A stretch of 41,324 nucleotides of DNA from Bacteroidales bacterium (GTDB lineage Bacteria > Bacteroidota > Bacteroidia > Bacteroidales > UBA932), in NCBI GenBank assembly GCA_017439305.1, contig JAFSJK010000072.1, positions 1 through 41,324 of the forward strand, given 5' to 3'. The translations under genes were made by a program, and so were the position numbers. The notes under the pieces were generated by a model. The model saw only the letters and a list, made by a program, of their open reading frames with translations. It was not told the origin of the DNA and did no database searches. The first letter of the stretch is position 1; each line of letters opens with the position of its first letter. This document shows, in pieces, positions 1 through 41,324 of this stretch.

Positions 1-228
1 AAGGCCTTCTTCAACATGTCCAAGGCCGGCAACAACATCGACATCACCCTCCTCAGCGACGGTATCTACACCGCCATGCTCACCACCGTGGGCGGCCTGA
101 TCGTGGGCATCATCGCCTACTTCGGCTACAACTGGCTCACCTCCAAGATCTCCAACCTGGTGAACAAGATGGAGAGTTCCACCATGCAGTTCATCGACAT
201 CGTCCTTCACGAACCCGGAGAGGAATAG
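1..228 (+). CDS. exbB: MotA/TolQ/ExbB proton channel family protein, C-terminal fragment
   Basis: This is the 3' end of a gene that begins before the window; the frame is open from base 1 to the TAG at 226-228. The visible 75 residues contain one hydrophobic helix (around TAMLTTVGGLIVGIIAYFGY), the last transmembrane segment typical of ExbB/TolQ, followed by a short cytoplasmic tail with NKMESSTMQFIDIVL. In the family this helix lines the proton channel of the ExbB-ExbD or TolQ-TolR motor, which energises TonB- or TolA-type partners in the inner membrane. The next gene (exbD-like) starts 3 bases after the stop and a tonB-like gene follows, so an ExbB role is favoured over TolQ. The symbol is by context; tolQ cannot be excluded from the fragment. 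Confidence 0.8.
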   Translation, partial: KAFFNMSKAGNNIDITLLSDGIYTAMLTTVGGLIVGIIAYFGYNWLTSKISNLVNKMESSTMQFIDIVLHEPGEE

Positions 229-231
229 TCT

Positions 232-642
232 ATGGCACTCAAGAGAAACACCAAGGTGGATGCATCGTTCGCGCTGTCCTCGATGACGGACATCGTGTTC
301 CTGCTGCTGATCTTCTTCCTGGTGACCTCCACGCTCATCAACCCGAACGCCCTCAAGCTCCTCCTCCCGAAGAGCACGGGGCAGATCGGAGCGAAGGCCA
401 CCGTGAGCGTCAGCATCAAGGACTGGGGCAACGACAAGTACACCTACCACATCAACGGAGACCAGGAACCTGCCACCTATGAAGAGGTGGAAGACGGGCT
501 GATCGAACTCCTCTCGTCCGAAGAGGATCCCACCTTCTCCATCTTCTCCGACCAGAGCGTCCCCGTGGGCGAAATCGTCGGAATCATGAACATCGCCAAG
601 CGGAACCACTACAAGGTGATCCTGGCGACCCAACCCGAATAA
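232..642 (+). CDS. exbD: ExbD/TolR-type biopolymer transport protein
   Basis: A 136-residue protein with the ExbD/TolR plan: a short cytoplasmic N-terminus, one transmembrane helix (about residues 18-38, with FALSSMTDIVFLLLIFFLV) and a periplasmic C-terminal domain. The Asp in SSMTDIVF at the start of the helix fits the conserved protonatable Asp of the family. It is expected to form the proton-motive-force motor with the upstream ExbB-like protein in the inner membrane. The length matches the family (about 130-150). The ATG at 232 follows the upstream stop by 3 bases, and the tonB-like gene starts 3 bases after this stop, so the three are probably one operon. No Shine-Dalgarno is visible, as expected for this phylum. 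Confidence 0.9.
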   Translation: MALKRNTKVDASFALSSMTDIVFLLLIFFLVTSTLINPNALKLLLPKSTGQIGAKATVSVSIKDWGNDKYTYHINGDQEPATYEEVEDGLIELLSSEEDPTFSIFSDQSVPVGEIVGIMNIAKRNHYKVILATQPE

Positions 643-645
643 GAG

Positions 646-1437
646 ATGCAACCCTACCTCCGCACCAGACAGCAACAGGACAAGCGGGGCCGTATCACCG
701 GCCTCGCCGTCACCGTGGCCGTCCACGCCCTCGCCCTCGTCTTCTGCCTGACCGCGGGGCTGAAGTATCTCGATCCCCCGCCGCCGGAGACCAGTTTCCT
801 CATCGACTTCGAGGAGGAAATCCTGGAGCCTGAGAAGCCGACCCCGACCAAGGTCGGACGGCAGCCGCAGGCGGAAGAAGTGGACCGGACCAAGGAAGTG
901 GAGCTGGTCCAGAAGGCCGAATCGCCCCACGTGAACGACCGGCCCAACACCACCCCCGCCACGAAGCAGAACAACCACGGCGACGTGGAAGTCCCTACGC
1001 CCCCCCAGAAGGAAGAACCCAAGCTGGATCCCCGCGCCTCGTTCCCCGGAATGAGTCAGAAGGATGACAAGGCCACGGCTCCCCACTCCGCCAAGGAAGC
1101 GTCTGAGGGGTTCAAGGCCGGCCAGCCCGACGGAAACACGAAGGAAGGCAAGACGACGGGCAATGCGAACGCCCATTTGCAAGGCCGAAACGTCGTCGGC
1201 TCACTTCCCAAACCCAACTATAACGTCCAGATGGAGGGAACCGTCGTCGTCCGGGTTACGGTGGACCAGTATGGCAACGTGACGGAAGCGATTGCCGGTG
1301 TGGAAGGGACTACGGTTACGGACAAGGCGTTGTGGAACGCCGCCCGCGCCGCCGCTCTGAAGGCCCACTTCAACCAGAGCGCCGACGCCCCCGTCCTACA
1401 GACAGGTACCATCACCTACAAATTCAAGTTGCAGTAA
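646..1437 (+). CDS. TonB-like energy transducer
   Basis: A 263-residue protein with TonB architecture. A cytoplasmic basic start is followed by one membrane anchor (about residues 19-38, GLAVTVAVHALALVFCLTAG). A long Pro/Glu/Lys-rich periplasmic linker (about 48-185) comes next, then a C-terminal TonB fold of about 80 residues with VVRVTVDQYGNVTEA and a terminal TYKFKLQ strand. TonB proteins carry proton motive force from ExbB/ExbD across the periplasm to TonB-dependent outer-membrane transporters, which are abundant in Bacteroidota. It sits directly after exbD-like with a 3-base gap. Bacteroidota genomes usually carry several TonB paralogues, and a TolA-like role is possible, so no symbol is given. 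Confidence 0.85.
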   Translation: MQPYLRTRQQQDKRGRITGLAVTVAVHALALVFCLTAGLKYLDPPPPETSFLIDFEEEILEPEKPTPTKVGRQPQAEEVDRTKEVELVQKAESPHVNDRPNTTPATKQNNHGDVEVPTPPQKEEPKLDPRASFPGMSQKDDKATAPHSAKEASEGFKAGQPDGNTKEGKTTGNANAHLQGRNVVGSLPKPNYNVQMEGTVVVRVTVDQYGNVTEAIAGVEGTTVTDKALWNAARAAALKAHFNQSADAPVLQTGTITYKFKLQ

Positions 1438-1456
1438 AAGGAAGCATATCCCGCAC

Positions 1457-1506
1457 AATGACGCGATGTCATTGATTTTTAATTAATTAACAGCCCCGTG
1501 AGGGGC
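1457..1506 (+). promoter_or_regulatory. Two small hairpins between tonB-like gene and pseudouridine synthase gene
   Basis: The 78-base gap holds two perfect inverted repeats. The first is AATGAC (1457-1462) with GTCATT (1468-1473) around a 5-base loop, followed by ATTTTTAATT; it could be a weak terminator of the tonB operon. The second is GCCCC (1493-1497) with GGGGC (1502-1506) around GTGA. It ends 9 bases before the ATG at 1516, so it could affect initiation on that mRNA. No clear TAnnTTTG promoter box was found here. The function is inferred from position only. Confidence 0.35.
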
Positions 1507-1515
1507 ATAACAGCA

Positions 1516-2760
1516 ATGGAAAACAACAAGAAGGGTACACGTACCCATTTCACCAGAAGGCCTTCCGAAGGCCGCGCAGAGAAAGTGGAATACGGCCGCC
1601 GCGAAGGCGGATACCGCCCGCATCGGGAAGGCGAATTCAAGCCCCGCGCAGAACGCGCCTACAACAGTGATTTCAGCACGAGCCGGAGTTTCGATTCCGA
1701 AGAGAAGCCGCAGCGTGTCTACGGCGCCCGTCCGGCCCGTCCGCAGGGTGAAAGGAAGCCCTACGGCGAAAGGAAAGCTTATGGCTCCAGGCCCAATGGC
1801 GAAAAGCCCTACGGTGAGCACAAAGCCTACGGCGAGCGGAAATCCTATGGGGACAAGCCCTACGGCGAGCGTCCCCGCAAGTCCGGCTACGGCAAGCCGT
1901 CCTTCGGCGCCAAGCCCGCCGGCCGCAAACCTTTCCAGAAACGTTCCGAGGCCGATGCCGGCATGAGCGCGATGCTCAGTCGCAAACCGCAGGTAAGCGG
2001 CGGCGCCTGGTCCGACGACGACACCGCGAAGACCCCGATCAAGGAGGTCATCCGCCTGAACAAATATATCGCCAATTCCGGCGTCTGCTCCCGCAGGGAG
2101 GCCGACACGCTCATCCAGAGCGGCGTCGTGACCGTGAACGGCGAAGTGGTCACCGAACTCGGCACCAAGGTCAACGTCCTCACCGACGACGTCCGCTTCA
2201 ACGGCGAACGTCTGAAGGGCGAAGAGAAGGTGTACATCGTCATGAACAAGCCCAAGGGCTATGTCACCACCGCCAGCGACCCGCACGCGGAGAAAACCGT
2301 GATGGACCTCCTCAAGGGATGTCCCACCCGCGTCTTCCCCGTCGGCCGCCTGGACAAGAACACCACCGGTGTCCTGATGTTCACCAACGACGGCGAGATG
2401 GCCGAGCGCCTGACCCACCCGTCCTACAACAAGAAGAAGATCTACCAGGTCATCCTGGACCACCCCCTCACCGAGGAGGACAAGGAAAAGGTCCTCGCCG
2501 GCATCGAACTCACCGACGGCGTGATCGCGGCCGATGAACTCGAGTACATCGACGCGCGCGACCACCGCCAGCTGGGCATCGAGATCCACTCCGGCAAGAA
2601 CCGCATCGTCCGCCGCATCTTCGAATCCCTCGGATACGAAGTGAAGGCCCTGGACCGCGTCTACTTCGCCGGCCTTACCAAGAAAGGTCTCAAGAAGAGC
2701 GATTGGCGCTACCTGACCGAAGGCGAGGTGAACATCCTGAAGATGGGGGCTTACGTATAA
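1516..2760 (+). CDS. rluB: RsuA/RluB-family rRNA pseudouridine synthase with basic low-complexity N-terminus
   Basis: A protein of 414 residues from the ATG at 1516; an in-frame GTG at 1498 lies inside a hairpin and is less likely. The first ~160 residues are a low-complexity, Arg/Lys/Gly/Tyr/Ser-rich tail with repeated PYGERK-like units, common in Bacteroidota homologues and probably disordered and RNA-binding. An S4 RNA-binding domain follows (IRLNKYIANSGVCSRREAD onward), then the RsuA/RluB/RluF synthase domain with the signature VGRLDKNTTG; the catalytic Asp is about residue 280. Such enzymes isomerise a specific uridine in rRNA (position 2605 of 23S rRNA for E. coli RluB). Which rRNA site is modified here cannot be told from sequence. 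The stop codon overlaps the start of era by one base (TAATG), suggesting coupling. Confidence 0.85.
   Translation: MENNKKGTRTHFTRRPSEGRAEKVEYGRREGGYRPHREGEFKPRAERAYNSDFSTSRSFDSEEKPQRVYGARPARPQGERKPYGERKAYGSRPNGEKPYGEHKAYGERKSYGDKPYGERPRKSGYGKPSFGAKPAGRKPFQKRSEADAGMSAMLSRKPQVSGGAWSDDDTAKTPIKEVIRLNKYIANSGVCSRREADTLIQSGVVTVNGEVVTELGTKVNVLTDDVRFNGERLKGEEKVYIVMNKPKGYVTTASDPHAEKTVMDLLKGCPTRVFPVGRLDKNTTGVLMFTNDGEMAERLTHPSYNKKKIYQVILDHPLTEEDKEKVLAGIELTDGVIAADELEYIDARDHRQLGIEIHSGKNRIVRRIFESLGYEVKALDRVYFAGLTKKGLKKSDWRYLTEGEVNILKMGAYV
1756..1872 (+). repeat. Degenerate in-frame repeats coding for KPYGERK-like units
   Basis: The stretch AAGCCCTACGGCGA recurs with small changes at about 1756, 1805 and 1857. 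Intermediate versions (AAAGCTTATGG, AAAGCCTACGG, AAATCCTATGG) lie between them. They encode successive PYGE(R/H)K, AYG and SYG units of the disordered N-terminal tail. The repeats are degenerate rather than identical, so they are better read as protein low complexity than as a hypervariable tandem array. Confidence 0.6.
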
Positions 2761-3641
2761 TGGCACACAAGGCAGGTTTCGTCAATATCATCGGCAACCC
2801 CAACGTCGGGAAGTCCACCCTGATGAACGCCCTCGTCGGGGAGAAGCTCTCCATCGTCACGGCCAAAGCCCAGACCACGCGGCACCGCATCATGGGCATC
2901 GTGAACGGGGAGGATTACCAGATCGTCTACTCCGACACGCCCGGCATCCTGAAGCCCAACTACCGGCTCCAGCAGAACATGCTGGACTTCGTGGACACGG
3001 CCATCGGCGACGCGGACATCATCCTGTATGTCACCGACACGGTGGAGAAAGGCGACAAGAACGAGGCTTATATCGAGAAGCTCCGCAAGGTGGAGTGTCC
3101 GGTGGTCGTGGTCATCAACAAGATCGACATCTCCACGCAGGAGAAGGTGGTCGAGCTGATGCAATGGTGGAAGGAACAGCTCCCCAAGGCGGAGATCATC
3201 CCGGCCTCGGCCCAGGAGAAATTCAACCTCGAGAGCATCCTGGAAGCGGTTTCCAGCCGCCTTCCGGAGGCACCGGCCTGGTTCGACAAGGACCAGTTCA
3301 CCGACAAGAACCTCCGTTTCTTCGCCTCGGAAATCCTGCGGGAGAAGATCTTCCTCAACTATGGCGAGGAAATTCCCTACAGCTGCCAGGTGGAGATCGA
3401 AGCCTTCCACGAAGGCGAGGAACGCTACGAAATCAGCGCCGTCATCTACGTGATGCGCGAATCCCAGAAGGGCATCATCATCGGCAAGAAGGGCGCGGCC
3501 CTCAAGAAGGTGGGCACTGAGGCCCGGCTGGAAATGGAAGACTTCTTCCAGAAGAAAGTCTTCCTCTCGACCTTCGTGAAGGTCGACCCTGACTGGCGCG
3601 AGTCCCGCAAGGAGCTCCGTCGCTTCGGGTATGAGTTCTAA
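2760..3641 (+). CDS. era: GTPase Era
   Basis: A 293-residue protein of normal Era length. The G1 loop is GNPNVGKS (residues 12-19), G3 is DTPG and G4 is NKID. The C-terminal KH domain carries the GxxG-type loop in IIIGKKGAALKKVG. Era binds the 3' end of 16S rRNA and assists late 30S subunit assembly at the inner face of the membrane. The start is taken at 2760, where the ATG shares its A with the TAA of the upstream pseudouridine synthase gene; the codons before it belong to that gene's reading in another frame. The pairing with an rRNA-modifying enzyme fits a ribosome-biogenesis transcription unit. Confidence 0.95.
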   Translation: MAHKAGFVNIIGNPNVGKSTLMNALVGEKLSIVTAKAQTTRHRIMGIVNGEDYQIVYSDTPGILKPNYRLQQNMLDFVDTAIGDADIILYVTDTVEKGDKNEAYIEKLRKVECPVVVVINKIDISTQEKVVELMQWWKEQLPKAEIIPASAQEKFNLESILEAVSSRLPEAPAWFDKDQFTDKNLRFFASEILREKIFLNYGEEIPYSCQVEIEAFHEGEERYEISAVIYVMRESQKGIIIGKKGAALKKVGTEARLEMEDFFQKKVFLSTFVKVDPDWRESRKELRRFGYEF

Positions 3642-3656
3642 ACCAAACTGACTGCT

Positions 3657-6413
3657 ATGAGCGAAGAATTCGACGATATCCAGGAAGAACCCATCGACGA
3701 GGAACAACCGTTTGAAGGGGAAGCGCAGCAGACGGGGAAATTCACCCGCCTGCTCGGGAGCGACAGCCGGAAGTTCAAGCTTTCCGGCATGTTCAAGGAC
3801 TGGTTCCTGGACTATTCGTCCTATGTGATCCTGCAGCGGGCGGTGCCCCATATCGTGGACGGCCTCAAGCCGGTCCAGCGGCGGGTGCTGCACGCGATGT
3901 ACAAGATGGACGACGGGCGGTACACGAAGGTGGCCAATATCGTCGGCCAGGCGATGCAGTACCATCCGCACGGCGACCAGTCCATCCTGGGCGCCCTGGT
4001 CCAGTTGGGCCAGAAGGGCTACGCCGTGGACTGCCAGGGAAACTGGGGCAACATCCTGACGGGCGATTCCAATGCTGCGCCCCGATACATCGAGGCCCGG
4101 CTGTCCAAGTTCGCCAAGGAAGTGATCTTCGACCCGAAGGTCACCCATTGGATGACCTCCTACGACGGCCGCAACCAGGAGCCGACCGAACTGCCGGTCC
4201 GGTTCCCGCTCCTGCTCGCCCAGGGGACGGAAGGTATCGCCGTGGGCATGCAGTCCCGCATCCTGCCGCACAACTTCAACGAACTCATCGACGCCTCCAT
4301 CGCCATCCTGAAAGAGGAGGACTATGAACTCTATCCTGACTTCCCTACCGGGGGCCTCGCTGACTGCTCCAAGTACAACCACGGCCGCCGCGGCGGCCAG
4401 GTGAAGGTACGCGCCCGCATCGAGAAGGTGGACAAGAGCACGGTCACCATCACGGAAATCCCCTACGGGAAGACCTCCCACATCATCATCGACAGCATCC
4501 TCAAGGCCAAGGACAAGGGCAAGATCAAGATCAAGAAGATCGAGGACATGACCACGGACAAGGTGGAGATCATCATCCACCTGCCGGCCGACGTGTCCCC
4601 CGACAAGACCATCGACGCCCTGTACGCCTTCACGGACTGTGAGACGACGGTGAACCCGAACGCCTGCGTCATCAAGGACGACAAGCCGCAGTTCCTGTCG
4701 GTCAATGACATCCTGGAGTACGATACCTGGCATACCCGCGAACTGCTGGGCCGGGAACTCGAAATCAAGCTCGGAGAACTGGAGGACCAGTGGCACTATG
4801 ACTCCCTGGAGCGCATCTTCTTCGAGAACCGCATCTACAAGGTGCTGGAACAGAACCAGCGCGACTGGGAGGAGCAGCTGGAGGACATCTTTACGCAGAT
4901 GAAGCAGTACCAGGATCTCCTCCACCGCGAAATCGTGATGGACGACATCCTGAAACTCGTGGAGAAGCCGGTCCGCAAGATTTCCAAGTTCGATACCAAG
5001 GCCCTGGACGAGAAGATCTACGCCCTGGAGGACGAGATGAAGGACGTGCGGGACAAACTCGCGCACCTGACCGAGTACACCATCGACTGGTTCAAGTCGT
5101 TGAAAAAGAAGTACGGAAAAGAGCACCCGCGCCTGACGGAGATTACCTCCTTCGAGACCATTGCCGCGACCAAGGTCGTGAACAACAATGCGAAACTGTA
5201 CGCGAACCTCGCGGAAGGCTTCGTGGGCATCGGCCTCAAGAATTCCGAGGGCGCCGAGTTCATCGCCGACTGCTCCGACCTGTCCGAGATCATCGTCATC
5301 GGGAAGGACGGCAAGTTCCGGGTGACCAAGGTCGCCGACAAAGCCTTCTTCGGGAAGGACCTGCTGTATGCCGGGGTGTTCAACCGGAACGACGCCCGCA
5401 CCATCTACAACGTCATCTACCGCGACGGCAAAGGCCCGGTCCATTATGCCAAGCGCTTCGCCATCACCTCCATCACCCGCGACAAGGAATACGACATCAC
5501 CACGGGCGCCGAGGGCTCCAAGATCCTGTGGTTCACCGTGAACCATAACGGAGAAGCCGAGACGGTGAAGATCGGGCTCCGGCCGAAGAAGGGCATCAAG
5601 AAATCCCAGTTGGAGTACGATTTCTCCGCCCTCGCCATCAAGGGCCGTGGCTCCCGGGGCAACCTCGTGACCAAGTATCCCATCCAGAAGATCCAGCTCA
5701 AGGCCAAGGGCATCACCACCCTGGGCGGCAAGGACATCTGGTATGACGCCGACATCCAGCGCCTGAACGAGGACGGACGCGGCGACTACGTGGGCGAGTT
5801 CTCCGGCAACGACCGCGTCCTGGCCATCTTCTCTGACGGTACCTTCTACACCACGAACTATGAACTGGTGAACAAGTACCAGGGAGACGTGGTCCGGATC
5901 GAGAAACTGGACCCGGGCCTCACCTACACGGTCCTGTATTGGGACAACGCCGTGAAGGCCTTCTATATCAAGCGGTTCAGTTTTGTTGAAAGCAACAATA
6001 CCCCGCTCTCCTTCATCTCCGAGGCCAAGGGGTCCAAGCTGGTGGACATCTCGTCCGACCTGCATCCGCAGGTGCAGCTCACCTTCGGCGGCCGCCACGA
6101 AGGCCGCGAGGCCGAAGTGCTGGATGCCGAAGCGTTCATCGCCAAGAAGGGCTACGCTGCCAAGGGCAAGAAATGCAGCGCCCTGGACCTCAAGACCGTC
6201 GAGTTCATCGAGCCGCTCCACAAGCCGGAGGACGACCTCGTCGCCGAAGATCCGGAGCCCGTGGAGATCGAGCTGGACGATGACATCCCGGAGATCCCGG
6301 AGACGCCGGCGGAGACGGCTGCGCCGCAGGGCGGCGAAGCGGCCGAGCTCCTCAGCAAGAAGGACGAACCCGAAGAGCCCGCCTCCGATTTTACCGATTG
6401 GACGCTGTTCTAA
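3657..6413 (+). CDS. parC: DNA gyrase/topoisomerase IV subunit A (ParC type)
   Basis: A 918-residue type IIA topoisomerase A subunit, which cuts and rejoins DNA; the B subunit that supplies ATP hydrolysis is not in the window. The breakage-reunion domain starts around residue 43. The catalytic Tyr is in APRYIEARLS (Tyr144), preceded by DCQGNWGNILTGDSNAA. The DNA-gate helix reads YHPHGDQSILG, with Gln108 where E. coli GyrA has Ser83. The C-terminal half has degenerate pinwheel blades (for example GLRPKKGIKKSQLEYDF). It ends in a ~70-residue acidic tail (EDDLVAEDPEPVEIELDDD and on). The lack of a clear GyrA box favours topoisomerase IV. The gene starts 15 bases after era and converges with aroK, the two stops overlapping by 4 bases. 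Confidence 0.88.
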   Translation: MSEEFDDIQEEPIDEEQPFEGEAQQTGKFTRLLGSDSRKFKLSGMFKDWFLDYSSYVILQRAVPHIVDGLKPVQRRVLHAMYKMDDGRYTKVANIVGQAMQYHPHGDQSILGALVQLGQKGYAVDCQGNWGNILTGDSNAAPRYIEARLSKFAKEVIFDPKVTHWMTSYDGRNQEPTELPVRFPLLLAQGTEGIAVGMQSRILPHNFNELIDASIAILKEEDYELYPDFPTGGLADCSKYNHGRRGGQVKVRARIEKVDKSTVTITEIPYGKTSHIIIDSILKAKDKGKIKIKKIEDMTTDKVEIIIHLPADVSPDKTIDALYAFTDCETTVNPNACVIKDDKPQFLSVNDILEYDTWHTRELLGRELEIKLGELEDQWHYDSLERIFFENRIYKVLEQNQRDWEEQLEDIFTQMKQYQDLLHREIVMDDILKLVEKPVRKISKFDTKALDEKIYALEDEMKDVRDKLAHLTEYTIDWFKSLKKKYGKEHPRLTEITSFETIAATKVVNNNAKLYANLAEGFVGIGLKNSEGAEFIADCSDLSEIIVIGKDGKFRVTKVADKAFFGKDLLYAGVFNRNDARTIYNVIYRDGKGPVHYAKRFAITSITRDKEYDITTGAEGSKILWFTVNHNGEAETVKIGLRPKKGIKKSQLEYDFSALAIKGRGSRGNLVTKYPIQKIQLKAKGITTLGGKDIWYDADIQRLNEDGRGDYVGEFSGNDRVLAIFSDGTFYTTNYELVNKYQGDVVRIEKLDPGLTYTVLYWDNAVKAFYIKRFSFVESNNTPLSFISEAKGSKLVDISSDLHPQVQLTFGGRHEGREAEVLDAEAFIAKKGYAAKGKKCSALDLKTVEFIEPLHKPEDDLVAEDPEPVEIELDDDIPEIPETPAETAAPQGGEAAELLSKKDEPEEPASDFTDWTLF

Positions 6414-6907
6414 AGGGCGGAAATGATGATTTCATCCGCGACCTCGTCCGGAGTGAGACCGTCCGTGTCGATGACGACATGGGCGGTTTTTTCGTAAAGG
6501 GGGGCGCGTTCAGCAAGGCGGGCGGCCATGGAGCCGTCGGCCAGCGGCCGTCCGGCGGTTTCGCCTTCCAGCCGCTGCATCAGGGTATCCAACGACGCCC
6601 GGAGATAGATGCAAACCGTTTTTTCGTGCAGGAGAGAGGCCGATGCGGGCGTCGTAACGGAACCGCCGCCGAGCGCGAGCACCATCGTCGACTCCGCATA
6701 CTTTTCCACCGTCTGGCGGAGCATCCTGGCCTCCAGGGCCCGGAAAGCCGCTTCACCGTCCTGCGCAAAGATGTCCGGGATGGATTTCCCGGCTTTCTTG
6801 ACAATCAGGTCATCCAGGTCCAGGAACAGGCAGCCGAGCGCATCGGCCACGCGTGCACCCACCGTGGACTTTCCGCTTCCCATGAAACCGGTCAGGGCGA
6901 TCATCAT
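6410..6907 (-). CDS. aroK: Shikimate kinase
   Basis: A 165-residue P-loop kinase that phosphorylates shikimate in the chorismate (aromatic amino acid) pathway. Visible motifs are the Walker A loop GFMGSGKST (residues 8-16), the shikimate-binding DLDD (LFLDLDDLI), the glycine-rich LALGGGS and the lid Arg in AGRPLA. The length is typical. The gene begins with ATGATG (6907 or 6904); the first ATG overlaps the stop of the upstream S41 protease gene by 4 bases, so coupling is likely. It is the last gene of a minus-strand operon and its stop overlaps the convergent parC stop by 4 bases, leaving no room for a separate terminator. Confidence 0.95.
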   Translation of the reverse strand: MMIALTGFMGSGKSTVGARVADALGCLFLDLDDLIVKKAGKSIPDIFAQDGEAAFRALEARMLRQTVEKYAESTMVLALGGGSVTTPASASLLHEKTVCIYLRASLDTLMQRLEGETAGRPLADGSMAARLAERAPLYEKTAHVVIDTDGLTPDEVADEIIISAL

Positions 6908-8493
6908 CGGATATCGTCCGCTTTCAGGGCGGCTTCCACCGTGGTGTCTACCGGCAGGTAATACTTGTAGAAGGCGTTCTCGCCCAGTTTTGAGTAGCGG
7001 GCGACCAGCGCGTTGAGCTGGGGTTGCAGATACGGAAGGGTTTCCGCAAACTCGTCGTCCTTCACGGTGATTCCATCCTTCCGGAGGGCGAAGGTCCGGA
7101 ACTGGCCGGGAAGGTCGATCCGCTTCAGGAAGGCGTCCATCGCCGCATAATCGTCAATGGCACGGAGCTGGGGCAGATACTTGTCGAACATCTCCGCAGC
7201 AAAGCGCATCTGCGTAGTCTTCCGGTTGCAAGCCACGTAGAAAGCGGAAGCGCGGGTGGTATCCATGGGCACGAATACATCCGGCATGATGCCGCCACCA
7301 CCGTAGACGACGCGGCCGCTGCGGGTGTGATGCACGTCCTCCGTGTTCAACTTGACGCTGTCGGCGGAGAATATCTCTCCGTCGGTATACCTGTTATAGA
7401 TGTCGTACTCGTAGTTGTCGTACGGCTTCTGGATGCAGCGGCCGGAGGGGGTGTAGAACCGCGCGACAGTCAGGCGCAGACCGGATCCGTCGGTGAAATA
7501 GAAAGGTTCCTGCACCAGTCCCTTGCCGAAGGAGCGGCGGCCGACGATCGTTCCGCGGTCGTTGTCCTGGATGGCCCCGGCAAAGATTTCACTGGAAGAG
7601 GCGGAATTCTCGCTGATCAGCACCACCAGGGAGATGTCCTTGAGGCTGCCGCGGCCGTCTGCCCGGTAGACCTCGCGCTTGCGGTGCAGTCCTTCCATAT
7701 AGACAATGGTATCCCCCTTGGCCAGGAACTCGTTGGAAAGGAGGAGCGCCTGGTCCAGATAGCCGCCGGAATTGTCGCGGAGGTCCATCAGGAGCCGTGT
7801 CATCCCCTGTTTCTGCAATGCAGAATAAGCGTCGATGAACTCGGCGTCGGTCGTCCGGGAGAATTTCTGGAGCCGGACATAGCCGGTGGTGTCGTCCACC
7901 ATGAAGAAAGCGTCGATGCTGTGCAGCGGAATCTTGCCGCGGGTGATCTCGAAAGGAATCTCTTCCTTTCCCCGTTTCACGGTGACTGTCACCTTCGTTC
8001 CGGCAGGGCCCTTCATCCGGCGGACCATGCTGTCCTGGGGGAACTTCACGCCCGCAATCACCTTGTCATCCACCTTCAGGAGCCGGTCGCCGGTCAGGAG
8101 ACCCGCCTTCTCAGAAGGGCCGCCGGCGATGACTTCCAGCACGATGGCGGTGTCGTTCGGGACATTGAACTGGATGCCGATTCCCTCAAAGTTGCCGGCA
8201 AGCTCCTCTTCGGCCTCCTCCAGCTTGACGGGAGGCATGTACACCGAATGGGGATCCAGCTTGGCCAGCGCGCCGACGATGGCGGCGTCGGTCATCCCGG
8301 CCTGGTCGATGGTATCCACGTAGTTCTCCTCGATCTCGTCCAGGATCAGGTTCAGCTTGCGCCACTCTACATATTTGGCATTCAGGATCTTCCGGTTCTC
8401 GCGATAGCGGACGACGGTGAGGGTCATGATGATTCCGATCACAACGCCCAGCAGGACTTCCGCGATACGGATCCAGTTCTGTTTCTTGTCCAT
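6904..8493 (-). CDS. S41 family C-terminal processing protease (CtpA/Prc type)
   Basis: A 529-residue peptidase with one N-terminal membrane anchor (about residues 10-28). A PDZ domain (about 103-175, NFEGIGIQFN to VTVKRG) is followed by the S41 catalytic core. Aligning NSASSSEIFAGAIQD and GRRSFGKGLVQ with E. coli Prc places the nucleophile at Ser299 and the general base at Lys324, with the family's 25-residue spacing. The enzyme should act in the periplasm on C-terminal tails of envelope proteins. A C-terminal extension of about 130 residues follows the core. The gene lies 7 bases after the dCMP deaminase stop and overlaps aroK by 4 bases. Bacteroidota have several S41 paralogues, so no symbol is given. 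Confidence 0.92.
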   Translation of the reverse strand: MDKKQNWIRIAEVLLGVVIGIIMTLTVVRYRENRKILNAKYVEWRKLNLILDEIEENYVDTIDQAGMTDAAIVGALAKLDPHSVYMPPVKLEEAEEELAGNFEGIGIQFNVPNDTAIVLEVIAGGPSEKAGLLTGDRLLKVDDKVIAGVKFPQDSMVRRMKGPAGTKVTVTVKRGKEEIPFEITRGKIPLHSIDAFFMVDDTTGYVRLQKFSRTTDAEFIDAYSALQKQGMTRLLMDLRDNSGGYLDQALLLSNEFLAKGDTIVYMEGLHRKREVYRADGRGSLKDISLVVLISENSASSSEIFAGAIQDNDRGTIVGRRSFGKGLVQEPFYFTDGSGLRLTVARFYTPSGRCIQKPYDNYEYDIYNRYTDGEIFSADSVKLNTEDVHHTRSGRVVYGGGGIMPDVFVPMDTTRASAFYVACNRKTTQMRFAAEMFDKYLPQLRAIDDYAAMDAFLKRIDLPGQFRTFALRKDGITVKDDEFAETLPYLQPQLNALVARYSKLGENAFYKYYLPVDTTVEAALKADDIR

Positions 8494-8500
8494 AAGGTGT

Positions 8501-8902
8501 TCAGTCCACTTTTTCGACCTCGATACCGGCCCGCCGGAGCAGATCCACCCCGTCGGTAAGCCGGTATTCGTCCCGGTAAACCACCCGCTTGATGCCGGAC
8601 TGGATGATCAGCTTGGAACACTCCAGGCAGGGCGAGGCGGTGACATACAGGGTGGCGCCGTCGCTGCTGTTGCCGGACTTGGCCACTTTCGTGATGGCAT
8701 TGGCCTCCGCATGAAGGACATAGGGCTTGGTCACGCCATCCTCCTCGCAGACATTCTCGAAACCCGAGGGGGTGCCGTTATAACCGTCGGAGATGATCAT
8801 CCGGTCTTTCACCAGCAGGGCGCCCACCTTGCGGCGCTTGCAATAGGAGTTCTGCGCCCAGATCTCCGCCATCTCCAGATAACTGTGGTCGAATTTTTCC
8901 AT
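8501..8902 (-). CDS. dCMP deaminase / ComEB-family deoxycytidylate deaminase
   Basis: A 133-residue zinc-dependent deaminase. The active site shows HAE (His64, catalytic Glu66) and PCLEC (Cys92, Cys95), the H..E / PCxxC signature of the cytidine/deoxycytidylate deaminase superfamily. The N-terminal KVGALLV and YNGTPSGFENVCEEDG fit dCMP deaminases, where such residues help bind zinc or nucleotide. The likely reaction is dCMP to dUMP, feeding dTMP synthesis in the cytosol. The ATG shares one base with the stop of the acyl-CoA synthetase gene upstream, so co-translation is likely. A ComE-type label, used in some databases, would not imply competence here. Confidence 0.9.
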   Translation of the reverse strand: MEKFDHSYLEMAEIWAQNSYCKRRKVGALLVKDRMIISDGYNGTPSGFENVCEEDGVTKPYVLHAEANAITKVAKSGNSSDGATLYVTASPCLECSKLIIQSGIKRVVYRDEYRLTDGVDLLRRAGIEVEKVD

Positions 8903-10563
8903 TAGTTCCGCTGATACAGATAGCGCTTGATGCTCTTCTTGGGAGTCCGCTCGAAATCTTCGGGCATGAATTCGATCTTCCGGATCTGCGCGTACTTGGG
9001 AAGCTCGGAATTGATGTCGGGAAGCACGCCCAGGAGACGCTCCTTAAGGGCGTCGCGGGTCATGCCGTCCAGTTCGCCCTGGTGCCAGTCGGGATAGATG
9101 AGGGCGGTGAGGCCGCCGTCATCCTCCACGACGAGGGAATCCACGACATAAGTGTAGTTGTTGATCACCGCCTCCAGTTCCTCCGGATAGATATTCTGGC
9201 CGGAAGGACCCAGGATCATGCACTTGGAGCGGCCGCGCAGGAACAGGTATCCGTCCTCGTCCAGCACGCCCATGTCACCGGTGCGGAACCAGCCGTCCTC
9301 GGTGAAAGCGTCCCGGGTGGCCTGCTCGTTCTTGAAATAACCCAGGCACACGTTCGGCCCGCTGACCTGGACTTCGCCCGGGATATTGCGGGGATCCGGG
9401 GAGTCGATCCGGATCTGCATGTTCTTGGCCGCCCGGCCGGCGGAACCCACCTTGACCTTGTCCCAGTGCGCATAGCCGATGATCGGGGCGCACTCGGTCA
9501 TGCCGTAACCCACCGTATAGTGGAAGCCGATCTTGTGGAGGAACTGCTCGACCTCCGGATTGAAGGCGGCGCCACCCAGGATCACTTCCTCGAACTGGCC
9601 GCCGAAGGCAGTCGTGAGTTCGGTGCAGAAACGCTTGGCAATCACCTTGTCCAGCACCGGAATGTTCATCAGGAACTTGATCTTGTTCCGGTCGATGAGG
9701 GGTTTGAGCTTGGTCTTGTACACCTTCTCCATCACCAGCGGGACGGCAATGATGATGTCGGGATGGATTTCGGAGAAGGCCTTCATGATGATCTTCGGGC
9801 TCGGGACCCGGCTCAGGAAATGCACGTGCATGCCGCAGGTCATCTCATAGAGGAACTCGAACATCATGCCGTACATGTGGGCCGACGGAAGCATGGACAC
9901 GCACTGCATGCCGGGCTTCAGCATCGGGCAGGCGTCGTTCTTGGCGAAGTCGATGTTGGAGTACAGGGCCCTGTACGGGATCATGACCCCTTTGGAGAAA
10001 CCGGAAGTTCCGGAAGTATAGTTGATCACGGCGAGTTCCTCGGGGCTGTCCTCGTAATAATCCAGGTGCTCGGGGCCGAAGTAATCAGGATACTTCTTGC
10101 CAAAGGATTCGTTCAGGTGCTCGCGGACAAGACCGCGCTCATCCGTATCGGCATACAGGAACTTGAGCGTATTGATCTGGACGACGACCGACAGGCCCGG
10201 CATCTCATCCTGGACAAGCCCTTCCCAGATAACCTCGTCCACGAACAGCACGCGGGCTTCGGAATGGTTCACCAGATAGTGGATGTTCCCGGCCTTGAAC
10301 TCATGCAGGATGGGGACGACCACGGCGCCGTAGGTCAGGGTGGCCAGGAAACAGACGCCCCAGTTGGCCTGATTGCGGGAACAGATAGCGACTTTGTCAC
10401 CTTTCCGGAGACCGCACTGCTCGAAGGCGATGTGCAGTTTGGCGATCCGGCGGGCGACGTCCCGGTAGGACAGGGTAACACCCTGGTAGTTGGACAGCGC
10501 GGGGCGGTCCCAGTTGTCCCGGATACTGTTCTCGATGATCTTGTTTACGGATTTGAATTCCAT
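8902..10563 (-). CDS. AMP-dependent long-chain acyl-CoA synthetase-like protein
   Basis: A 553-residue ANL-superfamily enzyme. The phosphate-binding motif is YTSGTSGFSKGVM, the acyl-adenylate motif is GYGMTECAPIIG, and the hinge region has GWFRTGDMG followed by FLRGRSKCMI. These enzymes activate a carboxylic acid with ATP, then load it on CoA. The length and the FadD-like layout suggest a long-chain fatty acid, but the substrate cannot be read directly. The start is taken at the ATG at 10563 (MEFKSVNKIIENS); 18 extra codons upstream would begin inside the spacer after the previous gene and look non-native. It is the second gene of the minus-strand operon, 22 bases after the gene upstream. Confidence 0.88.
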   Translation of the reverse strand: MEFKSVNKIIENSIRDNWDRPALSNYQGVTLSYRDVARRIAKLHIAFEQCGLRKGDKVAICSRNQANWGVCFLATLTYGAVVVPILHEFKAGNIHYLVNHSEARVLFVDEVIWEGLVQDEMPGLSVVVQINTLKFLYADTDERGLVREHLNESFGKKYPDYFGPEHLDYYEDSPEELAVINYTSGTSGFSKGVMIPYRALYSNIDFAKNDACPMLKPGMQCVSMLPSAHMYGMMFEFLYEMTCGMHVHFLSRVPSPKIIMKAFSEIHPDIIIAVPLVMEKVYKTKLKPLIDRNKIKFLMNIPVLDKVIAKRFCTELTTAFGGQFEEVILGGAAFNPEVEQFLHKIGFHYTVGYGMTECAPIIGYAHWDKVKVGSAGRAAKNMQIRIDSPDPRNIPGEVQVSGPNVCLGYFKNEQATRDAFTEDGWFRTGDMGVLDEDGYLFLRGRSKCMILGPSGQNIYPEELEAVINNYTYVVDSLVVEDDGGLTALIYPDWHQGELDGMTRDALKERLLGVLPDINSELPKYAQIRKIEFMPEDFERTPKKSIKRYLYQRN

Positions 10564-10585
10564 TGTTAAGGAGGCAGGTTTTAGT

Positions 10586-12694
10586 TTACAGTTTAATGTC
10601 CCGGGACTTGCCGTCATAGCAGTCCACGGTGATCCCGCGGGAGGCGGGAGTGATCTGGGAGTCGGGCCGGATCATCTTCCCGCCTTCATCCCGGGTGAGC
10701 GGCTCCCCGCCCTCGAATCCGTACACGAGGGTACGGATGGAAGTGCGGACCACCCAGTATTTCGTATCTTTCAACTCCAGCAGCTCCGGCAGGGCCTTGA
10801 CGGTTTCAGGGGCTGCGATCCCCTTCCACCCGGCCGGCTTCTGGCCGTGGAGATTGTACATTTCCAAGGTGTTGTCCTTATGCAGGACCATCACGGTATA
10901 GCCGTGCGCTCCCGTGAAATCATAGGCCTGGGGACCCAGCAGCACCGGTTTCCCGAGATCCACCGGGAAACCGCCCACGAAACGGCCCAGGCGGTCGAGC
11001 AGATACAGGTTCTGCCCGGCGGCGAACAGGAACTGGATCTTGCCGTTCCCGTAATAGTCGATGCTCTCGACGTACCCGCAGATGGGCTGCTTGAAAGGAA
11101 CGCCCCACACGCCCTTGCCGTTCTCGTCATTCAGGCAGAGGTACAGGTTCGCATTCTGATAGAAGGAGTTGGTCTTGCCGGTTTCCCCGTTCAGTACCGG
11201 GAAAGGTCCTGTAGGAATGACAACGGTCGTATCGCGCTCCAGCACCTGCACCTTGTTGCCCTTGAGGGCCCGCTTGTCCAGGGAGAACCGGATGTCAGGC
11301 TGGCCGGAGGAAAGGTCCACGCTGGCGAGCGCGGGGGCATAGGCCGATCCGGTCACATAGGCATCCAGGGCAAAGGCCGGTGTCTTCGAGCAGAAGTCGG
11401 TCAGGATGGAAGGACAATCCGTGACGGAAGCGTAGGCGACGAATCCCGCAGGAACGGAAAGGCCCGCATCGGAAAGACGTTCTTTCAAAGGATAGTCCAG
11501 GAACTTCCTGTCGGAAAAAGGCCCGGCGGACGAGGCAGTACCCATCACGGTCCAATGGCCGGGCAGGGAGACGCAGAGCGTATCCACCACGTCGAAGAAA
11601 CCGCCCAGAAGCTTGGCCAGGGTGCCCGGATAAACATTGCTGCCGGCGGGGATATCGCGTCCCGTCTTCACAAGGAGGACATCCTGCCGGATCCCGTCCA
11701 ACTGATAGGCGGCGCGGACCACTTCCTTCAACTGATAATGAAGCGCCCACTGTTCGGGAGCCATTTCCCGGCCGGCCTTGTCCTTCAATGTTTTATTATA
11801 ATTATTAAGCCGCCCCTTAGCATCCAAAAATCCACGGTAATGCTCCAGATAGGAAGCCACATCCCCCATCGGGATGGAAACGGCGTAATCGGCAAAATAC
11901 GGAAGGACGTCCGCAAAAGAGGCGGCCGGCATCTTAAATCCCCGGAATGCCGTCAGGAAACTGGTGGCTTTCTCCGGACAGGCGGCCGAGCCGGCGAGGA
12001 CGATATGCTTTTCATCAGCAGCAGTGAGGTCGAAAGCCATCCAGTCCGCCAGCGTACGGATGAGATCCGTCTGCTGCCGGACCCGGGCCGTGGACCAGAC
12101 CTGTAGCAGCTTGGGCGCCTGCCGCGCCGACAGGAAGGCCACCGCGGCACCGCCGACACGGCCCGTCAGGTCCGTGAGGCCGGGTGCCTCGAGGATGCAG
12201 ATGCCCTCGTCCAGGGAACGGACGGAGGCATTCAGCAGGGTTTCGGAACCGGAGGCCAGCAAGAGGCCATCCTGATAGGTCGTCTTGAGCCCGGCCTTCT
12301 CAGCCAGGGCGATGAACGGTGCGGTGAGGGTGGAATCCGCCGAGGCCAGTTCAGTGGCAACCAGGGGGATCAGCGAACCGGTGTTGTGCAGCGAAACGAC
12401 CATCCGGTTCTCCCCCGCTTTGGCCATGTACTGCATGAGGTCCGGACTCTCCGGTGCCAGGAACGCCCGCAGGACACCCGTGGAATCGGCCAGTACCTGC
12501 CGGGCCCTGGCGGACCCGTCGAAACAGAAAACCGCGGCCGCATCGGCCGGAACAGCCCTCAGGAGCGGGTACTCGTTGTTCGATACCGGGGCCTTGGGCT
12601 TATCGTCCCCGTACAGGCGGGCCACCGCCCACGCAATGCCCGCAAGCATCAGCGCAATGGCCACGACCGCTATGACTGTCAGTTTCTTGTTCAT
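10586..12694 (-). CDS. Uncharacterised membrane-anchored protein (DUF3352-like)
   Basis: A 702-residue protein that I do not recognise with certainty. It has an N-terminal signal anchor (KLTVIAVVAIALMLAGIAWA), then LLRAVPADAAAVFCFDG, which resembles the start of DUF3352-type proteins of Bacteroidota. A large periplasmic region follows. The last ~200 residues look like a partial beta-propeller, with repeated short strands such as KIQFLFAAGQNLYLLDRLG and DNTLEMYNLHGQ. The start at 12694 (MNKKLTVI) is preferred to an upstream in-frame start because it gives a clean signal anchor and lies downstream of a TAnnTTTG box. It is the first gene of the operon that includes acyl-CoA synthetase, deaminase, protease and shikimate kinase, and diverges from mraZ. 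Confidence 0.7.
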   Translation of the reverse strand: MNKKLTVIAVVAIALMLAGIAWAVARLYGDDKPKAPVSNNEYPLLRAVPADAAAVFCFDGSARARQVLADSTGVLRAFLAPESPDLMQYMAKAGENRMVVSLHNTGSLIPLVATELASADSTLTAPFIALAEKAGLKTTYQDGLLLASGSETLLNASVRSLDEGICILEAPGLTDLTGRVGGAAVAFLSARQAPKLLQVWSTARVRQQTDLIRTLADWMAFDLTAADEKHIVLAGSAACPEKATSFLTAFRGFKMPAASFADVLPYFADYAVSIPMGDVASYLEHYRGFLDAKGRLNNYNKTLKDKAGREMAPEQWALHYQLKEVVRAAYQLDGIRQDVLLVKTGRDIPAGSNVYPGTLAKLLGGFFDVVDTLCVSLPGHWTVMGTASSAGPFSDRKFLDYPLKERLSDAGLSVPAGFVAYASVTDCPSILTDFCSKTPAFALDAYVTGSAYAPALASVDLSSGQPDIRFSLDKRALKGNKVQVLERDTTVVIPTGPFPVLNGETGKTNSFYQNANLYLCLNDENGKGVWGVPFKQPICGYVESIDYYGNGKIQFLFAAGQNLYLLDRLGRFVGGFPVDLGKPVLLGPQAYDFTGAHGYTVMVLHKDNTLEMYNLHGQKPAGWKGIAAPETVKALPELLELKDTKYWVVRTSIRTLVYGFEGGEPLTRDEGGKMIRPDSQITPASRGITVDCYDGKSRDIKL

Positions 12695-12726
12695 CTCTTC
12701 CCTGGCATACAATCCGCCAGAATATG

Positions 12727-12734
12727 CAAAGTTA
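12727..12734 (-). promoter_or_regulatory. Candidate -7 box for the DUF3352-like gene operon
   Basis: Read on the minus strand this is TAACTTTG, matching the Bacteroidetes -7 consensus TAnnTTTG. It lies 32 bases before the ATG at 12694, giving a 5' leader of about 25 bases. No good TTG was seen at the expected 19-21 base spacing, so the call rests on the -7 box alone. Confidence 0.5.
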
Positions 12735-12789
12735 ATCATATTTTCCCAATAAAAGAAGAACCTTTTCACCGGTTTGAAACGCCCCCGGA

Positions 12790-12826
12790 TTATCCACAGA
12801 AGCTGTTGATAACTTTTTGTGGAAAA
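12790..12826. promoter_or_regulatory. Cluster of DnaA-box-like sites
   Basis: The site 12790-12798 reads TTATCCACA, a perfect consensus DnaA box. The site 12818-12826 reads TGTGGAAAA, the complement of TTTTCCACA, which also fits TTWTNCACA. Between them, 12804-12812 reads TGTTGATAA, the complement of TTATCAACA, one base from consensus. The three 9-mers start at 12790, 12804 and 12818, an exact 14-base step, in the non-coding region between the two divergent operons. Binding by DnaA is inferred from sequence only. Confidence 0.6.
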
Positions 12827-12859
12827 ATTTGGAAAAGATTGGATGAAAATGGAAGGTTT
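12820..12859 (+). promoter_or_regulatory. Candidate MraZ operator: four TGGA repeats at 10-bp period
   Basis: TGGA occurs at 12820, 12830, 12840 and 12850, exactly one helical turn apart. MraZ from E. coli is known to bind TGGGN repeats separated by 5 bases upstream of its own operon, so spacing and location match while the third G is replaced by A. The repeats run from the third DnaA-box-like site through the -33 region and stop 4 bases before the -7 box at 12864. MraZ bound here would cover the promoter, which fits autorepression of the dcw operon. Confidence 0.75.
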
Positions 12860-12871
12860 TTCTTATCTTTG
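12839..12871 (+). promoter_or_regulatory. mraZ (dcw operon) promoter
   Basis: The -7 box TATCTTTG (12864-12871) matches TAnnTTTG exactly. A TTGG at 12839-12842 lies 21 bases upstream and can serve as the -33 element. Transcription should start near 12876-12879, leaving a leader of about 35 bases before the mraZ ATG at 12912. The TTGG is itself part of the third TGGA repeat of the candidate operator. Confidence 0.75.
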
Positions 12872-12911
12872 CACTCAGCGTGAAAGAAAGATAAGTTCAA
12901 CCCATTCGACC

Positions 12912-13373
12912 ATGGTCAGATTCTTCGGTAAGGCAAGCGGAAAGCTGGATGACAAGGGACGCGTCGTGTTCCCTGCCATCTACCGTGACGCGATCGCCCG
13001 CGAGGGCGGAGAGGACATGACCCTGGTCGTCAAGAAGAGTGTCCACGGCGATTGTCTGAACCTGTTCACCCGCGCGGAGTGGGAGCGCAGGTCCGACAAG
13101 GTGCTGGAAGGACTCGACCCCGAACTCAATCCCGACCACGCCGCGTTCTGGAGCAAGTACAACGACGGCGTCTTCTATGTCGTTCCCGACGGGAAACTGG
13201 GCCGCCTCAACATTCCTTCAGAACTGCTTGAAGAAACAGGTATCACCAAGGAAGTTGTGTTTGCGGGAGTCGGTTACAAAATCGAAATCTGGCCCAAGGA
13301 AAGGCGCGAGTCCACCCTGATGACGGACGAGGCCTTCAAGGAAACCGCAGCGAGACTGTCCGAAAAGAGATAG
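12912..13373 (+). CDS. mraZ: Transcriptional regulator MraZ
   Basis: A 153-residue protein made of two SpoVT/AbrB-type (swapped-hairpin) DNA-binding repeats, each with the family's D-x-K-G-R-(V/L) core: LDDKGRVVFPAIYRD near residue 12 and PDGKLGRLNIPSELLE near residue 96. MraZ forms ring-shaped oligomers that bind short repeats upstream of its own gene and repress the division and cell wall cluster. The start at 12912 is chosen because it begins the conserved MVRFFGKASGKLDDKG; in-frame codons upstream run through the promoter. It is the first gene of the dcw operon and is followed after 13 bases by rsmH, the conserved order. Confidence 0.95.
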   Translation: MVRFFGKASGKLDDKGRVVFPAIYRDAIAREGGEDMTLVVKKSVHGDCLNLFTRAEWERRSDKVLEGLDPELNPDHAAFWSKYNDGVFYVVPDGKLGRLNIPSELLEETGITKEVVFAGVGYKIEIWPKERRESTLMTDEAFKETAARLSEKR

Positions 13374-13386
13374 GAGGTCGCGCACA

Positions 13387-14298
13387 ATGTCCGGATACCA
13401 TACCCCTGTAATGCTTGACGAGAGCGTTTCAGCGCTCGTTATCAATCCCGACGGCGTCTACGCCGATGTCACTTTCGGAGGCGGTGGCCACACTGCCGAA
13501 CTTCTTTCACGCTTACACGATGGCGCGCGCGTCATCGCCTTCGATCGTGATGGGGATGCCTTGGGCAATGCGCCGGACGACCCGCGGCTGACCCTGGTCC
13601 ACAACAACTTCCGCTTTATCGAGAATTATGCCCGCCAGCTCGGCGTCCGTTTCGACGGCATCCTGGCGGACCTGGGCGTGTCCTCGCACCAGTTCGACAC
13701 GGCGGACCGGGGTTTTTCCTTCCGCTTCGAAGAGGCACCGCTGGACATGCGGATGAACGGCAAGGGCAGGACCACTGCGGCGGACGTCGTAAACGGCTAC
13801 ACTCCTGAGGACCTGGAGCGCATCCTCCGCCTGTACGGCGAGGTGGACCAGCCCCGCCGGGTCGCCCTGCTCATCGCTGCTGCCCGCGACCAGCAGGAGA
13901 TCCGCACCACCGGCGACCTGGACCGGGCCATCGCCCGCATCCTGCCGAAAGGCGCGGAACACAAGGTTCTCGCCAAGGTCTACCAGGCCCTCCGGATCGA
14001 GGTGAACCAGGAGATGCGTTCCCTGGAGAAACTGCTTGAGGGGGCCGCGGCCACCCTCAAGGAAGGTGGCCGGCTCGTGGTCATCACCTACCACAGCCTG
14101 GAGGACAGGATGGTGAAGAATTTCATCAAGACCGGCAATGTGGAAGGCCGGGAGGAAAAGGACCTGTACGGCCGGACCGTCACGCCCCTGACGGCCGTGA
14201 ACCGGAAGCCCATCCTGCCGGAAGAGACCGAGATCGCCGGAAACACCCGGGCCCGCAGCGCGAAGCTCCGGATAGCGGAAAGGAGGGCTGCCGTATGA
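13387..14298 (+). CDS. rsmH: 16S rRNA (cytosine(1402)-N(4))-methyltransferase RsmH
   Basis: A 303-residue SAM-dependent methyltransferase (formerly MraW) that methylates N4 of C1402 in 16S rRNA. The N-terminal MSGYHTPVMLDESV and the SAM-binding DVTFGGGGHTAELL are classic. GILADLGVSSHQFD, GFSFR and LDMRMN follow, with VITYHSLEDRMVKNF and the terminal NTRARSAKLRIAER at the end. The length is normal. The position after mraZ is conserved across bacteria. Its stop overlaps the start of the ftsL-like gene as ATGA (14295-14298), which suggests translational coupling. Confidence 0.97.
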   Translation: MSGYHTPVMLDESVSALVINPDGVYADVTFGGGGHTAELLSRLHDGARVIAFDRDGDALGNAPDDPRLTLVHNNFRFIENYARQLGVRFDGILADLGVSSHQFDTADRGFSFRFEEAPLDMRMNGKGRTTAADVVNGYTPEDLERILRLYGEVDQPRRVALLIAAARDQQEIRTTGDLDRAIARILPKGAEHKVLAKVYQALRIEVNQEMRSLEKLLEGAAATLKEGGRLVVITYHSLEDRMVKNFIKTGNVEGREEKDLYGRTVTPLTAVNRKPILPEETEIAGNTRARSAKLRIAERRAAV

Positions 14299-14636
14299 CC
14301 TGGAAGAATGTCGGAAAGAGTTTCGTCAATTTCTGGAAGGCCCTGACCAAGGGAGACTTGCTCCTGTCGATGGGTGTCCATAAATACTATATGCACGTCC
14401 TCTACCTGTTCATCCTCGCCTGGATTTCCATCCTGCTGAGCCTGAAGGTGGACGGCACCCTGACCAAGGTGGAGGAAAACAAGGCGGTCCTGCGCGACCT
14501 GGAAATCTTCCACGCCGAAAAAGAGGCCGAACTGGTGCGCCTGCACAGCGCCTCCACGACGGCCAAACGGCTGAAACAGCTGGGATCCGATGTAGCACTG
14601 CCGGAACAGCCGGCCATCAAGATCGACAAACGATGA
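14295..14636 (+). CDS. ftsL: FtsL-like cell division protein
   Basis: A 113-residue bitopic membrane protein: a cytoplasmic N-terminus of about 35 residues, one transmembrane helix (HVLYLFILAWISILLSL), then a short periplasmic segment likely to form a coiled coil (KVEENKAVLRDLEIFHAEKEA). FtsL joins FtsQ and FtsB and activates the FtsW-FtsI synthase. FtsL sequences diverge strongly, so the assignment rests on topology, size and position between rsmH and ftsI, as in other Bacteroidota. The start overlaps the rsmH stop and its stop overlaps the ftsI start, both as ATGA. Confidence 0.8.
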   Translation: MTWKNVGKSFVNFWKALTKGDLLLSMGVHKYYMHVLYLFILAWISILLSLKVDGTLTKVEENKAVLRDLEIFHAEKEAELVRLHSASTTAKRLKQLGSDVALPEQPAIKIDKR

Positions 14637-16801
14637 GCACGAAGAAAAAACAACAGACCGAAATCCGGGACACCTTCGAGAACCGGGACCGCATCCACCT
14701 GGTGATGGTCGGCCTGACCATGCTCTTCGTCATCCTGTCGGTCGGCATCCTCATCTGCATCGGACGCATCCAGGCCACCTACACCGTGGACCCGAAGGTC
14801 ATCAACCTGTTCCGTCCCCGGCCCGACCGCTATGTGGAGGAGCCCAAGCGCGGACGCATCCTCGCCGAGGACGGCCGGCCGCTTGCCATCAGCACTCCTT
14901 TGTACGACATCTATATGGACTGCACCGTCCGCAAGGCCGAGTTCGAGGAAATCGACCGGAAGGAAGCGCGGCGCCTGCAGAAACTGGCCGAAGAGGGCAA
15001 GGAAGTTCCCGCCGCCACCCATAAGGGTGCCCAGGCGGAGCAGGATTGGCAGGCCAAGGCCCAGGCGCTCTCCCGGGAACTGGAACGCCTCTTCCCCGCC
15101 AAAACGGCCGCCCAGTACTACAAGGACATCATCGACGGCCGCGCCAACGGCAAGAAGCACGTCCTCATCCGCAAGAACGTATCCCACGCTACGCTCAATG
15201 TCCTGAAGACGCTCCCCCTCTACGCCGAAGGCAGCTACAAGGGCGGCCTGATCGCCGAGGAACACGATGAACGCATCTATCCGTACGACACACTGGCCCG
15301 CCGCGTGATCGGCTACGTCCGGGAGCAGGGCCGCATCGGCATCGAAGGGACCTTCGATTACGAGCTTCACGGAAAGGAAGGGCACGAGTGGCGCCGGGTT
15401 ACCGACGACCGCAAGTACATCCGTGACTTTGACAGCACCATCGTCAGGGCCGTGGACGGCAACGACGTCCGCACGACCCTGAACATCGACTTCCAGGATA
15501 TCGCCGACCGCGCCCTCCGGGCCCAGATCGCCGACGACCCGCAGATCCGCGCCGGCATCGCCGTCGTGATGGAGGCCTCGACGGGCGCCATCCGGGCGAT
15601 GGTGAACCTCTCCCGCGACACCATCCCGGGTTCCAAGCTCTGGGAGCGGGACAACCTGGTCCTCAAGGAGGTAGGCGAACAGGGTTCCGTGATGAAGACC
15701 GTCACCCTGCTCTCCCTGGTGGAGGACGGCTACGTGAAATCCCTGGAGGAGACCATCCCCACCAACCACGGCGTCGTCGCGGGCGGCTACAACCAGGACA
15801 CCCACATCCTCGATTACGAACGGACGACGGGGCGCAGCGAGATTACGGTAAAACATGGTTTCGAGATCTCCTCGAACTACGTATTCACCTATCTGCCGGA
15901 AAAATTCTACGGGGCGAACCCGCAGGAATTCTTCGACCATATCTACGCCTATCGCCTGGGTGAGAAGTTCGACTTCGACCTGGACGGCCTGGGCACGCCG
16001 GTCGTGAACCGGCCGGGGTCGCCCGGCTGGAGCCGTACGACCCTCGGAACGACCGCATACGGATACGGCATGTCCGTCACGCCCCTGCATGTGGTCACCT
16101 TCTACAACGCCATCGCCAACAAGGGCAGGATGATGAAGCCCTACCTGGTCGAGAGCATCGAGAAGGACGGGAAAGTCCTCAAGCAATACGGCCCTTCCGT
16201 GCTGAACACCATCTGCACGCGTGCCACGGCCGATACGGTCACCCGCGCCCTCCGGGCCGTCGTGGATGACGGTACCGCCAAGCGCCTGAAGGCCGCCAAG
16301 CTCCCCGTCGTGGGCAAAACCGGAACCGCCCAGGTGGTCCTGACCCCGAAGGAGCGGAAAGGCAGCGCCGACCCGTATCACGACCCCTCCGGCCGGAAGA
16401 AGAACCAGGGAACCTTCGTCGGCTTCTTCCCGGCGGACAACCCGAAATATACCATCCTCGTGACGGTCTACTCCTACCTGTCGGGGATGAGTTTCTACGG
16501 CGGCACCAAGCCCGCTGCGGCCGTCCGCGAAATCGTGGACAACATCTATGCGATCGACGATACCTGGTCGAAGGAAACCCCCTCCACGGGACAAGTTCCT
16601 GTCCTCCAGGCGAAAACGGCGGACATGGATGGAAGCAAGGCGCCTGACCTGAAGGGTTTCAGCCTGATGGACGCCCTGTACGCCCTGGAGAACGCCGGAT
16701 ACAAGTGCACCTACGAGGGTTCCGGTCACGTGACCGCCCAGTCCCCTGCCGCAGGGGCGTCCCTGAAGAAAGGAGAAACCATACGACTGACTTTGAAATG
16801 A
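14633..16801 (+). CDS. ftsI: Septal penicillin-binding protein (FtsI/PBP3) with PASTA domain
   Basis: A 722-residue class B transpeptidase that crosslinks septal peptidoglycan. A cytoplasmic start is followed by one membrane anchor (about residues 23-44), the pedestal domain with GRILAEDGRPLA, and the transpeptidase domain. All three active-site motifs are intact: SVMK (Ser352), SSN (413-415) and KTG (562-564). The last ~65 residues form one PASTA domain (DLKGFSLMDALYALENAGY to the end), as often seen in Bacteroidota homologues but absent from E. coli FtsI. The flanking flexible linker starts near residue 640. It overlaps ftsL upstream and murE downstream by 4 bases each (ATGA). Its polymerase partner FtsW is encoded further down the same operon. 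Confidence 0.95.
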   Translation: MSTKKKQQTEIRDTFENRDRIHLVMVGLTMLFVILSVGILICIGRIQATYTVDPKVINLFRPRPDRYVEEPKRGRILAEDGRPLAISTPLYDIYMDCTVRKAEFEEIDRKEARRLQKLAEEGKEVPAATHKGAQAEQDWQAKAQALSRELERLFPAKTAAQYYKDIIDGRANGKKHVLIRKNVSHATLNVLKTLPLYAEGSYKGGLIAEEHDERIYPYDTLARRVIGYVREQGRIGIEGTFDYELHGKEGHEWRRVTDDRKYIRDFDSTIVRAVDGNDVRTTLNIDFQDIADRALRAQIADDPQIRAGIAVVMEASTGAIRAMVNLSRDTIPGSKLWERDNLVLKEVGEQGSVMKTVTLLSLVEDGYVKSLEETIPTNHGVVAGGYNQDTHILDYERTTGRSEITVKHGFEISSNYVFTYLPEKFYGANPQEFFDHIYAYRLGEKFDFDLDGLGTPVVNRPGSPGWSRTTLGTTAYGYGMSVTPLHVVTFYNAIANKGRMMKPYLVESIEKDGKVLKQYGPSVLNTICTRATADTVTRALRAVVDDGTAKRLKAAKLPVVGKTGTAQVVLTPKERKGSADPYHDPSGRKKNQGTFVGFFPADNPKYTILVTVYSYLSGMSFYGGTKPAAAVREIVDNIYAIDDTWSKETPSTGQVPVLQAKTADMDGSKAPDLKGFSLMDALYALENAGYKCTYEGSGHVTAQSPAAGASLKKGETIRLTLK

Positions 16802-18246
16802 AACTGAAAGACATCATACGCGATACCAGCTTCGTGGAAACCCGCGGCAGCCTGGACATCGAAATCTCCGCCATCACCAGCGACTCCCGCGAGGTGGTGC
16901 CGGGTTCCCTCTTCGTCGCCGTCAAAGGCTTTGCTTCCGACGGGCACAAGTACATCGGCCAGGCCCTGGAGAAGGGTGCGGCCGCAGTCATCTGCGAAGA
17001 GATGCCCGGTCAGGAAGGGACTTTCGTGAAGGTGGCGAACAGCCGCCATGCGGTGGCGATGGCCGCGGACGCGTTCTTCGGGCATCCGTCCCGGAAGCTC
17101 TCCCTCGTAGGCATCACCGGAACGAACGGCAAGACTACGACCGTGACGCTGCTGTACCGCCTGTTCAAGGCGATGGGCCATCCCTGCGGACTGCTCTCGA
17201 CGATTGCCAACTACGTGGACGACGAGCGACTGGAAACGGCCAATACCACGGCCGATCCCATCACGATCAACCGCCTACTTGCCCGGATGGTGGAAGCGGG
17301 CTGCGGTTACTGTTTCATGGAAGTGAGTTCCATCGGCGTGGAACAGGAGCGCGTGGCCGGCCTTACCTTCGCTGCCGGCATCTTCTCCAACCTGACCCAC
17401 GACCACCTCGATTACCACAAGACCTTTGCGGAATACCTCCGCTGCAAGAAACTCTTCTTTGACAACCTTCCGAAAGAGGCCTTCGCCATCATCAATGTCG
17501 ATGACAAGAACGGCCCCGTGATGGTGCAGAACACCGCCGCCAAGGTGGTCACCTACGCCTGCCGGCGGCCGGCCGACCACACGGCGCGCATCCTGGAACA
17601 GAGCTTCGAGGGGATGCTCCTCCGGATAGACGGGAAAGAGGCCTGGAGCCGTCTCGTGGGCGCGCACAACGCCTACAACCTCCTCGCCATCTACACCACC
17701 GCCGTATGCCTGGGCGCCGATCCGGACGAAGTGCTGGTTGCCTTGTCGAACCTCCAGTCCGCTCCCGGACGGCTGGAGAATCTCCGCGGGCCGCACGACC
17801 TGTCGGTCATCATCGACTATGCCCACACGCCAGACGCCCTCGAGAACGTGCTGACAACCCTCCGAGACGTCGCTCCGGAACGCCAGCTCATCTGCCTGTT
17901 CGGCTGCGGAGGCGACCGCGACAAGTCCAAGCGGCCGGAGATGGCGCAGGTCGCCGCCCGGCTCGCCGACCGCCTGGTCGTCACCTCCGACAACTGCCGG
18001 ACGGAAGACCCGGAAGCCATCATCGCCGACATCCGGGCCGGCCTGGACTGGGACGGCATCGCCAAATCCCTGTTCATCACCGACCGGCGCGAAGCCATCC
18101 GGACGGCCATCCTGACCGCTCCGGAAGGCGCGACCATCCTCCTGGCCGGGAAAGGCCACGAGGACTACCAGATCATCGGACATGAGAAACTTCATTTTGA
18201 CGAAAAAGAAATCGTGACTGAAACCTTCAAACTGATCCTGAAATGA
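16798..18246 (+). CDS. murE: UDP-MurNAc-tripeptide synthetase MurE
   Basis: A 482-residue Mur ligase that adds the third amino acid to UDP-MurNAc-L-Ala-D-Glu, expected to be meso-diaminopimelate. The order is an N-terminal UDP-binding domain with SDSREVVPGSLFVAVKG, the central ATPase domain with GITGTNGKTTT, SSIGVEQ and LTHDHLDYHKTF, and a C-terminal domain with IIDYAHTPDAL and GGDRDKSKRP. The residue-recognition motif, DNPR in meso-DAP enzymes, reads DNCR (residues 398-401); the key Arg is kept. The start at 16798 overlaps the ftsI stop as ATGA; the longer frame upstream is the ftsI coding region in another frame. It overlaps mraY by 4 bases. Confidence 0.95.
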   Translation: MKLKDIIRDTSFVETRGSLDIEISAITSDSREVVPGSLFVAVKGFASDGHKYIGQALEKGAAAVICEEMPGQEGTFVKVANSRHAVAMAADAFFGHPSRKLSLVGITGTNGKTTTVTLLYRLFKAMGHPCGLLSTIANYVDDERLETANTTADPITINRLLARMVEAGCGYCFMEVSSIGVEQERVAGLTFAAGIFSNLTHDHLDYHKTFAEYLRCKKLFFDNLPKEAFAIINVDDKNGPVMVQNTAAKVVTYACRRPADHTARILEQSFEGMLLRIDGKEAWSRLVGAHNAYNLLAIYTTAVCLGADPDEVLVALSNLQSAPGRLENLRGPHDLSVIIDYAHTPDALENVLTTLRDVAPERQLICLFGCGGDRDKSKRPEMAQVAARLADRLVVTSDNCRTEDPEAIIADIRAGLDWDGIAKSLFITDRREAIRTAILTAPEGATILLAGKGHEDYQIIGHEKLHFDEKEIVTETFKLILK

Positions 18247-19553
18247 TTTACCACCTGTTCCGATACTTCGAGACGGCGGGGATCGACATCCCCGGAATGG
18301 GACTGATGCATTACCTGTCCTTCCGCGCCATCATGGCGGTGGTGGCGGCGATGGTGTTCGCCCTCGTGGCGGGCAAGCGGATCATCCGCGCCCTCCAGCG
18401 CCACCAGATCGGAGAGACCGTGCGTGACCTCGGCCTCCAGGGGCAGATCGAGAAAAAGGGAACTCCGACGATGGGCGGCGTCATCATCATCCTGTCCGTC
18501 CTCACCGGCGTCCTGCTGTTCTGCGACCTCACGAACATCTACGTGATCCTGCTGCTCTTCAGCACCTTATGGTGCGGGGCGCTGGGCTTCACCGACGACT
18601 ACATCAAGGTGTTCAAGAAGCGGAAGGAAGGGCTTTCCGAGAAAGCCAAGCTCCTGGGACAGATCGCCCTCGGCTTCATCGTGGGCCTGACCGTCTGGAT
18701 GAGTCCGAACATCGTCGTCCGCGAAAAGGTGTCCGACCCGGCCATCGAAGTCATCACCGAGCGGGACGACCGCGACGTGAACACCGAGACCCAGGTCACC
18801 TCCGGCCGCTACCAGGAGGAGGATGTGGTCAAGTCCACCAAGACCACCATCCCCTTTGTCAAACGCCACGAGTTCGACTACCGCTGGCTGTCCCCGTTCA
18901 AGGGCGCCTGGGGCTGGTACTGCAAATGGGCCATCTACGTGCTGATGATCGTCCTCGTGATCACCGCCTGCTCCAACGGGACCAACCTTACCGACGGCCT
19001 GGACGGCCTTGCGGCCGGGACCTCCGCCATCGTAGGCGTGGTCCTGGGCATCCTGGCCTGGCTGAGCGGCAACCTCATCGACTCGAATTACCTCAATATC
19101 ATGTATATCCCCGGTACCGGAGAAATCGCCATCTTCATGTCCGCCTTTGTGGGCGCCCTCATCGGCTTCCTCTGGTACAATTCCTACCCGGCACAGGTTT
19201 TCATGGGTGATACGGGAAGCCTCACCATCGGCGGCATCATCGGCGTTTGCGCGGTGCTGATCCGCAAGGAGCTCCTCCTGCCCCTGCTGTGCGGCATCTT
19301 CTTCGTGGAGAGCCTCTCGGTCCTCCTCCAGCGCGGTTATTTCAAGATGACCAAGCGCAAGTACGGTGAAGGCAGGCGCATCTGGTCCATGACCCCCCTC
19401 CACCACCATTACCAGGACAAGAAACAGGTCCCGGGACAGGTCCTGATCGCCAAGCCGACGCCCCCGCACCACGAGGCGAAGATCACCGCCCGTTTCTGGA
19501 TCGTGGGTATCATCCTGGCCGTTTCCACCTTAGCATTGTTGAAGATCCGATAG
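18243..19553 (+). CDS. mraY: Phospho-N-acetylmuramoyl-pentapeptide-transferase MraY
   Basis: A 436-residue polytopic inner-membrane enzyme that moves phospho-MurNAc-pentapeptide onto undecaprenyl phosphate to make lipid I. Diagnostic motifs are KKGTPTMGGV, the Asp pair in GFTDDYIKV (118-119), NLTDGLDGLA (248-257), FMGDTGSL and the His-rich TPLHHHYQ. It is longer than E. coli MraY (360) because of a hydrophilic insertion at about residues 155-222, rich in charged residues (ITERDDRDVNTETQ onward). An insertion here is usual in Bacteroidota. It overlaps murE as ATGA and is followed 3 bases later by murD. Confidence 0.97.
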   Translation: MIYHLFRYFETAGIDIPGMGLMHYLSFRAIMAVVAAMVFALVAGKRIIRALQRHQIGETVRDLGLQGQIEKKGTPTMGGVIIILSVLTGVLLFCDLTNIYVILLLFSTLWCGALGFTDDYIKVFKKRKEGLSEKAKLLGQIALGFIVGLTVWMSPNIVVREKVSDPAIEVITERDDRDVNTETQVTSGRYQEEDVVKSTKTTIPFVKRHEFDYRWLSPFKGAWGWYCKWAIYVLMIVLVITACSNGTNLTDGLDGLAAGTSAIVGVVLGILAWLSGNLIDSNYLNIMYIPGTGEIAIFMSAFVGALIGFLWYNSYPAQVFMGDTGSLTIGGIIGVCAVLIRKELLLPLLCGIFFVESLSVLLQRGYFKMTKRKYGEGRRIWSMTPLHHHYQDKKQVPGQVLIAKPTPPHHEAKITARFWIVGIILAVSTLALLKIR

Positions 19554-19556
19554 AAT

Positions 19557-20897
19557 ATGTCCAGAGTTGTTGTTTTGGGCGGCGCCGAAAGCGGAGTGGG
19601 CGCAGCCGTTCTCGCAAAAGTGAAAGGATACGACGTCTTCCTGTCTGACAAGGGGAAGATCGAAGAAAAATATGCCGATACCCTCCGGCAGTGGGACATC
19701 CCCTTCGAAGAGGGACGCCACACCGAGGAACTCATCCTCAACGCCGACGAGGTCGTGAAGTCGCCGGGCATCCCGGGAACCGTCCCGATGGTCCGGAAGC
19801 TCCGGGAGCAGGGCACGCACATCGTGTCCGAAATCGAGTTCGCGAGCCGTTTCGACTCCGCGAAGAAGATCTGCATCACCGGCTCCAACGGCAAGACCAC
19901 GACCACCTCGCTGATCTACTACCTGCTGCAGAACGCCGGCCTGAACGTGGGCCTGGGCGGCAACATCGGCAAGTCCTACGCCTATCAGGTCGCGACGGAG
20001 CATTTTGACTATTACGTCCTGGAAATCAGCAGTTTCCAGCTGGACGACGTGTACGACTTCAAACCGGACATCGCCATCATCACCAACATCACCCCGGACC
20101 ACCTGGACCGCTACGACCACAAGATGGAGAACTACGTGGCCGCGAAGTTCAACATCACCAAGAACCTCACCCGGGAGGACTGCTTCATCTTCGACAGCGA
20201 CGACGACATCACCATCGGCCATCTGGACAACATCATCCTCCGCTGCAAGATGCTTCCCTTCTCCCAGAAAAAGGAAGTGGACGAAGGCGCCTTCCTCCGC
20301 GACGACAAGATCGTCCTCCGTTACGAGGAGGAGGAGACCAACCTGTATCTCCAGGAGCTGGCCCTCGGCGGAAAGCACAACATCTACAACTCGATGGCCG
20401 CCGCCCTTGCGGCGAAGGCCACGGGCATCGACAACGAGGTCATCCGCAATTCCCTCGCCACCTTCCAGCCCATCGAGCACCGGCTGGAACCGGTCCTCTC
20501 CATCAAGGACGTCCTGTACATCAACGACTCCAAGGCCACCAACATCGACTCGGCCTGGTACGCCCTCGAATGCCAGAAGCGCCCGGTCGTGTGGATCGTG
20601 GGCGGCACCGACAAGGGCAACGACTATTCCATCCTGAACGACCTCGTGCGCGAGAAGGTCAAGGCCATCGTCTGCCTGGGCGTGGACAATGCGAAGATCC
20701 ACGCGGCCTTCGAGGAAATGGTGGGAAGCGACAACATCACGGATGCGCTCTCCGCGGAGGAGGCGGTCCGCAAATCAGCGAAGTTCGCCGCCCCGGGAGA
20801 TGTCGTCCTGCTCTCCCCCTGCTGCGCCAGCTTCGACCTGTTCAAGAACTATGAGGACCGCGGCGCCCAGTTCAAGGAGGCCGTGCGGAAACTGTAA
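19557..20897 (+). CDS. murD: UDP-N-acetylmuramoylalanine--D-glutamate ligase MurD
   Basis: A 446-residue cytosolic Mur ligase that adds D-glutamate to UDP-MurNAc-L-alanine. Domain 1 begins with VVVLGGAESGVGAA. The ATPase domain has GSNGKTTTTSLIYY, VLEISSFQLD and NITPDHLDRY. The C-terminal domain has INDSKATNIDSAWYAL, IVGGTDKGNDY and LLSPCCASFDLFKNYEDRG, all typical of MurD. The length is normal. It starts 3 bases after the mraY stop and lies 21 bases before ftsW, one of the larger gaps in this operon. Confidence 0.97.
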   Translation: MSRVVVLGGAESGVGAAVLAKVKGYDVFLSDKGKIEEKYADTLRQWDIPFEEGRHTEELILNADEVVKSPGIPGTVPMVRKLREQGTHIVSEIEFASRFDSAKKICITGSNGKTTTTSLIYYLLQNAGLNVGLGGNIGKSYAYQVATEHFDYYVLEISSFQLDDVYDFKPDIAIITNITPDHLDRYDHKMENYVAAKFNITKNLTREDCFIFDSDDDITIGHLDNIILRCKMLPFSQKKEVDEGAFLRDDKIVLRYEEEETNLYLQELALGGKHNIYNSMAAALAAKATGIDNEVIRNSLATFQPIEHRLEPVLSIKDVLYINDSKATNIDSAWYALECQKRPVVWIVGGTDKGNDYSILNDLVREKVKAIVCLGVDNAKIHAAFEEMVGSDNITDALSAEEAVRKSAKFAAPGDVVLLSPCCASFDLFKNYEDRGAQFKEAVRKL

Positions 20898-20918
20898 CCA
20901 CCGGCAAGTTCAGGGACC

Positions 20919-22331
20919 ATGGCAAAGGAAACGGGTCATACCAAGCGCAGAAACATCTGGAACTGGATGGAAGGTTTCAGGGGAGACAAGGTGATCCTGA
21001 TCATCGCGCTCCTGCTGATGCTCATTTCCGTCATTTCCGTGTTCTCGTCCACCCCGCTGCTGGCGCTGGAGACCGGTGTCGACCGGATCGGCATCATGAC
21101 CACGCAGCTCAAGGTGGTCGGGATCGGCGTCCTCACCATCCTCGTCCTGTACATCTTCGGACGGAGCCGGGCCTACCGCTGGGCCGGGAAGTACTGCTTT
21201 GCCATTTCACTCGCCATGCTGGTCATCCTGGCGGGAAACCTTCACCTGGGTTTCATCGAGGCAGGTGAGATCAACGGAGCCCGGCGCATCATCAAGGTGT
21301 TCGGGAAGCAACTGCATGTCTATGAGTTCGTGAAGGTGTTCATGGTCCTGTACCTCGCTTGGGCGCTGGATACATACAAGCGGGGTGAATTCAAGCTGAA
21401 CAAGCTGCTGGCCAACCTCTCCCCCAAGGCCTTCACCTGGATGACCCGCCCGCTCGGCGAGAAATTCGTCTACATCTACGCCCCGGTCCTCATCACCCTG
21501 TTCCTGGTGGCGATGGGATCGAACTCGTCCGCCCTGTTCATGGCCGTCGTCCTCGTCCTCATCATCCTGATCGGCGGTGTCAACATCCGGGAAATGCTGG
21601 TGTTCGGCGCCGGGATCGTGGTCCTGGCCGGCCTGCTGCTGATCGGGCACAAGACCGGCCTGCTGAAGAGCAACCGCATCGACACGGCCATCAGCCGCAT
21701 CACCAATGATGACGACGCGACGATGCAGGTACTCCTGTCTTCGCGCATCGGTTCGCCCGAATACGAGACGGCCCGCGACGAACTCCGGCAGCCGGTGGGC
21801 GCCCAGCTGGCCATCAAGGAAGGCGGCATCTTCGGCAAGGGGATCGGCAACAGCACCCAGAAATACGCGGTTCCCGTCATCTTCGGGGACTATATGTTCA
21901 GTTTCATCGTGGAGGAGACCGGCTTCCTCGGAGCCATCTTCATCATCCTCCTGTACTTCAGTCTCCTGGCGCGCGGATCGCTGGTCGCGAGGGACTGCGA
22001 CGACTATTTCGACAAGATTGTGGTGGCGGGCCTTTCCATCCTCGTGACCGGGCAGGCCTTCATGCACATGATGGTCAATGTCCACTTCCCGCTGGTCCCC
22101 CAGACCGGCCAGACCCTGCCGCTGGTGAGCCACGGTACCACCTCGTTCCTGGTGTTCAGCGCCGTCTTCGGCATCCTGCTTTCCATCAGCCGGCAGACCT
22201 ACCTGAAGATGAAGGAACGGGAGGCGAATGCCACGCCCATCATCGAACACACCGACGAAGTCCAGACCCGCCTCGACGACCTGGACGCCCTGGATACCGA
22301 GCAATTAAACGACGAAGAATATGGAATATAA
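20919..22331 (+). CDS. ftsW: SEDS-family septal peptidoglycan glycosyltransferase FtsW
   Basis: A 470-residue protein with about ten predicted membrane helices, of the SEDS (FtsW/RodA/SpoVE) family. FtsW polymerises lipid II at the septum together with FtsI. The C-terminal signature reads VNVHFPLVPQTGQTLPLVSH, a variant of the usual NxGxxxGxxPxTGxxLPxxSxG. The ending HGTTSF replaces the common YGGSS, a drift I associate with this phylum. A hydrophilic tail of about 45 residues ends the protein. Position between murD and murG supports FtsW over RodA. The last 11 bases overlap murG. Confidence 0.93.
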   Translation: MAKETGHTKRRNIWNWMEGFRGDKVILIIALLLMLISVISVFSSTPLLALETGVDRIGIMTTQLKVVGIGVLTILVLYIFGRSRAYRWAGKYCFAISLAMLVILAGNLHLGFIEAGEINGARRIIKVFGKQLHVYEFVKVFMVLYLAWALDTYKRGEFKLNKLLANLSPKAFTWMTRPLGEKFVYIYAPVLITLFLVAMGSNSSALFMAVVLVLIILIGGVNIREMLVFGAGIVVLAGLLLIGHKTGLLKSNRIDTAISRITNDDDATMQVLLSSRIGSPEYETARDELRQPVGAQLAIKEGGIFGKGIGNSTQKYAVPVIFGDYMFSFIVEETGFLGAIFIILLYFSLLARGSLVARDCDDYFDKIVVAGLSILVTGQAFMHMMVNVHFPLVPQTGQTLPLVSHGTTSFLVFSAVFGILLSISRQTYLKMKEREANATPIIEHTDEVQTRLDDLDALDTEQLNDEEYGI

Positions 22332-23448
22332 ACCGATACGGGCCATCATCAGCGGCGGCGGCACGGGAGGACACATCTTCCCGGCCGTTTCCATCGCGAA
22401 CAAGCTGAAGGAACTCAATCCCGACACCGAGATCCTGTTTGTCGGCGCCACCGGCAAGATGGAGATGGAGAAAGTCCCGGCGGCCGGCTACAAGATTGTC
22501 GGCCTGCCCATCGTCGGGATGCAGCGGCAGCTGAACATAAAGAACATCGTCAACGACCTCCAGGTTCCTTTCCGGGTAATCAAGAGCGTGTCGATGGCCA
22601 AGAAACTCATCCGGAACTTCAAGCCGGACATCGCCATCGGCGTGGGCGGCTATGCCAGCGCTCCCCTGCTGTGGGCGGCCACCCAGGAGAAGATTCCCGC
22701 CCTCATCCAGGAACAGAACGGCTTCGCCGGCCTGACCAACAAGCTCCTGGGGAAACGGGTGCAGAAGATCTGCGTCGCCTACGAAGGGATGGAGAAGTTC
22801 TTCCCGGCCGACAAGATCGTGATGAGCGGGAACCCCATCCGACGCGAAGTCTCGACTCCGCCGACGCCGGAAATGAAGGCCGAAGCGATGAAGTTCTACG
22901 GATTGGATCCGGACAAGAAGCATCTGTTCATCGTAGGCGGAAGCCTCGGCAGCGGGACGCTCAACCGGTCGATGAAGAAATGGATCACCGACGGCTGCCC
23001 CGGTGGTGAGGACATCGAGGTCATCTGGCAATGCGGAAAGTATTACAAGAAAGGATGTGACCAGTTCATGGAGGAGCATCCGGTCCCGGGCGTCCGGCAT
23101 TTCGACTTCATCGCCCGGATGGACCTGGCCTATGCGGCGGCCGACGCCGTCGTGACCCGCAGCGGCGCCAGCACGGTCTCCGAGCTGTGCGCGATGCACA
23201 AAGCCGCCATCTTCGTCCCTTCCCCCAATGTGGCGGAGGACCACCAGACCCACAACGCCATGGCCCTGGTGCGCAGGAACGCCGCCCTTATCGTGAAAGA
23301 TGCGGAGGCGCCCGAAAAACTGATGGCGACGGCCGTGGAACTGCTGAAAGATCCGCAGCGGATCGCCACCCTGGAAGGGAATGCGGGGAAAATGGCGCTC
23401 GTCGAAGCAGCGCAGATCATTTGTGACGAAGCATATAAACTGATATGA
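22321..23448 (+). CDS. murG: UDP-GlcNAc:lipid I N-acetylglucosaminyltransferase MurG
   Basis: A 375-residue GT28 glycosyltransferase at the cytoplasmic face of the membrane; it converts lipid I to lipid II. The N-terminal glycine-rich loop is SGGGTGGHIFPAVSIANKL. EQNGFAGLTNKLLGK, VGGSLGSGTLN and the donor-binding TRSGASTVSELCAM follow. The ATG at 22321 overlaps the last 11 bases of ftsW, and its stop overlaps the murC start as ATGA (23445-23448). The length is close to E. coli MurG (355). Confidence 0.96.
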   Translation: MEYKPIRAIISGGGTGGHIFPAVSIANKLKELNPDTEILFVGATGKMEMEKVPAAGYKIVGLPIVGMQRQLNIKNIVNDLQVPFRVIKSVSMAKKLIRNFKPDIAIGVGGYASAPLLWAATQEKIPALIQEQNGFAGLTNKLLGKRVQKICVAYEGMEKFFPADKIVMSGNPIRREVSTPPTPEMKAEAMKFYGLDPDKKHLFIVGGSLGSGTLNRSMKKWITDGCPGGEDIEVIWQCGKYYKKGCDQFMEEHPVPGVRHFDFIARMDLAYAAADAVVTRSGASTVSELCAMHKAAIFVPSPNVAEDHQTHNAMALVRRNAALIVKDAEAPEKLMATAVELLKDPQRIATLEGNAGKMALVEAAQIICDEAYKLI

Positions 23449-24791
23449 GGAACGTTTACTTCATAGGAATCGGAGGCATCGGGATGAGCGCGCTCGCCCG
23501 GTACTTCAAGTTCAAGGGATACGAGGTATCCGGTTACGACAAGACCCCGTCGGAACTGACGGCAGCGCTGGAACAGGAAGGCATCGGCGTCCACTACGAG
23601 GACCGGCCCGACCTGATACCCGCCGATGTAGAAGAGACCCTGGTCATCTACACCCCCGCCATCCACGAGCTGGCCGAACTGGACTGCGTCCGGGAAAAGG
23701 GATACCGCGTGATCAAGCGCTCCCTTGCCCTCGGGGAAGTCGCCCGGGGCCAGCGCTGCCTGGCCGTCGCCGGAACGCACGGAAAGACGACCACCTCCAC
23801 CCTGACGGCCCATATCTTCACAGAAAGCGGAGAGGGCTGTTCCGCCTTCCTCGGAGGCATCTCCCGCAACTATGGAACCAACCTGCTGATGAGCGAGACG
23901 CCCGTGGTCGTGGCCGAAGCCGATGAGTTCGACCGCTCCTTCCACCAGCTCTTCCCGGAGATCGCAGTCATCACCGCCATCGACGCCGACCACCTGGACA
24001 TCTACGGGGATTACGCCCACGTACTGGAGGCCTTCAAGGTCTTCGCCTCCCAGGTCAGCGGAACCGTCATCGCCAAGAAGGGCATCGACATCACGCCCAC
24101 CGACACCCCCGCCAACCTTCTAACCTATCATTATACCGATCCGACGGCCGACTTCTATGCGGAGAACCCGCATCCGGACGCCTTCGGACATTTCCATTTC
24201 GACCTTCATTATCCGGGCGGCGTCCTCCGGGGAATCCGGGTGGGCGCTCCCGGCTGGGTCAATGCCGAAAACAGCGTCGCCGCAGCCGCCATCGCCCTCA
24301 CCTACGGCCTGGAGCCGGAGGCGGTGAAGAAGGCCATCGGCACCTTCGAAGGGGTCAAACGCCGCCTGGAGGTGCACGTGAACCAGCCCGGCGTCGCCTA
24401 TGTCGACGACTATGCCCACCATCCGGCCGAACTGGCCGCCGCCATCGCCTCCCTCCGGGACATCTTCCCCGGAAGGAAGCTTACGGCCATTTTCCAGCCG
24501 CACCTGTATACCCGCACCCGGGATTTCGCACCGGATTTCGCGAAGGCCCTGAGCGCCGTGGACAAACTCATCCTCCTGCCCATCTATCCCGCCCGGGAAG
24601 AGCCCATTCCGGGCGTCACGTCCGAGATTATCCTGGAGGGGGTAACCGCTCCTGAAAGGGTGCTGATTCCCAAGGAGGAACTGATGGATTACCTGGCCCA
24701 GGAGCCCGTCGACGTACTGGCCACCTTCGGGGCCGGCAACATCGACCGCTTCATCGAACCCATCGCCCAAATGCTCCGCAACCGCGTATGA
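23445..24791 (+). CDS. murC: UDP-N-acetylmuramate--L-alanine ligase MurC
   Basis: A 448-residue Mur ligase for the first step of the peptide stem, adding L-alanine to UDP-MurNAc. Motifs are IGIGGIGMSALARYF at the N-terminus, the P-loop AGTHGKTTTSTL, AEADEFDRSFHQL, TAIDADHLDIYG, and YVDDYAHHPAEL with FQPHLYTRT in the C-terminal domain. The HHPAEL motif is specific to MurC. It overlaps murG upstream and ftsQ downstream by 4 bases each. The place after murG and before ftsQ is the common Bacteroidota order; no ddl gene is present. Confidence 0.97.
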   Translation: MRNVYFIGIGGIGMSALARYFKFKGYEVSGYDKTPSELTAALEQEGIGVHYEDRPDLIPADVEETLVIYTPAIHELAELDCVREKGYRVIKRSLALGEVARGQRCLAVAGTHGKTTTSTLTAHIFTESGEGCSAFLGGISRNYGTNLLMSETPVVVAEADEFDRSFHQLFPEIAVITAIDADHLDIYGDYAHVLEAFKVFASQVSGTVIAKKGIDITPTDTPANLLTYHYTDPTADFYAENPHPDAFGHFHFDLHYPGGVLRGIRVGAPGWVNAENSVAAAAIALTYGLEPEAVKKAIGTFEGVKRRLEVHVNQPGVAYVDDYAHHPAELAAAIASLRDIFPGRKLTAIFQPHLYTRTRDFAPDFAKALSAVDKLILLPIYPAREEPIPGVTSEIILEGVTAPERVLIPKEELMDYLAQEPVDVLATFGAGNIDRFIEPIAQMLRNRV

Positions 24792-25567
24792 AACCGTCCG
24801 TCCGCATCATCCTCGCCGCCGCGGCCGTCGCTGCCTGCCTGTTCATCTGGCTCCTCAGCGACCGGCTCGCCGCCGAAGCACGCCGGGAAGTGACCCTGAA
24901 CAGGGTCGAAGCCGTCGTCGCCGACAGCCTGGAGCGCAAGTTCATCACGCCGGAAGACGTCAAGGACTGGATGGATGATTACGGGACCTACATGGGGCTG
25001 CGCCTGGACAGTGTGGACCTGTGCAAGGTGGAAACGCTCATCGACCGGAAGAGTGCCGTCCGGAAGAGCCAGGCCTGGCTTACCGGGGACGGGACCCTCC
25101 ACATCAGCGTCACCCAGCGGGAGCCGGTCGTCCGGTTCCAAAGCCGGGACGGCGGCGGATTCTATGCCGACCGGGACGGTTTCCTGTTCCCGCTCCAGAA
25201 CCGCCACACAGCCCGCGTTCCCATCGTGGACGGCGATCTCCCGCTCCACCTGGAAAAAGGTTTCAAGGGAGAACCGGAAACGGAGGCTGGGAAAGCGTGG
25301 GTAAGCTCCGTCCTGAGCCTGGTCCGCTACCTGGAATCGAAAAAGGAATGGTCCGACCTGGTAGGCCAGGTCACCGTCCTCAAGGGAGGCAGCCTGGTCA
25401 TCATTCCCCGGGACGGGAACGAGCGCTTCCTCTTCGGGACGCCCACGGACATCGAAGCCAAATTCGACCGGATCCGGAAGTACTACGAGGGGGTCGCTCC
25501 CCTGGAACAGGGATACAGGACCGTGGATGTCCGCTTCGCACATCAAATCGTCTGCAAAAAACATTAA
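24788..25567 (+). CDS. ftsQ: Cell division protein FtsQ
   Basis: A 259-residue bitopic protein: a short cytoplasmic start, one membrane helix (about residues 6-22, IILAAAAVAACLFIWLL), a POTRA-like region and a beta domain with WLTGDGTLHISVTQREPVVRF and GGGFYADRDGFLFPL. FtsQ links the early Z-ring proteins to the FtsL/B-FtsW/I complex in the periplasm. FtsQ is divergent; assignment uses topology, the QREPVVRF strand typical of the family, and position between murC and ftsA. The start overlaps the murC stop (ATGA), and ftsA begins 6 bases after its stop. Confidence 0.88.
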   Translation: MKPSVRIILAAAAVAACLFIWLLSDRLAAEARREVTLNRVEAVVADSLERKFITPEDVKDWMDDYGTYMGLRLDSVDLCKVETLIDRKSAVRKSQAWLTGDGTLHISVTQREPVVRFQSRDGGGFYADRDGFLFPLQNRHTARVPIVDGDLPLHLEKGFKGEPETEAGKAWVSSVLSLVRYLESKKEWSDLVGQVTVLKGGSLVIIPRDGNERFLFGTPTDIEAKFDRIRKYYEGVAPLEQGYRTVDVRFAHQIVCKKH

Positions 25568-25573
25568 CGCCAT

Positions 25574-27082
25574 ATGGAAGAACGATACATTGCATCTATT
25601 GACTTGGGGACCTCGAAATTCGGGCTTTGCGTAGCCCGTGTCAAGGGGGATGACGTCCAGGTCGTCTACTACAGGGAGACCCCGTCGGCCGGCATCCGCG
25701 CCAGCGTGGTGCAGAACCCGATGAAGGCATCGGTTCCGCTCCGGAAAGCCATCGAAGAGGCCGAGAACGAACTGATGATCAAGATCCTGCAGGTCGTGGT
25801 GGGCATGCCCCGCAGCGACGTCAGGCAGGAGACGGCCACCGGCGGCATCGTCCGCTCCAACCCGGACGAGTATATCACGGAGGAAGAGGTGGAGAACCTC
25901 AAGGCAATGGCGCTGGAGTCTTACCCGCTTTCAGACCTGGGCAGCCAGATCATGTACGGGGCCGTGGCCCAGTCCTTCTCCATCGACGACCAGATCCAGC
26001 TCGTGGAAAACGACGTCGTGGGCACCCTGTCCAAGGAACTGGAAGGCAATTTCAAGGTGTTCATCGGCAGCCGCCGGGCCACCACCGCCGTGGACAAGAT
26101 CTTCAATTCGATGGGAATCGCCATCGCCAAGAAGTATTTCCTCCCGGACGTGGTTGCGAAGACCGTCCTCACGGAAGAAGACCGGCAGAACGGCGTGGCA
26201 CTGGTCGACATCGGTGCGGGCGTGACCTCCGTCGCCATCTACCAGGGCGGCATCATGCGCTCCTATGACGCCATTCCGTTCGGCGGAAAGACCATCACCG
26301 GAGACCTGCGCACCGAGTGTTCCATCTCGGAGGATCTGGCCGAAAAGATCAAGCTCAAGTTCGGCGCCTGCATGCCCGGCAAGCTCGCCTCCCTCAGCGA
26401 GAAGGTACTCCAGATCCGCCTGACGGAGCCGTACAAGGAAGTGAGTGTCAAATATATCTCCGAAGTGATCGACGCCCGGTGCCGGGAAATCATCAACGCT
26501 GTCCTGTATTATATCCAGGAGAGCGGACTGGCGAAGAATCTCCGCAGCGGCATCGTTCTCACCGGCGGCGGGGCTTCCCTCGTGAATTTCGCCAACCTGT
26601 TCAAGGAGATTTCCGGCTACGAGGTGCGCATCGGATTCCCGAGGCACCTGTTCTCCGCCTCCGTCGGCGCCGGCATCTACGACCCGTCCGCCACGTCGGC
26701 CATCGGCATGATCCTGGCCGCCAAGGACGACCGGATGCCTGACTGCGTCACGCGTCCCGCGCCTGACTGGGCAGACGCTCCCGAAGCGGAGTCCGTCCAG
26801 GAGGAAGAGGAGGAGACGGTGGAAGTGACTGAGGGATTCTTCGTTCCCGACCCTACCTACAATGAAGGCGAGCAGGGAACCCTCATCCCCGAAGAGGAAT
26901 ATGGAGAGGTGCCGGCAGCCGCAGAGGAGCCTACGGAGGAGAAAAAGGCGGAAAAGAAGAAGAAAGAACCCAAAGCGCCGAGGAAGCCCAAGCCGCCGAG
27001 AATGTTCTGGAAGAACTTGAGCGACAACGTCAAGAACGGCGTGCTGAAGTTTTATGATGAAATGACCAAAGAAGACGAATAG
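25574..27082 (+). CDS. ftsA: Cell division protein FtsA with extended acidic-basic linker
   Basis: A 502-residue actin-fold ATPase that tethers FtsZ to the membrane. Visible motifs are the phosphate-1 loop ASIDLGTSKFGL, the phosphate-2 segment ALVDIGAGVTSVAIY and the adenosine loop GIVLTGGGASLVNF. The body ends near residue 390. A long linker follows, first Glu-rich (EEEEETVEVTEG), then Lys/Pro-rich (KKKKEPKAPRKPKPP). The last ~25 residues (FWKNLSDNVKNGVLKFYDEM) can form the amphipathic membrane-targeting helix. E. coli FtsA has 420 residues, so the extra length is mostly linker. It is followed by ftsZ after a 5-base gap. Confidence 0.95.
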   Translation: MEERYIASIDLGTSKFGLCVARVKGDDVQVVYYRETPSAGIRASVVQNPMKASVPLRKAIEEAENELMIKILQVVVGMPRSDVRQETATGGIVRSNPDEYITEEEVENLKAMALESYPLSDLGSQIMYGAVAQSFSIDDQIQLVENDVVGTLSKELEGNFKVFIGSRRATTAVDKIFNSMGIAIAKKYFLPDVVAKTVLTEEDRQNGVALVDIGAGVTSVAIYQGGIMRSYDAIPFGGKTITGDLRTECSISEDLAEKIKLKFGACMPGKLASLSEKVLQIRLTEPYKEVSVKYISEVIDARCREIINAVLYYIQESGLAKNLRSGIVLTGGGASLVNFANLFKEISGYEVRIGFPRHLFSASVGAGIYDPSATSAIGMILAAKDDRMPDCVTRPAPDWADAPEAESVQEEEEETVEVTEGFFVPDPTYNEGEQGTLIPEEEYGEVPAAAEEPTEEKKAEKKKKEPKAPRKPKPPRMFWKNLSDNVKNGVLKFYDEMTKEDE

Positions 27083-27087
27083 ACGCT

Positions 27088-28341
27088 ATGGAACTCGATA
27101 TCAACAACGACATCATGCCTCGCGAGTGGGTCGAGGAGAACTCTATCATCAAGGTCATCGGCGTGGGCGGCGGAGGCTGCAATGCCGTGAACTACATGTA
27201 CAAGCAGAAGATCAAGGGCTGCAACTTCGTCGTGTGCAACACCGACTCCCAGGCCCTGTTCAAGAGCGAAGTGCCCACGAAGATCCAGATGGGCGCCAAG
27301 GGTCTCGGCGCGGGCACCGACCCGACCGAGGGCCGGAACGCCGCCCTGGAGTCGCAGGACGAGATCGCGGCCAAGGTGCTGGACAACGGCACTGAGATGC
27401 TCTTCATTACCGCCGGCATGGGCGGCGGCACGGGCACCGGTGCCTCACCGGTCATCGCCAAGATGGCGAAAGACCGTGGCATCCTCACTGTCGCCGTCGT
27501 CACCATCCCCTTCAAGAACGAGGGCAACGAGTCCCAGTCCAAGGCCATAGACGGTATCCGCGAGCTGGAGAAGAATGTGGACAGCCTGCTGATCATCAAC
27601 AACGAGAAACTCTATGAGTTCTTCGGCGACACCCTCGTCCAGGAAGCGTTCCCGATGGCCGACGAAGTCCTCGCCACCGCTGTCCGGGGCATCATCGAGG
27701 TCATCACCCAGCCCGGTTACATCAACGTGGACTTCAAGGACGTGTCCAAGATGATGCGGAATTCCGGAATGGCCCTGATGGGCACGGGCATCGGAACAGG
27801 CAACAACCGTCTGGAAGACGCCGTGAAGGGAGCCTTCGAATCCCCGCTCCTGAACGACTTCGACCTCAAGACCGCCAAGAACGTCCTGATCAACATCACC
27901 TCCGGCAACAACGAGCGGGGCATCAAGATGAAGGAACTGGAGACCATCGACGAGATGATCACCCAGTACACCGGCAAAGCCAACCGCTTCAAGAAGGGAC
28001 TCATCTGGGACGACGACCCCGAAATCGGCGACCAGGTGCGGATCACCGCCATCGTCACTGGCTTCGACATGGGCAAGCTGGGCGACATCACCGACGTGAA
28101 CCTCGGGAACATCGTCGTCATCGACAGCGGTTTCCAGTGGGAAAGCACCTACAAGGGACAGGAGGTCCACCTCCCGGACGTATCCCCCAGCATCAAGGTC
28201 GGCTTCAACACGGCGGAGAACACCCAACGCTTCCACTACGACGAGAATTCGAAACCGGTCCTGTGCGTGGAACCGGGCCAGAGCATCAGTGAACTGGAAG
28301 CCGTCCCGGCCATCCGCCGCGCGCACGCCGAAAAGAAATAA
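27088..28341 (+). CDS. ftsZ: Cell division protein FtsZ
   Basis: A 417-residue tubulin-like GTPase that forms the Z ring. The nucleotide-binding loops include IGVGGGGCNAVNYM and the tubulin signature GGGTGTGASPV; the catalytic T7 loop is in NVDFKDVSKMM. After the core there is a short linker. The C-terminal peptide ELEAVPAIRRAHAEKK keeps the hydrophobic-Pro-x-x-Arg-Arg pattern that docks on FtsA and other partners. It is the last gene of the dcw operon; a strong hairpin starts 42 bases after its stop. Confidence 0.98.
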   Translation: MELDINNDIMPREWVEENSIIKVIGVGGGGCNAVNYMYKQKIKGCNFVVCNTDSQALFKSEVPTKIQMGAKGLGAGTDPTEGRNAALESQDEIAAKVLDNGTEMLFITAGMGGGTGTGASPVIAKMAKDRGILTVAVVTIPFKNEGNESQSKAIDGIRELEKNVDSLLIINNEKLYEFFGDTLVQEAFPMADEVLATAVRGIIEVITQPGYINVDFKDVSKMMRNSGMALMGTGIGTGNNRLEDAVKGAFESPLLNDFDLKTAKNVLINITSGNNERGIKMKELETIDEMITQYTGKANRFKKGLIWDDDPEIGDQVRITAIVTGFDMGKLGDITDVNLGNIVVIDSGFQWESTYKGQEVHLPDVSPSIKVGFNTAENTQRFHYDENSKPVLCVEPGQSISELEAVPAIRRAHAEKK

Positions 28342-28382
28342 AGGGAGAGCTCACCCGCATCCGAGCAACAAGTACTTACTGG

Positions 28383-28420
28383 AATGTCCCTGGTGATTCT
28401 TCACCGGGGACATTAATTAT
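28383..28420 (+). terminator. Terminator hairpin after ftsZ
   Basis: A 14-bp stem (28383-28396 with 28401-28414, one G-T pair) closes a 4-base loop TTCT and is followed by the AT-rich AATTAT. It lies between ftsZ and the gltX promoter, so it probably ends dcw transcription. Its core GTCCCTGGTGA is identical to that of the hairpin at 35454-35501. Confidence 0.8.
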
Positions 28421-28444
28421 CGGCGCGGTTTCCCATAAAATGAT

Positions 28445-28452
28445 TATCTTTG
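28445..28452 (+). promoter_or_regulatory. gltX promoter (-7 box)
   Basis: TATCTTTG matches TAnnTTTG and lies 22 bases before the ATG at 28475. It directly follows the ftsZ terminator, which supports an independent gltX transcript. No clear TTG was seen at the -33 spacing. Confidence 0.65.
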
Positions 28453-28474
28453 TGAATTGCTTCTAAAGGATAAT

Positions 28475-30259
28475 ATGATGGAAAGAAGAACGCGCGTCAG
28501 ATTCGCTCCCTCCCCGACCGGTCCGCTCCACATGGGCGGTGTCCGGACGGCCCTGTATAACTACCTGTATGCCAAGCAGCACGGCGGAGATTTCATCCTC
28601 CGGATCGAGGATACCGACTCCAACCGGTTCGTGCCGGGTGCAGAGGAGTATATCATCGAGGCACTGAACTGGTGCGGCATCGTCCCCGACGAAGGTGTCG
28701 ATGCCGACGGCAAGGTCGTGGAGGTCCCCTCCGCGAAGCATCCGCACGCTCCTTACCGCCAGAGCCAGCGCCGTCCCATCTACCGGGACTACGCCGACCA
28801 GCTGGTGGAGGCCGGATGGGCCTACTACGCGTTCGATACGCCCGAAGAGCTGGACGCCTGCCGCAAGGCTGCCGAAGCTGCCGGGCAAACCTTTACCTAC
28901 AACGCCGTCACCCGGATGCAGATGCGCAATTCCCTCACCCTCCCCGAGAGTGAGGTGCGCCACCTGCTGGAGGATACCACGGGCTGGACCGTCCGCTTCA
29001 AGATGCCCGTGAACCGGGTGGTGGAGATGGACGACCTCATCCGCGGCCACATTTCCGTGAACACGGACACCCTGGACGACAAGGTCCTCTGGAAGCGGGC
29101 CGACGAACTCCCGACCTATCACCTGGCCAATATCGTGGACGACCACCTGATGGAAATCTCCGAGGTCATCCGCGGCGAGGAATGGCTGCCGTCGCTGCCG
29201 TTGCATTACCTGCTGTATGAGGCGTTCGGCTGGACCGATACCATGCCCCGGTTCGCCCACCTTTCCCTCCTGCTGAAGCCGGACGGAAAAGGCAAGCTGT
29301 CCAAGCGCGACGGCGACCGCCTGGGTTTCCCGGTGTTCCCCCTGAGATGGGTGAATGCGGAAGGTGAGGTCTCCCGCGGCTACCGCGAGGACGGCTATTT
29401 CCCGGAGGCCTTCGTCAACATGCTCGCTTTCCTGGGCTGGAACCCGGGTGACGATACCGAACTCTACACGCTCGAGGAACTTGTCCCGGTGTTCTCCCTG
29501 GAACGCGTGATCAAGTCCGGAGCCCGCTTCAATGCCGACAAAGCCAAGTGGTACAACAAGGAATATCTGCGGATGAAATCCACGGAAGAGCTTGTGCAAC
29601 TGTATGTTCCGATCCTGGAATCCCACGGTATCAAGGTGGTGGACTGCCCCGCCTGCGCCCTTGTGGCCGGAGCGGAACTGACCGCTGAAGGCTATGATTT
29701 CCAGAACCATATCTTCACCACCTGCTACGTCTCCCGTGTCGTGGAACTGATCAAGGAACGCGCCACCTTCGTGTCCGACTTCTGGACCATCGCGCCGTAC
29801 CTCTTCCTCGCCCCCGAGGAATTCGCCGCCTACGACGTGAAGGCTGGCGCAGCGGTGAACGAAAAACCTGCCGATCCCAACCGGGCCCCGGATCCCCGGG
29901 CCAAAGTCTACGACGACGCGGCCACAGCTCCTTTCCTGGCAAAGGACGTGGACAAGTTCTGGAAACCGGAATGGTATGAATACTGCTTCGAGGTGTGCCA
30001 GCACATCACGGGCCGCGAGTTCGGCTTCGACGACCTGGAAGTCTATCGGGGCACGCTGGAGGTTCCGGCTCTCGAACAGGAACTGGAATCGTACATCAAG
30101 ATGCGGGAATACCCGATGGGCAAGGTGATGAACAGCCTGCGGCTCGCCCTCACGGGCTGCGCCAGCGGCCTCGGCATCGCCGCCATCATCTCCCTCATCG
30201 GCCGCAAGGAATTCGCCCGCCGGATGACCTTCATCGCCAACAGGCTGGGAAGGATCTAA
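28475..30259 (+). CDS. gltX: Glutamate--tRNA ligase
   Basis: A 594-residue class I aminoacyl-tRNA synthetase that charges tRNA-Glu. The start region RVRFAPSPTGPLHMGGVRTAL holds the HIGH-type motif (HMGG), and KLSKRDGDR is the KMSKS-type loop. DTDSNRFVPGAEEYI and the anticodon-binding C-terminal region fit bacterial GluRS. It is longer than E. coli GltX (471), with extra segments in the second half, as known for Bacteroidota GluRS. The gene starts with ATGATG (28475 or 28478); an earlier in-frame TTG lies only 4 bases after the -7 box and is unlikely. The stop overlaps the convergent truB stop by 4 bases. Whether tRNA-Gln is also charged cannot be told here. Confidence 0.95.
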   Translation: MMERRTRVRFAPSPTGPLHMGGVRTALYNYLYAKQHGGDFILRIEDTDSNRFVPGAEEYIIEALNWCGIVPDEGVDADGKVVEVPSAKHPHAPYRQSQRRPIYRDYADQLVEAGWAYYAFDTPEELDACRKAAEAAGQTFTYNAVTRMQMRNSLTLPESEVRHLLEDTTGWTVRFKMPVNRVVEMDDLIRGHISVNTDTLDDKVLWKRADELPTYHLANIVDDHLMEISEVIRGEEWLPSLPLHYLLYEAFGWTDTMPRFAHLSLLLKPDGKGKLSKRDGDRLGFPVFPLRWVNAEGEVSRGYREDGYFPEAFVNMLAFLGWNPGDDTELYTLEELVPVFSLERVIKSGARFNADKAKWYNKEYLRMKSTEELVQLYVPILESHGIKVVDCPACALVAGAELTAEGYDFQNHIFTTCYVSRVVELIKERATFVSDFWTIAPYLFLAPEEFAAYDVKAGAAVNEKPADPNRAPDPRAKVYDDAATAPFLAKDVDKFWKPEWYEYCFEVCQHITGREFGFDDLEVYRGTLEVPALEQELESYIKMREYPMGKVMNSLRLALTGCASGLGIAAIISLIGRKEFARRMTFIANRLGRI

Positions 30260-31155
30260 TCCGCCGCGAGCAGGGCAAGCGCCTCATCGAGAGACAGGGC
30301 ATCTTCCAGACGGAAGGTGCCCGTTTTCGTGCGGACGAGGGAGGATAGGTGGGCACCGGTGCCCAGAGCCTCGCCCAGGTCTCGCGCAAAAGCGCGGATG
30401 TATGTGCCTTTGGAGCAGGCAATCCGGATCGTAGCCTCGGGCAAGCCCATTGACGAAGTATCCGCCACATTGATTCGGGAAGAAGCGGTACTGACGGATA
30501 ACTGGGCATCCGCCTCCGGAGTCGGACAAAATTTTTTCGACCTTTTTTCGGGAGATAAAATTTTAGTCCGCGGAGGTATAGCGGATGCCTTCTCAAATTC
30601 CAGCAATTCCAGGTCGTGGATGGTGATGGTGCTGTGGTGGAGGGTCTCCAGGGCGGCCGCGTCGAAATCGGGGTCGGTAATGCCTTTCTGCGCGTTGCGG
30701 TACATCTTGCGGGCCATTTCGTAGGCGCGGACACCGTCCACGGACTTGGCACTGAAGAGAGGCGCCACCTGCTCCTGCGTACCCAGGAAGGAAGGCAGTA
30801 CAGCACGGACGGCTTCTTCCGTCACATGTTCAAACGGGAAGGTCCGGTCGACCTCCTTTTCCAGGTCATAGGAGGGTGTGGTAGCCCCGAAACGGATGCC
30901 GGCCACGTATTCCTTGTCGTGGTCCTGGAATTCCTGCGCCCGCTTGCAGGCGGGGCCGATGCACACGAGGAGCACGCCCGTCGCCAGCGGATCCAGCGTC
31001 CCGGCATGGCCCACTTTCAGGTTCTTCTTGCGGAAATGCCTGATAGCCGCATACTTTACCTTCCGGATAACGTCGGCCGACGTCCACCGGTACGGCTTGT
31101 CGATGGGAAGGACGATGCCTTCTGGATAATCCGCGATGTCGTGGGAGAACGTCAT
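30256..31155 (-). CDS. truB: tRNA pseudouridine(55) synthase TruB with palindromic insertion
   Basis: A 299-residue enzyme that makes pseudouridine 55 in the T-loop of tRNAs. It shows VLPIDKPYRWTS, the catalytic Asp55 in HAGTLDPLATG, KEYVAGIRFG, and the C-terminal IACSKGTYIRAFARDLG with GTGAHLSSLVRT. Between DLELLEFE and LPEATIRIACSKG there are about 49 residues (189-237) with no counterpart in normal TruB; they contain the palindromic element at 30506-30588. Without it the protein would be about 250 residues, closer to what I expect for the phylum. The insertion is in frame and the rest of the protein looks intact, so the enzyme is probably active. The start overlaps the rpiB stop by 4 bases. 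Confidence 0.93.
   Translation of the reverse strand: MTFSHDIADYPEGIVLPIDKPYRWTSADVIRKVKYAAIRHFRKKNLKVGHAGTLDPLATGVLLVCIGPACKRAQEFQDHDKEYVAGIRFGATTPSYDLEKEVDRTFPFEHVTEEAVRAVLPSFLGTQEQVAPLFSAKSVDGVRAYEMARKMYRNAQKGITDPDFDAAALETLHHSTITIHDLELLEFEKASAIPPRTKILSPEKRSKKFCPTPEADAQLSVSTASSRINVADTSSMGLPEATIRIACSKGTYIRAFARDLGEALGTGAHLSSLVRTKTGTFRLEDALSLDEALALLAAD
30506..30588. repeat. Imperfect palindrome inserted in frame in truB
   Basis: An 83-base AT-rich palindrome. The outer arms GCATCCGC (30506-30513) and GCGGATGC (30581-30588) are perfect complements. Inside them CTCCG pairs with CGGAG, CGGAC (30523-30527) with GTCCG (30566-30570), and AAAATTTT (30528-30535) with AAAATTTT (30557-30564), with small bulges (GAGT on one side, TATA and one A on the other). 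On the coding (minus) strand it encodes residues 190-217, starting exactly at the outer arm. Base composition differs strongly from the GC-rich surroundings. It looks like a mobile palindromic element that is translated as part of its host gene. Confidence 0.7.
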
Positions 31156-31592
31156 CGGCAGGGCATCTTGTCGATGCGGCGCTGGTGACGGCCTCCTTCG
31201 AAACCGGTATCGAGCCAGGTGCGCACGATGCTGGAGGCGACGCGGTAAGGGATGAAGCGGGCCGGAAGGACCAGGACGTTGGCGTTGTTATGGGCCTTCA
31301 CCAGACGGCCCACCTCGGAACACCAGGCCAGGCCGGCCCGGACGCCCTGATGCTTGTTCAGGGTGATGGCCATTCCGTTGCCGGTGCCGCACAGGGCGAT
31401 GCCCAGTTCCACTTCCCCACCCTCGACGGCCTGGGCCAGCCGATGGGCGAAGTCGGGATAGTCGCAGCTCACCTCCGTATCGGTCCCATAGTTCACGACT
31501 TCGATGCCGCGGGCCTGCAGCATCTTGACAAGCTTTTTCTTGTAGGCCACGCCGGCGTGGTCGTTGCAGATTCCTATTTTCATATCAGTCAT
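31152..31592 (-). CDS. rpiB: Ribose-5-phosphate isomerase B
   Basis: A 146-residue RpiB/LacA/LacB-family sugar-phosphate isomerase, interconverting ribose 5-phosphate and ribulose 5-phosphate in the pentose phosphate pathway. Visible motifs are NDHAGVAYK near the N-terminus, CDYPDFAH, the active-site loop LCGTGNGMAI, and HNNANVLVLPAR. The length is normal. The ATG at 31592 overlaps the stop of the HprK-like gene by 4 bases and its own stop overlaps truB by 4 bases, so all three are likely translated from one mRNA. Confidence 0.94.
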   Translation of the reverse strand: MTDMKIGICNDHAGVAYKKKLVKMLQARGIEVVNYGTDTEVSCDYPDFAHRLAQAVEGGEVELGIALCGTGNGMAITLNKHQGVRAGLAWCSEVGRLVKAHNNANVLVLPARFIPYRVASSIVRTWLDTGFEGGRHQRRIDKMPCR

Positions 31593-32677
31593 TCAGATGG
31601 ACAAATCGTTTTCTTGCACACGCGGACGGCCTCTTCATCGGGCCGGCACTTCAGCTGGAAGCAGGGAACGGTCATGGCGACGCGTTCGATGGTGGGAACC
31701 AGGAGGGACATAATCCGGTGGTTCCAGCGGATGGTGGAGACGGCGGCGATGACGCTGGCATACGCCTGGAGCGGTTCGAGCCTTTGGATCCGGTTCTCCG
31801 GATATTGTTCCAGCCGCACGAGGGCGTTCACGGGGGCGACGACATTGCGGTAGCAGAGGGTCTTGCCGCTCCACGGGGAGCCATAGACGAGGCATTCGCC
31901 ATCCTGGAAGCGGATGACGGGATTGTCGTCGTTCATCAGGTCGGAACCGGGGACAAAGGCATGCCAAAGGCGGCTGTGGGTACTCTTGCCCGTCCCGCTC
32001 ACGCCGAAGAACAAGTTGCCGCGTCCTTCGAACCTCGTAACGGACGCATGAAGCAGGAGTGTATCCAGGCCCGCCGTCGCGAAGGTGTACTGGATCATCA
32101 GGGAGGTGTTCACCTGGAAGAGGGTGGTTTTTCCGCCGATACGGGGGCAGGGATAGTAATGGCCCTCCTTATAGTCCTCGTCCATCACGAAATAACCGGC
32201 CCTGACGTCCCGGGCAGGCAGGAACTCATAAATGGTTTTTCCCTCGAACGTATAGCCGTAATAAAAAGGAGGCAGTTCGTCCACCGCCGTGGCCAGTTTC
32301 CAGGCCGGACGCGTTTCTTCCAGCCAGGAAGGAACGCCGGCATGGACCGTAAAGGTGAAGACCGGGTCGCCGTCGGCGATTTCGAACGGGGCATACTGCA
32401 GGAAATCCAGCGCATGCCGGTATTCCATCCGTTCCTGCTCGTCCAGGGTGTCCCACTTTTCGCGCGTCATCGCTTCCTTGCCCATGATGGATTCGTTCAC
32501 GGACAACTGCTCCTGCCGGTCGGCCGGAACGGACTCGACACCGATATCTTCGCCGCGACGGAGCCGGTCGACCAGATCCAATTGACGGTCAGTCAATACC
32601 TTGAAAGTCCAGGGGGATTCCAAACGGACCTGCACGGGATGGCCGCCGATCCGGTATAGTCTGCTTTCCACGTTCAT
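31589..32677 (-). CDS. HprK-like P-loop kinase domain protein
   Basis: A 362-residue protein whose C-terminal half looks like the HPr kinase/phosphorylase (PEPCK-type) fold: Walker A FFGVSGTGKSTHS (225-233), a following acidic LMNDDNPVIR (247-256) and the glycine loop YGSPWSGK. The N-terminal ~200 residues are not recognised. True HprK has an N-terminal HPr-recognition domain and no such layout, so the substrate is unknown; I do not assign HPr. Related HprK-like proteins phosphorylate peptides or small molecules in other clusters. The ATG at 32677 is preferred; an upstream in-frame TTG (32686) overlaps the -7 box. It leads the operon to rpiB and truB and diverges from the small peptide gene at 32774. 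Confidence 0.75.
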   Translation of the reverse strand: MNVESRLYRIGGHPVQVRLESPWTFKVLTDRQLDLVDRLRRGEDIGVESVPADRQEQLSVNESIMGKEAMTREKWDTLDEQERMEYRHALDFLQYAPFEIADGDPVFTFTVHAGVPSWLEETRPAWKLATAVDELPPFYYGYTFEGKTIYEFLPARDVRAGYFVMDEDYKEGHYYPCPRIGGKTTLFQVNTSLMIQYTFATAGLDTLLLHASVTRFEGRGNLFFGVSGTGKSTHSRLWHAFVPGSDLMNDDNPVIRFQDGECLVYGSPWSGKTLCYRNVVAPVNALVRLEQYPENRIQRLEPLQAYASVIAAVSTIRWNHRIMSLLVPTIERVAMTVPCFQLKCRPDEEAVRVCKKTICPSE

Positions 32678-32683
32678 AACATA

Positions 32684-32714
32684 CAAAGATGGGCAAAATC
32701 TTTGGATAATCCAA
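32684..32714 (-). promoter_or_regulatory. Promoter of the HprK-like/rpiB/truB operon
   Basis: On the minus strand TTGG (32711-32714) is followed after 19 bases by CATCTTTG (32684-32691), one base off the -7 consensus. The ATG at 32677 begins only 6 bases after the box, so the transcript may have almost no leader. Confidence 0.55.
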
Positions 32715-32736
32715 TCCGGAAAGGCGCCTCCACGGC

Positions 32737-32767
32737 TTGCACGGGCGGAATGATCTTTGTATCTTTG
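32737..32767 (+). promoter_or_regulatory. Promoter of the left peptide-lipoprotein-nuclease arm
   Basis: TTG (32737-32739) is followed after 20 bases by TATCTTTG (32760-32767), a full match to the Bacteroidetes consensus. The sequence ATCTTTG is duplicated just upstream (32753-32759). The ATG of the peptide gene (32774) lies 6 bases after the -7 box, so the mRNA may be leaderless or nearly so. Confidence 0.7.
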
Positions 32768-32773
32768 TCAGGT

Positions 32774-32914
32774 ATGGATAACCTCAAGGATTACAGGAAG
32801 CCGGACCTCCGTCTCATCGAGGTCCGCTTCGAACGCGCCCTGCTGCAGACGTCCGGGACAGACAGGGCCGACGACGGCTATGACCCCGGAATCGACCTTG
32901 GAGACCTGGACTAG
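32774..32914 (+). CDS. Small acidic-tailed peptide, paralogue of the peptide at 40180-40311
   Basis: A 46-residue protein of unknown function. It has a basic/hydrophobic half (KPDLRLIEVRFERALLQTSG) and an acidic Asp/Gly-rich tail (YDPGIDLGDLD). It has no signal peptide or membrane helix. The core pattern R-(L/I)-(I/V)-(E/D)-V-R-(F/Y)-E-x-(A/S)-(L/F)-(L/M)-Q-(S/T) is shared with the 43-residue product at 40180-40311. Short proteins of this kind are, to my knowledge, widespread and poorly described in Bacteroidales near lipoprotein genes. It has its own promoter and sits 4 bases before a fimbrillin-like lipoprotein gene. The exact promoter spacing, the conserved paralogue and the tight spacing support a real gene. 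Confidence 0.7.
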   Translation: MDNLKDYRKPDLRLIEVRFERALLQTSGTDRADDGYDPGIDLGDLD

Positions 32915-32918
32915 CGCT

Positions 32919-35417
32919 ATGAAAAGATTCTTTCTTCCGGCGGTCCTCGCGGCCATCGCCCTTCTCGGCTGCCAGAAAGGCACCGAAGTCCTCGGCGGAA
33001 ACCTGGAGTTCAGTTCCGACGCTCCCGTCACCCGTACCGGATGGACGGGCGAAACCATTGAATGGACGGCGGGCGATGCCATCAGCATGGCCTACACCGT
33101 GAACGGACAGTGGGTTGGACCGAACCTGTATCCTTCCACGCCTCTCGCTCAAGGCGGCCCTACGGCGCATTTCACCGTCCCCGGGAACTTCAACTCCTCC
33201 ATAACGGGCACTCACCGTTTCTATGCGGTCTATCCGGCCGTATCTTATACGGACTTCAGCGATGCGCCGGACGTGTTTGCCTCCATCCCGGAAATCCAGA
33301 CGCCGACAGCCACATCCTATGACCCGGCGGCCGACCTCATGGCCGGAGAGTCCGAGGACTGGCGGAGCCTGCCCACCACTCCGGTTCCGCTCAAGTGGAA
33401 GCGCCTGACGGCCCATGCCGACATTACGCTCAAGAACCTGAGCCTGGACGAAGGCGAGACGGTTCAGAACATCGTCCTCCAAGCCCAGAACGGTGCCGAA
33501 CTTACCGGTGACGTGGCCATCGACCTCGCGAATCCGGAAGAATTTGCCACAGCGGGTGTCCCCCGCGTGACGGTGATGGCCGACAACCTCACCCTGGCAT
33601 CCAACGGTTCCCTGAACTTCTGGGTCAGCATCTTCCCCGTGGAACTGACCGACCTCACCGTCACGGTGGAGACCGACCGGGCCAGCTACCGGAAGACCTT
33701 CTCCGGCATTTCCAAGGTCTTCACGCAGAATGCCCGTAACGTATTGGGAATCAGCATGACGGGGGCTGTTAAGACCGCTCCCGCGCAGGAACCCGAATTC
33801 TATGTCAAAGTGACCCAGGCCCCCACCGACTGGACGGGCGATTATCTAGTGGTATATGAACCCGATGCACTTGTGCTGGACAGCGACGGGGATGCCAAGA
33901 CGCATGCTTCCGTCACGATTTCCAATGACAAGATCGCGTATGAAAGCGCAAAGGCATACAACATACATATCGAGAAGTCCGGTTCGGGTTACACGATGAA
34001 ACTGGGTGACAACTATTATGGACTGAATTCCGGAAGCAAAAATGCGCTCAATGTCAGTTCGGCCGAGCCCACGGACGGTTACCGCTGGACCTTCCGGAGC
34101 GTTGACGGTGCCCTCCGGGCCTATAACGTGGCCTACAGCACCCGTTTCCTCCAGTACAACTCCGGTTCCGGCCAGTTCCGGTGCTATACCAGCGCCCAGA
34201 AGGAGGTCACCTTCTTCAAACTGGACGGGGAAGCCGGTGGCGGCGGTGGTACCGATCCTACGCCGGTCACTCCGACGGTGACCACCGGTGACGCATCCAA
34301 CGTCACGCAGACGGAAGCTACCCTGGCTGCCACCTACACAGGTACGCCCACCTATGGCGGTGTGCAATGGGGCCTGTCTGCCAATGCCTTGACTGAGGAC
34401 TGGCAGGCGTCCTACCTGAACAATGGCTCCTTCAACGTCACCATCGACGGACTGGGCGCAGGTCACACCTATTACTACCGGGCTTATATCGCCGTTCTGG
34501 AAGGTACTGAGTACAAATTCTATTACGGTAAGACCAAGAGTTTCACCACCCCGGCCAGCGAGATTATCATCGGCGGCGACCAGCCCGGCTGGTACGAAGC
34601 GCCGGTGATGACCATCCAGACCAGCGGCGGTTACAAGGTGAACAAGAACGACAAAACGCAGTATTACGCCATCCACATGTGCACCGGAGGTGAAAAGGGC
34701 CCCGGCGGCAAGACCGCCCGCAACTACACCGTCTGCTACAGTGGCAAGTATCATTGCCCGCTCTGGGTCGCGGCCCCGAGGCACAACATGTACGTAGGCG
34801 GCAGCGGCCGTACCGACGCCTATCGCCAGGATCCGGACATCCCTTCCAACATCCAGTATAATTCCAAGAGCACGGGCGGCGGCTGCAACAAGGGTCATAT
34901 GCTGGGCTCGGCAGAACGAACCTCCTCCACGGCCACCAACCGGGACGTCTTCTACTACACGAACATCGCTCCGCAGCTCTCCTCCGGGTTCAACACCGGC
35001 GGAGGTGGCTGGAACATCCTGGAAGACTTTGTGGACACACAGGTATGTGCGGATACCCTGTATGAAGTGCTGGGCTGCTATTTTGACAAGTATACAGATG
35101 CCTACGGCTGGACCGTCTCCCCTTCCACCATCAGTTTCGGCGGCCGCAACGACGTGTCGATGCCCACGATGTACTACTATGTCCTGCTCCGCACGAAGAA
35201 AGGAAACACCGGCAAGGCGCTTTCCAACTGCACGGCTGACGAACTCCAGTGCGTCGCCTTCGTCCGCTCCCACACCAACAGTTTGAAGGGACAGAAAGTC
35301 ACCTCCCGCGAACTGATGTCCGTCGCCGACCTGGAGAAGATTACCGGCGTCACCTACTTCCCCAACGTTCCCCATGCCCCGAAGACCAGCTTCAAGGCTT
35401 CCGACTGGGGGCTGTAA
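32919..35417 (+). CDS. Fimbrillin-like lipoprotein with C-terminal DNA/RNA non-specific endonuclease domain
   Basis: An 832-residue secreted lipoprotein: signal peptide with lipobox LLGC (lipidated Cys18), then a fimbrillin-like domain (about 26-330, TRTGWTGETIEWTAGDAISM). A lectin- or trefoil-like domain with FLQYNSGSGQFRCYTS (about 335-480) and a Gly-rich linker follow. Next is an Fn3-like domain (about 500-585, TYYYRAYIAVLEG) and a NUC endonuclease domain (about 590-832). The nuclease core reads CNKGHM with His660, then TNIAPQ and WNILE, matching the His, Asn/Gln and metal-binding Glu of the Serratia nuclease family; Lys replaces the usual Arg of DRGH. It should degrade nucleic acid in the periplasm or at the cell surface. 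The start at 32919 gives the signal peptide; it is 4 bases after the peptide gene. Confidence 0.85.
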   Translation: MKRFFLPAVLAAIALLGCQKGTEVLGGNLEFSSDAPVTRTGWTGETIEWTAGDAISMAYTVNGQWVGPNLYPSTPLAQGGPTAHFTVPGNFNSSITGTHRFYAVYPAVSYTDFSDAPDVFASIPEIQTPTATSYDPAADLMAGESEDWRSLPTTPVPLKWKRLTAHADITLKNLSLDEGETVQNIVLQAQNGAELTGDVAIDLANPEEFATAGVPRVTVMADNLTLASNGSLNFWVSIFPVELTDLTVTVETDRASYRKTFSGISKVFTQNARNVLGISMTGAVKTAPAQEPEFYVKVTQAPTDWTGDYLVVYEPDALVLDSDGDAKTHASVTISNDKIAYESAKAYNIHIEKSGSGYTMKLGDNYYGLNSGSKNALNVSSAEPTDGYRWTFRSVDGALRAYNVAYSTRFLQYNSGSGQFRCYTSAQKEVTFFKLDGEAGGGGGTDPTPVTPTVTTGDASNVTQTEATLAATYTGTPTYGGVQWGLSANALTEDWQASYLNNGSFNVTIDGLGAGHTYYYRAYIAVLEGTEYKFYYGKTKSFTTPASEIIIGGDQPGWYEAPVMTIQTSGGYKVNKNDKTQYYAIHMCTGGEKGPGGKTARNYTVCYSGKYHCPLWVAAPRHNMYVGGSGRTDAYRQDPDIPSNIQYNSKSTGGGCNKGHMLGSAERTSSTATNRDVFYYTNIAPQLSSGFNTGGGGWNILEDFVDTQVCADTLYEVLGCYFDKYTDAYGWTVSPSTISFGGRNDVSMPTMYYYVLLRTKKGNTGKALSNCTADELQCVAFVRSHTNSLKGQKVTSRELMSVADLEKITGVTYFPNVPHAPKTSFKASDWGL

Positions 35418-35424
35418 CGGAGGC

Positions 35425-35530
35425 GGTTCGCCTATCCGGCTGACAACCAATCTGTTATGGAAAAGTCCCTGGTGAACAATCACCAGGGACTTTTCCATAA
35501 CTCACTATCAGTAACAAGGTTAGGCGAACC
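35425..35530. repeat. Symmetric palindrome between the two convergent arms
   Basis: GGTTCGCCTA (35425-35434) and its exact complement TAGGCGAACC (35521-35530) are placed symmetrically around the 22-bp stem of the terminator hairpin. There are 19 bases on each side between outer and inner arms, all centred at 35477.5. The right arm reaches the stop codon of the nuclease gene on the minus strand. The symmetry across 106 bases is more than a terminator needs. Confidence 0.6.
35454..35501. terminator. Bidirectional terminator with perfect 22-bp stem
   Basis: Bases 35454-35475 and 35480-35501 are perfect complements around the loop ACAA. GGAAAAG precedes and CTTTTCC follows the GC-rich core, so it offers an A/T run in both directions, fitting a shared terminator for the two convergent arms. 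The core GTCCCTGGTGA is the same as after ftsZ. Confidence 0.85.
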
Positions 35531-36639
35531 TAGAAATTCCTGAACGTATTCCAGTTCTTGTTGGTTTCGGCCGTAGCTTCGAGGGCGGGAGGAAGGTTCG
35601 CGAAGAAGTCGAAGCCGGTCTTTTGCTCAATCTCATCGACACTGACGGCGAAGTTCTGCCAATTCTCGCCGCTGTGTGCCTCGTGGGTGAACCAGAAGCC
35701 GATGGCGGAGGCCGCCGTGACGGCACCGCCGGAGCGGCGGACCTTCAGCAGGACTTTGTAATAGTAGTTCGGGATGGGCACGACCTTGCCGTCATTGGAA
35801 CTGTTCGTGAGCGTGCGGACCGTTTCACTGCCACCGGCAGTCTGGTACACGGGCCCCGTAACGACATACACGGAATCGGAGGAAGACACCAGGGTCCGGA
35901 CCGCCGATTCCAGGTTCTCCCAGATCCCCTGGTTGAAGGTCGCATGCTGCGGCGTGCTGTTCGTCCAGTAGTAGGTCTGCTTCTGCAGGCTCACATCCGC
36001 ATTGCGGTCCGCGTTCGGAATCTGATGACCACGGTCGTACGTGACACCGTCCAAAGAAGGATAGGCCTTGTACACGCTTGTCTGCTTGGAAGCGGGAATC
36101 TGCGGATTCACCGACCAGGGACCGCCCGTACCGGAATCGTGATAGGCATTGGAATAGACGTACGCTGTCCAGAGGGAAGCATACCGCGAAGGATCATAGA
36201 GAATGGAATAGTTCCGGACATCCTTCTCATTCAACGTCCCCCGCATCGTAACCAGATACTTCCCTCCCAGCGAGGAAGGAGACTCCGGTAATTCGAGCCA
36301 ATCCTTGTTGAGCGTAACGGAGGCCGATGCAGACAAGGTCCGGAACGACTTCACACTGCCATAAACCTCCTTGTAGGCGCCGTCCACCAGCACCTCCATG
36401 AACGCGACGTAATAGTAGGTCTTGTCCTCGTCCAGGCCGCCGGCGGTCGCGCTGAAAGACCCGCGGCCGATGGTCAGCGCGGACTGCGCATATACAACCT
36501 GCCCGTTGCTCACGAGCGAAGCGAGACTGGAGGACGTCCCCACATAGAATCCCGCTGCCTGGAAAGACTGGACTCCGGAATACGAAGCGGACAGGGTTGC
36601 CCCTGTCGCGCTTACGTTATTCGCGGATCCTGTGGTCAC
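35530..36639 (-). CDS. DNA/RNA non-specific endonuclease (NUC) segment, in frame after the TGA at 36679
   Basis: An open frame of 383 codons runs from just after the TGA (36679-36681) to a TAG at 35530. The only early start is a GTG at 36639 inside a Gly/Glu/Thr linker (369 residues). It has an Fn3-like domain (KTYYYVAFMEVLVDG) and a complete NUC domain: YDRGHQIPNADR, TNSTPQ and FNQGIWENLE. These line up residue for residue with His89, Asn110, Gln114, Asn119 and Glu127 of Serratia nuclease. It has no signal peptide of its own. The left-arm protein has the same linker-Fn3-NUC order fused to its lipoprotein half, so this is most likely the C-terminal half of one gene cut by a nonsense codon. 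Readthrough or reinitiation are alternatives. Confidence 0.75.
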   Translation of the reverse strand: MTTGSANNVSATGATLSASYSGVQSFQAAGFYVGTSSSLASLVSNGQVVYAQSALTIGRGSFSATAGGLDEDKTYYYVAFMEVLVDGAYKEVYGSVKSFRTLSASASVTLNKDWLELPESPSSLGGKYLVTMRGTLNEKDVRNYSILYDPSRYASLWTAYVYSNAYHDSGTGGPWSVNPQIPASKQTSVYKAYPSLDGVTYDRGHQIPNADRNADVSLQKQTYYWTNSTPQHATFNQGIWENLESAVRTLVSSSDSVYVVTGPVYQTAGGSETVRTLTNSSNDGKVVPIPNYYYKVLLKVRRSGGAVTAASAIGFWFTHEAHSGENWQNFAVSVDEIEQKTGFDFFANLPPALEATAETNKNWNTFRNF

Positions 36640-36678
36640 TGTGGGCTCTTCACCCCCGGCGCCGCCGCCGGATGACCC

Positions 36679-39600
36679 TCATTCGTAGGTGACGACCAGT
36701 TCCGTAATACGGACCTGGTTGTCCGTAGCGGTGAAGGAAACGGAAGACGCGGAACCCGTCCAGGTACCCACAAAGCCATCGGCCTCAAAGGAATACCCTT
36801 CAGGAGCACCTGCGCCCCAGCAACCAGGACCTTGTTTAGCCGTACCCTTGGCCGTGCAGGTCATCTTGATGCTGGTAATCTTGTAATCACCGGAAGCGGA
36901 GACAACCAAAGTATTGCTCTTGTACACACGAAGTTCCGTCGGAACCGTCGTACCGTAATCCGAAGAATTGGTGTAAGAAATCACATCCTTGCTACCATCC
37001 TTGTTGGCAGCAAGATACGCTTGGTCAAACACGACGGTTCCTTCCGTTTCCACCGGTTTGGTAGTAACCGTGACATTGCAATACTTCTCGGCATCCGTGT
37101 ACTTGCCTTCCACGCCGGCGATACGGGCATAAACTTTCACCGTTCCTTCAGCAACACCGGTGACGACACCGGACGCATTGACAGTGGCGATGGAAGGATC
37201 TTCGCTTTCGTAAGTGATCGTAGCCTCCGCCACATTGGAGGAAGCGTTCAGGGCAAAGGTCTCACCAACATAAACGTTGTGATTGGAAGGAAGCGAGATA
37301 GTCGTCGTGATCTCGGAAGGCTGATCCGGGAAGGTGGTGCCGTCACCGGTATAGACAACCTCGACAGCGGTGATGCGGACCTGGCCGTTATCCACAGTTC
37401 CGGAGTTCCCCACCGTGTAGGTAACACTGGTACCGGAGACCGTCTGGGTGTCGTCGCTGGCGACCTGATTTCCCTGCGTATCCAGAAGAATGCCCGTATT
37501 GGTAACGACATAAGTGAACTTGACCGACTTCAATTCACAGCCTTCAGCGACCGTGATGATGACATTGCCGTTCTGCTTCTGATACAACCGCCATTGTTTC
37601 GTATCGTTGGAACTGCTGGTATTCCAGAAGGATCCGCAATTGTCAGCACCGGTCGTGGACATCCGCACGGACTCATTCAACTGGAGGGTCTTGTACATAG
37701 TTGCATCAGATCCGGAGGAAACCGTGCAGCCGTGATCCTCTACATACTGGGACATCGTGATGGACAAGGTATTTCCATCCACGACGGAAGCACTGACCGT
37801 AATCTCATATTTCGCAGTCGCGGTCTTTTCGCCCTCCTTATAGGTGACAGTCACTTCCTTGGTGCCGGCCGTGGACATGTCGGGCTTGGAGACTTCCGTA
37901 GGCTGCACTTCCTTGGTGGAACCGTCGCTGTAGGTCGCGGTGACTTTGCCGTCGAAAACGAAGGTGTCGCCCACGTTGAAGGCAGTCTTCTGACCGGAAA
38001 CGGCAATGGACTCGAGGGTGGCAGCCGGGGCAGCATCACCGGAATACTTCACCGTGATGGCCTTGATGCGGCGGTGACCGCTGGTGCCGCCGACGGTAAA
38101 GGTCACGGAGCCGGCTTCGCCCGTCCAGGTGGGTTCAGCGTAAGTCGGGACATCGGTGGTGATGGCATTGGATCCTTCACCACTGCTGAAGGTAAGCTCG
38201 ATCGAGACAATGGTCTTTCCGCCAGCGGTGACAGTCAATGTGTTGCCGCCATAAGCACGGACGGCCGTTCCAGTCGTATAATACTTAGGAGCATTGGCGC
38301 CCGTTCCTTTATCGAAGGTCGCCTTCACGCCACTCTCGCTCACTTCCGTCACTTCAGCACCGTTCTCAAAGCCCTGCTCGGAGAAGTCAATCGTGACCGA
38401 CGTAACATCGGCGGCATCGGCCTTGGCCTGGGTGATGTTGATCTCGAACTCCTCGGTACCGGCAGCCACCAGGGAAGGCTCGTCCGTGCGGACGAAGACG
38501 GTGTATTCCTTGGGATTCTCGGTATCCTCGTTCTTCGCGAAGGAAACGGTGATGACTCCTTCGCCCTCGCCGGACTCCTTGTCCAGGGTAGCGCCGTCGG
38601 AAGCCTCGGCAGTCCAGGCAACGTTACCGGAGACATTGATCTTCACGGACGTGGTGGTGGCGGAGACTTCGGTCTGCTCGGCCGCGGCATTGAAGAACGG
38701 AGCGTCCTGGGCAACGATGTCATCCTGGGCCCAGAGACCCAGCTGCTTCGTCGTATTGTAATAGGTAGGATAGCCCACCATGTCGTACACGCCCAGAGGG
38801 ACGTCGAGAGTATTGGTTACCTGCGCATAGAGGTTCAGTTCAGACTCACCGTCCTTGATGGCGCCGTTGCGGTCGCTCGTAGTGATGGCGTCGGTCACTT
38901 CCACATCGGAAAGCTTCACGCGGACGCTGACATAGCGGTCGTAATCGGCCAGCAGGTCGGCCAGGGAAAGCTCGAGGGCAGCGGGGGCTTCTCCGGAAGC
39001 CTTGTCGAAACCGGTAAGCGAAGTAAGCTGGCGGACACCGTAGCGGATCCAGCCCTTGCCGGATACCAGGCCGCTCAGGACATCGCCGGCCTTGAGGCCG
39101 TGGCCGCTCATGTACAGGAGGATACCTGCGGTCTCATCCTGGATGAAGGCACTGTTGCCGCTCACGAAAGACACGGTGGCACCGGCCAGCTGTCCGGTGA
39201 ACTCGCTCGGAGAAGACTGCTGCGTGCTGGTGATCGCCTCGTTGATGTCGGCCACCGTAATGGTCGGGACGACGGACGGAGCCTCATAAGAGAGGTTCAG
39301 CGTCTTGATGGAACCACCGCCGAAGGTGTAGGCCTGCGCCAGGGTGACGGTCTTCTCCACTTCGCCCTGGTCGGCGAGGACGACGAGTTTCAACTCGGAA
39401 TCAACGTTGGCCGTGAAGGGCTTGACAGCCATGTAGAACTTGGCGGAAGCGCCGGGGGCGATGGCCTCGGCATCCTCCACGGAAAGGGTCACGGATGCGG
39501 ACACGTAATTGTCGCCGCTGCTCTTGAAAGCAACCTTTTCACCGGAGAAATCGATGTAATAGGTTCCCACGACATCTTCCGGGGCCGTAAAGGAAACCGA

Positions 39601-40155
39601 GCTGACAGTCAGGGGCTTGTCCGTGTCATTGGTGAGGTTGACGGCCACCACGGAGGAGACGTGCTTCATCGAAACCACGGGCTTCTGGTCCACGGCGACA
39701 TTCTTCGCCACGCCGACGACCGGCAGGTTCTTTCCGGCCAGGTGGGCCATGCTGTCATTCCCCTTCTGGGTCTGGTTCAGGCCACCGACGGTCATATAGC
39801 CGCTGTTGGTGTTGGCCGGCGTCTTCAGATGGGAATCATACGGATAGAAGAGATACCAGTCATAGGCTTCGGCCGTCAATTCGACTTCGCCCACGGCCAG
39901 GTTCTGGTCCGGATCCGTCACGTCGAACTTGGCGACGGCATACTCGGTCTGTCCGGCGGGTGCATAGAATACGCTCAGGGCGTCGCCTTCCACCCACTTG
40001 GTCGTCATTCCGCTGTTGACCGTACGGGTGGAAGCATCGGAAAGGACGATCTCGTAGGGAACGCCGTCAAGGCCTTTGACATCGGCTTCCTTGTTACAGC
40101 CGGCAAAGGAAAGGGTGGCAGCAGCCAGACCCGCAAAGAGAAGGGACTTTTTCAT
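36679..40155 (-). CDS. Large multidomain lipoprotein (fimbrillin-like, DUF5689-like, BACON, Big domains)
   Basis: A 1158-residue lipoprotein (ATG at 40155; the GTG before it is less likely) with lipobox SFAGC, Cys20, followed by NKEAD. The domain order is: fimbrillin-like (about 22-290); DUF5689/OB-like (about 298-485, SFVSGNSAFIQDETAGILLY); BACON (about 490-577); three copies of a ~120-residue jelly-roll-like unit (about 584-706, 793-938 and 1035-1158), each ending in RI-x-x-(I/V/L)-x-V-x-Y; a Big_3-like domain (about 713-788) between the first and second; a Big_2-like domain (about 945-1030, NVYVGETFALNAS) before the third. It should sit at the outer membrane, probably on the surface. The TGA ends it exactly at the domain border; the frame then continues into a nuclease. 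It follows the small peptide gene by 24 bases. Confidence 0.8.
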   Translation of the reverse strand: MKKSLLFAGLAAATLSFAGCNKEADVKGLDGVPYEIVLSDASTRTVNSGMTTKWVEGDALSVFYAPAGQTEYAVAKFDVTDPDQNLAVGEVELTAEAYDWYLFYPYDSHLKTPANTNSGYMTVGGLNQTQKGNDSMAHLAGKNLPVVGVAKNVAVDQKPVVSMKHVSSVVAVNLTNDTDKPLTVSSVSFTAPEDVVGTYYIDFSGEKVAFKSSGDNYVSASVTLSVEDAEAIAPGASAKFYMAVKPFTANVDSELKLVVLADQGEVEKTVTLAQAYTFGGGSIKTLNLSYEAPSVVPTITVADINEAITSTQQSSPSEFTGQLAGATVSFVSGNSAFIQDETAGILLYMSGHGLKAGDVLSGLVSGKGWIRYGVRQLTSLTGFDKASGEAPAALELSLADLLADYDRYVSVRVKLSDVEVTDAITTSDRNGAIKDGESELNLYAQVTNTLDVPLGVYDMVGYPTYYNTTKQLGLWAQDDIVAQDAPFFNAAAEQTEVSATTTSVKINVSGNVAWTAEASDGATLDKESGEGEGVITVSFAKNEDTENPKEYTVFVRTDEPSLVAAGTEEFEINITQAKADAADVTSVTIDFSEQGFENGAEVTEVSESGVKATFDKGTGANAPKYYTTGTAVRAYGGNTLTVTAGGKTIVSIELTFSSGEGSNAITTDVPTYAEPTWTGEAGSVTFTVGGTSGHRRIKAITVKYSGDAAPAATLESIAVSGQKTAFNVGDTFVFDGKVTATYSDGSTKEVQPTEVSKPDMSTAGTKEVTVTYKEGEKTATAKYEITVSASVVDGNTLSITMSQYVEDHGCTVSSGSDATMYKTLQLNESVRMSTTGADNCGSFWNTSSSNDTKQWRLYQKQNGNVIITVAEGCELKSVKFTYVVTNTGILLDTQGNQVASDDTQTVSGTSVTYTVGNSGTVDNGQVRITAVEVVYTGDGTTFPDQPSEITTTISLPSNHNVYVGETFALNASSNVAEATITYESEDPSIATVNASGVVTGVAEGTVKVYARIAGVEGKYTDAEKYCNVTVTTKPVETEGTVVFDQAYLAANKDGSKDVISYTNSSDYGTTVPTELRVYKSNTLVVSASGDYKITSIKMTCTAKGTAKQGPGCWGAGAPEGYSFEADGFVGTWTGSASSVSFTATDNQVRITELVVTYE

Positions 40156-40179
40156 CACTTGGTTCTTTAAGGGTTCGAC

Positions 40180-40311
40180 TTAGAAGTTGATGGGATCGTT
40201 GTCATCCTCCCAGTCATCGATGGGGCCCGTTGCGGACTGCATGAAACTGCCCTCGTAGCGTACGTCGACGATGCGCACGACAGGCGTCAGGTAGAGTTCT
40301 TTTTTCTCCAT
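40180..40311 (-). CDS. Small acidic-tailed peptide, paralogue of the peptide at 32774-32914
   Basis: A 43-residue protein of unknown function starting at the ATG at 40311. Its core TPVVRIVDVRYEGSFMQSAT matches the left-arm peptide in the pattern R-(I/L)-(V/I)-(D/E)-V-R-(Y/F)-E-x-(S/A)-(F/L)-(M/L)-Q, and it also ends in an acidic tail (DDWEDDNDPINF). No signal peptide or membrane helix is seen. It is the first gene of the right arm, 24 bases before the large lipoprotein gene, with a good promoter upstream. Sequence conservation with the left peptide, despite different neighbours' lengths, argues that it is a real translated gene. Confidence 0.7.
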   Translation of the reverse strand: MEKKELYLTPVVRIVDVRYEGSFMQSATGPIDDWEDDNDPINF

Positions 40312-40349
40312 GGAATTATGTAGTTTTTGTGTTTTGGCGATATACGGGG

Positions 40350-40380
40350 CAAATTTACGGATTATCCGCCAAAAGACCAA
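40350..40380 (-). promoter_or_regulatory. Promoter of the right peptide-lipoprotein-nuclease arm
   Basis: On the minus strand TTGG (40377-40380) is followed after 19 bases by TAAATTTG (40350-40357), an exact consensus -7 box. The ATG at 40311 lies 38 bases downstream, so this mRNA has a leader of about 32 bases, unlike the left arm. Confidence 0.7.
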
Positions 40381-40422
40381 GGAGAAAAAGACGGAAGTTT
40401 TCCCGGAAAAATGAACATCCTG

Positions 40423-41058
40423 TCACACGGGACGATAGGTTTTCAGCGCCCGTTCCAGAACCCGTGCAAACCTGTATTTCGCCCGGGATTTGCCAATGGC
40501 GGAAAGGTACGTCAGAAACGCCTCATCCTCAGGATTCTGCGAAAAATGGTCGGCGAGGAGCCGTTCCAGTTCCTCGTGAAAACCGGTCCCGTGGTCGGGA
40601 TGGTGGAGATGCGTGAGCTCGTGCAGGAGGATGTAGTCCTGCAAGGGAACGGGGACCCGCATCAGATTCAGATTCAGGTTGATGTTTCCTTTCGAAGAGC
40701 AGGAGCCCCAGTTGGAGGTATTGTGCTTGATGGCCACCCGGTTGTACCGGAACCCGTACCGGTCGGCGAGCATCCGGAGCCGGCCGGGCAGTTCCGCTTT
40801 CGCCCGGGTCCGCAGGCTTTCGATGTCCTCCCCTTCGGGCAGGGAAGCGTCCCTTGCCGATACCTTCTGCAACATGGCCAGGACCCATTCCCGCTGTGAT
40901 TCCAGGAAGGCGATGCCCCGGACGTAAGAGACCCAGTACGGAACCGTTACGATCACGCCTTTCAAAGGGTGCACCCGGATGGACAGACGCCTTGCCCGCG
41001 TGCTTTTCCGCAGCAGTACGTCTCCCAGTTCCGGGTCGGTATGGACCTTTCCGTTCAC
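40423..41058 (-). CDS. YgjP-type (M48-like, DUF45) metal-dependent hydrolase
   Basis: A 211-residue protein with the zinc-metallopeptidase motif [19 protein letters not shown], in which HExxH is followed by a third His ligand. It also has [15 protein letters not shown], a signature of the YgjP/DUF45 family. The family is widespread, and its substrate is not established. The start is uncertain. An in-frame TTG at 41065 lies inside the TACCTTTG promoter box, so I choose the GTG at 41058, which would lie at or near the transcription start. The next in-frame Met is over 50 residues in, too far for the family. It diverges from rpsO and lies upstream of the right arm of the lipoprotein island, on the same strand. 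Confidence 0.85.
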
Positions 41059-41063
41059 GGGGA

Positions 41064-41071
41064 ACAAAGGT
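41064..41071 (-). promoter_or_regulatory. Promoter (-7 box) of the YgjP-type gene
   Basis: On the minus strand this reads TACCTTTG, matching TAnnTTTG. The GTG start at 41058 follows after 5 bases. No convincing TTG is present at the -33 distance. Confidence 0.5.
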
Positions 41072-41080
41072 ACAAAAAGT

Positions 41081-41111
41081 TTTGTTTTATCGGATTTTAT
41101 ACCTAAATTTG
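41081..41111 (+). promoter_or_regulatory. rpsO promoter
   Basis: TTTG (41081-41084) is followed after 19 bases by TAAATTTG (41104-41111), a full match to the Bacteroidetes promoter consensus. Transcription should start near 41117, giving a leader of about 55 bases before rpsO. Confidence 0.8.
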
Positions 41112-41122
41112 CAGGCTTTTTT

Positions 41123-41137
41123 GCGGGAAGGTCCCGC
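41123..41137 (+). promoter_or_regulatory. Leader hairpin upstream of rpsO
   Basis: GCGGGA (41123-41128) pairs with TCCCGC (41132-41137) around an AGG loop in the rpsO leader. In several bacteria S15 represses its own mRNA through leader structures that mimic its rRNA site; this hairpin is a candidate, but I cannot match it to a known S15 motif by eye. Confidence 0.4.
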
Positions 41138-41171
41138 GAAGATTAACCAATTTAACAAAACTCATTGCATC

Positions 41172-41324
41172 ATGGCCGAATATTTACAGCCTGAGAAAAA
41201 GCAAGAGATTTTCGCGAAGTACGGGAAGTCCAATAAGGACACCGGCTCTCCTGAGAGTCAGGTTGCTTTATTTTCCTACCGTATCGCTCACCTTACCGAG
41301 CACGTGAAGAAGAACAAGAAGGAC
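41172..41324 (+). CDS. rpsO: 30S ribosomal protein S15, N-terminal part
   Basis: The first 51 codons of rpsO; the gene runs off the window. The product begins [18 protein letters not shown] and contains [22 protein letters not shown], the highly conserved S15 region that contacts the 16S rRNA three-way junction. S15 is an early-binding protein of the 30S platform. The gene stands alone after its own promoter and diverges from the YgjP-type gene. Confidence 0.97.

Follow-up and report, generated by a model that had tools for sequence, protein, structure and literature searches.

An in-frame UGA followed by an RNA hairpin is probably read through in many surface lipoprotein genes of gut Bacteroidales

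A lipoprotein gene with a nuclease tail behind its stop codon

The window analysed here is the whole of a 41,324-nucleotide stretch of DNA from a Bacteroidales genome of the genus Candidatus Cryptobacteroides. On its minus strand, a surface lipoprotein ORF of 1159 codons (36679..40158) opens with a GTG at 40158 and an ATG at 40155, the latter probably being the start, and terminates at a TGA that we confirmed in the letters at 36679-36681. The encoded protein carries a lipobox (...SFAGC) and Pfam Big_2/Big_3 domains. Among 30 complete host proteins, a regular expression found a lipobox in 28, and the remaining two were lipoprotein-like by eye. The host N-termini also looked fimbrillin-like by eye and returned no Pfam match.

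The TGA stands in the context ACC UAC GAA UGA GGG (36679..36681, minus strand) and is the proposed readthrough site. Beyond it the same frame continues as a tail of 382 codons closed by TAG (35530..36678, minus strand), in which no signal peptide was seen. The tail begins with a Gly/Ser/Glu-rich linker, GSSGGGAGGEEPT (36640..36678, minus strand), which frame translation and inspection of start codons showed to be start-less; the earliest start-like codons past the stop are GTGs at codons 14, 46 and 56. Within the linker sequence lies a predicted RNA hairpin, UCCGGCG-GCGG-CGCCGGG (36655..36672, minus strand), with seven pairs and a 4-nt loop, whose first base is the seventh after the UGA. An Fn3-like domain follows tentatively at 36334..36639 (minus strand; limits set by eye): this region has no Pfam match in the window, and among 81 related tails fn3 was matched in one and Pur_ac_phosph_N in 13. 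The DNA/RNA non-specific endonuclease domain (PF01223; 35590..36225, minus strand) was assigned by Pfam, by structure-sequence alignment and by its invariant columns. Endonuclease_NS covers tail residues 152-363 (E 3.5e-46, 158.1 bits against a curated cut-off of 23), Serratia-type nucleases of solved structure could be aligned with the tail, DRGH motif included (1g8t, E 9.1e-20), and the domain was found in 81 of 81 related tails scanned, the other two of the 83 being cut at contig ends.

Downstream, a large inverted repeat with 51-nt arms that are 76% complementary (35425..35530, no strand) separates two convergent genes and is possibly a bidirectional terminator. No known Rfam element reached the gathering score in the window. 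The second convergent gene, on the plus strand, is a left-arm paralogue (32757-35417, or 32919..35417 with the start chosen by eye) in which lipoprotein and nuclease are joined in one frame with no stop.

Much of this layout had been described in an earlier sequence-only reading of the locus and is borne out here, namely the TGA that ends a large lipoprotein while its frame continues, the nuclease part without a signal peptide and with only a GTG inside the linker, the NUC nuclease with its DRGH motif, and the left-arm homologue with the same parts in a single protein. The open frame of 383 codons given there stands as an open frame but counts 382, and the Fn3-like domain proposed there is weakly supported.

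Recurrence of the junction and its hairpin

The same layout, a surface lipoprotein followed by an in-frame TGA, a start-less linker and an NS-type nuclease, recurs across Candidatus Cryptobacteroides. The best 80 of 221 nuclease-similar loci comprised 48 in-frame stop junctions, 29 fused long single frames and three separate genes; since only these best 80 were kept and the query alignment (A1) was built from ten tails of split genes and three of fused ones, the split share is inflated, while the type of stop was not selected. The 48 junction stops were TGA in 47 cases, TAG in one and TAA in none, compared with 20 TAA, 15 TAG and 13 TGA among the final stops of the same frames. The single TAG junction (L144) also has a weakened stem. 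Since an ATG and a hydrophobic N-terminus come directly after the stop, two loci whose nuclease is preceded by an in-frame TAG or TAA (L129 and L140) were classed as separate genes and excluded by hand from both junction sets. A comparison with related loci, a check of the kind proposed in the sequence-only reading, returned an in-frame TGA at 47 of 48 junctions and separate genes in 3 of 80 loci. Genome titles of some junction loci, all MAGs, include names such as Alistipes, Tidjanibacter or Bacteroides.

In addition, the pattern TGA-N6-TCCGGMGGMGGM occurred at 107 sites in 90 of 400 genomes, and 52 of the 107 were full junctions. Its TAR version gave 13 sites and no junction (0/13), and a reversed-pattern control gave about 40 matches (counted from the table), in agreement with some 53 chance sites. 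Pattern hits supplied 52 entries of an 83-junction set and preselect TGA and part of the stem, and counts were therefore repeated on the 48 junctions that the nuclease-similarity search had yielded. In the wider order, 18 of 295 genomes (the window's own included) matched at E <= 1e-40, and among readable loci the only junction was that of the window; 14 of the 16 order-level loci L288-L303 had a readable motif and none had a junction. The same-genus loci L304-L307 had no readable motif.

Tails at the junctions lack early start codons, with 82 of 83 having no ATG in the first 25 codons and 82 of 83 having no ATG, GTG or TTG in the first 12. They are diverse (81 tails form 76 nuclease clusters at 90% identity) and under purifying selection, with dN/dS of 0.12-0.29 over 21 pairs of seven orthologues. 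The TGA is kept in L068, which shares 94% DNA identity across 5.1 kb, and in relatives at dS near 1. Some tails decay: L060 and L215 keep the linker and meet a second stop soon after. U at position +4, which makes for strong termination, is avoided, occurring after 1 of the 48 stops and at 2 of 83 junctions; among ordinary TGA stops in genome G016 it follows 24 of 62, the +4 and last-residue controls being drawn from half of one genome. Where the first codon of the tail is serine, it is AGY in 26 cases and UCN in two, compared with 1606 and 2252 elsewhere in tails.

The junction element is mostly a simple hairpin of 6-8 bp that usually starts at the seventh base downstream of the UGA. The best helix just 3' of the stop reached -8 kcal/mol or lower in 39 of 48 junctions; the counts for five other windows were 6, 4, 8, 1 and 1 of 48. 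Under synonymous recodings, the MFE gave a mean z of -1.53 at the junctions versus -0.39 and +0.34; only 15 of 48 junction windows fell in the lowest 5% of recodings, as did 7 of 48 control windows at +150. Pair 5 of the stem varies with compensation between C-G, A-U, G-C and U-A. All 12 distinct stems had a standard pair at this variable position (5.3 on average after shuffling, with 0 of 5000 shuffles as high), a test that rests mostly on one pair and in which related sequences inflate the shuffle result; it drew on 66 of 83 hairpins, omitting 12 two-part ones and L102, L118, L138, L144 and L004. The nine junctions of 48 without a helix at the -8 cut-off all belong, in our own tally, to a class with a longer two-part helix, and the helix found in L004 is weak (-2.5). 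Helices at or below -9 were present in 52 of 59 junctions compared with 3 of 18 fused linkers, one of these three being the window's own left arm; the comparison covers 59 of the 83 junctions and 18 of the 28 fused loci tried, the others lacking the marker, and the 18 include four duplicates. The 3' hairpin, the avoidance of +4U and the recurrence across the genus do not figure in the sequence-only reading.

We additionally scanned 1.19 Mb of G016 (two contigs) without prior selection. A strict coding-score cut-off yielded 20 in-frame continuations, each of which has an ATG in its first six codons, and was underpowered, the genome's known junction (L004) itself falling below it. The relaxed cut-off, which 55 of the 83 junctions pass, yielded 69 candidates without an early ATG (46 TGA, 14 TAG, 9 TAA), most of which look by eye like antisense shadow frames.

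Readthrough and competing explanations

Reassignment of UGA to a sense codon is not supported: RF2 scored over cut-off in 5 of 5 genomes, and TGA closes 82 of 476 coding frames in G016 and 13 of the 48 tails. In two genome sets that may overlap, SelB exceeded its cut-off in none (0 of 61 and 0 of 10), and it did so in 2 of 14 controls. Matches to tRNA numbered 40 in G000 and 41 in G016, with loci fetched in part for the former and with the aim of covering all for the latter; no UCA anticodon was seen among the resulting 71 partly redundant predictions, a set of unproven completeness. The single tRNA-Trp seen in G016 has five anticodon-stem pairs, the top one being G-U by our reading of the fold.

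These results bear directly on selenocysteine insertion through a bSECIS, and on decoding of UGA genome-wide or by a suppressor tRNA. The UGA directly before a stem-loop does reproduce the bSECIS layout (PMC8211752), but the SelB result, the RF2 and final-stop counts and the absence of a UCA anticodon from the tRNA set seen make such decoding very improbable. A recent nonsense mutation in one genome, or a sequencing or assembly error, would account for a single stop in a frame whose counterpart in the left-arm homologue is uninterrupted. Both were offered in the sequence-only reading, and we give them a negligible probability: recurrence refutes them, since TGA occupies 47 of 48 junctions and is retained in L068 and at dS near 1, so that the stop is not private to one lineage, and downstream selection is not relaxed. 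Alternatively, translation could end at the UGA and start anew inside the linker, releasing the nuclease as its own product. Termination-reinitiation is known in bacteria (PMC6728339), and the GTG at codon 14 offers a possible start in the window; however, 82 of 83 tails lack early start codons on either count and a stable hairpin adjoins the stop. Because the tail starts directly with the linker, a separate nuclease would also be without an export signal, and we regard this explanation as improbable.

Finally, the hairpin could mainly be a DNA recombination site for host 3' modules, with TGA as the normal stop of the host and a mostly silent tail. Between L069 and L072 the last ~490 nt before the TGA cannot be aligned, the sequences to either side of this segment share 97% identity, and homology resumes at +7. 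Of the 21 pairs formed by the seven orthologous loci, 20 have a tail alignment that begins between -16 and +8 of the TGA, where upstream homology breaks, and the nuclease tree implies 16-17 changes of stop state, of which at least 12 fall on well-supported branches. Recombination here is compatible with readthrough, not exclusive of it. As the main role of the element it is unlikely, leaving unexplained the UGA preference, the +4U avoidance, the AGY serine beside the stop, the in-frame linkers and the strong purifying selection acting on a tail that could not otherwise be translated.

Taken together, the junctions combine a conserved same-frame continuation, coding selection past the stop, a leaky context and a 3' RNA helix, the last being a putative stimulator of readthrough. 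A UGA followed by a hairpin and an in-frame, start-less nuclease recurs, and the stop is therefore probably read through on purpose across many lipoprotein genes of gut Bacteroidales. We consider it likely that hairpin-stimulated, programmed UGA readthrough adds the nuclease to a minority of lipoprotein molecules, and this third option of the sequence-only reading is the best supported of its three. Most ribosomes would terminate at the UGA and yield a plain surface lipoprotein. A minority would decode it by a near-cognate tRNA, most likely tRNA-Trp(CCA), assisted by two features, a context that terminates poorly (UGA without +4U) and the stable hairpin that usually starts at the seventh base downstream. 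Such ribosomes would cross the flexible linker and produce a lipoprotein with a secreted NS-type nuclease at its C-terminus. That readthrough occurs, its rate and inserted residue, and that the extended protein is made and displayed at the surface are what we infer from the comparative evidence.

On balance we also lean towards a broader reading, in which UGA and hairpin form a portable element of a new, widespread, SelB-independent bacterial recoding system. Many surface lipoproteins of one gut genus would then exist in two forms, plain and nuclease-tipped, with the hairpin setting their ratio, perhaps under regulation, and the element would double as a boundary for the exchange of host C-terminal modules with the tail staying in frame.

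Relation to known systems

The best-known cases of programmed readthrough come from viruses, along with some eukaryotic genes, and UGA redefinition in bacterial chromosomes is known mostly as selenocysteine insertion. A 3' RNA stimulator is found in many, though not all, known readthrough cases. If the proposal holds, a non-Sec, hairpin-linked UGA readthrough family in dozens of species would be a natural and testable model of the tuning of bacterial ribosomes and RF2 in cis. Gene finders stopping at TGA would split or drop these nucleases, and the surface nuclease repertoire of a gut and rumen genus would therefore be missed.

One parallel is phage Q-beta A1, where, according to PMC8067240, the coat UGA is read by Trp misincorporation about 1 in 15 times. 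As proposed here, the UGA of a major surface protein gives a minor C-terminally extended copy; unlike that RNA phage gene, our cases are chromosomal bacterial lipoproteins with a nuclease tail, a covarying hairpin and many host genes. MuLV gag-pol, as presented in PMC5009743, likewise has an in-frame stop, structured RNA just 3' and a minority extended product, which we propose here too, but its stop is UAG, its structure a pseudoknot and its host a eukaryote, in contrast to UGA and a mostly simple 6-8 bp hairpin in bacteria. Bacterial selenoprotein bSECIS elements share the UGA directly before a stem-loop inside a coding frame (PMC8211752), whereas here SelB is over cut-off in 0/61 and 0/10 genomes and a whole enzyme domain lies downstream. 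A tRNA-Trp(CCA) with a 4-bp anticodon stem decodes UGA in bacteria, according to PMC13092985, and the same tRNA species is our candidate decoder; unlike in that system, the G016 tRNA-Trp has five anticodon-stem pairs and UGA remains a normal stop. The tail itself resembles Serratia-type NS nucleases (PF01223) in domain, DRGH motif and invariant columns, and differs from them in being joined to a lipoprotein behind a stop codon.

Recurrence of an in-frame UGA between lipoprotein and nuclease

On the minus strand of the window, the ORF of the host lipoprotein comprises 1159 codons and ends at TGA 36679-36681, after which the same frame remains open for another 382 codons. This tail consists, in order, of a Gly-rich linker, an Fn3-like stretch and a nuclease domain of the DNA/RNA non-specific endonuclease type (PF01223, E 3.5e-46) that aligns with the Serratia nuclease, DRGH included. 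The sequence-only reading had named the same parts, of which the nuclease with its DRGH motif was confirmed, while the Fn3-like domain is only weakly supported. No ATG is found near the start of the tail, where a GTG at codon 14 is the first codon resembling a start.

A search with the tail alone among relatives of the window gave matches in 75 of 101 genomes. Comparison with related genomes had been proposed in the sequence-only reading, and ten of the 26 loci we inspected, the window's own included, showed the same break (a long frame, a TGA and an in-frame tail), whereas at the remainder the two parts were fused or encoded by separate genes, or the locus was truncated where its contig stops. 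Among the best 80 of 221 loci by nuclease similarity, we found 48 in-frame stop junctions, 29 long single frames and 3 separate genes. The stop at these 48 junctions was TGA in 47 cases, TAG in one and TAA in none. The final stops of these 48 frames are TAA (20), TAG (15) and TGA (13), so UGA also functions there as a normal stop and its prevalence at the junction stands out. L129 and L140, which have a TAG or TAA in frame, were classed as separate genes and set aside because an ATG and a hydrophobic N-terminus come directly after the stop. At L329 (own genome, contig C10), another nuclease lipoprotein lies in frame after a host-like frame of 360 codons ending in TAA; with a hydrophobic N-terminus of its own, it has the appearance of an ordinary separate gene.

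In addition, we searched 400 genomes of the window's genus, Candidatus Cryptobacteroides, for the pattern TGA-N6-TCCGGMGGMGGM, which occurs at 107 sites in 90 genomes. When all 107 were checked, 52 proved to be full junctions and most of the others lay in short frames; at L060 and L215 the linker is kept and a second stop comes early, and these tails are decaying. The TAA/TAG version of the pattern occurs at 13 sites in 13 of the 400 genomes, none of them a junction. On a FastTree tree of 124 nuclease rows we counted 16-17 changes of the stop state, of which at least 12 fall on well-supported branches, indicating that split and fused forms have been interchanged repeatedly; despite this, the split form nearly always carries UGA. 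Seven orthologous tails gave dN/dS values of 0.12 to 0.29 in all 21 pairs, the highest dS being 1.05. Endonuclease_NS was detected in 81/81 tails scanned, and 12 columns are invariant across the 81 sequences, including G217, H218, N240, N249 and E257.

A hairpin and a biased context follow the UGA

In a larger collection of 83 junctions, 52 of which were found through a pattern containing part of the stem, the best helix begins at the 7th base after UGA in 61 and at the 8th in 5 more. A spacing of 6 nt from stop to helix resembles the one that separates a frameshifting stimulator from its slippery site, and with UGA in the A site the helix would lie near the mRNA entrance. The hairpin takes two main forms, UCCGGCG-GNGG-CGCCGGG and UCCGGAGG-CGGAA-CCUCCGGG. 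Rarer hairpins (L087, L096, L109 and L128) have other letters with the pairing kept, and L102, L118 and L138 have a different strong helix in place of the usual one. At a third class of 12 loci (for example L006, L092 and L112) a longer two-part helix can form, and by eye L112 and L092 differ from the others on both of its sides. The sole TAG junction, L144:324-326, has a stem weakened by an outer mismatch.

For 66 hairpins of common geometry, representing 12 distinct stems, standard pairs filled 95% of cells compared to 87% in shuffles, a level reached in 0 of 5000 shuffles; at the most variable position all 12 stems have a standard pair, and all four Watson-Crick types occur. In the 48 junctions from the best 80 of 221 loci, a helix of -8 kcal/mol or lower was present at the junction in 39, compared to 6, 4 and 8 at 90, 150 and 300 nt downstream and one each at 150 and 300 nt upstream. 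The junction windows also folded more stably than synonymous recodings of the same peptide (mean z -1.53, compared to -0.39 at +150 and +0.34 at -150), with 15, 7 and 1 of the 48 windows, respectively, in the lowest 5%. A helix of -9 or lower was found in 52 of 59 junctions but in only 3 of 18 linkers of fused homologues; this set includes four duplicates, and the left arm of the window is among the three.

The nucleotide context of the UGA is also distinctive. A U directly follows UGA in 1 of the 48 junctions (best 80 of 221 loci) and 2 of the 83, compared to 24 of 62 ordinary TGA stops of the related genome G016 (Fisher p 1e-8). A U at this position is described as lowering read-through in E. 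coli and yeast, mainly for UAA (PMC5289835). Where serine is the first tail codon, it is encoded by AGY 26 times and by UCN twice, compared to 1606 AGY and 2252 UCN codons elsewhere in the tails; selection at this codon therefore seems to act on the nucleotide rather than the amino acid. Asn is the last host residue in 22 of the 48 (best 80 of 221 loci) and 37 of the 83 junctions, compared to 17 of 427 ordinary ends of G016 genes, an excess that may stem from the host domain or from an effect in the P site.

Exchange of modules at the stop and hairpin

The window and L068 share 94% identity over the whole 5.1 kb. For the remaining 20 of the 21 pairs among seven loci, the tail alignment begins within -16 to +8 of the TGA. 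L069 and L072 are 97% identical on either flank, but the ~490 nt of host sequence leading up to the TGA (-489 to +7) cannot be aligned, and homology restarts at +7. We therefore conclude that the C-terminal module of the host was exchanged up to the stop and hairpin with the tail retained, and accordingly the element may double as a recombination boundary, or be selected as one.

The left-arm homologue had been described in the sequence-only reading as having the parts joined, and the convergent left-arm gene does encode lipoprotein and nuclease in a single frame. This convergent pair, one gene fused and one split, spans 32757-40158 of the window, with a large inverted repeat between the two genes, an arrangement in which 3'-end exchange by inversion could take place. 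Convergent pairs of two split genes were seen at L194 and on the contig of L046 and L165.

Probable decoding of the UGA and a possible role

SelB was not detected over the cut-off in any of 61 relatives or of 10 genomes with divergent elements (sets that may overlap), and a set of 71 tRNA predictions, partly redundant, included none with a UCA, CUA or UUA anticodon. The anticodon of tRNA-Trp is CCA, and RF2 was over the cut-off in 5/5 genomes. Reading by near-cognate tRNA-Trp would therefore be the likeliest route. As we read its fold, the tRNA-Trp of G016 (a single gene that apparently turned up twice, in overlapping loci) has a G-U pair at the top of its anticodon stem instead of a Watson-Crick one; a broken top pair of this stem has been linked elsewhere to UGA reading (PMC13092985).

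A lipobox was identified by regular expression in 28 of 30 complete hosts, and six of eight hosts scanned had a Big or BACON match over the cut-off. In the simplest model, most copies would be an adhesin-like lipoprotein with no tail, and a minority would carry the nuclease at the tip. We conjecture that such copies might cut, for example, the DNA of biofilm or food debris, and that a low nuclease dosage may limit cost or damage. In open-access literature on readthrough in bacteria and Bacteroidales we recognised nothing as this element, and the closest known mechanism is that described for the Q-beta A1 protein (PMC8067240).
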